33,480 bases of DNA from contig CADBEA010000023.1 of assembly GCA_902793635.1 (NCBI GenBank), positions 1-33,480 on the forward strand. The letters run 5' to 3'. Under the pieces are notes generated by a model that was given only the letters and a program-made list of their open reading frames with translations, did not search any database and was not told the DNA's origin. Made by a program: the position numbers and the translations under genes. The stretch comes from an uncultured Erysipelotrichaceae bacterium (lineage in GTDB: Bacteria > Bacillota_I > Bacilli_A > Erysipelotrichales > Erysipelotrichaceae). Below, in pieces: positions 1-33,480 of the stretch (positions are counted from its first letter, which is position 1; each line of letters begins with the position of its first letter).

Positions 1-97
1 CAGTTCGTGCTGACAATACAAATGTAGCGCCGTATACGAGAACCGTACGTACGGTGCAACGGGAGGGACGGGAGCTAAAGCTCCCTCTCTACCCTAT
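1..97 (+). mobile_element. 3' end of a group II intron (domains V-VI), truncated by window edge
   Basis: Positions 27-57 fold as a domain V hairpin: an 8-bp lower stem, a small bulge around 48-49, an upper stem and a short loop. The sequence resembles bacterial group II intron domain V, with CCGTATACG on one arm and CGTACGTACGGTG on the other. A domain VI-like stem follows (GGGAGC at 70-75 with GCTCCC at 80-85), then CTACCCTAT at 89-97, which resembles the usual intron end with a branch-point A (91) a few bases before the 3' splice site. The rest of the intron, and any reverse transcriptase, would lie left of the window. The identification rests on recalled family consensus and base pairing, so the exact splice site (about 97/98) is inferred. 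Confidence 0.75.
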
Positions 98-110
98 TTA
101 CAATGAAGAC

Positions 111-788
111 ATGAAAATCGGAATTGAAGAACATGCCCTCCTCTACGGACTGCTGGTAAAAAACGCCTGTGCCGTGCTGGGGGAAGAAAAAGGAAAAGAA
201 ATCATGGCGAAAGCCACCCGTCATTATGGCATCTGCCGCGGAAAAAGGATGAAGAAAAATGCCCTGCGGTTTGGCTATGGTGACAGCACAGCCGGATATA
301 TGCTGAGCGGTGAATGGCAGGGTGAACCAGGCGAGAATCAGTCTGAATTATTCTATGAAAAGGATTCTGTCCGCTCGGAAGTCCATGTATGCAAGTGGTG
401 CGACACATGGAAAAAGTATGATCTGCTGTCTTACGGGCCGCTGTACTGCCAGTATATCGACAAGGCGATCGCGGAAGGTTTTGACGGCGATTTTACCCTG
501 CATGTCAGAAGCATTCTCTCGGCAGGCGATGCGGTCTGCACGTTTGTCTGGGATCAGCCGGTGGATGAAACAGCTGTTGAAGATATCAGAAAAAAACGTC
601 AGGAATCCCTGATCAGGCCATTCTCCTTCCATTGCGCCGAACTGCTCAGATGCACAAAGGAGATTCTTGAGGAAACAGTTCCGCAGAAAAGCATGGAAAT
701 CCTTTCTCTAACAGAAAACGACTTCCGGACATTAAAGCCGGAAGCCGCTGAATTCTTTGTTCAGAATGATTCTGACAATGTTTTCTGA
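111..788 (+). CDS. L-2-amino-thiazoline-4-carboxylic acid (ATC) hydrolase family protein
   Basis: About 225 residues resembling the ATC hydrolase family, named for an enzyme that opens the thiazoline ring of ATC on the way to cysteine; most bacterial members have no proven substrate. Family-like features are the N-terminal EEHALLYGLLVK helix, the RHYGICRGKRM segment and a C-terminal part with CKWCDTWK and a GDFTLHV strand. ATG 111 is the first in-frame ATG. The frame is open to the window edge and includes a GTG at 54, but that codon lies inside intron domain V and is not a credible start. No good ribosome site precedes 111, so the true 5' end may be an exon left of the intron. The gene ends with TGA and is followed by a terminator. 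Family call fairly sure, substrate unknown. Confidence 0.75.
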   Translation: MKIGIEEHALLYGLLVKNACAVLGEEKGKEIMAKATRHYGICRGKRMKKNALRFGYGDSTAGYMLSGEWQGEPGENQSELFYEKDSVRSEVHVCKWCDTWKKYDLLSYGPLYCQYIDKAIAEGFDGDFTLHVRSILSAGDAVCTFVWDQPVDETAVEDIRKKRQESLIRPFSFHCAELLRCTKEILEETVPQKSMEILSLTENDFRTLKPEAAEFFVQNDSDNVF

Positions 789-866
789 GACCGGATGATT
801 CATTTTCAATCTGTATAAGTATATTTGCTGAGCCGGCAGCCGAATAAAACACACCGGCAGCACCAG

Positions 867-895
867 ATCCTTTTCCGTTTCCGAAAAGGATTTTT
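867..895 (+). terminator. Intrinsic terminator after the ATC hydrolase gene
   Basis: A 9-bp stem (ATCCTTTTC at 867-875 with GAAAAGGAT at 883-891) with a 7-nt loop is followed directly by T's. It lies 79 bp after the stop codon. Confidence 0.75.
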
Positions 896-1086
896 AATAT
901 GTAATTTCCCGCCCATACGGAACTTATCAGCGGCAGAATTGTTCATCACTTTGCCCCTGAAATGACTGATCATATCGGGCAAAGCCTGAGGATATTTCTA
1001 TTCCTCCATACAGTCTCCTCAGGCCCTGCATGGAGCAAAGACACTGCAGCGTCGCATAATTCCTCCTTCAACGTACAGTTTTTATT
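896..1086 (-). other. Intergenic region with two abutting hairpins and a 12-codon micro-ORF
   Basis: No ordinary gene is seen. CTTTGCCC (949-956) pairs with GGGCAAAG (977-984), and GCCTGAGGA (984-992) pairs with TCCTCAGGC (1016-1024), so two stems abut. On the minus strand an AAGGAGGA site (1061-1068) precedes ATG 1057 of a 12-codon frame, MRRCSVFAPCRA, whose TGA (1019-1021) falls inside the second stem. It lies just after the FSA stop codon. No T-run follows the hairpins, so neither a terminator nor a classic attenuator is evident. Confidence 0.35.
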
Positions 1087-1764
1087 TTACTGCAGAGAAG
1101 ACATGGACGTCTTTCCGGTCAGTGATTCGAAATCATTCACGAAATCCTGAATCGCGCCGTCGATCGCCAGGTTCTTTACAAAACTGAAGATTACATCGCT
1201 GCCGCATGTCGCATTGCCGACACCGTATTCCGCCAGTTCAAGGACCTGCTGGCTGTTCTTGAAGGAAGCGGCCAGAACCTCGCAGTCCATATCATTGTTT
1301 TCAAGAATGTCCTGAATCTGTTTCACGACTCCGACACCGTCATAGCCCATGTTGTCAATGCGGTTCACGTACGGTGCGACATAGGAAGCACCGGCTTTCG
1401 CGGCCAGATATGCCTGCATCGGTGTGTAAACAACGGTTCCGCAGGTGGTAATGCCTTCTTTTTTCAGGGCCATCATTGCTTTGAAGCCAACCGGTGTGCA
1501 GGGAATCTTCACAACGGTATTCCTGCCAAGAAGATCCATAATCATATGTGCATCTTTTAACATTCCTTCAAAAGAAAGATCGACAGCCTGGGCAAAGATG
1601 ATCTTGTCTTCTCCGATAATCTCTCTGATTGCCTTCAGTGTTTCTCTCGGATCCCTTTTTGCTTTGGCGAGAATGGACGGATTGGTTGTGACTCCGTCAA
1701 CCGGGTAATACTCATTGATTTCTTTGATTGCTTCAAGATTTGCATCATCAATAAACAGTTTCAT
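1087..1764 (-). CDS. Fructose-6-phosphate aldolase-type transaldolase family enzyme (FSA/TalC-like)
   Basis: 225 residues, the length of the small transaldolase / fructose-6-phosphate aldolase family. These class I aldolases form a Schiff base with lysine and cleave or form dihydroxyacetone or hydroxyacetone adducts of glyceraldehyde 3-phosphate. The start (DDANLEAI), the TTNPSI motif, the Schiff-base lysine K86 in VVKIPCT, and APYVNRID (Tyr132, the FSA-type residue where true transaldolases carry Phe) are visible. It lies 18 bp after the glycyl radical enzyme gene on the same strand, so the two are almost certainly co-transcribed. In E. coli an FSA paralogue also neighbours pflD. The context suggests it cleaves a sugar phosphate made by the glycyl radical enzyme. 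Confidence 0.9.
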   Translation of the reverse strand: MKLFIDDANLEAIKEINEYYPVDGVTTNPSILAKAKRDPRETLKAIREIIGEDKIIFAQAVDLSFEGMLKDAHMIMDLLGRNTVVKIPCTPVGFKAMMALKKEGITTCGTVVYTPMQAYLAAKAGASYVAPYVNRIDNMGYDGVGVVKQIQDILENNDMDCEVLAASFKNSQQVLELAEYGVGNATCGSDVIFSFVKNLAIDGAIQDFVNDFESLTGKTSMSSLQ

Positions 1765-1782
1765 CTCTATTCCTTCTTTCTT

Positions 1783-4197
1783 TTACAGTGACTGTTCTGT
1801 TCTGCCGATAATATCGTCCTGTGTCTTTTTCGAGAGTACATTGAAGAAGGCACTGTAGCCGGCGACACGAACGATCAGATCCTTATGCTTTTCCGGGTGC
1901 GCCTGGGCATCCAGAAGTGTTTCTCTCGATACAATGTTGTACTGGACATGATAACCATGCAGACGATTGAAGAACGCCCTCAGCAGCATCTCCAGCTTCT
2001 GCTTGTTTTCTTCTGTCGACAGCATCTGCGGCGTCATCTTCTGGTTGAGCAGCACACCGCCGGTGATCTTTTCCGTCGGCAGTTTGGTAATGGATTTGAA
2101 GACCGCGGTAGGACCGTTCTTGTCAGCGTTGTGAGCCGGTGAGCAGCCTTCCGCCAGCGGCTCTTTCGCATTGCGGCCGTCCGGTGTCGCCATGGTTCCC
2201 ATACCCTGGCCGACATTGGCTGAAATGGATGAGGTACCGCCATAGCGGATACCGCCGATCGGGCCTCTGCCAAATCTTGTGTTCGGATATTTCGCGATTT
2301 CATCCAGATACGGATCATATGCCGCCACGACCAGCTGATCCACTTCGTCATTGTCGTTGCCGTATTTTGGTGCTTCATTCACCAGCATATCCTGGATCTT
2401 CCGGTTCTCCTCGCTCTGGAAGTCATCGAGGATGGCATCCCACAGCTGTTCCGGCGTGATTCTCTTTTCTTCATATACCAGCTTTTTGATGGCTGCCAGT
2501 GAATCCGCCATGTTGGCGATACCGACCTGCAGACCTGAGATGAAGTCATAGACTGCACCGCCTTCCTTGATTGTCTTTCCCCGGCTGATGCAGTCATCGG
2601 TCAGAGCCGAGCACAGAATATCCGGCACGTCTCTTTCACTTGCCTTGTCGATCGCGTTTTCGACGATGACACTGTATCTCGTGAACTCCCGCAGCGTCTT
2701 TTCCCAGACCTGCGACAGTTCTTCATAGTCTTTCCATTCCGTGAAATAGCCGTAGCCTTTGGTGAATCTCTTTCCGGATGTCAGGTCAACGCCATTGTTC
2801 ATCGCACATAACAGCAGACGCGGGAAATTGACATAGGACATGCCGGTGCATCTGTATCCCCATTTACCCGGGACAGCTGTTTCGACACAGCCGATCGCAC
2901 TGTAGTTATATGCGTCTTCCTCTTTCACACCCCAGTTGATGAAGGACGGAATGATGATTTCGTCGTTGTTGAGAGCCGGCATACCGAAGCCGAGTTTCAT
3001 GACTTCCACGCACTCGTCGAGGAATTCCTTGTTCAGGTTGGCGTGATATCTGACCGTCAGATTTGGCTGGGTCAGTCTTGTCTGGGCAACCGACTGCAGT
3101 ACCAGGAAGCTCAGTTCGTTGACCGCGTCTTTCTTATCGGTTGTCTGGCCGCCGATTGTGACATTCTGATACATCGGTGAACCGGCCGAACTCAATGTAT
3201 GCGCCTGTGAGCGTACTTTATTGATGGTCAGCGTCTTGATCCAGAGGCAGGTCAGCAGTTCCAGTGCTTCTTCTTTCGTGATTCTTTCATTCTTCAGATC
3301 ATTGATGAAATACGGATACATATACTGATCGAAGCGGCCGTAGCTCAGGGAATGACCGTTGGATTCGATCTGCAGGATCAGCTGGATGAACCAGACTGAC
3401 TGAACAGCTTCCTTAAAGGAAGCAGCCGGTTCATAAGGAACTCGCGCACAGATCCTGCTTATCTCTTCCAGTTCAGCTTTTCTCTCCGGATCGCTTTCCT
3501 TCCCAGCCAGTTCAGATGCCAGAGCACTGTATCTTTTCGCGAAGGTATGAACTGCATCGATCACGGTCAAAACAGCTTTATAGAAGACATACTTGTCGAT
3601 CGCTTCCGGGTCGGCCAGATCAAGGCCTTCCTTCAAAGCTCTCGTTCTCTCTTCGTAGCCTTTCAGACCTTCCTTCAGAACCTTTTCATAATTGACTGCC
3701 AGGTGGGCATCACCGGCGTTCAGCTTGCCTTCCATGCCGAACACACCGGTTTCCATGAAGACGGATACTTCATCAGGAAGCAGCGCTTCACCTCTGGCTC
3801 TGAGATTGTTGTTGTCCCAGAACGGCGCAATCGATCTGATCTGTTCTTTCGTCTCTTCTGTAATATAGAAGACATCGCCGTCTCTTTTCTCAAAGAGATC
3901 CAGTTCATCAATAACAAACTTTAATGTATATTCCGGAAAGACCGGCGCGTTTCTGTTCTTGGTCGCCTGGTTGCCGGCCAGCAATGTCTTATCTTCAATA
4001 TAGATGGACATGTTTTCGAGAATCTTTTTGAGCATCAATGCTCTCAGCATGACCCGCGGCTGGTTCTTGTTTTCTTCATACGCTTCCGTGACCAGAACAG
4101 CACGTTCCGCATCAACATATGGCTTTTCATCAAGCACTTCCTCACGGAATGCCTGCATTCTTTCTGTCAATGATCCAAAGTGTTCTCTGTTTTCCAT
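1783..4197 (-). CDS. pflD: Glycyl radical enzyme, PflD/YbiW type
   Basis: 804 residues with both glycyl-radical signatures: the active-site loop SAIGCVETAV (thiyl Cys437, Glu439) and the C-terminal RVAGYS loop with radical Gly780. The stretch VPGKWGYRCTGMS after the cysteine is typical of PflD/YbiW-like enzymes rather than pyruvate formate-lyase, which has adjacent Cys-Cys. As I recall, PflD/YbiW-type enzymes have been assigned as 1,5-anhydroglucitol-6-phosphate lyases whose deoxyketose product is cut by an FSA aldolase; the adjacent FSA gene fits that, but the substrate here is inference. The enzyme is oxygen-sensitive and needs the divergent activase. The start has a GAGGAGAGGG ribosome site. 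A TTGACA-17-TATATT promoter and operator repeats lie upstream. Confidence 0.88.
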   Translation of the reverse strand: MENREHFGSLTERMQAFREEVLDEKPYVDAERAVLVTEAYEENKNQPRVMLRALMLKKILENMSIYIEDKTLLAGNQATKNRNAPVFPEYTLKFVIDELDLFEKRDGDVFYITEETKEQIRSIAPFWDNNNLRARGEALLPDEVSVFMETGVFGMEGKLNAGDAHLAVNYEKVLKEGLKGYEERTRALKEGLDLADPEAIDKYVFYKAVLTVIDAVHTFAKRYSALASELAGKESDPERKAELEEISRICARVPYEPAASFKEAVQSVWFIQLILQIESNGHSLSYGRFDQYMYPYFINDLKNERITKEEALELLTCLWIKTLTINKVRSQAHTLSSAGSPMYQNVTIGGQTTDKKDAVNELSFLVLQSVAQTRLTQPNLTVRYHANLNKEFLDECVEVMKLGFGMPALNNDEIIIPSFINWGVKEEDAYNYSAIGCVETAVPGKWGYRCTGMSYVNFPRLLLCAMNNGVDLTSGKRFTKGYGYFTEWKDYEELSQVWEKTLREFTRYSVIVENAIDKASERDVPDILCSALTDDCISRGKTIKEGGAVYDFISGLQVGIANMADSLAAIKKLVYEEKRITPEQLWDAILDDFQSEENRKIQDMLVNEAPKYGNDNDEVDQLVVAAYDPYLDEIAKYPNTRFGRGPIGGIRYGGTSSISANVGQGMGTMATPDGRNAKEPLAEGCSPAHNADKNGPTAVFKSITKLPTEKITGGVLLNQKMTPQMLSTEENKQKLEMLLRAFFNRLHGYHVQYNIVSRETLLDAQAHPEKHKDLIVRVAGYSAFFNVLSKKTQDDIIGRTEQSL

Positions 4198-4215
4198 ATC
4201 CCTCTCCTCAATTAC

Positions 4216-4343
4216 TTTCGTTCGTAATTTTTACATCTTTTGTTCGCAACTAAAATATACATCCAGCCACTAAATCTGTCAATAATATTTTGTTAAAAAT
4301 CATTTTATATTTCATTCGTAACTTTTCGCTTCCTATTTCGTAA
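4216..4343. promoter_or_regulatory. Two pairs of 22-bp-spaced operator repeats, likely DeoR-regulator sites
   Basis: Four 12-bp direct repeats: TTTCGTTCGTAA (4216-4227), TTTTGTTCGCAA (4238-4249), TTTCATTCGTAA (4310-4321) and the weaker CCTATTTCGTAA (4332-4343). Within each pair the start-to-start distance is 22 bp, about two helical turns. One pair covers the start point of the glycyl radical enzyme promoter; the other lies just before the activase. The DeoR regulator encoded in the locus is the obvious candidate ligand (inference). Confidence 0.6.
4254..4282 (-). promoter_or_regulatory. Sigma-A promoter of the glycyl radical enzyme operon
   Basis: On the minus strand a perfect -35 TTGACA (4277-4282) is separated by exactly 17 bp from TATATT (4254-4259). 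Transcription would start near 4247, leaving a leader of about 50 nt before the start codon. Confidence 0.75.
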
Positions 4344-4377
4344 CAATCGTGTTATTATTCCGGTGAGGAAAAGAAAT

Positions 4378-5289
4378 ATGAAAGCAGACAGAAGTGTAAA
4401 AGGCGTGATTTTCAACATCCAGAAATTCAGTGTCAATGACGGACCGGGTATCCGTACGGTCGTCTTTTTCAAAGGCTGCCCGCTGCGCTGCGCCTGGTGT
4501 GCCAATCCGGAAAGCCAGCTGACAAAGGTGCAGGTCCTGTGGGATCAGAAAAAATGCATCGGCTGCCATCACTGTCTCAATATATGTCCCGAACATGCCA
4601 TTTCCCTGCAGAACGGACGCATTCATATCGATCATCACAAATGTTCATCCTGTCTGAAATGCGCCGCGGAGTGTCCTGCGCATGCCCTGCAGAAGGAAGG
4701 CGAAACAAAAACCGTCCAGGAAGTCCTTGACGTCGTCATGCAGGATGAAGTCTTCTATGAGGAAAGCGGCGGTGGTATCACATTGTCCGGCGGTGAAATG
4801 CTGATGCAGCCAGAGTTCGCCTGCCAGCTGCTGAAAGCCGCCAAAGAGGAAGGTCTGCATACCTGCTGTGAAACGACCGGCTTCGCCAATGAAGAAGTGT
4901 TCACAAAAGTCATTGAAAACATCGACGAGATCCTCTTTGATATGAAACACTGGGATCCTTTGCAGCACAAAGCAGGAACCGGCGTCACTAACGAACGGAT
5001 TCTTGCCAATATGGCCCTGGCTGTAAAACTCGGCAAAAGTGTTCTGCCTCGTATTCCGGTCATCCCCGGCTTCAACGACAGTCTGAAGGATGCCGTGGAA
5101 ATGGCTGAACAGCTGAAAACAGCCGGCCTGAACAGATGCCAGCTGCTCCCCTTCCATCAGTTCGGCGAAAACAAATATCATCTTTTGGATCAGGAGTATC
5201 AATACGAAGATAAAGAAGCACTGCACCGTGAAGACCTGCAGGAATACCTGCAGGCGTTCATCTCACACGGTGTGGAAGCCTTCTTCTGA
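4378..5289 (+). CDS. pflC: Glycyl radical enzyme activase (radical SAM, PflC type)
   Basis: About 303 residues. It installs the glycyl radical on its partner by reductive cleavage of S-adenosylmethionine. The radical-SAM CX3CX2C motif is in GCPLRCAWCANPE. An inserted dicluster ferredoxin domain follows, with CIGCHHCLNICP and CSSCLKCAAECP, the usual layout of activases for non-PFL glycyl radical enzymes. The GGGITLSGGEML segment matches the SAM-binding GGE region. ATG 4378 is preferred because AGGA sits 8 bp upstream; the in-frame GTG at 4363 overlaps that site. The gene is divergent from the enzyme it should activate and is followed 15 bp later by the regulator. It ends with TGA-TAA. Confidence 0.9.
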   Translation: MKADRSVKGVIFNIQKFSVNDGPGIRTVVFFKGCPLRCAWCANPESQLTKVQVLWDQKKCIGCHHCLNICPEHAISLQNGRIHIDHHKCSSCLKCAAECPAHALQKEGETKTVQEVLDVVMQDEVFYEESGGGITLSGGEMLMQPEFACQLLKAAKEEGLHTCCETTGFANEEVFTKVIENIDEILFDMKHWDPLQHKAGTGVTNERILANMALAVKLGKSVLPRIPVIPGFNDSLKDAVEMAEQLKTAGLNRCQLLPFHQFGENKYHLLDQEYQYEDKEALHREDLQEYLQAFISHGVEAFF

Positions 5290-5304
5290 TAAGGAGTATC
5301 AATT

Positions 5305-6066
5305 ATGACAGCGAAGAAAACAGAGCGCTCAGCCCGCATACTGAATATCATTGCCGAAAAAGGAAAAATCGAAGTAACAGCACTTTCGCAGCTTCTGGAT
5401 GTCTCACAGGTCACCATCCGCAAAGACCTGGATGAACTGGAACGGAAAGGCTTCATCAAACGTGAACATGGCTTTGCCCACCTCAACAACATGGACAATA
5501 TCGGCGGCCGTCTGGCTTTTCATTATGACGAAAAACTGAAGATTGCCCGTCGGGCAGCTGAGCTGGTCAATGACGGTGATACCCTCATGATCGAAAGCGG
5601 CAGCTGCTGTGCCCTGCTGGCCAGAGAACTGGCTGACTCCGGCAAAACCCTGACCATCGTTACCAACAGCGCTTTTATCGCTGACTATATCAAAGATGCG
5701 GCCAATATCGAAATCGTTCTGCTCGGCGGTATTTATCAGCGTGATTCACAATGTCTTGTCGGACCGATGATCCACGAAACAGCCGCCAATTATCATGTCA
5801 CCCATTTCTTTATCGGCACTGACGGATGGAGTGAACGGACCGGATTTACCAACAAGGATCAGATGCGCACTCAGGCAGTCAGGGATATGGCACACTCCGC
5901 TGAAGAAATCATCATCCTGACGGAAAGCACCAAGTTCAGCAATGCCGGGACAATTCCCATGAATATCAAAAACCAGCCGAAAGCCGTCATCACCGACCCC
6001 CTGCTTCCTGCCGCTGTGAAAGACAGTCTGGAAGCAGCCGGCATCCGGGTCATCAACGATCTCTAA
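5305..6066 (+). CDS. DeoR-family transcriptional regulator
   Basis: 253 residues. The N-terminal winged helix-turn-helix (about residues 5-60, with DVSQVTIRKDLDELERKGF) matches DeoR-family DNA-binding domains. A sugar-phosphate-sensing C-terminal domain of the phosphosugar-isomerase-like fold follows, with the family-typical VTNS, LLGG and FIGTDG segments. A clean AAGGAG site lies 8 bp before ATG. It is the second gene of the activase operon. Its likely role is to repress the divergent locus through the paired direct repeats upstream, with a sugar phosphate as inducer; both points are inference from context. Confidence 0.88.
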   Translation: MTAKKTERSARILNIIAEKGKIEVTALSQLLDVSQVTIRKDLDELERKGFIKREHGFAHLNNMDNIGGRLAFHYDEKLKIARRAAELVNDGDTLMIESGSCCALLARELADSGKTLTIVTNSAFIADYIKDAANIEIVLLGGIYQRDSQCLVGPMIHETAANYHVTHFFIGTDGWSERTGFTNKDQMRTQAVRDMAHSAEEIIILTESTKFSNAGTIPMNIKNQPKAVITDPLLPAAVKDSLEAAGIRVINDL

Positions 6067-6072
6067 AACATG

Positions 6073-6105
6073 AAAGGACAGCCCATAATAATGAGCTGTC
6101 CTTTT
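6073..6105. terminator. Bidirectional terminator between the DeoR gene and the hydrolase gene
   Basis: AAAGGACAGC (6073-6082) pairs with GCTGTCCTTT (6095-6104), with A-rich and T-rich flanks serving both converging transcripts. Confidence 0.8.
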
Positions 6106-6108
6106 CAA

Positions 6109-6942
6109 TTACCTTCCAAGAAACAGATCTGTTGTTTCCTTCAGCCACTTCATCGTGTTTTCGTAGTTCATGCGGTCTGTTTCGTTTGCGAACTCTTTCT
6201 GCAGCAGCAGGCCTTTCTGACTGTGCGGCATCCGTCTGGTCAGTATATAGATATCTGCCTGACGCAGTTCAAATTCATACTCATCAGCCGCTTCCGTATC
6301 GGTGCCGCTCAGTACCAGCGCCGCCGGATTGGGATGCAGACCGGCCTGGGCGAAACTGACAGCGACATAATCGATAAACGGATCGATCATGATGATACCG
6401 CTTGGTACGATGGCAACATGAATCAGGGAACGGTCGGCAATCAGGGAAAGATACGCACCTGCTTCAAACCCCATCAGCACGAAATGCTTCATATCCATGT
6501 TGTATTCCGCGGCGTGTTTACGGAAATACAGCACCGCGTCACGGATCTCATCCTGCGGATAGGAAGTGACATGCGCCTTGATCTTGCTGTAGCTGACGCT
6601 GACAACATTCACCTGCCATTCTTCACTGAGCATCTGACAGAAGTCGTCGATATCATCGGCATCGTGATCAATGAAGCTGCCGCCATGAGCCATGAAGACA
6701 ACCGGCAGTTTCTGATCACTCTGCGGCTGGTACAGATTGACCCGCACCGGCCGCAGGTTTTCCCGTTCGATATAGAGCCTTCTGCCTTTGAGAAGATTTT
6801 CTTTTTTCATGTTGGCGTCTGTCGCGGTCTTCGTGATCCGTTCGATCAGCCGGTTCCGGAAGTTCATATTATAGCCAAGCAGGCTGTAAAAGACTCCGAA
6901 AAACGCCAGTGCGACAGTTGCCAGAATTCCAATAATCAGCAT
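6109..6942 (-). CDS. Membrane-anchored alpha/beta hydrolase-fold protein with nucleophile Ser replaced by Glu
   Basis: 277 residues. Residues 1-22 form a hydrophobic anchor. The rest looks like the hormone-sensitive-lipase/esterase family: HGGSF at 86-90 (the HGG oxyanion-hole motif), a putative Asp in LSGTDTEA (D215) and a His in MPHSQ (H240). The nucleophile elbow reads GFEAGA at 158-163, with Glu160 where GxSxG needs Ser, so an ordinary serine esterase activity is unlikely. The codon is a clear GAA. The gene is last in the ECF sigma operon, 38 bp after the DUF4349 gene, and has no strong ribosome site of its own. The start is set by the hydrophobic N-terminus. It may be a pseudoenzyme or may use altered chemistry. 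Confidence 0.7.
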   Translation of the reverse strand: MLIIGILATVALAFFGVFYSLLGYNMNFRNRLIERITKTATDANMKKENLLKGRRLYIERENLRPVRVNLYQPQSDQKLPVVFMAHGGSFIDHDADDIDDFCQMLSEEWQVNVVSVSYSKIKAHVTSYPQDEIRDAVLYFRKHAAEYNMDMKHFVLMGFEAGAYLSLIADRSLIHVAIVPSGIIMIDPFIDYVAVSFAQAGLHPNPAALVLSGTDTEAADEYEFELRQADIYILTRRMPHSQKGLLLQKEFANETDRMNYENTMKWLKETTDLFLGR

Positions 6943-6980
6943 GCAGGAATCATATCACTGTTTGCCGAATTGTCCAAAGA

Positions 6981-7973
6981 TTATGATTCTTCGCTCTGAT
7001 CGGTGTCTTTCTTGTTTCTGCGCAGGAAGCCCGGCAGTCTGAATTTCGGCATCCGGAGGAATCCGAACTTTTTGTTCAGGAAGAACAGAACGACAAGGAT
7101 AACGATATACGGCATGACATACAGTGCCCAGATGACGAAGTCTTCCACTGCCCAGCTGAAGTTCTTCCAGCCGTCAACGACAGAATTCCAGGCTCTTTCC
7201 AGGAACGATTCATTGACATGGACATATTCCTTCACTTCTTCCAGAGATACGGTTACCGTGGAGTATCTGACATCGGTATCCATGGACTGCTGGTATGTCT
7301 TCAGCTGATTCAGTTCGGTCTGCACGTTGGTCAGACGGGTCTCGACGACGATCATGTCTTCGATCGTCTGCGCCTGATCCATCATGGCCAGCAGTCTCTC
7401 CTGCTGTTTTTCAAGCGCTTCGATCTGCACGGTCGTGTCGCTGTACTGACGGGAGATATTCATGACATTGGTGGAATGGGAAATGACTTTGCCGATGCCG
7501 TCTGCCGAAGTCATGAATGTCTCAAAGTTTTCCGTCGGGATCCGTACCGTCATATTCATGTAGCGGCGGCCGGAGGAATCGTTGTTGTACCAGTAATGGT
7601 TACTGTCGGATTCACTTTCGTATTCAATGATGCCGCCGAGTTCCTTTACTTTATTGCGGATATTCTGCAGGCTGCTTTCATATTCAAGTGACTGAATCGT
7701 CAGGCTGCCGGTATATACCAGTTTCTCCTGGCTGAGCACCGGATCGACTTCCGGCGCCGGTCTTTTTTCTTCATCATAGGAATTCGCTTCGGCCGGAGCA
7801 TAGCCGGCATCCGCGGCTTCTTCCTTGGCATTGTAGGAACTGTAATAATTGCCAGTGCCGCCGCTGGCTGTCTGATCCGTTTCATAATATGCCGAACCCG
7901 TCGAATGTGAGCTGCTGCAGCCGCAGAGCAGTGCCGCTGCCAGAGCCGCTGTCATAAACCATCTTTGTTTCAT
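6981..7973 (-). CDS. DUF4349 lipoprotein with C-terminal membrane segment
   Basis: 330 residues. A lipoprotein signal peptide ends at the lipobox LCGC (Cys19). A low-complexity Ser/Tyr/Ala/Glu linker (about 20-80) follows, then the DUF4349 domain with LVYTGSLTIQSL, a coiled-coil stretch around IEALEKQQERLLAMMDQAQ, and one C-terminal transmembrane segment (VMPYIVILVVLFFLN) with a basic tail. DUF4349 proteins are envelope proteins of unknown role. It follows the putative anti-sigma gene by 15 bp, so it is probably a structural or sensory target of this ECF system. Confidence 0.85.
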   Translation of the reverse strand: MKQRWFMTAALAAALLCGCSSSHSTGSAYYETDQTASGGTGNYYSSYNAKEEAADAGYAPAEANSYDEEKRPAPEVDPVLSQEKLVYTGSLTIQSLEYESSLQNIRNKVKELGGIIEYESESDSNHYWYNNDSSGRRYMNMTVRIPTENFETFMTSADGIGKVISHSTNVMNISRQYSDTTVQIEALEKQQERLLAMMDQAQTIEDMIVVETRLTNVQTELNQLKTYQQSMDTDVRYSTVTVSLEEVKEYVHVNESFLERAWNSVVDGWKNFSWAVEDFVIWALYVMPYIVILVVLFFLNKKFGFLRMPKFRLPGFLRRNKKDTDQSEES

Positions 7974-7988
7974 TTTCTTTTCCTCCCG

Positions 7989-8498
7989 TTACTGCTTTTC
8001 AACCTGATATGGATACGGAATCATTTCCAGACATGCCTGCAGTTCCGCTTCACTGAGGGTGCCTTCCAGCCGGCCTTCCTCATCGACCATCACTTCATAG
8101 CCGGCTTCCTTCAGCATGTCACAGACATTCTGCAGACTTTCCGCGCTCAATGTTTCGCCGTTTCTGTCCTGCAGCGTGATCACGTAAACTTGACGCTCTG
8201 CTTCCCTTGCTTCTTCCATCGGTGCTTCCCCGCTGTCTGCCTCGATACTGCTGTAGGAGTCATACGCAGCGCCTTCTTTCATTTCCTGGGAAGCCGCTTC
8301 GTTGACTGCGCCGCCGGTATCATAAGTGGTCGGTTTCGGTGTCACCGCCACATACAGCAGGAAGGCGGCAGCTGCGCTGAACAGTATGGCACCAGCCTTA
8401 CGGTATCTGTGTACCCATCCATATTCCTTTTCACTCTTCTCAAGATAAACTGGATCGATATCATTCAGAGATTCGAGAACTGCTTCACTCAGTTTCAT
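7989..8498 (-). CDS. Putative anti-sigma factor, single-pass membrane protein
   Basis: 169 residues. A cytosolic N-terminal part (1-33) is followed by one transmembrane segment (about 35-52, AGAILFSAAAAFLLYVAV) and an acidic extracytoplasmic region. Its start overlaps the sigma factor's stop (ATGA), which points to translational coupling. No zinc-binding HxxxCxxC motif is seen, so the anti-sigma role rests on topology and gene order, not on a recognised domain. The C-terminal segment resembles the small repeat seen after DUF4349-type neighbours, but I do not recognise a family. Confidence 0.6.
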   Translation of the reverse strand: MKLSEAVLESLNDIDPVYLEKSEKEYGWVHRYRKAGAILFSAAAAFLLYVAVTPKPTTYDTGGAVNEAASQEMKEGAAYDSYSSIEADSGEAPMEEAREAERQVYVITLQDRNGETLSAESLQNVCDMLKEAGYEVMVDEEGRLEGTLSEAELQACLEMIPYPYQVEKQ

Positions 8499-9052
8499 AA
8501 ATATCCCTCCTTCTGAAGATACTCTTTCAGTTGTGTTCTGACACGGTTGAGTATGACGTTGACGTTGCTTTCCGAAAGACCATATCGCTTGGCGATCTTC
8601 GCTGCGCTTTCCATATAGAAGTAGCGTCTGACAAAGACATTTCTGTCTCTGTCCTTCACCTTTTTCAGAAAGCGGTTGATCGTCTCCGCCAGATCCTTCG
8701 CGGCAAACGAAGCAGCCGGATCATCACCGGATGAAAGAACCGCTTCCAGTTCGCCGAGGGCTGCCTCATATTCACCGCCGCCGCGCTTTTCACGTGTCTT
8801 CGTACGCAGACAGTTCAGAGCGAAGCCGCGGGTGATCTTAGCCAGAAAATACTGCAGCTTACTGGGTCTTTGCGGCGGAATCAGCTGCCATGTCTGATTC
8901 CACGTGTCATTCACACATTCCTGAGAATCCTCGTTGTCGAAGAGGATGTTCCAGGCGACAGTAAAACAATAGTGACCGTACTTATGATCGGTCTCCCGGA
9001 TCGCGTCTTCGTTTCTGGCAAAATAGAGATCCAGTATTTCCCTGTCTTCCAT
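8495..9052 (-). CDS. ECF-type RNA polymerase sigma factor
   Basis: 185 residues with sigma-70 region 2 in the first 90 residues (DNEDSQECVNDTWNQTWQ, then the region 2.4-like LQYFLAKITRGFALNCLR) and region 4 at the end (AKIAKRYGLSESNVNVILNRVRTQLKEYL). No region 1 or 3 is present, as in extracytoplasmic-function sigma factors. It heads the operon sigma / membrane anti-sigma / DUF4349 lipoprotein / hydrolase, implying control of an envelope response. The gene ends with TGA overlapping the next start. Confidence 0.88.
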   Translation of the reverse strand: MEDREILDLYFARNEDAIRETDHKYGHYCFTVAWNILFDNEDSQECVNDTWNQTWQLIPPQRPSKLQYFLAKITRGFALNCLRTKTREKRGGGEYEAALGELEAVLSSGDDPAASFAAKDLAETINRFLKKVKDRDRNVFVRRYFYMESAAKIAKRYGLSESNVNVILNRVRTQLKEYLQKEGYL

Positions 9053-9098
9053 GTTTCCCCTTCATCCATAACAGTGTACGGAATTACTATTATCTTAC

Positions 9099-9123
9099 AA
9101 AAAAAATACGGATTTTTTCCGTA
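9099..9123 (-). terminator. Intrinsic terminator of lgt
   Basis: On the minus strand TACGGA-AAAAA-TCCGTA is followed by eight T's (A's at 9099-9106 on the plus strand), right after the lgt stop codon. The sigma operon therefore needs its own promoter in 9053-9098; none of clear quality was found. Confidence 0.75.
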
Positions 9124-9126
9124 CTT

Positions 9127-9885
9127 TTATAAAACAGCAGTTTTCTGCTGGTGCCGCCATATCATATACATACCCAGCAGGAAGGTAAACACTGCGATGA
9201 ACTGCGATGTGGACAGCGGACCGATAAAGCCGCGGGCTGTATCACCACGGACAAATTCGATCAGGAACCGTCCCAGTGAATACAGCACCAGATACAGGGC
9301 TGCCGTTATGTCCTTCGTCTTTTCATTCGCAAGATTCTTCAGCAGGATCAGGAAGATCAGGAAGTCACCGGCTGACATGATCAGCTGGGTCGGCAATGCT
9401 CCGACAGCCGATCCCGGTCCCAGGGAACCGTCCGGGAAATGCACATCGAATATCGTATGTGTTTCAATGCCATAGCAGCAGCCCGCAAAGAAACAGCCGA
9501 TGCGGCCGAATCCCTGTGCCAGTGCGATACAGGGCGCCAGAACATTGAAGTATGCCATGAAGTCCAGATTCATCTTCTTACAGTACAGCCAGCCGGTCAG
9601 AAGACCGCCGACAATACCGCCGTAAACGACCCAACCGCCGCTGCCCAGCACCGAAAGAGGATCTTTCACAAACTGATCAAAGACAGTCAGACAGTATACC
9701 AGTTTCGAACAGGCAAAGCCGCCAATCAGTACAAGAAAGATAATCGTTTCAATCTGGTCTGTATCCAGATTGTGTTTCTTACCCAGTTTATCACCGGTGA
9801 AATATGCCATTAAGATACCGATGGCGATCATGACTCCGTAACCGTGAATCGTGATACCGCCGATCGTAAACCAGTCATTGTACAT
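9127..9885 (-). CDS. lgt: Prolipoprotein diacylglyceryl transferase
   Basis: 252 residues, an integral membrane enzyme that moves the diacylglyceryl group of phosphatidylglycerol to the lipobox cysteine of prolipoproteins. Seven hydrophobic segments are readable. The Lgt signature region appears as QGFGRIGCFFAGCCYG around 125-140, a cysteine-rich variant of the canonical GRxGNFxN motif, and the second conserved arginine region as YSLGRFLIEFVRGD near 205-217. GGAGG precedes ATG by about 8 nt. Its substrates in this window would include the DUF4349 lipoprotein and, in the integrated element, a 58-residue lipoprotein. Confidence 0.93.
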   Translation of the reverse strand: MYNDWFTIGGITIHGYGVMIAIGILMAYFTGDKLGKKHNLDTDQIETIIFLVLIGGFACSKLVYCLTVFDQFVKDPLSVLGSGGWVVYGGIVGGLLTGWLYCKKMNLDFMAYFNVLAPCIALAQGFGRIGCFFAGCCYGIETHTIFDVHFPDGSLGPGSAVGALPTQLIMSAGDFLIFLILLKNLANEKTKDITAALYLVLYSLGRFLIEFVRGDTARGFIGPLSTSQFIAVFTFLLGMYMIWRHQQKTAVL

Positions 9886-10007
9886 GTTTTCGCCTCCGTG
9901 ACCTTCATTCTATTTCATTTTGTTATATTTTGAAAGGAAATGCTCTCGTGGCAAATCACTCTGCGATACATATTCTTTGCGGTACAATGGGAACAGAGGT
10001 TAAGAAT

Positions 10008-10946
10008 ATGATCAATGTACTGTTTGTCACACCGATCGACGAGGAACACAAAAAACTGTTTTCCGACATCGAAAATGTCAACATCCGCTTTATCGACCGC
10101 AATGATGTCACTGATGAAGATATCCAGAATGCCGAAGTCATCCTCGGCGGCATGCCGATGTCCCGTCTGCAGAACTGCGAAAAACTGAGATGGCTCCAGC
10201 TGGACTGGGCCGGTGCCAACACCCATAAGGATCTGCCGGAACAGATCGTACTGACCAATGCCAGCGGTGCCTACGGAACTGCCATTTCCGAACACATGAT
10301 CGGCTGTGTTCTGATGGTCATGAAAAACCTGGCCAATTATATCGAAGTTCAGAGAAACCATGATTCCACCAATCTGGGATCCGTCAACACACTGACAGCA
10401 TCAACGGTTCTTTCCGTCGGCATGGGAGATATCGGTTCTTCCTTCGCGAAGAAAATGCATGCCCTGGGTGCTAAAGTATACGGTGTCAGACGTTCCGTTC
10501 ATGATGTACCGGATTATGTCGAAGGAATGTATACCATGGAAAACATGGATGAGATCCTGCCGGAATGCGACGTCGTTGCCCTCTCTCTGCCGGAAACAGT
10601 GGAAACCGTACATCTGTTTGACGAGGCACGTCTTAGAAAAATCAAAAAAGGCGCTATCCTGGTCAATGTCGGCCGCGGCACGGCAATTGTCACGGAGGAC
10701 CTCCTGCGGGTCGTCAAAGACGGACACTTCTCGGGCGTATGCCTGGATGTCACGGATCCCGAACCGCTGCCGAGAAATCATCCGCTCTGGAATATGGAAC
10801 ATGTCTATCTGACACCGCACATCTCCGGCCGCTTCAATGCATCTGTCACCTTCGATAAGGTCCTGCAGATCTTCCATGACAATCTGCAGCGTTATGTGGA
10901 AGGAAAACCGCTCAATAATATCGTCGACAAATCAATCGGATACTAA
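10008..10946 (+). CDS. D-isomer-specific 2-hydroxyacid dehydrogenase
   Basis: About 312 residues. An NAD(P)-dependent oxidoreductase interconverting a 2-keto acid and a D-2-hydroxy acid. The Rossmann motif VGMGDIGSSFAKKMHALGAKVYG, the family segment ILVNVGRGTAIV and the catalytic His in YLTPHISG are present, with the preceding DPEPLPRNHPLW segment. ATG 10008 is chosen because AGAGGT lies 7 bp upstream and the protein then begins MINVLFV, as the family does. An in-frame start at 9930 would add an unlikely 26-residue leader. It stands alone, divergent from lgt. The substrate cannot be told from sequence. Confidence 0.9.
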   Translation: MINVLFVTPIDEEHKKLFSDIENVNIRFIDRNDVTDEDIQNAEVILGGMPMSRLQNCEKLRWLQLDWAGANTHKDLPEQIVLTNASGAYGTAISEHMIGCVLMVMKNLANYIEVQRNHDSTNLGSVNTLTASTVLSVGMGDIGSSFAKKMHALGAKVYGVRRSVHDVPDYVEGMYTMENMDEILPECDVVALSLPETVETVHLFDEARLRKIKKGAILVNVGRGTAIVTEDLLRVVKDGHFSGVCLDVTDPEPLPRNHPLWNMEHVYLTPHISGRFNASVTFDKVLQIFHDNLQRYVEGKPLNNIVDKSIGY

Positions 10947-10979
10947 AAGACAGCTGGAATGGAATCAGCTGTCTTTTTT
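10945..10979. terminator. Bidirectional terminator
   Basis: AAAAGACAGCTG (10945-10956) pairs with CAGCTGTCTTTT (10966-10977). It lies between the convergent dehydrogenase and CvpA-like genes and reaches the latter's stop codon. Confidence 0.8.
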
Positions 10980-11671
10980 CATTTATCCTGCGGAACAGTC
11001 TGTCCGAAACCGTTTTCCTGCAGCCACTGATCGAACATTTCCTGATCCTTTTCATCCAGTATCAGACCTTTTTCCCAGAGATTCTGCACCATCGGGCTGT
11101 CCGTCTTCAGACTGGCTGTCAGCGGTTTGCCGATATACTGCACCGGATACTGCAGAACACTCTGACCGACAAGATCAGCGCCGTTTTTAACGATTCCCGT
11201 TGACTGGGAAGTAATCAGAAACACCGAAAGAGCCAGTGACCAGAAAACAGCGGATGCACAGCCAATCAGAAAGCCAAGCAGCTGACTGATCATACCGATA
11301 CTGTCACGCTTTTTCTTTGATACGGAAAACATCGGATGGGTAATCAGATGAAGCACCAGTTCAGCGGCCGCGAATACCGCCAGAAAAGTCAGGACCCGGC
11401 GGGCATACAGAAGTGTCTGCGGATCGATTTCAGCAGCTGCGCCATATGCTGAATGGAGAGCCGCCTCCGCCCAGGAAGCCGGAATGAACGGGAAGGTCTG
11501 GGAGACAAACCAGCCGCCGAAGCAGGCTGCCCCAAGAATCACGACAGATACAAGAAATCCCAGCAGTGCAGCAATGAATCCCCTTCTGAATCCTGTATAA
11601 ATATTGAATAAAGCAAGCAGGGCTGCCGCAACATTGACAGCCATCAGCACATTCTGATCGGCAATGAACAT
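10979..11671 (-). CDS. CvpA-family-like membrane protein
   Basis: About 230 residues with four hydrophobic segments: near the N-terminus (VAAALLALFNIYTGFRRGFIAALLGFLVSVVILGAA), at about 90-110 and at about 130-155. The FRRGFIAALLG motif after the first helix is the CvpA hallmark. CvpA proteins are inner-membrane proteins linked to envelope stress and, in enterobacteria, colicin V production; the molecular role is unclear. The C-terminus is a soluble acidic tail with QEMFDQWLQENGF. ATG 11671 is preferred because GGAGG lies 8 bp upstream; the GTG at 11680 overlaps that site. It lies just downstream of the hairpin-array RNA and could be its read-through target. Confidence 0.75.
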   Translation of the reverse strand: MFIADQNVLMAVNVAAALLALFNIYTGFRRGFIAALLGFLVSVVILGAACFGGWFVSQTFPFIPASWAEAALHSAYGAAAEIDPQTLLYARRVLTFLAVFAAAELVLHLITHPMFSVSKKKRDSIGMISQLLGFLIGCASAVFWSLALSVFLITSQSTGIVKNGADLVGQSVLQYPVQYIGKPLTASLKTDSPMVQNLWEKGLILDEKDQEMFDQWLQENGFGQTVPQDK

Positions 11672-11713
11672 AAATGACACCTCCGTCTTATCATACGATA
11701 ACTACATACTGAT

Positions 11714-11739
11714 AAAAAAAATACGGAACCACAGTTCCG
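11714..11739 (-). terminator. Intrinsic terminator ending the hairpin-array RNA
   Basis: On the minus strand CGGAAC-TGTG-GTTCCG (11724-11739) is followed by TA and eight T's (11714-11721). It stands 43 bp before the CvpA-like start codon, so partial read-through would put that gene under control of the array. Confidence 0.8.
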
Positions 11740-11988
11740 GAACAGTTGTATTTCGCTCGGTGATTCCTCACCGATTTGTCTTTATATATCACTTGATTGC
11801 CGTGCAGCAATCAATTTGTTGTTGTATATCACTCGGTGATTTCTCACCGATTTGTGTTTGTATATCACTCGATGGTCGCCCATCGATTTGTCTTTGTATG
11901 TCACTTGATCGCCGTGCAGCAATCAATTTGCGTTTGTATTTCAGTCGGATGTTTTCGTTTTTCATCCGGCGTTGTTTTCCTTACGCGT
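11714..11988 (-). ncRNA. Candidate novel noncoding RNA: tandem hairpin array with GNRA loops
   Basis: Read on the minus strand, six hairpins are strung on A-rich linkers of 17-18 nt that are nearly constant (GTGATATACAAACACAAA type). Stems are at 11945-11968, 11905-11926, 11869-11886, 11833-11850, 11793-11814 and 11757-11774, at 36 or 40 nt pitch. Three are 7-bp stems closed by GNRA tetraloops (GCGA, GAAA, GGAA). Two are 8-bp stems with a TGCACG loop, one of them with a G-U pair in place of an A-U pair. The stem of 11869-11886 differs from its neighbours by two compensated base pairs. A strong promoter lies at the 5' end and an intrinsic terminator (11714-11739) at the 3' end. I know no RNA family with this design. 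It could also be a long structured leader of the CvpA-like gene. Confidence 0.72.
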
Positions 11989-11993
11989 GTATG

Positions 11994-12060
11994 AATATAG
12001 CACCGTAAAATGGGACTTGCAAGACCTTTTTTTACTTTTTTTCAATCTTTTTTTTCGTTT
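11994..12060 (-). promoter_or_regulatory. Strong promoter with phased A-tract UP element for the hairpin-array RNA
   Basis: On the minus strand -35 TTGCAA (12017-12022) and -10 TATATT (11994-11999) are exactly 17 bp apart. Immediately upstream lie A-tracts at 12027-12033, 12036-12042 and 12048-12055, spaced roughly one helical turn apart, as in UP elements of stable-RNA promoters. Start of transcription near 11986-11988. Confidence 0.7.
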
Positions 12061-12128
12061 TTGAAAATGAAGCGCTTACATCGCGAAATAGCCCTTTGTT
12101 AAGCCGTTTTTTCGGCCAAAATGCCCTT

Positions 12129-12160
12129 TTGATACTTCTCTTATCAGGGCATGTTACAAT
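12129..12160 (+). promoter_or_regulatory. Extended -10 promoter of the DUF4910 peptidase gene
   Basis: TG (12152-12153) one base before TACAAT (12155-12160) forms an extended -10. A TTGATA at 12129-12134 is 20 bp upstream, too far for a standard -35. The start point would be near 12167, just before the AGGAGG site at 12172-12177. A partial catabolite-response-like AAGCGCTTAC lies near 12068-12077. Confidence 0.45.
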
Positions 12161-12184
12161 GCTGATATAACAGGAGGCAGTGAT

Positions 12185-14092
12185 ATGCAGAACAGTGAAA
12201 TCTTCAAACAGACAGTATCTGAAAAACGGCTGTTGAACGTCGTGAAGGAGGTATCCAGTTTCCACCGCATCCAGGCTTCCCCGATGTTCCGCGAAGCCGC
12301 TCGGCATGTCAAAAACATCTGTGACAAATACGGACTGCAGGCGGAGATCCTGAGTTATGACGCGGACCCGGATGTCTGGTATCTGCAGAGCAAGATGTTT
12401 CAGGAATGGTCTGTCCGCGAGGCATATCTGGATCTTGCCGATACAGGCAGAAGACTGTGTGATTATTCCGCGGAACCGATTTCCGTCATTCAGAAAAGTT
12501 ATCCGATCGACATGCGGAACACACCTGTCGATCTCGTGCTGCTGGACAGCGGCTGTGATGAAGCTTCCTATCCGGATATCGATCTGAAAGACAAATGGGT
12601 GTTTATCAGGGGAAACATCAATCAGTACAACTGGGTTTATGAACGAGGCGCACTCGGACTGATAACGGATTTCATCATGGAAACGCCGAACCGGAAACGT
12701 TCAGAACTGTACCATTCACTGACGTATACCTCCTACTTGCATACCCATCTGAAAGATGAACCGGAACGCCGCGGTTTTGTTCTCTCTCCCAGAGAAGGAG
12801 ATATTCTCGCGGAAATGTGCCGGAAGAAATGGAACGAAGAAAAGAAATACCTGCAGGTGAAACCGTATATCGATTCCGCTTTGTACAACGGTCATATCGA
12901 AGTTGTCGAAGTGACGATCCCCGGCGAAGATGAGAGGACAGTCACTCTCTGTGCCCATCTGTGCCATCCCCGCAGTTCCTGCAATGACAATGCCTCCGGT
13001 GTATCAGCCACCCTGGAAGCCATGCATGTGATCGACATGCTGGTGAAAGAAGGAAAGATCGCGAAACCGAAACATACGATCCGGCTGACGCTGGTTCCCG
13101 AATATACCGGCACATTTGCCTACCTTTCGGATCACAACAACTATGCGGACTGTCTCGGTGCCATGAACCTGGATATGGTCGGCGGCAGACAGACCCGTTA
13201 TTATGGGCCGATCACCCTGACAAGAACACCGCTTTCCACCCCGTCCCTGATCAGCGAACTGAGTGTTTACAGTATGAAGCAGGCTGCGAAAGAAGCCTCT
13301 TCCCTGAATGGCGGCGATGTCAGTCTGACCAATCACTGCGTCTCTCCGTATACCGGCGGATCCGATCATACAGTTTACAGTGACCCGTCCATCGGCATTC
13401 CCTGCTGTATGCTGGGCCAGTGGCCGGATCTGAACTATCACACGGCGACCGACACACTGGACGTGATCGATCCCGCCGTGCTGAAATTCTCCTGTCTGAC
13501 CGCGGCGAATTTCGCCTATGACCTTGCCTGTCTCACGGCTGACGATCTGCCTGTTCTCTTTGAGGAACTGGACAGCAGTATGACCGAAATGAAAACAGCT
13601 CTGGCCAATGAATACCTTCGCAAAGACATCAACAAGGAAATGTTCGGCTCCCTGCTTACCAAATACCGGCAGTATTTCCTCGCAGCGGTGCAGTCTGCTG
13701 AAACACTGGTCAAAGATGTGGATATTTCCGCGGAAATAAAACATGTGAACCGGCTCTTCGACGCCTGGATGGAACAGTATGACCTGAGCGATTGCTATCC
13801 ACTCGATGAAGAATTGATGGATGTTTACCGGCGCACGGCGGTCGGTCCGTTCCAGACGCTCAGCGATTACAAAGCACTCGGATACGATGAAGCGATCCGT
13901 CATTATGAACAGAACAAAACCGTCAAAGGATATGAATTTGAAGGTCTGACACTGAATTATATTGACGGCAGCCGCACGGTCGGCCAGCTGATCAGGGAAC
14001 TGTCACTGGAATATCGCCAGGACATGAGATATGACGTACTGAATTATCTCAAACTGCTTGAAGCAATCGGTCTGATCACGAAAAACTGCTGA
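12185..14092 (+). CDS. DUF4910-family M28-like zinc peptidase (aminopeptidase fold)
   Basis: 635 residues. The metal site of M28-type aminopeptidases is readable: CAHLCHPRSSCNDNASG (257-272; His and Asp268), PEYTGT (Glu306), NLDMVGG (Asp330) and a late LNYHTATDTLD with the last His. An inserted domain (about 60-200) precedes the catalytic core, as in DUF4910 proteins. The last ~85 residues resemble a small winged-helix module (SRTVGQLIRELSLEYRQDMRYDVLNYLKLLEAIGLI). No signal peptide, so cytosolic; peptide or amidated-sugar substrates are possible. AGGAGG lies 7 bp before ATG. Followed by cinA after 16 bp, likely one transcript. Ends with TGA. Confidence 0.82.
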   Translation: MQNSEIFKQTVSEKRLLNVVKEVSSFHRIQASPMFREAARHVKNICDKYGLQAEILSYDADPDVWYLQSKMFQEWSVREAYLDLADTGRRLCDYSAEPISVIQKSYPIDMRNTPVDLVLLDSGCDEASYPDIDLKDKWVFIRGNINQYNWVYERGALGLITDFIMETPNRKRSELYHSLTYTSYLHTHLKDEPERRGFVLSPREGDILAEMCRKKWNEEKKYLQVKPYIDSALYNGHIEVVEVTIPGEDERTVTLCAHLCHPRSSCNDNASGVSATLEAMHVIDMLVKEGKIAKPKHTIRLTLVPEYTGTFAYLSDHNNYADCLGAMNLDMVGGRQTRYYGPITLTRTPLSTPSLISELSVYSMKQAAKEASSLNGGDVSLTNHCVSPYTGGSDHTVYSDPSIGIPCCMLGQWPDLNYHTATDTLDVIDPAVLKFSCLTAANFAYDLACLTADDLPVLFEELDSSMTEMKTALANEYLRKDINKEMFGSLLTKYRQYFLAAVQSAETLVKDVDISAEIKHVNRLFDAWMEQYDLSDCYPLDEELMDVYRRTAVGPFQTLSDYKALGYDEAIRHYEQNKTVKGYEFEGLTLNYIDGSRTVGQLIRELSLEYRQDMRYDVLNYLKLLEAIGLITKNC

Positions 14093-14108
14093 AAGAGGAG
14101 ACAGAATA

Positions 14109-14906
14109 ATGATTGCGGAAATAATCAGTGTGGGAACCGAGATCCTGCTCGGCAATATCCTGAATACCAATGCAAGGTATCTTGCCAGAAAACTCGCGTC
14201 AGCGGGGATTGAAGTGCATTTCCAGACGGTTGTCGGCGACAATCCTTCCCGTATCATGGATGCGGTGAAGATCGCTTACACAAGAGCCGATATGGTCATC
14301 ATGACCGGCGGCCTCGGTCCAACAAAAGATGACATTACAAAAGAAATGCTCGCAGAGTACTTCCACAGCAGCCTCGTTTATGACGAAACTGCCATTTCCA
14401 TGATGGAAGAGACACTGCAGCGCACCCGGAAGGAGTCTCTTTTGCAAAGTCTGAAAAAACAGGCCCTCGTTCCGGAAAACGCGAAGGTTCTGTATAACCT
14501 TCACGGCCTTGCCCCGGGCATTATCATGGAAGACGAAGATAAAATCTGTATTCTTCTACCCGGTCCGCCGAAAGAGATGGAAACGATGTTCGAAGAATAC
14601 TGTTTCCCCTATCTGGTGGAAAAGAGTCATCAGGTGCTCGTTTCCCTGAATATCAAACTGCTCGACTTCGACCACGCGCCGGTGATCAAAGTCGGTGAGG
14701 CTCCGGTTGCCGATGCCCTCGGTGATCTTCTGGACACACAGAATCCGACCGTCGCGACCTATGCCAAGGAAGACGGCTGTCTGATCCGCCTGACCGCACT
14801 GGCAGCGGATCGCAAAGCTGCCCTGGCCATGCTGTATCCGCTGGCCGAAAAGATCCGGAGTATTATCGGCACCGAATATATCAATTACATGGAGGAAGAA
14901 GAATAG
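14109..14906 (+). CDS. cinA: CinA N-terminal domain protein (molybdopterin-binding/ADP-ribose pyrophosphatase type), short form
   Basis: 265 residues, only the N-terminal CinA/MoeA-like domain of about 170 residues plus the linker subdomain. The usual C-terminal nicotinamide-nucleotide amidase (PncC) domain of about 150 residues is absent. Recognisable segments are EIISVGTEILLGNILNTNA, MTGGLGPTKDDITKE and ILLPGPPKEM. Full-length CinA recycles pyridine nucleotides (NMN deamidation and COG1058 pyrophosphatase); here only the pyrophosphatase-type half could act. AGAGGAG precedes ATG by about 8 nt. The stop codon lies inside the terminator hairpin, so the ending looks original rather than truncated by a recent frameshift. 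Confidence 0.88.
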   Translation: MIAEIISVGTEILLGNILNTNARYLARKLASAGIEVHFQTVVGDNPSRIMDAVKIAYTRADMVIMTGGLGPTKDDITKEMLAEYFHSSLVYDETAISMMEETLQRTRKESLLQSLKKQALVPENAKVLYNLHGLAPGIIMEDEDKICILLPGPPKEMETMFEEYCFPYLVEKSHQVLVSLNIKLLDFDHAPVIKVGEAPVADALGDLLDTQNPTVATYAKEDGCLIRLTALAADRKAALAMLYPLAEKIRSIIGTEYINYMEEEE

Positions 14907-14962
14907 ATTCTTCCTCTTTTTCTGTCATGCAAAAAGGGCCGCATTATCTGCGGACCCTTTTT
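14892..14962 (+). terminator. Two successive terminators after cinA
   Basis: GAGGAAGAA (14892-14900) pairs with TTCTTCCTC (14908-14916) followed by T's, with the cinA stop codon in its loop. A second hairpin (14931-14962, GGGCCGC with GCGGACCC) has A's before and T's after and serves both strands. Confidence 0.75.
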
Positions 14963-14981
14963 ATTCAGTATAACCAGACGG

Positions 14982-15359
14982 TCAGCGTATTTCTTTCAGG
15001 AACCCCAGCAGTGCCCGCACACTCATATAACCGAAGGCAAGCGCAGCCGCAATAACGAGCAGATTCATATAAGGGGAATCACTTAGCCGGAAGGCGTCCA
15101 TGAAGAAGAAACCGATCCAGATCAGTGTCAGTCTGCTGTTGTTGACAAACTGTGTCAGATTGGAAGCGTTGCTGGCAAACTGCGGCCAGCGGTAATACAT
15201 GAACGCCGCCGCAAAGGAATGCAGACCGAGAACAAACATCGCGACCGCAGCCGCATTCATGCCGCCTGAAACAAGCCACCAGAGCCCGGCACATGTGAAT
15301 ACGACGCCCATAGCCAGGGAAATCTGTGTCCAGCTGTTGAATGGTTTCGGTTCATTCAT
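14982..15359 (-). CDS. Small four-helix membrane protein
   Basis: 125 residues from ATG 15359. Four hydrophobic segments (about 15-33, 36-54, 76-90 and 95-112) and a short basic end. No family recognised. Its start overlaps the end of the upstream 64-residue gene by 8 bp, so the two are translationally coupled and probably work together. An in-frame start 33 bp upstream is possible but would increase the overlap. Confidence 0.65.
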   Translation of the reverse strand: MNEPKPFNSWTQISLAMGVVFTCAGLWWLVSGGMNAAAVAMFVLGLHSFAAAFMYYRWPQFASNASNLTQFVNNSRLTLIWIGFFFMDAFRLSDSPYMNLLVIAAALAFGYMSVRALLGFLKEIR

Positions 15360-15546
15360 TTCCGTTTTCTCCTGTCTTTCTGTACCAGTCATAAGTCATA
15401 TAAGCAAACAGAACCGTGCACAGAGCATGGATCGCGGGTGATGTTCCCCGCTGAAAATCCCGATACGTCAGATATACCCATAAAATCGTAATCAGCAGAT
15501 TGAAGTAAAACATGATTTTCGGATTTCTGTTATTCTGACGGTTCAT
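15352..15546 (-). CDS. Small membrane protein, two helices
   Basis: 64 residues: a polar N-terminus, one helix at about 10-25 (IMFYFNLLITILWVYLTY), a short loop with FQRG, and a second at about 36-52 (ALCTVLFAYMTYDWY). No family recognised. It lies 12 bp after malQ's reading end on the opposite end of the strand order, that is, upstream of the 125-residue membrane protein with which it overlaps. Confidence 0.6.
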   Translation of the reverse strand: MNRQNNRNPKIMFYFNLLITILWVYLTYRDFQRGTSPAIHALCTVLFAYMTYDWYRKTGENGNE

Positions 15547-15558
15547 AAATTCTCCTGA

Positions 15559-17049
15559 TCAGTCTTCTTTCGGTGCCCGGTCATAGCACACTGTCATGGC
15601 AGCGATTTTGCTGGCAAGCCGTTTGTCGAAGGTCTTCTTACTGTAGCGCCACTGCCAGTTGAAGCCCAGCGTGGACGGTGTATTGATACGGCCTTCACTG
15701 CCGATACCCAGAAGATCCTGCATGGTAATGATCGCGACATCCGCGCAGCTCATATAGGCAGCTCTGATAAAGCCCCAGTTGTATCCTTCCTTCTGATCCA
15801 GATGCAAATACTCTTTCGCCTGACTGACAACTTCCGGATCCGAGCTGTTCAGCCAGCCCAGAACGGTATCGTTATCATGGGTTCCGACATAGACGATACT
15901 GTTCTTCACATGGTTATGCGGCAGATACTCATTGTCCGTCCGGCCGTCAAAGGCAAACTGCAGAACCTTCATGCCGGGATAGCCGGTCTCCGCCAGCATT
16001 TTGTAAACAGCCGGAGTCAGCACACCGAGATCTTCGGCGATGATTTCCTGCTTGCCGAGAATGTTTTCGATTGCCTTGAACATGCCGGCACCCGGTCCTT
16101 TTTTCCATTTGCCGTTTTTGGCTGTCGTATCGCCGGCCGGAATCGCAAAGTAGGATTCAAAGCCGCGGAAGTGGTCAATACGCAGCACATCATAGAAACG
16201 AAGCTGCTGGGCAATACGGCTGAACCACCAGCTGTAATTGTCCTTCTTCATCTTCTTCCAGTCATACAGAGGATTGCCCCATAACTGTCCGTCCTCAGAG
16301 AACGCATCCGGCGGTACACCGGCAACCTCTTTCGGTCTTCCGTAGCGGTTCAGCTGGAACTGATCGGCAGACGCCCAGACATCAGCACTGTCCTTCGCGG
16401 CATAGATCGGCAGATCACCAATGATCTTAATCCCCTTTTCATTGGCATACTGTTTCATTCTGTGCCACTGATCGAAGAACATGAACTGCACCGCTTCATA
16501 GAACAGAACGTCGTCATGCAGTCTTTCTTTTTCAAACCAGACTTCCGTCTCTTCCCGCCTGCGGAGCGGTTCCGGCCATTTTTCCAGGGCAATGCCGCCG
16601 AGACTGTCTTTGATTGCCATATACAAAGCATAATCCTGCAGCCACTTCTCTTCTTTTTCAATGAATGTCTGCAGTTCGCTGAATCTGGTTTTGATCAGCC
16701 GTTTGGCAGCTTTGCGCAGGACTGTAAAACGGCTGTTGTAGACCGCTTCATAATCCACATATTCAGGATTGTCGCCCCACGGCAGTTTGCGATACTCGCT
16801 CTTTTTCAGCAGTCCCTGCTCGGCAAGATCGTCCAGATCGATCATATACGGATTGCCGGCATACGAAGAAAACGAAGAATACGGTGAGTCTCCGTAACCG
16901 GTCGGACCGATCGGCAGAATCTGCCAGTAGGTCTGTTTCGCTTCCACCAGGAAATCGACGAAGTCTCTTGCGCTCTTTCCCATCGTTCCGATACCATACG
17001 GAGATGGCAGAGATGTAATCGGCAATAAAATACCTGCACTGCGTTTCAT
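15559..17049 (-). CDS. malQ: 4-alpha-glucanotransferase (amylomaltase, GH77)
   Basis: About 496 residues. Transfers alpha-1,4-glucan segments between maltodextrins in glycogen or maltose metabolism. GH77 hallmarks: LLPITSLPSPYGIGTMG at the start, GDSPYSSFSSYAGNP, the nucleophile region LRIDHFRGFESYF, the acid/base AEDLG, and the third carboxylate in GTHDNDTVLGW. ATG 17049 is favoured since AAGGAG (17058-17063) is 8 bp away; the upstream GTG and ATG codons at 17058 and 17055 overlap or crowd that site. Cytosolic. Confidence 0.95.
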   Translation of the reverse strand: MKRSAGILLPITSLPSPYGIGTMGKSARDFVDFLVEAKQTYWQILPIGPTGYGDSPYSSFSSYAGNPYMIDLDDLAEQGLLKKSEYRKLPWGDNPEYVDYEAVYNSRFTVLRKAAKRLIKTRFSELQTFIEKEEKWLQDYALYMAIKDSLGGIALEKWPEPLRRREETEVWFEKERLHDDVLFYEAVQFMFFDQWHRMKQYANEKGIKIIGDLPIYAAKDSADVWASADQFQLNRYGRPKEVAGVPPDAFSEDGQLWGNPLYDWKKMKKDNYSWWFSRIAQQLRFYDVLRIDHFRGFESYFAIPAGDTTAKNGKWKKGPGAGMFKAIENILGKQEIIAEDLGVLTPAVYKMLAETGYPGMKVLQFAFDGRTDNEYLPHNHVKNSIVYVGTHDNDTVLGWLNSSDPEVVSQAKEYLHLDQKEGYNWGFIRAAYMSCADVAIITMQDLLGIGSEGRINTPSTLGFNWQWRYSKKTFDKRLASKIAAMTVCYDRAPKED

Positions 17050-17076
17050 AGTCATCACTCCTTGTATAACTCTTAT

Positions 17077-17673
17077 TCAGCGGACATAATCAAGCATCCG
17101 TTTCGGCGCACCGTCAGTAAAATCAACATCTTCTTTTTTGCCTGCTTCCATGCATTTCAGCAGCCAGGTCATCTGGGAAACGACAACGGACAGCACTTCG
17201 TAACTGCCAGCTTCGTCATAGATCACATGTCCCTGCTGTACATAAGCGGCCGGCATATTCGCCATACTGAAATATGCCATTACAGCTGCTGTCGCGGACG
17301 CATCTGTCCGGCGGCGGCTGTACAATACTGTACTGGCCGGTTTTCTTGCCAGGGCGGCTGTTCCGGCATGGAACAGTCTTTCCAGAAAACTGCTGCACTT
17401 TTCATTCAGTTTTCCATACAGGATCTCACCGCCGACAACGATACCGTCGCAGTCTGCCATCTGTCGGATGACTGTATTTACTTCATCATCAAAAATGCAT
17501 TTTCCCGCTCTGTAGCATTTTCCACAGGCGACACATCCTTTCAGTGAATCATTTTCAATACAGATTTCGGATACTTCGATCCCCTTATCCGCAAACAGCT
17601 GTTTCAGCCACTGCATAGATTCTTTCAGAAGAGGATTCTGTCCGGAATCCATAATGATTGCCAGTACTTTCAT
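17077..17673 (-). CDS. Flavodoxin-like NAD(P)H-dependent FMN oxidoreductase / iron-sulfur flavoprotein family
   Basis: 198 residues of flavodoxin fold: MKVLAIIMDSGQNPLLKESMQWL is the phosphate-binding first strand and loop. GCVACGKCYRAGKCIFDD (about 46-63) is the cysteine motif of iron-sulfur flavoprotein/FMN reductase relatives, and GIVVGGEILYGKLNEKCSSFLERL is the FMN-binding middle segment. Substrate unknown; such proteins reduce quinones, nitro compounds or ferric chelates. It precedes malQ on the same strand with a 27-bp gap, but malQ has its own strong ribosome site, so a functional link is not implied. Confidence 0.8.
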   Translation of the reverse strand: MKVLAIIMDSGQNPLLKESMQWLKQLFADKGIEVSEICIENDSLKGCVACGKCYRAGKCIFDDEVNTVIRQMADCDGIVVGGEILYGKLNEKCSSFLERLFHAGTAALARKPASTVLYSRRRTDASATAAVMAYFSMANMPAAYVQQGHVIYDEAGSYEVLSVVVSQMTWLLKCMEAGKKEDVDFTDGAPKRMLDYVR

Positions 17674-17821
17674 TTATATAATTGTACGTTAAAAACAAAG
17701 GCTTTGCCTGCTATTTTTCAGAAATGTATTTCTTTGTGTTTGCATGAAACCTTATATGTTTTTCATTTTTCCCTTTATTTTTATTTCACGGCGTGGTATT
17801 CTAATTAAGCATCTGAACGAT

Positions 17822-17894
17822 GAGTGCTTAGCTCAGCTGGGAGAGCACTTCCTTGACGTGGAAGGGGTCATGGGTTCGAGTCCCTTAGCGCTCA
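17822..17894 (+). tRNA. tRNA-Val(GAC), integration target
   Basis: A full cloverleaf: acceptor GAGTGCT with AGCGCTC, D arm GCTC...GAGC, anticodon stem CTTCC/GGAAG around TTGACGT (anticodon GAC, valine), and a T loop TTCGAGT. The T stem has a T-T mismatch (17871 with 17885). The mature 3' CCA is not encoded here: after the discriminator A94 the sequence reads C-TTG. The copy of the core at the far end of the element is followed by CCA, so the host's original gene did encode it. A perfect 13-bp terminator follows. Confidence 0.93.
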
Positions 17895-17895
17895 C
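17880..17895 (+). repeat. attL core (16 bp) in the tRNA-Val 3' end
   Basis: GTCCCTTAGCGCTCAC is repeated exactly at 26801-26816; flanking bases differ on both sides. It covers the T-loop edge, the 3' T stem and the acceptor strand of the tRNA, the classical site for tyrosine integrases. Confidence 0.9.
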
Positions 17896-17901
17896 TTGAT
17901 T

Positions 17902-17931
17902 AAAAAAAGCCTTTATTTAAAGGCTTTTTTT
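17902..17931. terminator. Bidirectional terminator after tRNA-Val, supplied by the element
   Basis: Thirteen perfect base pairs (17902-17914 with 17919-17931) around an ATTT loop, with seven A's before and seven T's after. It replaces the host terminator, which is now displaced to 26823-26852. Confidence 0.85.
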
Positions 17932-17936
17932 AACTT

Positions 17937-17992
17937 TTGCCAACAATAAAAGTGTCTTTTTTACCAACAATGTTGGTAAATTTTGTTGGCAA
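17937..17992. promoter_or_regulatory. Left arm-type integrase sites
   Basis: Four 9-10-bp sites: TTGCCAACAA (17937-17946) and TTACCAACAA (17961-17970) face TGTTGGTAA (17971-17979) and TTGTTGGCAA (17983-17992). The same TGTTGGTAA motif recurs near the other end, as expected of the arm sites bound by the integrase N-terminal domain. They overlap the region where the integrase promoter must lie (TG-G-TTATAA near 18000), so integrase may repress its own gene. Confidence 0.6.
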
Positions 17993-18039
17993 GCATATTG
18001 GTTATAAAAAGCCTCCCATGGTATAAAGGAGGTATGGAG

Positions 18040-19635
18040 ATGCCAAAATTAAAAGACACAACCAAGCCAAAAGGCATAAATCGAGTGCACATCAGCCCTA
18101 AAACGAAGCAAAAAGAGTATAAATGCAGTTATCGTTATATGGGCGTTGATGGAAAAATCCATCAAACGGAAACCCCTTGGTGTGCCACACCTGAAGAAGC
18201 ATTAAAAGCAAAAGCCGATGGTTTACGCATGAAAGAAGAGGAACTCAAATCTAAAGCAAAAAGGAAAGAGTCCTCCAAAAAAGGAACTGTTCGGCAGGCA
18301 TTCGAGGAATTTGTCAAAGACCTTGAACGTGAGGCAGATACCACAAATTATCAGGAACAGATCACAGGAAAAATGTCTCTGCATCGTGATGCTAATACCC
18401 TGTTGAATTATTACATTCCTGATGAAATTGGAAGGATCACTCTTAACAAGCTTTCTTCTTCTGACTTTTCAAGATGGCTCACGCTTTTGAATACACAAAA
18501 GAAAGCAATCAGAGGGACTGATTCACGTCTAAGTGGCACGACTGTCAGAAAATATCGCGGGATCCTGCTACGTTTCAATAATTGGCTTGACCAGCAAGGA
18601 TTCTACAAAGATTCAGAAATGGTTGTTCTGACAGAATTAAAACTTTCAAGAGTCAAGATAAAGAAAAAATCAGTCGGAGCCAGGACTGACCGCAACTACC
18701 CTACTTTTGACGAATTCAAGAAGATTACTGATTATTACAAATCAAAGAATCTTGGGCTTTTCTCCAACATGTATTGGTATACCTTTTACACATTTCTTTT
18801 CTATTCAGGAGTTCGTGTATCTGAAGCAATTGCGCTTCGTTGGGAAGATGTCGATTTCGATGCTGAAAACGGTTTGGGTGTAATCACTATCCAAAACGCT
18901 ATTGATGCTCATGAAAACAGAGACACTGTCAATAAACGTGTGTCAAGGAATATTCAGTTTACCAAGAATCAATCATCTATTCGTAAAATCACAATTTGGG
19001 CTGCATACAGACAGCTTTTGATGGATTTCAAAGAAGATTCAATTTACGAATTCCATTACACCCCTGAAGAGATTGAAAAGGCTTATGTATTCCCAAATAT
19101 CACTGCACGTGAACGCGAAAATCGTACTGGTTATCAGCATCATAATAATCTGTTGAGAGAAACCGATAGAGTCTCTAAAGCACTAGGACTCCCAAAATAT
19201 GATAATCAGATGTTCCGACACGCTTGTGCGTATTTCCTTATACTTGACCAAAAACTTTCAGAGGAAGATGTTTACAGATACTTTGGTCATAAGGATTCTG
19301 AAATGCTGAAAAACATCTACGCCAAACTGAATGTAGATCAGAACCTCAAGAAAACCAATCAGTCCCTGAAAGGACTTATCACCAATGAGGACTTTGCTGA
19401 TCCTGCTGTGAGTGAAAATCACAAGCTGAGACTTGAACGACTGAAAGTTGGTGAAACACAGACTGCGCATATCAGCAAAAACAGAATCACTCGTATTTAC
19501 AATCAGATACTGCGCGCAATCGAAAAGAATCAGGATTCATATTATTACAAGGATATGAACGCCGAAATTATTGCAATCATAAAAGCTGAGCACCCCGAAA
19601 TAGAGACTCAGATTAATCTATTAAAGATCAAGTAG
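18040..19635 (+). CDS. int: Tyrosine-type site-specific integrase
   Basis: 531 residues, long for the class, with an N-terminal arm-binding domain, a SAM-like core-binding domain (about 110-230) and a catalytic domain. Box I is YSGVRVSEAIALRWED (catalytic Arg). Box II reads DNQMFRHACAYF: the Arg is present but the usual His three residues before it is Gln. The following YFGHKD and nucleophile NIYAKL are intact. About 100 extra residues follow the nucleophile. ATG 18040 has AAAGGAGG 7 bp upstream; further upstream the frame runs through the arm sites. All its Trp codons are TGG and the stop is TAG. It adjoins attL, as usual. Confidence 0.92.
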   Translation: MPKLKDTTKPKGINRVHISPKTKQKEYKCSYRYMGVDGKIHQTETPWCATPEEALKAKADGLRMKEEELKSKAKRKESSKKGTVRQAFEEFVKDLEREADTTNYQEQITGKMSLHRDANTLLNYYIPDEIGRITLNKLSSSDFSRWLTLLNTQKKAIRGTDSRLSGTTVRKYRGILLRFNNWLDQQGFYKDSEMVVLTELKLSRVKIKKKSVGARTDRNYPTFDEFKKITDYYKSKNLGLFSNMYWYTFYTFLFYSGVRVSEAIALRWEDVDFDAENGLGVITIQNAIDAHENRDTVNKRVSRNIQFTKNQSSIRKITIWAAYRQLLMDFKEDSIYEFHYTPEEIEKAYVFPNITARERENRTGYQHHNNLLRETDRVSKALGLPKYDNQMFRHACAYFLILDQKLSEEDVYRYFGHKDSEMLKNIYAKLNVDQNLKKTNQSLKGLITNEDFADPAVSENHKLRLERLKVGETQTAHISKNRITRIYNQILRAIEKNQDSYYYKDMNAEIIAIIKAEHPEIETQINLLKIK

Positions 19636-19661
19636 GCTTTCTGTACACATTTTTTGTTTTA

Positions 19662-19696
19662 AAAGAGGCATTCGAAGTCAATTCAACGCCTCTTTA
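19662..19696. terminator. Bidirectional terminator between int and the small-protein operon
   Basis: AAAGAGGC (19662-19669) pairs with GCCTCTTT (19688-19695), with flanking A's and T's; genes converge here. Confidence 0.65.
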
Positions 19697-19733
19697 ATAT
19701 TTTAGTTTCCCTAAATAACGAGATAAAATGAAA

Positions 19734-20300
19734 CTAATACTCATAAATAGTGTTATATTTTAGTTTCCCATTCTGATAATACCAATCAAGTTCAGTATCA
19801 TATTGATTATGATCAAAGAAAATCAAAGATTTTACATATAGTTTCTTGTTTTCAATACAGGCATCAATTAGATATGTGTCAGCACCAGAGCCCACTATTA
19901 TAGGAGCATTTACCTCATTATCCCACCTTATAATTGGAACAATATCTTCTACGCTTTCATTGATTTTAGAATCAAATGTATATCTATATATTTCTTTATC
20001 TTTTTGGAAAGTAATAGACGTGAACCCGTATTTATCTATTTTTGTGAACTCATGATTAAAAATAATTTTTGAAAGCATAGTAAAATATTCGTTCAAGCGT
20101 TCATTACAGTGCTCGTTTACTGAACAGTACTCATTATAAATATTTGCGGCAATCACATACTCACCTTGAGCCCAATAAGAATCAGCGGATTGGATATCTT
20201 TGGACTGCTTTTGTGACGAAATGAATAAATAGCTTCCTATCGCAATAACTAGTAGAACTATTATTATTGGGAGAATGCGTTTAAATGTATTTTTGTTCAT
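19734..20300 (-). CDS. Membrane-anchored protein of unknown function
   Basis: 188 residues: a basic N-terminus (MNKNTFKR), one membrane anchor at 8-28, then an extracytoplasmic domain starting SADSYWAQGEYVIAANIYNEYC, which looks like one TPR-like hairpin, followed by a beta-rich part. Not recognised as a known family. It is the last gene of a six-gene minus-strand series, all small and membrane or secreted, in the element's left half. AT-rich codon use; the Trp codons are TGG. Confidence 0.6.
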   Translation of the reverse strand: MNKNTFKRILPIIIVLLVIAIGSYLFISSQKQSKDIQSADSYWAQGEYVIAANIYNEYCSVNEHCNERLNEYFTMLSKIIFNHEFTKIDKYGFTSITFQKDKEIYRYTFDSKINESVEDIVPIIRWDNEVNAPIIVGSGADTYLIDACIENKKLYVKSLIFFDHNQYDTELDWYYQNGKLKYNTIYEY

Positions 20301-20336
20301 ATTATCCTCTAATTACCGTCATATACACACAATTAT

Positions 20337-20933
20337 TTATTTACTTTTAATACATGTATTTATCTGAGGCGATAACAAAATAAAAGGTATAGGAACCAAA
20401 GCACTAAGTATAACGTTCATTATCATCGCTGGAGTCCAGCCAATTAGTAATACAATAGCAGGAACATATCTTAATGCAAATGCAAAAGTCCAAACAATAA
20501 CTGTTATGTAAAGAACTCGATAAGATATGATTTTTTCTTTTGGAATGAATAGATACACAGCAAACGCAAGCACAACAACAAGAACAACCATCTGAACAAC
20601 TTCACCAAGCGAAATCAGAAATGCGTTATAAGAGAAATTGCCAACAGAAACATAATTAATGACTTCTTGAGCGCTGGACATTAGATAACCATGGATAAAT
20701 ACACTATTTATCGCAAACGCTAAACGTGTTGCGAAGTAAATACAAGCGAGCCATGTTCTATGAGGAATCTTTCGAACTAACGACGCCAATAATGCAAGAT
20801 CAACTACGAGATAAACTATATTAGTAATACTACGATTTAATACAGTAAAATATATACACATTACAACATTAAGATACGACAAGACCCAAGCAGCAATCTC
20901 TAAATACTTATTATCGATTTTCAACCGATTCAT
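20337..20933 (-). CDS. Multi-pass membrane protein of unknown function
   Basis: 198 residues with about six hydrophobic helices spread evenly (AAWVLSYLNVVMCIYFTVL, IVYLVVDLALLASLV, VVQMVVLVVVLAFAVYLFI and others). A short RKIPHRTW loop is the only notable polar part. No family recognised. ATG 20933 is preferred because GGAGAAGG stands just upstream; an upstream in-frame start at 20966 would overlap the preceding 33-residue gene. Confidence 0.65.
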   Translation of the reverse strand: MNRLKIDNKYLEIAAWVLSYLNVVMCIYFTVLNRSITNIVYLVVDLALLASLVRKIPHRTWLACIYFATRLAFAINSVFIHGYLMSSAQEVINYVSVGNFSYNAFLISLGEVVQMVVLVVVLAFAVYLFIPKEKIISYRVLYITVIVWTFAFALRYVPAIVLLIGWTPAMIMNVILSALVPIPFILLSPQINTCIKSK

Positions 20934-20949
20934 AAACCTTCTCCATTTT

Positions 20950-21051
20950 TCAACATAAATTGACAATTAAAAAAACGATAGCAATGATCAGTAAAGTAAA
21001 ACCGGAAATGCCCAAAACAGTATAAATTAGAATCTTAGTAACATTATTCAT
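20950..21051 (-). CDS. 33-residue single-helix small protein
   Basis: Short frame beginning MNNVTKILIYTV and consisting almost entirely of one hydrophobic helix (residues 5-31), ending NLC and TGA. It lies between two membrane-protein genes on the same strand, ends 17 bp before the next start, and fills the gap. The ribosome site (AGAGAG, 8-9 bp upstream) is weak. Supported by position and hydrophobic pattern only. Confidence 0.4.
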   Translation of the reverse strand: MNNVTKILIYTVLGISGFTLLIIAIVFLIVNLC

Positions 21052-21081
21052 ATAACTTTATCTCTCTTTGCTTGTAATTGC

Positions 21082-21432
21082 TTAACAAACCACACAGTAA
21101 TAACAAATCGTCCCTATCAGATACGCAATACAATCCCACATGTCCGATGTACTATACCCTAAAAACAACGGCCCGATTCCTTCCCAAACCATCGCGCATA
21201 TTATTGCGACAAATATATAGTGGTATAGTTTATTCAGTTCCGCTCTTCCATTTGCTAACAGTAGTACATTCAAATATGCGCAGAACAGAAATCCTCCCAA
21301 AAAATCGTTGAAATGATTTTTAATAACAACGGATAATATATCATTGCTGTCCAATAATAGTGGTTTTAAGCAAAACCTGTTCAAGATATAAATGAGGAGG
21401 CATAGTAGCCCCCAAGTTAAGTGTTTTTTCAA
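21082..21432 (-). CDS. Small multi-helix membrane protein, VanZ/DUF2809-like
   Basis: 116 residues starting with TTG 21432, since the frame has a TAA just upstream and GAAGGA lies about 10 bp before. Four hydrophobic helices; the C-terminal DMWDCIAYLIGTICYY resembles the D-x-D/A-Y-x-x-G end of VanZ- or DUF2809-like small membrane proteins, but the match is weak. Function unknown. Confidence 0.55.
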   Translation of the reverse strand: MKKHLTWGLLCLLIYILNRFCLKPLLLDSNDILSVVIKNHFNDFLGGFLFCAYLNVLLLANGRAELNKLYHYIFVAIICAMVWEGIGPLFLGYSTSDMWDCIAYLIGTICYYCVVC

Positions 21433-21498
21433 TTATATGCTTTCCTTCAACAACAGTTCATCGCAACAGTATGTAAAATAATGACATATATAACACCA

Positions 21499-21594
21499 TC
21501 ACCCAATTATCATAAAGAGACATAAGCCAAGGAAAACTCCTATAATAATTGTTCCTAAGCCGCTTCCGCCGCTGTTTCCATTATTACTCGTCAT
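21499..21594 (-). CDS. 31-residue Gly/Ser-rich single-helix small protein
   Basis: A near-ideal ribosome site (GGAGGT at 21602-21607, 7 bp before ATG) starts a 31-codon frame: a Gly/Asn/Ser-rich head (MTSNNGNSGGSGLG) followed by one hydrophobic helix (TIIIGVFLGLCLFMIIG). The design recalls small membrane peptides or bacteriocin-like peptides, but no leader or known motif is present. It lies 17 bp after the lipoprotein gene. Stop TGA. Confidence 0.6.
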   Translation of the reverse strand: MTSNNGNSGGSGLGTIIIGVFLGLCLFMIIG

Positions 21595-21611
21595 TGATCT
21601 TACCTCCTATC

Positions 21612-21788
21612 CTATTTTGTTGCATCTTTCCAATGTTTATCACAATAACCATAATGAGAAGTTTTGTGCGTTGCTGGTTTTCCGCAGATAGTACAGTGTG
21701 CCGTATCACCATAGCCTGGAGCATGCCCACTGCAGCCGCAAAGTACCAACTGTAACACCACCATAAATACTAACAGTATCTTTTTCAT
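21612..21788 (-). CDS. 58-residue lipoprotein with a Cys/His zinc-site-like motif
   Basis: Starts MKKILLVFMVVLQLVLCGCS, a lipoprotein signal peptide with lipobox LCGC (Cys19). The mature part of about 40 residues holds CTICGKPATHK and GYCDKHW, a Cys2/Cys-His arrangement resembling a small metal-binding knuckle. First gene of the left small-protein operon, directly after the promoter with the three palindromic operators. Likely lipidated by host Lgt. Role unknown. Confidence 0.65.
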   Translation of the reverse strand: MKKILLVFMVVLQLVLCGCSGHAPGYGDTAHCTICGKPATHKTSHYGYCDKHWKDATK

Positions 21789-21817
21789 GTTTAGCTGACA
21801 CTCCCTTTATGAATAAA

Positions 21818-21888
21818 TTCTAGCGGATTATCCGCTAAATATCAATAGCGGATTATCCGCTAAATATCAATAGCGGATAACCCGCTAA
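21818..21888 (-). promoter_or_regulatory. Promoter of the small-protein operon with three tandem palindromic operators
   Basis: Three 17-bp palindromes, TAGCGGATTATCCGCTA at 21822-21838 and 21847-21863 and the variant TAGCGGATAACCCGCTA at 21872-21888, are spaced exactly 25 bp apart. On the minus strand -35 TTGATA (21841-21846) and -10 TAGAAT (21818-21823) are 17 bp apart, and the first operator fills the spacer. A repressor bound there would block the polymerase. The divergent Xre-type gene 25 bp away is the likely ligand. Confidence 0.78.
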
Positions 21889-21912
21889 GCTATTCTCATT
21901 TTAGGGGATATC

Positions 21913-22128
21913 ATGATTTATCGTAGAATCAGGAATTTAAGAGAAGATAATGATTTAACACAAAAACAGATGGGGGAAATTCTTTCGTGTAGCCAACGAG
22001 TATACAGTAATTATGAGCGTGGCGATTTAGATATTCCTACCGAAATCCTGATTAAATTAGCTGATTACTATGATGTATCGGTGGATTATATTCTCGAAAG
22101 AACAAACAACAAAAAAACACGGCGGTGA
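21913..22128 (+). CDS. Xre/Cro-CI-type transcriptional repressor
   Basis: 71 residues, essentially one HTH_3 domain: IRNLREDNDLTQKQMGEILSCSQRVYSNYERGDLDIPTEILIKLADYYDVSVDYIL. AGGGGA lies 5-6 bp before ATG. It is divergent from the small-protein operon across three 17-bp palindromes, the standard layout of an autoregulated switch. Its 3' end overlaps the tail of the convergent serine recombinase gene. Stop TGA. Confidence 0.88.
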   Translation: MIYRRIRNLREDNDLTQKQMGEILSCSQRVYSNYERGDLDIPTEILIKLADYYDVSVDYILERTNNKKTRR

Positions 22129-22761
22129 TACACACCTTTCTCCTTTATAATTAATAATCAATATGATTAGCTCACCTCTCAAAACTTTCAAATATTTATA
22201 AACTGATTTTCTACTAATCCCGCAGATCCTCGCGAGTTCTGCTTTGTTCATATTGCCAGCGATGTAGGCTGGATAATGTTTATAGAAGACGGCAGGAATG
22301 TCGTCTTTTGTTGTGTGCGGTCTTCCGATTGCTGCACCTTTTGCTTTGGCATTCGCCATTCCGCTGCGGACTCTCGCCCTGATAAGCTGCAGTTCTAATT
22401 CCGCAAACACAGCCGAGATCTGACAAAACGCCGCTGACATAGGATCAAGAACACCTGTCGTGCAATCCACTGTAATAGATCCAACAACCTTGAGACACAG
22501 TTTCTTTTCTTTGACTGTATCGATAATGTCACACAACTGTTTCGTGCTCCTTGCAAGTCTGCTGATCTCTAACGTCATTATGACGTCCCCTTCTTGTGCT
22601 TGTGCAAGGAGTGCAGCTAATTCATGCTTGATAACTGCATCTCCATGCTCGTATTCCACAACAATTTCTTCGCAGCCTGCGGCTTTGAGTTCTCGCACCT
22701 GACGATTTATGTCTTGTTTGTTCTCGTTCGTTGAGCATCTACAGTAGCCAAACACTGTCAT
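22057..22761 (-). CDS. Serine recombinase (resolvase/invertase family) with a foreign C-terminal tail
   Basis: 234 residues. Resolvase catalytic domain: FGYCRCSTNENKQDINRQ (nucleophile Ser near residue 10), GDVIMTLEISRLARS and the E-helix IRARVRSGMANAKAKGAAIGRPHTT. A C-terminal HTH (NKAELARICGISRKSVYKYLKVLR) follows. In the fossil copy at 23837-23934 the same stretch ends with a stop right after KVLR. Here it runs on for about 28 unrelated residues into the convergent repressor gene, so the natural 3' end has been lost at a rearrangement point. The enzyme could still be active. Preceded on the same strand by a 93-residue conserved protein. Confidence 0.85.
   Translation of the reverse strand: MTVFGYCRCSTNENKQDINRQVRELKAAGCEEIVVEYEHGDAVIKHELAALLAQAQEGDVIMTLEISRLARSTKQLCDIIDTVKEKKLCLKVVGSITVDCTTGVLDPMSAAFCQISAVFAELELQLIRARVRSGMANAKAKGAAIGRPHTTKDDIPAVFYKHYPAYIAGNMNKAELARICGISRKSVYKYLKVLRGELIILIINYKGERCVSPPCFFVVCSFENIIHRYIIVIS
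22178..22271. repeat. 94-bp direct repeat, copy 1 (inside the serine recombinase gene)
   Basis: Identical over 94 bp to 23841-23934 in the same orientation; the flanks are unrelated on both sides. The repeat encodes the C-terminal HTH of the recombinase. Homologous or site-specific recombination between the copies would remove a 1,663-bp circle carrying the recombinase, the 93-residue protein and the second repressor. Confidence 0.92.
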
Positions 22762-22783
22762 GCTAACCTCCTAACTAAGAGGC

Positions 22784-23065
22784 TCAGCAGCTGATGCTGA
22801 ACCTCCGACTATAGACCTGTTTCACGTAGTGGTTATACACTTCTTTGTATTCACGCTTGAATGAAGTGCTGTCGAATCTGTTGGACAGGACGCTCGTCCA
22901 TCTGATCACGTAGCCACCAGCGACGAGTTCTTCTGTGTCTCTTTCTTCGCACTCTGCTTTGAGCGTGTCTCTGATTGCTTCTGCCTGAGCCTTGACATCT
23001 TCAAGCAGTGCTTCCCATTCGTTGAGTCTGTTGATCTGTTCGATAATCTGATTAGTAGTCATCAT
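22784..23065 (-). CDS. Conserved small protein of mobile elements, function unknown
   Basis: 93 residues from ATG 23065 (GAGAGGT about 7 bp upstream). Acidic coiled-coil first half (NQIIEQINRLNEWEALLEDVKAQAEAIRDTLKAECEERDTEEL) and a conserved-looking end GGYVIRWTSVLSNRFDSTSFKREYKEVYNHYVKQVYSRRFSIS. I recall similar proteins as frequent hypothetical genes of Clostridia phages and islands, but know no function. Its promoter carries two operators of the divergent repressor. Confidence 0.65.
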   Translation of the reverse strand: MMTTNQIIEQINRLNEWEALLEDVKAQAEAIRDTLKAECEERDTEELVAGGYVIRWTSVLSNRFDSTSFKREYKEVYNHYVKQVYSRRFSISC

Positions 23066-23092
23066 GTTTTTTACCTCTCTATCTTCACCTAT

Positions 23093-23207
23093 AATATACC
23101 ACATCTGGTGTATGTATGTCAACACCATATCTGGTATTTATTACACTATTTTTCTAGAACTTTTTGTGCGGCAAGGGCTTGACAATATGCACCATATTTG
23201 GTATGCT
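23093..23207. promoter_or_regulatory. Divergent promoter pair with ACCA-N4-TGGT operators
   Basis: Three operators: ACCACATCTGGT (23098-23109), ACCATATCTGGT (23124-23135) and ACCATATTTGGT (23191-23202). The minus-strand promoter has -35 TTGACA (23117-23122) and -10 TATATT (23093-23098) with an 18-bp spacer. The plus-strand promoter has TTGACA (23179-23184) and TATGCT (23202-23207) with a 17-bp spacer. An operator sits in each spacer, so the repressor encoded at 23257 should control both its own gene and the 93-residue gene/recombinase transcript. Confidence 0.75.
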
Positions 23208-23256
23208 ATAGTGGGAGGAGAGGAACCCTAAAAAAGGTGTCCCCTTGTTGTTGAAC

Positions 23257-23481
23257 ATGATAATTTATGACAAAGCATTCAAGCTTCTTGGAGAAAGAGG
23301 TTATACAAGTTATCGCATCAGGAAAGAGAACATTCTTGGTCAGTCACAGCTGTCAGCCATGAAAGGCAAGAAAGGCAACGGTATACCAAAAGGTGTTTCT
23401 GATCAAACCATCAATAAACTGTGTGCCCTTCTCGATTGTCAGCCTGCTGATCTCATGGAGTATGTCCCTGACAAAGACTGA
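23257..23481 (+). CDS. Xre-family HTH regulator (Cro/CI-type)
   Basis: About 74 residues resembling the HTH_26 group: DKAFKLLGERGYTSYRIRKENILGQSQLSAMK, then VSDQTINKLCALLDCQPADLMEYV. ATG 23257 gives the family-like start MIIYDKAF, though the AAGGTG site (23235-23240) fits the TTG codons at 23245-23253 better by spacing, so the start is uncertain by up to four codons. Probably represses through the ACCA-N4-TGGT sites. TGA stop, then a terminator. Confidence 0.82.
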   Translation: MIIYDKAFKLLGERGYTSYRIRKENILGQSQLSAMKGKKGNGIPKGVSDQTINKLCALLDCQPADLMEYVPDKD

Positions 23482-23516
23482 ACAGCACTAACATAATTTC
23501 AGGAAAAGCACAAAAT

Positions 23517-23545
23517 GTGGTCGACTATCGATTGACCACGTTTTT
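23517..23545 (+). terminator. Terminator of the second repressor gene
   Basis: GTGGTC (23517-23522) pairs with GACCAC (23534-23539) and is followed by G and five T's. Confidence 0.7.
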
Positions 23546-23771
23546 ATTACCTTGTGCATATTTTCACAAATTTCGGACTGCCACGGCAGTTACGATAATT
23601 TACGGTTATACAGGGCGTGTAAGAAAACACTTGTTATAGGTCACACTTTTTCGCTGCTATAATCTCTGCATTTTCGCAGCCCAAAACCGCAAATTCTGTG
23701 TATGAAATTCTTTCTACCCTTTTGGATACGGCGGGTGTATTTCAGGAAGATCTTCTTGACTTTTGCACCAG
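23546..23771. other. Intergenic stretch without a recognised gene
   Basis: Between the repressor terminator and the fossil recombinase terminator I see no credible gene. The short plus-strand frame from 23698 runs into the 94-bp repeat and has no ribosome site. Nothing else of note is visible. Confidence 0.5.
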
Positions 23772-23830
23772 AAAAAAAGGGCTGCGCTTCCCAGCTGCAC
23801 TTTTCATGCGCGTTCAGGAAAACGTAGCCC
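23772..23830 (-). terminator. Intrinsic terminator after the fossil recombinase end
   Basis: On the minus strand a 14-position stem (plus-strand arms 23817-23830 and 23779-23792; one mismatch, two G-U pairs) is followed by seven T's (23772-23778). It directly follows the stop of the recombinase fragment and looks like the original terminator of an intact copy. Confidence 0.65.
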
Positions 23831-23836
23831 TTCGAT

Positions 23837-23934
23837 CTACCTCAAAACTTTCAAATATTTATAAACTGATTTTCTACTAATCCCGCAGATCCTCGCGAGT
23901 TCTGCTTTGTTCATATTGCCAGCGATGTAGGCTG
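23837..23934 (-). pseudogene. C-terminal fragment of a serine recombinase gene (94-bp direct repeat, copy 2)
   Basis: Encodes only the last about 31 residues (AYIAGNMNKAELARICGISRKSVYKYLKVLR) followed by TAG and a terminator. Its 94 bp shared with 22178-22271 are identical, so the duplication is recent or kept uniform by recombination. The upstream part of the gene is missing; unrelated AT-rich sequence adjoins at 23935. It preserves the natural end of the recombinase that the complete copy has lost. Confidence 0.85.
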
Positions 23935-23990
23935 AGCTCCAATTATATATTCAAACGTTTAGCATACAATAATTACATGTATTATATCCT

Positions 23991-24566
23991 TTATTGATTG
24001 CACATATCATCCAGCCATTGTTTAGCTTTTACACATCCACGAGAATCTGGATAGAAGCATGCGACATTTGCTTGTGTTATTAATTCAGGATGGTTTTTTG
24101 CAATACGTTTCAAACGATTAGTTTCGTTATAAAGTAACTTAAGTAATTCATATCCTCTAGTTGCTATTTTTTGATTATCTTTCATTAATTTGTTATAGGA
24201 ATCCGTATCTTCAAGAAGACCATGTATTCTTATATTTCTTTTTTTACAAAATTCCCCCATCCTTGCAGCTTTAGATCTAGTGAATTTTGCTTTTTCAAAT
24301 AAAGATGGATTATTTTCAATAATATGTTTAAAGCAATCAACTTTCCCTTGTAAGCCAATGTCATGAGTGATAGAAATATCTTCACATAAAGCACATGGTT
24401 TATGAAACAGTGTCATTATCACCTTCATTCGCGCTTCCATTGCTGCATACTCCATCAATATTGCCTCAAGGTAGAATCCACTATTAATAGCCGACTGGCA
24501 ACGGTCGAAAATATCTTTATGTGCGATTCTTGCGGTCTCACGCTGTTCTTTGCTTAGTTCTGCCAT
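23991..24566 (-). CDS. HEPN-like helical protein with R-x4-H motif, possible RNase toxin
   Basis: 191 residues from ATG 24566 (GGAG 6 bp upstream; an ATG 12 bp earlier is possible). All-helical prediction by eye, with an SAINSGFYLEAILMEYAAMEARMKVI helix pair resembling HEPN domains. The segment FCKKRNIRIHGL contains R-N-I-R-I-H, matching the R-x4-6-H catalytic motif of HEPN ribonucleases found in toxin-antitoxin and abortive-infection systems. No named family recognised. Two short genes precede it on the same strand (47 codons, and a 63-codon acidic one with an in-frame UGA), giving an antitoxin-toxin-like layout. Function is inference. Confidence 0.55.
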   Translation of the reverse strand: MAELSKEQRETARIAHKDIFDRCQSAINSGFYLEAILMEYAAMEARMKVIMTLFHKPCALCEDISITHDIGLQGKVDCFKHIIENNPSLFEKAKFTRSKAARMGEFCKKRNIRIHGLLEDTDSYNKLMKDNQKIATRGYELLKLLYNETNRLKRIAKNHPELITQANVACFYPDSRGCVKAKQWLDDMCNQ

Positions 24567-24593
24567 ATCAAACTCCATACTGTCTTATTATTT

Positions 24594-24737
24594 TCATGTT
24601 CTAATTATACTATCCAGTGCTGAATTAATAGCTGTTTTCAAACAGTTTTCCATCATTTTCATAATCTCGTATTCAAGAATACTGCTATTCTTTTTAGTTT
24701 TTCTTTTGGAATCCTGGCTTCTTTTCTTCTTTGCCAC
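24594..24737 (-). CDS. 47-residue basic small protein, GTG start
   Basis: AAGGAG lies 7 bp before GTG 24737. The product starts MAKKKRSQDSKRKTKKN, a strongly basic head, followed by an amphipathic helix EYEIMKMMENCLKTAINSALDSII. It starts 2 bp after the end of the upstream acidic gene and ends 28 bp before the HEPN-like gene, so the three are likely co-transcribed. Its TGA stop is followed one codon later by TAA. No family recognised. Confidence 0.6.
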   Translation of the reverse strand: MAKKKRSQDSKRKTKKNSSILEYEIMKMMENCLKTAINSALDSIIRT

Positions 24738-24738
24738 G

Positions 24739-24930
24739 CTAAATCTCCTTGTATGTTGTTTCTATGCTAACAACAGTTTCTTCAGATTCAGGATCTCCTA
24801 TTATTTCCTCATAAGCACGCTGTTTTTCTGTCATATAAACTTCTTCAATTGATTGCGATTTATCTAGCTGATTATATAATCTTTCAGGTAATCATCCTTT
24901 TTGGATTGAATACGTTGTATTGATATCCAT
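24739..24930 (-). CDS. 63-codon acidic small protein with in-frame UGA at codon 13
   Basis: A very strong ribosome site (AGGAGG, 7 bp before ATG 24930) starts MDINTTYSIQKG, then UGA (24892-24894). The same frame continues LPERLYNQLDKSQSIEEVY and on to TAG at 24739-24741 without another stop. A Trp at the UGA gives a natural KGWLPERLY. The downstream part is acidic (AYEEIIGDPESEETVVSIET). Annotated as one gene because the frame, ribosome site and coupling to the next gene are all intact. If UGA is read as stop in this host, only a 12-residue peptide is made. See findings. Confidence 0.55.
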
Positions 24931-24963
24931 CTTCTTTCCTCCTTTTGGCTTTCTCTCTTGGCT

Positions 24964-25001
24964 AAAAACTCTTTCAGCCCGAATGGGATGAAAGAGTTTT
25001 T
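24964..25001. terminator. Bidirectional terminator
   Basis: Thirteen perfect pairs, AAAAACTCTTTCA (24964-24976) with TGAAAGAGTTTTT (24989-25001), and an inner GCCC/GGG pairing. It ends the transcript of the 66-residue gene and separates it from the HEPN operon. Confidence 0.8.
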
Positions 25002-25064
25002 ATATAATATTTATATTTTTATGTAATGTATTCTCTTATGGCAGAGAATAGACCTCTATCTTTT

Positions 25065-25265
25065 TCAGTCGAATAGGGTCTTATGATTTGATATAAAGTC
25101 GAGCTGTATTTCTTGGAGAAACAAAAACGCAAAGAGAATTTTGATTTTCTGTTTTTCCGATACATTCAATTCATCTAAAACTTCTGCGGAATAGTTCAAG
25201 GCATTCTTGTATAACTCGCCCATATCACTCTTCAGAATCATATCTTCTATTTTTGTTAAATTCAT
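25065..25265 (-). CDS. Small helical protein of unknown function
   Basis: 66 residues: MNLTKIEDMILKSDMGELYKNALNYSAEVLDELNVSEKQKIKILFAFLFLQEIQ, helical throughout. AAAGGA lies 7-8 bp before ATG. No family recognised and no Trp codon. Its TGA stop is followed two codons later by TAG, so a UGA=Trp reading would add only three residues. It ends in a strong terminator. Confidence 0.6.
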   Translation of the reverse strand: MNLTKIEDMILKSDMGELYKNALNYSAEVLDELNVSEKQKIKILFAFLFLQEIQLDFISNHKTLFD

Positions 25266-25395
25266 GTCGATTCCTTTCTAATAAATCGGGCGCCCTTTTT
25301 ACATGTTTATTGTATTAACTATTCGCCGTTATAAACTCTCATCTTTCTCAATATTTTCTGCATGCTTTCCACACAGATGCCCTACTTATCAACAT

Positions 25396-25743
25396 TTACA
25401 ATTCTTTATCCACAGTGATTGGTATTTCGTGAAATTCAAAATGGGTATGGCTGCCATTAACAGGTATTAGATAGCCTCTTTTTGTAAATAGCCTGATTGT
25501 TTCTTGCATTGTATTCTTTTTGATTCCTCAATAATACGCAGCCTCAGCTGGTGACAGTTCCAAATCATAACCATCTGCATTTTTAGCCAAAAACAACCAT
25601 ACTTTAAACTGAGCATTAGTTAGATCTCGCATCGCCATCTGAAGTGCATCAAGATTGATCATTGTGTATTTATTATGTTTATCACAGTTTTCTTTTGTGA
25701 TTTTTATTGTTTTTTGATTTGGATTATTTTTATAAGTATTCAC
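25396..25743 (-). CDS. Winged-helix replication-organiser-like protein with in-frame UGA at codon 72
   Basis: Starts with GTG 25743 and begins MNTYKNNPNQKTIKITKE, like a family of plasmid and island winged-helix proteins I recall. The wHTH core is YTMINLDALQMAMRDLTNAQFKVWLFLAKN, with one Trp as TGG. At 25528-25530 the frame meets UGA between AEAAYY and GIKKNTMQETIRLFTKRGYLI, where the family has Trp before G-[IV]-K-K. It then runs to TAA at 25396. Intact frame 115 residues. As annotated under the standard code the gene would be a 71-residue fragment lacking the recognition and wing part. The ribosome site is poor. Confidence 0.6.
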
Positions 25744-25802
25744 ATTATTCGCTTCGCATTATTCCTGTAATTATTTTTACAAAATATTTTTGTAAGCACA
25801 AA

Positions 25803-26042
25803 TTAGGAATCCTGAAGCCCGCCTCCTTCCTTCCATTCTGTATCCACTGCCATAACACAGTTCCGCAACAATAACAGTTTTTCATTTCTGATATTGTTAT
25901 ATCCACGCATGAAATTATAAAACGTGGTGGAACTACAATTGATTGCACTGTAAAAAAATCTAAACGTGTAACCTTTTTTACGGAGTTTGTAAATTTCTCT
26001 TCTCAAATTTTCCGCAAGGGTAATATTCTCTTCTTTTGTCAT
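25803..26042 (-). CDS. Small HTH-like protein
   Basis: 79 residues. Starts at ATG 26042 right after AGGAGGGG, 4-5 bp spacing, overlapping the stop of the nuclease gene region by 9 bp distance. LAENLRREIYKLRKKGYTFRFFYSAINCSSTTFYNFMRGYNNIRNEKLLLLRNCV reads like a minimal DNA-binding HTH of element-encoded regulators. One Trp as TGG, stop TAA. Exact family not recognised. Confidence 0.6.
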   Translation of the reverse strand: MTKEENITLAENLRREIYKLRKKGYTFRFFYSAINCSSTTFYNFMRGYNNIRNEKLLLLRNCVMAVDTEWKEGGGLQDS

Positions 26043-26050
26043 ATCCCCTC

Positions 26051-26503
26051 CTACAACCTAATGACCTGAAACAAATTACAGTCATTGATATTCACCAGCA
26101 CACATTCACAGCCATTCAATCTGACACGTTGCAGATCTGGATGTCGCTGCACAAATTCCCTGAGTTCATGTGTTCTTGCAACATAACCAATTCTGTTCTC
26201 CATGTCCGTGAAAACGATGTGTGTTGATTCTGTTGTATTGAATCAACCTGTTTCTGTTCCTGTTTTACTCGTCAGTTCCAAGACCACATTTCCTGTTCTG
26301 TGGATCGTTCAATCCGCTTTCACTTCAAATTTGTATTGTGTGCCGTCATGATCATAAACAAAAAGATCTATATCCTTTTTTCAGAATATTGGGTTTTTCG
26401 TTACATCCATGACATCATATCCATTCCCACGAAAATAATTAGTCACAAGAATCTCAGCCTGACTTCCTCTACTGAGATCCATAAAAAAAGCATTATTCTG
26501 CAT
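26051..26503 (-). CDS. PD-(D/E)XK-like nuclease with three in-frame UGA codons
   Basis: AAAGGAGGAG lies 5 bp before ATG 26503. The frame is 150 codons to TAG at 26051-26053, broken only by UGA at codons 41 (26381-26383), 65 (26309-26311) and 87 (26243-26245). Motifs fit a small Holliday-junction-resolvase-like fold: GSQAEILVTNYFRGNGYDV, then KKDIDLFV (catalytic Asp) and FEVKAD (Glu-x-Lys). The segment TGNVVLEL then ETG-UGA-FNTTESTHIVF resembles a plasmid/island family with GWFYKTEADYIFF, where the UGA position is Trp. Under the standard code only 40 residues are made and every catalytic residue is lost. No TGG codon occurs in the gene. Confidence 0.6.
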
Positions 26504-26717
26504 GTTTCTCCTCCTTTGCTTTCACTATTCATAAGAATTGAAATATGTAGAATAATAACTTTTGACCAATAAATTTGTTAATTTATCACGATAATCAAGC
26601 ACTAACTCCGATTTCCTCAATCTATTTACAAGGCATGTTCATTTCACCTATTTGGTTTTATAAAAAAGATTTTTTATAATATTTATAGGAAAACAAAATA
26701 TGTTCAAAAGGTTTGAT
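26504..26717. other. AT-rich upstream region of the right-arm operon
   Basis: No gene is seen. The right-arm transcript must start here on the minus strand; a TTGGTC/CATATT pair with 16-bp spacing near 26540-26565 is the best promoter I find, and it is weak. Confidence 0.35.
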
Positions 26718-26740
26718 ATGTTGGTAAAAAATGTTGGTAA
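26718..26740. promoter_or_regulatory. Right arm-type integrase sites
   Basis: ATGTTGGTAA occurs twice in direct orientation (26718-26727 and 26731-26740), 13 bp apart, matching the left-arm motif near attL. Confidence 0.6.
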
Positions 26741-26800
26741 TTTTGTTATGATGCTGTAAAATAGGCTTAAATAAAGGCTTTATAGAAGATATGATGACGC

Positions 26801-26816
26801 GTCCCTTAGCGCTCAC
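26801..26816 (+). repeat. attR core (16 bp), followed by the host's CCA
   Basis: Second copy of GTCCCTTAGCGCTCAC. It continues CA-TTCG, giving an ACCA end: this is the displaced 3' end of the original tRNA-Val gene with its encoded CCA. Confidence 0.9.
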
Positions 26817-26822
26817 CATTCG

Positions 26823-26852
26823 AAAAGCTCTAGAAATAGAGCTTTTTCTTTT
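26823..26852 (+). terminator. Original host terminator of the tRNA-Val gene
   Basis: AAAAGCTCTA (26823-26832), GAAA loop, TAGAGCTTTT (26837-26846) and a T-rich tail. Now separated from its tRNA by the element. Confidence 0.75.
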
Positions 26853-27072
26853 TTCCGCATCATTCTGCCATTCTGCCGGAAACACGAAATGTGTAACTTA
26901 CATAAACACACTATTACGGAACCTGTTCCAAAACCTTTTTTGTAAAATCACCTGCTTTGATTTTTCCTGCATCATAACAGCAGTCATATAATCCTGTTCT
27001 GAAAATGTTTTCACCAAAAATGATACAGTTTTCATTTTTTTATGGCATAATAGCCACACGAAGGTAAATAAC
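26853..27072 (+). promoter_or_regulatory. Host intergenic region with the proB promoter
   Basis: An extended -10, TG-G-CATAAT (27043-27051), lies just before proB, with a weak GATACA -35 (27022-27027) at 18 bp. AAGG about 8 bp before ATG is the ribosome site. No T-box-like leader is seen; the leader is too short. A short minus-strand frame near 26898-27035 lacks a ribosome site. Confidence 0.45.
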
Positions 27073-27855
27073 ATGGAACGGATCGTAATCAAAGTAGGCA
27101 CATCAACTGTATGTCATAAAAACGGAGCCCCTGATCTGCGCCGCATTGACGCCCTGTGCCGGGTCATAGCGGATCTGAAAAACGAGAACTATGAGATCGT
27201 ACTGGTCACATCCGGTGCCATCGGTGTCGGGACCAATAAAATGGGTCTCAGAAAACGGCCGAAAAGCATGGCCGGCCGCCAGGCTGCTGCAGCGATCGGC
27301 CAGTGTGAACTCATGTCGATCTATGACCGCTTTCTGCTCAGCTACGGATGTCTGAGCGGTCAGATTCTCCTGACAAAAGATATCACAGAAGACGCAAAAG
27401 GCCGGAAGAACGTTATCGCAACATTCGAAGCATTGCTGAAAAGACATGCGATTCCCATCGTGAACGAAAATGACTCCGTCGCAACGGAAGAAATCGTATA
27501 CGGCGACAATGATACCCTTTCCGCCGTCGTCGCATGCTTCGTCAAAGCCGACCTGCTGATCATCCTTTCCGACATCGACGGATTATATGACAAAGATCCT
27601 TCCGCTGATCCCAACGCGCAGCTGATTTCCCTGGTAAAGGATATTTCCAAACTGAATATCACCGCGACCGAATCCAAATCAGAGCACGGGACAGGCGGAA
27701 TGATCACCAAACTGCATGCCGCGGAAATCGCCGGAGCCAATGGCATCAACACATTTCTCGCATCAGGCAAAAATCCCGCGATCCTTTACAGCATTATGGA
27801 CAACAGCGCAAAAGGCACGCTGTTCCTTGCCGGAGGAAACCATGAAAACGATTGA
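27073..27855 (+). CDS. proB: Glutamate 5-kinase
   Basis: 260 residues, the amino-acid-kinase domain only, without the C-terminal PUA domain of E. coli ProB (short form, common in many bacteria). It phosphorylates glutamate to gamma-glutamyl phosphate, the first step of proline synthesis. Motifs: IVIKVGTSTVCH at the start, LVTSGAIGVGTNKMGL, NENDSVATEEIVYGDNDTLSA and ILSDIDGLYDKDP, GTGGMITKLHAA. The stop overlaps the proA start by 14 bp in another frame, so the two are coupled. The proline feedback site in the kinase domain may still act. No proC is in the window. Confidence 0.95.
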   Translation: MERIVIKVGTSTVCHKNGAPDLRRIDALCRVIADLKNENYEIVLVTSGAIGVGTNKMGLRKRPKSMAGRQAAAAIGQCELMSIYDRFLLSYGCLSGQILLTKDITEDAKGRKNVIATFEALLKRHAIPIVNENDSVATEEIVYGDNDTLSAVVACFVKADLLIILSDIDGLYDKDPSADPNAQLISLVKDISKLNITATESKSEHGTGGMITKLHAAEIAGANGINTFLASGKNPAILYSIMDNSAKGTLFLAGGNHEND

Positions 27856-29083
27856 ACTCGCCGCCCTGGCGAAAAAAGCGTCCCGCTCTGTCCGATTGCT
27901 GGACAACGATGTGCGGAATGCCATTCTGAATACATTCGCGGACAATCTCCTGAACAGACAGGAAACCATACTGGCTGCCAACGAAAAGGATATCGAAGCA
28001 GCGCAGGCTGACGGAAAAACTGACGCATTCCTGGACCGGCTCAGGCTGTCACCGGAAAGAATTGCCGGCATGGCGCAGGGTGTGCGTGAGATTGCCGCCA
28101 TGGAAGATCCGCTTGGCCGCGTTCTTGAAGAAAAAGTTCTCAAAGCCGGCATCAGGCTGAAAAAGAAAACCGTGCCTATGGGTGTGATCGGCATCATATT
28201 TGAATCGCGGCCCAATGTTACCGCTGACTGTGCGGCACTCTGTCTGAAAGCAGGCAGTGCCTGCCTTCTCAAAGGCGGAAAGGAATCACTGCATTCCTGT
28301 CTTGCCATCACCGAAGCGATGCATCACGCCATGCGCGAATATCACCTCGACGAGAATGCCCTTGTCCTTCTGGAAAATCCGGACCGGGAAGAGACAAACG
28401 CCCTGATGGAATGCCGGGAATATGTGGACCTTCTGATTCCCAGAGGAAGCAGCCGTCTGATCAATGCCGTCGTACGGCAGGCAAAAGTTCCTGTCATTGA
28501 GACCGGCGCCGGTATCTGTCATACGTTTGTGGATGAAAGTGCCGATCTGGCTATGGCGGAAAGAATCGTATACAACGCAAAGTGTTCCCGGCCAAGCGTG
28601 TGCAACGCGATGGAAACACTGCTCGTACACGAGAAAATCGCCGAACAGTTTTTGCCAATGTGCGCGGCTTCCTTAAAGGAAAAGAACGTCATTATGCATG
28701 GTGACGGACAAAGCAGAACGATCCTGAAAGATATCCTGCCGGCAGACGATACGAATTACGCGACGGAATACAATGATTTTGAGATGAACGTCAGAATCGT
28801 AAAGGACGTCCATGAAGCCATCGCTCATATCGAAACTTTCGGCACCCATCACAGCGACTGCATCGTGACCGAAAACGCGGAAAATGTTCTCGCTTTCTTC
28901 AACGGCGTGGACAGTGCCTGTGTGTACCATAATGCTTCTACACGGTTTACAGACGGTGGTGAATTCGGTATGGGTGCGGAAATCGGCATCAGCACGCAGA
29001 AACTCCATGCCAGAGGTCCGATGGGTCTGAAGGAACTGACCACGTATGCATACTATCTGGAAGGAAACGGCGAGATAAGATGA
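27842..29083 (+). CDS. proA: Glutamate-5-semialdehyde dehydrogenase (gamma-glutamyl phosphate reductase)
   Basis: 413 residues, the usual length. It reduces gamma-glutamyl phosphate with NADPH to glutamate semialdehyde, which cyclises to pyrroline-5-carboxylate. Family motifs: MGVIGIIFESRPNVTADCA, LLKGGKES, LIPRGSS, VIETGAGICHTFVDE, the catalytic Cys in NAKCSRPSVCNAMETLL, and RFTDGGEFGMGAEIGISTQKLHARGPMGL. ATG 27842 has GGAGG 5 bp upstream; a longer frame from 27716 lies within proB. TGA stop. Confidence 0.96.
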   Translation: MKTIELAALAKKASRSVRLLDNDVRNAILNTFADNLLNRQETILAANEKDIEAAQADGKTDAFLDRLRLSPERIAGMAQGVREIAAMEDPLGRVLEEKVLKAGIRLKKKTVPMGVIGIIFESRPNVTADCAALCLKAGSACLLKGGKESLHSCLAITEAMHHAMREYHLDENALVLLENPDREETNALMECREYVDLLIPRGSSRLINAVVRQAKVPVIETGAGICHTFVDESADLAMAERIVYNAKCSRPSVCNAMETLLVHEKIAEQFLPMCAASLKEKNVIMHGDGQSRTILKDILPADDTNYATEYNDFEMNVRIVKDVHEAIAHIETFGTHHSDCIVTENAENVLAFFNGVDSACVYHNASTRFTDGGEFGMGAEIGISTQKLHARGPMGLKELTTYAYYLEGNGEIR

Positions 29084-29443
29084 GTATGCTGAATGCAAAC
29101 TGATCTTTCAGCTTCCTTTCACCGTATGATGATTCCTGCCGTCTGCTTTCTGTCTGAAGAAAGCGTCTGGCAGACAGATATAAAAAAAGACGGTAACCCT
29201 CAGGGACACCGGTGCGGACGCATCCGTCATCTGATTGCTTACCGTCTTTTCTTATTGGCTGAGAATGAATCGGCCGCGGACGATTCCGCCAGCCGGAAAC
29301 CTGCGGGATATGTTTTATTTCTAAAATTGTTGGTCTGAAAAGCAGGCGATGCATTAATATTAATAATAGAAGTACAGTTTTTTCAGTCCATCCGGTAAGC
29401 ATCCATTATCCGGATCACATTACATCATTGACCAGGAGGCTTT
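29084..29443. other. Intergenic region with structured hairpins
   Basis: No gene is seen. AAAAGACGGTAA (29185-29196) pairs perfectly with TTACCGTCTTTT (29239-29250), enclosing a 42-nt branched insert with CCC-TCA-GGG and GGACGCATCC. A-runs and T-runs on both sides make it a possible bidirectional terminator for proA. Just before it, GTCTGC...GCAGAC encloses GCTTTCT...AGAAAGC (about 29136-29174). The rest, up to the AGGAGG of the next gene, is plain leader. Confidence 0.5.
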
Positions 29444-31390
29444 ATGCAATACAAATATCCGCATCTTTCCAGTCCAATCACACTGGGCCGCACCGTCTTC
29501 CGCAACCGCATGTTCTCCGCTCCAATGGGCGGCACGGACATCACCAATGACGGCTGTATCGGACCCAAATCACGTGCTTTTTACGAACTGCGCGCCCGGG
29601 GCGGGGCGGCCGCGGTCACCGTTTCCGAATGCATGGTTCATCCCGCCACCGACGGATCCCATGCTTATCATCTGGATGAAAGCATTCTGAATTCACTTGC
29701 CAATGCGACCTACGCCGCGGACGCCATCCGCCGGCATGGGGCCATCCCTTCTCTGGAACTGTCACACTCCGGTATGTTCGCCGGAACATACATGACCGAC
29801 AAATCCAAACAGCATGCCCTGAAACAATGGGGTCCGTCTGATACTGTCCGGGCTGACGGCGTGCCGGTACAGGCACTGACAAAGGAAATGATTGCCGAGA
29901 TCACCGAGGCATATGCCCATGTCGCAGGTCTGGCCAAACGGGCCGGTTTTGAACTGCTGATGATCCACGGCGGCCATGGCTGGCTGATCAACCAGTTTCT
30001 CTCACCTTTGTTCAATCACCGCAACGATGAATACGGCGGATCACTGGAAAACCGCTGCCGTTTCGCCATTGAAGTGCTGAAGGCAGTCAGAGAAGCCGTC
30101 GGACCGTTCTTCCCGATTGAATTCCGCATGAGCGGTTCTGAGTTTGTGGAAGGCGGCTACGGTCTTGATGAAGGTGTGCGTATCGCCCAGATGATCGAAC
30201 CGTATGTGGATCTGATCCATGTTTCCAGCGGCACATATCAGAAAACCTTCGGCATCACGCATCCGTCCATGTTTACCGAGCATGGCCGGAATGTCTTCCT
30301 GGCCGCGGAAATCAAAAAACATGTTTCCAAACCGGTCGCGACGATCGGCGGCCTCAATGATCCGGCGCAGATGGAAGCCATCATCGCCGAAGGCAAAGCC
30401 GATGTCGTCTATATGGCAAGAGCCCTGCTGGCGGATCCGTTTTTGCCGAACAAAGTTATGGCGAACAAGGACGAGGATATCGTCCGCTGCCTGCGCTGCT
30501 TTACCTGCATGGCAGAACGTGCCTCCACTTCCACCCGCAGATGCACAGTCAATCCGCTGATCGGCAGAGAAGACGAAGGCTGGGAGATCCAGCCTGCTCC
30601 GGTGAAAAAGAAAGTGCTGGTAGCCGGCGGCGGCCCCGGCGGTCTGTATGCAGCATACACTGCCGCAAGACGCGGTCATCAGGTCATTCTCTGCGAGAAA
30701 GAGAATCTGTGCGGCGGCATTCTCAAGAGTGAACAGGCTCTTCCTTTCAAATATGAAATGTATCAGCTGGCCGGCACTTATGAAAAATTCGCCCGTGATG
30801 CCGGTGTCGAGATCCGCACCAGTACGGAAGTCACGAAAGAATATGTCGAAAAGGAAGCACCGGACGCACTGATCATCGCCTGCGGCTCCGCGCCGCTGGT
30901 TCCGCCGCTTCCAGGTCTTGATGGTGACAATGTCGTCATCGTCAACAACTATTATCTGGAAAAAGAAAAAGTCGGCGATGAAGTCGTCGTCTTCGGCGGC
31001 GGCCTGGCCGGCTGTGAGTGTGCTGTACATCTTGGCATGGAAGGCAAAAAGGTTCGCATTGTGGAAATGCGTGACCGCCTGGCACCGGATGCCAATGTCC
31101 GCCACCGTCCCCTGCTGATGGCTGAGATCAGTAAGTATGCCGAAGTCTATACAAATCACAAAGGTCTCCGTGTGACTGCGGAAGGCATCTGGTGTGAAAA
31201 TGAAAACGGGGAAGAAGTCCTCGTCCCCGGTAAAACAGTCATCTGCGCGCTTGGTCAGAGATCAAGAAGCGATGTCGTCGATCAACTGAGAGGCACGGCT
31301 CCGTTTGTCCGTGTCATCGGTGATGCTGAACGTGTTTCCACCATTACCAACGCCGTCTACTGGGGCTACCACGCCGCTCTGGATATCTGA
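29444..31390 (+). CDS. Old Yellow Enzyme family NAD(P)H:flavin oxidoreductase (2,4-dienoyl-CoA reductase/BaiCD-like)
   Basis: 648 residues in three parts. An FMN-binding TIM barrel occupies about 1-340 (MFSAPMGGTDITNDG, the active-site-like HGGHGWLINQFLSPLFNHRNDEYGGS). A 4Fe-4S cysteine cluster follows (CLRCFTCMAERASTSTRRC). The last part is an FAD/NAD(P)-binding two-dinucleotide-fold module (VLVAGGGPGGLYAAYTAARRGHQVILCE, then VVFGGGLAGCECAVHLG). This is the layout of dienoyl-CoA reductase, enoate reductases and the bile-acid enzymes BaiCD/BaiH. It reduces an activated C=C bond; the substrate is not readable. AGGAGG lies about 6 bp before ATG. Monocistronic, followed by a terminator. Confidence 0.9.
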   Translation: MQYKYPHLSSPITLGRTVFRNRMFSAPMGGTDITNDGCIGPKSRAFYELRARGGAAAVTVSECMVHPATDGSHAYHLDESILNSLANATYAADAIRRHGAIPSLELSHSGMFAGTYMTDKSKQHALKQWGPSDTVRADGVPVQALTKEMIAEITEAYAHVAGLAKRAGFELLMIHGGHGWLINQFLSPLFNHRNDEYGGSLENRCRFAIEVLKAVREAVGPFFPIEFRMSGSEFVEGGYGLDEGVRIAQMIEPYVDLIHVSSGTYQKTFGITHPSMFTEHGRNVFLAAEIKKHVSKPVATIGGLNDPAQMEAIIAEGKADVVYMARALLADPFLPNKVMANKDEDIVRCLRCFTCMAERASTSTRRCTVNPLIGREDEGWEIQPAPVKKKVLVAGGGPGGLYAAYTAARRGHQVILCEKENLCGGILKSEQALPFKYEMYQLAGTYEKFARDAGVEIRTSTEVTKEYVEKEAPDALIIACGSAPLVPPLPGLDGDNVVIVNNYYLEKEKVGDEVVVFGGGLAGCECAVHLGMEGKKVRIVEMRDRLAPDANVRHRPLLMAEISKYAEVYTNHKGLRVTAEGIWCENENGEEVLVPGKTVICALGQRSRSDVVDQLRGTAPFVRVIGDAERVSTITNAVYWGYHAALDI

Positions 31391-31400
31391 GTAATGTATC

Positions 31401-31433
31401 AAGGCAGTCCTGCATCAAACAGGACTGCCTTTT
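31401..31433. terminator. Bidirectional terminator
   Basis: AAGGCAGTCCTG (31401-31412) pairs perfectly with CAGGACTGCCTT (31420-31431), followed by TTG. It separates the reductase gene from the convergent CmpB-type gene. Confidence 0.8.
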
Positions 31434-31434
31434 G

Positions 31435-32094
31435 TTATGTCTGAGGATTTTTGCCGAACAGACCGCTGATCCAGTCCACCGCCGCGAAGAAGACGTTGTC
31501 CAGACCTTCATGTTCCCGCAGATAGCGGCCGGCAAAGCTTGTCATGGTTTTGTTGATCCGGTTTTCCACGGCATCCAGCCGGGGATTCTCCGACTGCAGA
31601 CCTTTATAGGAAAAGATGATATCCAGGATCAGCAGCATCGCGAATATGGAAGCCGCCGCATTGACCAGTTGGATGGGCAGTCTGTCGATCCAGGGAATCA
31701 GTACCGGATCGAACACATAGACAATTACCAGTGCCGCGATGCCGAAGCCGATGGCAGCCGGCAGACAGATCCGGCCATGCAGGTTCAGCGGTGAACGTGA
31801 ATAATCCCAGTAGGATGTATGCAGATATTCTTCAATCAGATAATGGATCGGGTATTCCAGAAAGGCTGAACCGATCACGCCGGTCAGAAATACCATCAGC
31901 GGCGTATGATCGGGCAGGATATTCCTGAACAGAATGGATCCGATCAGAGCTCCCACACCGTAGATCGGAATAATGGGACCATAGAGAGAGCCGCGGTTAT
32001 CCCACCTTCCCAGCCAGAGCGTCATGGCCGTGCATTCATAGATATAACCGACAAAAGCCATCACAGTAAAATAGATCATGTATTTTGCTATCAT
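31435..32094 (-). CDS. CmpB-type putative ABC-transporter permease family membrane protein
   Basis: 219 residues. Family features of the CmpB-like group (the 'putative ABC-transporter type IV' family): YFTVMAFVGYIYECTAMTLWLGRWDNRGSLYGPIIPIYGVGAL at the start, then FLEYPIHYLIEEYLHTSYWDYSRSPLNLHGRICL. About five membrane helices and a soluble C-terminal tail. True transport function is unproven for the family. ATG 32094 overlaps the stop of the HD-domain gene (ATGA), so translation is coupled; an upstream in-frame start at 32121 lies within that gene. Confidence 0.85.
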   Translation of the reverse strand: MIAKYMIYFTVMAFVGYIYECTAMTLWLGRWDNRGSLYGPIIPIYGVGALIGSILFRNILPDHTPLMVFLTGVIGSAFLEYPIHYLIEEYLHTSYWDYSRSPLNLHGRICLPAAIGFGIAALVIVYVFDPVLIPWIDRLPIQLVNAAASIFAMLLILDIIFSYKGLQSENPRLDAVENRINKTMTSFAGRYLREHEGLDNVFFAAVDWISGLFGKNPQT

Positions 32095-32570
32095 CGCTGA
32101 AATGTCTCCCTGAGTGCGCATAGTTTATCGGCGATACACACCAGAACGGCTTCCCGGTGTCTGGGGATACTGCGGAGGGTGAGCGGCCACATATGGCAGC
32201 GGATCACCTCCTGGGTTTTATCATCCGCATGGAATTCTTCCACGGCGTTTTTGCAAGCTTCGAAGGGATGCGTATAGCCATGCATCTGAAAAATATGAAT
32301 GCTCAAAGGTTTGTCATGCCAGTCGTAGAGATAGAAATCATGCAGGATCGCACCTGGCAGTAATACATGCAGATCCGCTTTTTTACCAAGCATGCGGTCC
32401 AGACGATATGCCGTCAGGGCCACATTCAGACTGTGCTGCAGCACACTGATCCTGCCATGGGCGCAATAGTCTTTCATTCCCCTGACTTTCGGATGGGAAA
32501 GATACGGGGAAAGAATGTCATTGAATTCCTGCAGTTCTTTTTTGGACAGATTCGGCTTCATGGATTTCAT
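32091..32570 (-). CDS. HD-domain protein
   Basis: 159 residues with HD-superfamily metal ligands: VLQHSLNVALTAYRL (first His), AILHDFYLYDWH (the HD pair), HIFQMHGYTHPFEACKNA (a conserved His downstream) and CIADKLCAL (last Asp). Such proteins are phosphohydrolases of nucleotides or related compounds. Overlaps and is coupled to the CmpB-type membrane protein, a pairing seen in several Firmicutes. Two near starts (ATG 32570 and the ATG 9 bp later) are possible; ribosome sites are weak for both. Confidence 0.82.
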   Translation of the reverse strand: MKSMKPNLSKKELQEFNDILSPYLSHPKVRGMKDYCAHGRISVLQHSLNVALTAYRLDRMLGKKADLHVLLPGAILHDFYLYDWHDKPLSIHIFQMHGYTHPFEACKNAVEEFHADDKTQEVIRCHMWPLTLRSIPRHREAVLVCIADKLCALRETFQR

Positions 32571-32635
32571 CTCTTTTACCCACTATAACATGTATGCATT
32601 TTCCGGAAAACCACAGCCGATTCATCTCTCCGCTG

Positions 32636-32664
32636 TTTTCAGCATGGATAAATACGTTTACAAT
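32636..32664 (+). promoter_or_regulatory. Promoter giving a possibly leaderless SGNH hydrolase mRNA
   Basis: TTTTCA (32636-32641), a 17-bp spacer and TACAAT (32659-32664). The start of transcription would fall at 32670-32672, on the ATG itself. No ribosome site is present between 32650 and 32671. Confidence 0.45.
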
Positions 32665-32671
32665 ATGAACT

Positions 32672-33361
32672 ATGAAAAAGAGAATACTTTGTTACGGAGA
32701 CTCCAATACCTATGGATACTTACCGGCCGGAAACGGCAGACGTTACAGCGAAGGTGTCCGCTGGCCTTCCGTTCTTCAGAAACTGCTGGGTGAAGAATAT
32801 ACCGTTATCGAAGAAGGATTGTGCGGCCGCACCACGGATGCTGAACCTGTCGATGAGCCATGGAAGAACGGAGAAAGCTACCTCTGTGCCGCTCTGAGCA
32901 CACACCGTCCCATTGACATGGCGGTATTCATGCTGGGAACCAACGATCTGAAAGCATCTTTCCACCGCACCGCGGAGACCATTGCGGCCGGCATGAAAAC
33001 CATTCTTGAGCAGACAAATTCCTTCCTGATGCTCAAACAGGAATACCTTCCGAAAATCCTTCTGATCGCACCGGCGTATATCAATGACACATCCAGAGGT
33101 CCGTTCGGTGATGAGTTTGATCAGACATCACAGCAGATGTCCCGTCTTCTCGCCAGCCAGTACAAAACTCTCACCGAAGAATATGACGCTCTGTTTCTGG
33201 ATGCGGCTGAATTTGCGGCAACATCACCCAGAGACGGTCTTCATCTTGACGCTGAGAATCATCGCCGGCTTGGTGAAGCAGTCTATGAATTGATCCGGGA
33301 CTGGTATGCGGAACATCCGGAGACTGATCCGAAACACGAAATGTTTGATATCCATGAATAA
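32672..33361 (+). CDS. SGNH/GDSL-family hydrolase
   Basis: 229 residues with the SGNH blocks: CYGDSNTYGY (nucleophile Ser in block I), GLCGRTT (Gly block II), MLGTNDLK (Asn block III) and SPRDGLHLDAENHRRLG (Asp-x-x-His block V). An extra-loop segment with PWKNGESYLCAAL lies between II and III. Acts on esters, often acetyl groups of carbohydrates; no signal peptide, so cytosolic. The start ATG is followed by MKKRILCYGDSN, the proper start of the fold, so the gene start is sure although no Shine-Dalgarno is present. Confidence 0.9.
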   Translation: MKKRILCYGDSNTYGYLPAGNGRRYSEGVRWPSVLQKLLGEEYTVIEEGLCGRTTDAEPVDEPWKNGESYLCAALSTHRPIDMAVFMLGTNDLKASFHRTAETIAAGMKTILEQTNSFLMLKQEYLPKILLIAPAYINDTSRGPFGDEFDQTSQQMSRLLASQYKTLTEEYDALFLDAAEFAATSPRDGLHLDAENHRRLGEAVYELIRDWYAEHPETDPKHEMFDIHE

Positions 33362-33363
33362 AA

Positions 33364-33434
33364 AAATGCAGGACATCCTGCATTTCAGTTTGTTGACAAA
33401 GTGGTGTTTTTCAAAAAGAAAGCACCGCTTTTTT
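33364..33434 (+). terminator. Two successive hairpin terminators
   Basis: AAATGCAGGA (33364-33373) pairs with TCCTGCATTT (33376-33385). GTGGTG (33401-33406) pairs with CACCGC (33423-33428, one G-U) and is followed by six T's. The last 46 bp to the window edge hold no recognisable gene. Confidence 0.65.
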
Positions 33435-33480
33435 CATTTCGAAGCGATGCGGATATGAATCGATGATCATTTTTGTCGAA

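What the first reader, a model, noticed from the sequence alone, without database searches (positions are those of the whole stretch)
11714..11988. Tandem hairpin-array RNA with GNRA tetraloops
Six hairpins on 17-18-nt near-constant A-rich linkers. On the minus strand three loops are GCGA, GAAA and GGAA, all GNRA; on the plus strand they would be meaningless. Stems vary but keep pairing: TCGGTGA/TCACCGA versus TCGATGG/CCATCGA is two compensated changes, and one of the 8-bp stems shows a G-U pair. The linker is conserved while the stems alternate between two types. Together with a strong promoter and a terminator this is a complete RNA gene. I know no described family built this way. A scaffold for repeated protein or RNA binding (sponge-like) is possible.
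Basis: partly seen in the sequence, partly recalled or inferred. Interest (0 to 1): 0.82.

Follow-up and report, generated by a model that had tools for sequence, protein, structure and literature searches.

The report
Modular hairpin-array RNA in gut bacteria
A stand-alone bacterial RNA gene is built like a string of beads, with up to about eleven interchangeable hairpins on constant 18-letter spacers; it is kept in 23 species of one gut and rumen bacterial genus, matches no catalogued RNA family, and appears to be switched by sugar supply, so it probably gathers or soaks up a still unknown partner molecule.

Summary
On the minus strand, window 11717-11987 holds an extended -10 promoter, a 5' domain, five hairpins on constant 18-nt linkers, and an intrinsic terminator. 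A covariance model of the repeat unit finds the array once per genome in 23 of 70 genomes of the genus. It finds none in the rest of the family sample (203 genomes) or in a class-wide draw. Stems pair in 99% of cells and all 7 pairs show compensatory double changes. Among distinct hairpins there are 15 G-U pairs against 1 A-C mismatch, which fixes the strand. The conserved part is the linker (GYGAWAUAYARNNNCAAA, 18 nt), not the loops: GNRA is a minority. The 5' leader pairs with the first linker through a covarying helix. Most promoters carry a CcpA-type cre box 20, 30, 40 or 51 nt upstream of -35, in helical phase, as expected for catabolite activation. No curated Rfam match; not coding; not a general leader (the next gene is usually convergent). 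CsrA and Hfq are absent from the genus, so this is no ordinary Csr- or Hfq-type sponge. Best guess: a sugar-controlled multivalent platform or decoy for an unidentified partner. The partner was not found and no transcript was seen.

The parts
12066..12081 (-). cre-like (CcpA/LacI-family) box ATGTAAGCGCTTCATT, centre 51 nt upstream of -35
   Evidence: 2 mismatches to WTGNAARCGNWWWCAW; equivalent boxes at 20/30/40/51 nt in most relatives
12017..12022 (-). -35 box TTGCAA
   Evidence: same place in relatives (mostly TTGACA)
11994..11999 (-). extended -10 box TG-C-TATATT; expected start of transcription about 11986-11987
11983..11986 (-). P0 5' strand (GCGU), pairs with ACGC in the first linker
   Evidence: leader/first-linker complementarity, 0 of 20000 permutations as good over 23 arrays
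11946..11968 (-). P1, first hairpin CGGATG...CATCCG inside the 5' domain
11927..11945 (-). first linker, holds the P0 3' strand ACGC
11905..11926 (-). repeat hairpin H1 (long-stem type)
11887..11904 (-). 18-nt linker GUGACAUACAAAGACAAA
11869..11886 (-). repeat hairpin H2 (GCGA loop)
11851..11868 (-). 18-nt linker GUGAUAUACAAACACAAA
11833..11850 (-). repeat hairpin H3 (GAAA loop)
11815..11832 (-). 18-nt linker GUGAUAUACAACAACAAA
11793..11814 (-). repeat hairpin H4 (long-stem type)
11775..11792 (-). 18-nt linker GUGAUAUAUAAAGACAAA
11757..11774 (-). repeat hairpin H5 (GGAA loop)
11740..11756 (-). last linker, leads into the terminator
11714..11739 (-). intrinsic terminator CGGAAC-TGTG-GTTCCG-TATTTTTTTT
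   Evidence: terminator at the same place in relatives

Best explanation
A stand-alone non-coding RNA gene of a new family. SHOWN from sequence: own strong promoter, a 5' domain closed by a helix between leader and first linker, 1 to about 11 interchangeable hairpins on constant 18-nt linkers, own terminator; selection keeps stem pairing and linker sequence and length, not stem sequence or loops. INFERRED with good support: transcription is raised by CcpA (or a close LacI-family relative) in sugar-replete cells, from cre boxes in helical phase upstream of -35. INFERRED, moderate: the hairpins act as spacers that hold each linker open, and each linker with the bases of its two flanking stems is one binding site, so the RNA is a multivalent platform or decoy that gathers or titrates one partner, most likely an RNA-binding protein other than CsrA and Hfq.
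For: Unit covariance model: 23 of 70 genus genomes, one locus each, 1 to 10 model hits. Covariation: 99.2% of cells paired, 7 of 7 pairs with double changes, score 0.767 versus 0.289 in shuffles and at most 0.162 in slid controls. Strand: 15 G-U versus 1 A-C in 98 distinct hairpins. Linkers: 77 of 87 exactly 18 nt while hairpins run 14 to 24 nt, which points to independent binding modules. Linkers predicted mostly unpaired (mean 0.66) and stems paired. Leader/first-linker helix: 0 of 20000 permutations as good. Promoter and terminator kept across species although neighbours differ. cre boxes centred 20-21, 29-30, 40-41 or 51 nt upstream of -35 in 17 of 21 promoters, period 10.5, R = 0.94; cre upstream of -35 means activation, and CcpA action is helix-face dependent (PMC3463425). 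Not coding: unit lengths mod 3 are 31/29/27.
Against: No transcript and no partner were observed. The composite linker site occurs outside arrays only at chance level in 70 genomes, so a decoy that copies a common mRNA site is not supported; the partner would have to read a shorter core or be dedicated to this RNA. CsrA and Hfq are absent. Two thirds of the genus live without it, and four promoters lack a cre box. Species are related, so counts of cre positions are not independent (the test on four class means gives p = 0.007).
Confidence: 0.45

Rival explanations
1. Trans-acting antisense RNA: the linkers (GYGAWAUAYAA) pair with complementary stretches in several mRNAs, the hairpins keep the pairing sites apart.
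For: Linkers are A/U-rich and predicted mostly unpaired; the two variable pyrimidines (positions 2 and 9) could both pair with G in a fixed partner.
Against: Position 5 is A or U in equal shares, which no fixed partner base can pair with; the full pattern, on either strand, is at chance level outside arrays; no Hfq in the genus. Shorter complementary sites were not searched genome-wide.
Confidence: 0.18
2. RNA-only or RNA-structural scaffold (for example, A-rich linkers docking into neighbouring helices, or a filament), acting as a large structural RNA without a dedicated protein.
For: Fixed linker length, conserved stem bases (YYG/CRR) beside the linkers, and a closing helix P0 in the 5' domain.
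Against: Hairpin lengths vary freely from 14 to 24 nt and unit number from 1 to about 11, which a rigid periodic scaffold would not tolerate.
Confidence: 0.12
3. Cis-acting leader or attenuator of the downstream cvpA-like gene (window 10979-11680).
For: In the window and its nearest relative the array lies directly upstream of that gene, same strand, with a terminator about 34 nt before the gene's start.
Against: In most other species the next gene is a convergent 2-hydroxyacid dehydrogenase on the opposite strand, or unrelated genes, while promoter, array and terminator are kept.
Confidence: 0.06
4. Precursor cut into single hairpins, as in type III toxin-antitoxin antitoxins (ToxI).
For: Repeats of about 36 nt, own promoter, terminator after the repeats.
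Against: No toxin gene beside it: neighbours are Colicin_V-like, dehydrogenase, PAP2, DUF308, RpiR-type, Fe-hydrogenase and other housekeeping genes; stems differ widely within one array, unlike near-identical ToxI repeats.
Confidence: 0.05
5. Terminator block for the convergent dehydrogenase gene: read on the other strand, each hairpin is followed by a U-rich stretch.
For: The scan calls four plus-strand hairpins terminator-like; many arrays are convergent with the dehydrogenase.
Against: G-U/A-C asymmetry favours the minus strand; conserved promoter and 5' domain on the minus strand; arrays persist where that gene is not adjacent; the linker core has no reason to be conserved in a terminator.
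Confidence: 0.04
6. Small protein gene with a 12-residue repeat (a 58-codon minus-strand reading frame exists in the window).
For: Open frame in the window array with repeats like SDIQTQIGEKSP.
Against: Unit lengths are evenly spread over mod 3 (31/29/27), reading frames differ between units and species.
Confidence: 0.02

Closest known systems
CsrB/RsmX-Y-Z sponge RNAs
   Same: Stand-alone RNA with many repeated protein-binding modules and variable copy number, often tied to carbon status (general knowledge).
   Different: Csr RNAs show GGA in loops; here loops are not conserved and the linker is. CsrA is absent from all 70 genomes.
CrcZ/CrcY decoy RNAs (Hfq-Crc)
   Same: A-rich single-stranded repeats in a carbon-controlled decoy RNA (general knowledge; papers found).
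   Different: Hfq is absent; the conserved core is GYGAWAUAYA, not an AAN repeat; different phylum and promoter control.
ToxI antitoxin RNA (type III toxin-antitoxin)
   Same: Tandem repeats of about 36 nt with promoter and terminator (general knowledge; papers found).
   Different: No toxin gene, divergent stems, no evidence of pseudoknots.
Rfam RF02920 Fusobacteriales-1
   Same: Three hairpins on linkers with a similar UGAUACAA stretch; full-length alignment to the window array.
   Different: 23.0 bits against a cut-off of 52.1, E = 0.55; not recovered from three other arrays; genus-wide hits are chance.
6S RNA of lactic acid bacteria
   Same: A non-coding RNA gene with a cre box at its promoter (PMC8414754).
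   Different: Structure unrelated; there the cre overlaps -35 and is thought to repress, here it lies upstream in helical phase.

Membership tests
Any Rfam 15 family | score at or above the family's gathering cut-off | tested here: not met
   best 23.0 bits against 52.1 (RF02920)
CsrB/Rsm sponge RNA | host encodes CsrA/RsmA | tested here: not met
   PF02599 in 0 of 70 genus genomes, controls positive
CsrB/Rsm sponge RNA | GGA in hairpin loops | tested here: not met
   loops not conserved in sequence or length
CrcZ-type Hfq decoy | host encodes Hfq | tested here: not met
   PF17209 in 0 of 70, controls positive
Type III toxin-antitoxin RNA | toxin gene directly downstream | tested here: not met
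Type III toxin-antitoxin RNA | near-identical repeats | tested here: not met
   several stem sequences within one array
Cis-regulatory leader | same downstream gene on the same strand in relatives | tested here: not met
CRISPR array | identical repeats, unique spacers | tested here: not met
   both parts vary, stems covary
Independent structured RNA gene | covarying stems, strand bias, own promoter and terminator in relatives | tested here: met
Independent structured RNA gene | transcript exists | not testable with these tools
   no expression data
CcpA-activated gene | cre upstream of -35, helix-face dependent position | tested here: met
   rule in PMC3463425; 4 of 21 promoters lack it
CcpA-activated gene | CcpA binding and glucose response | not testable with these tools
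   needs an experiment

The most novel reading that the evidence does not exclude
A new class of catabolite-activated regulatory RNA whose functional unit is a fixed 18-nt open linker between interchangeable hairpins, serving as a multi-copy landing pad for a dedicated RNA-binding factor in bacteria that lack both CsrA and Hfq, that is, a new global post-transcriptional system.
Probability: 0.35. Interest if true: 0.85.

Novelty: new variant of a known kind. Interest (0 to 1): 0.7.

Why it matters
The genus has neither Hfq nor CsrA in any of 70 genomes, so how it regulates mRNAs is open. A strong, apparently sugar-controlled RNA with many copies of one binding site is a handle: pull it down and the main RNA-binding factor may come with it. 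The unit grammar (constant linker, free stem) is also an unusually clean natural example of a modular RNA.

Tried and rejected
GNRA tetraloops as defining feature: rejected, 23 of 62 four-nt loops. Rfam Fusobacteriales-1 relationship: looked promising, did not recur in other arrays, genus-wide hits chance-level. Coding: rejected by frame. Csr and Hfq sponge: rejected, proteins absent. Same linker elsewhere in the genome: chance level. Array hidden beside the dehydrogenase in non-bearing genomes: none seen; those dehydrogenase copies mostly lie in other contexts. Phage or plasmid origin: no match. Five hits of the pattern scan outside the family (Nostoc, Saprospiraceae, a Clostridiales bin, Moraniibacteriota, Paenibacillus) are single chance matches without an array. 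First unit alignment of two hairpins misaligned and was dropped. Literature searches for an equivalent description found none in the held library.

Full report
WHAT WAS CHECKED. The region was read on both strands. The minus strand carries, 5' to 3': a cre-like box (12066-12081), -35 TTGCAA (12017-12022), an extended -10 TG-C-TATATT (11994-11999), a leader, a first hairpin P1 (11946-11968), five repeat hairpins on 18-nt linkers, a last 17-nt stretch, and a terminator (11714-11739). Fold energy is far below shuffles (z = -6.3). The plus strand also folds well (z = -4.7), so other evidence was needed for the strand. The next gene downstream, about 34 nt after the terminator, is Colicin_V-like (3.8e-06, just below Pfam's cut-off); the divergent gene is an M28-type peptidase.

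RELATIVES. DNA search among 60 relatives found similar arrays in a few genomes of the same genus. Twenty-four units from five genomes gave alignment A2 and model R1. R1 finds 23 of 70 genus genomes and, in a class-wide draw of 296, only the window's own genome. A second model from 52 units, R2, gives the same 23 of 70 and none of the other genera in 273 family genomes. The split is sharp: bearers have best E-values of about 1e-5 or better. A pattern scan of 84,980 species genomes hits real arrays only in Erysipelotrichaceae and Solobacterium records, several from rumen or gut. Bearers lie close to the window's genome by Lgt similarity (Mann-Whitney p = 4e-8), with several non-bearers in between and one distant bearer, so the array looks mostly inherited within one part of the genus.

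WHAT IS CONSERVED. In 111 units from 24 array pieces, 77 of 87 linkers are exactly 18 nt, while hairpins run from 14 to 24 nt. Consensus linker: GYGAWAUAYARNNNCAAA. The finder required a near-match to the first ten positions, so part of that invariance is built in; the 18-nt length and the CAAA end are not. Stems pair in 99.2% of cells, all seven pairs change on both sides in some sequences, and the covariation score is 0.767 against 0.289 in shuffles and at most 0.162 in slid controls. That alignment was fitted to the model's structure and so leans towards it; the first alignment, made without structure, gives the same picture (98.2% paired, 6 of 7 pairs with double changes). Fifteen G-U pairs against one A-C mismatch in 98 distinct hairpins show selection on the minus-strand RNA. 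Loops vary: 3 to 12 nt, GNRA in 23 of 62 loops of four. Unit numbers differ, with visible duplications: one array repeats a three-unit block. Unit lengths are 31/29/27 over mod 3, so it is not coding.

THE 5' DOMAIN. The leader just after the expected start pairs with the variable middle of the first linker: GCGU/ACGC in the window, GCUG/CAGC, GUUG/CAAC, CACUG/CAGUG, ACGG/CCGU, GCCG/CGGC in others. Own leader-linker pairs score 6.09 on average, swapped pairs 4.21; none of 20,000 permutations reaches the observed sum. This helix encloses a GAAAACAA stretch and P1.

PROMOTER CONTROL. Promoter boxes sit at the same place in nearly all arrays. Seventeen of 21 promoters have a cre-like box with its centre 20-21, 29-30, 40-41 or 51 nt upstream of -35. 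Twelve of 19 best sites pass p = 0.05 on simple shuffles; the sites of G002 and G084 were weak by consensus and accepted for their core and place. The four distances are one DNA turn apart (R = 0.94 at period 10.5 for 15 loci; p = 0.007 for the four class means). In Bacillus subtilis, cre boxes upstream of -35 mark activation by CcpA, and the effect depends on the helix face (PMC3463425). Catabolite activation is therefore the best reading; a related LacI-family regulator is possible.

NEIGHBOURHOOD. In most bearers the array ends against a convergent 2-hydroxyacid dehydrogenase gene, followed by a DUF308 membrane gene and lgt. In the window and its nearest relative a cvpA-like gene lies between array and dehydrogenase. 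Other bearers have unrelated neighbours; three have an RpiR-type regulator beside the array. The array keeps its own promoter and terminator throughout, so it is a gene of its own.

PARTNERS. The genus encodes neither Hfq nor CsrA in 70 genomes, with positive controls. The full linker pattern is not found outside arrays beyond chance. So neither a classical sponge nor a copy of a common mRNA site is supported. The mechanism offered, a multivalent platform or decoy for an unidentified partner, rests on the anatomy: constant open site, free spacer, variable number, strong regulated promoter. It is inference.

KNOWN FAMILIES. No Rfam family reaches its cut-off. Fusobacteriales-1 aligns over its full length at 23.0 bits (cut-off 52.1) and has a similar linker, but does not recur in three other arrays. 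Type III antitoxin RNA, CRISPR array, leader and small-protein readings fail direct tests. No description was found in the held literature, which lacks most subscription papers.

VERDICT. A real, new, lineage-restricted RNA gene family with unusually clean modular architecture; function unproven. I rate it a new variant of the known kind 'multivalent regulatory RNA' rather than categorically new, because how it works is not shown.

Noticed in passing
window 17822-17894 and 17983-19635: A tRNA gene is followed directly by a phage-integrase-family gene (PF00589), and a resolvase lies at 22057-22761: probably an integrated mobile element.
   Followed up: partly
window 21821-21888: A short tandem repeat, 25 nt x 2.7, unit TAGCGGATTATCCGCTAAATATCAA, which itself contains an inverted repeat; not related to the array by eye.
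   Followed up: no
window 25-97: Group II intron domain match just above the Rfam cut-off (40.2 versus 40 bits), beside an ATC-hydrolase-like gene; may be a remnant at the contig end.
   Followed up: no
window 8495-9052 and 6981-7973: An ECF-type sigma factor gene near a DUF4349 gene, same strand.
   Followed up: no
L078, L087, L092: Three bearers with unrelated neighbourhoods have an RpiR-type sugar regulator gene beside the array; could be chance.
   Followed up: partly
L093 (G014) array: The array contains a repeated three-hairpin block of about 113 nt, a recent unit duplication.
   Followed up: partly
genus-wide: No Hfq and no CsrA in any of 70 genomes of the genus.
   Followed up: yes
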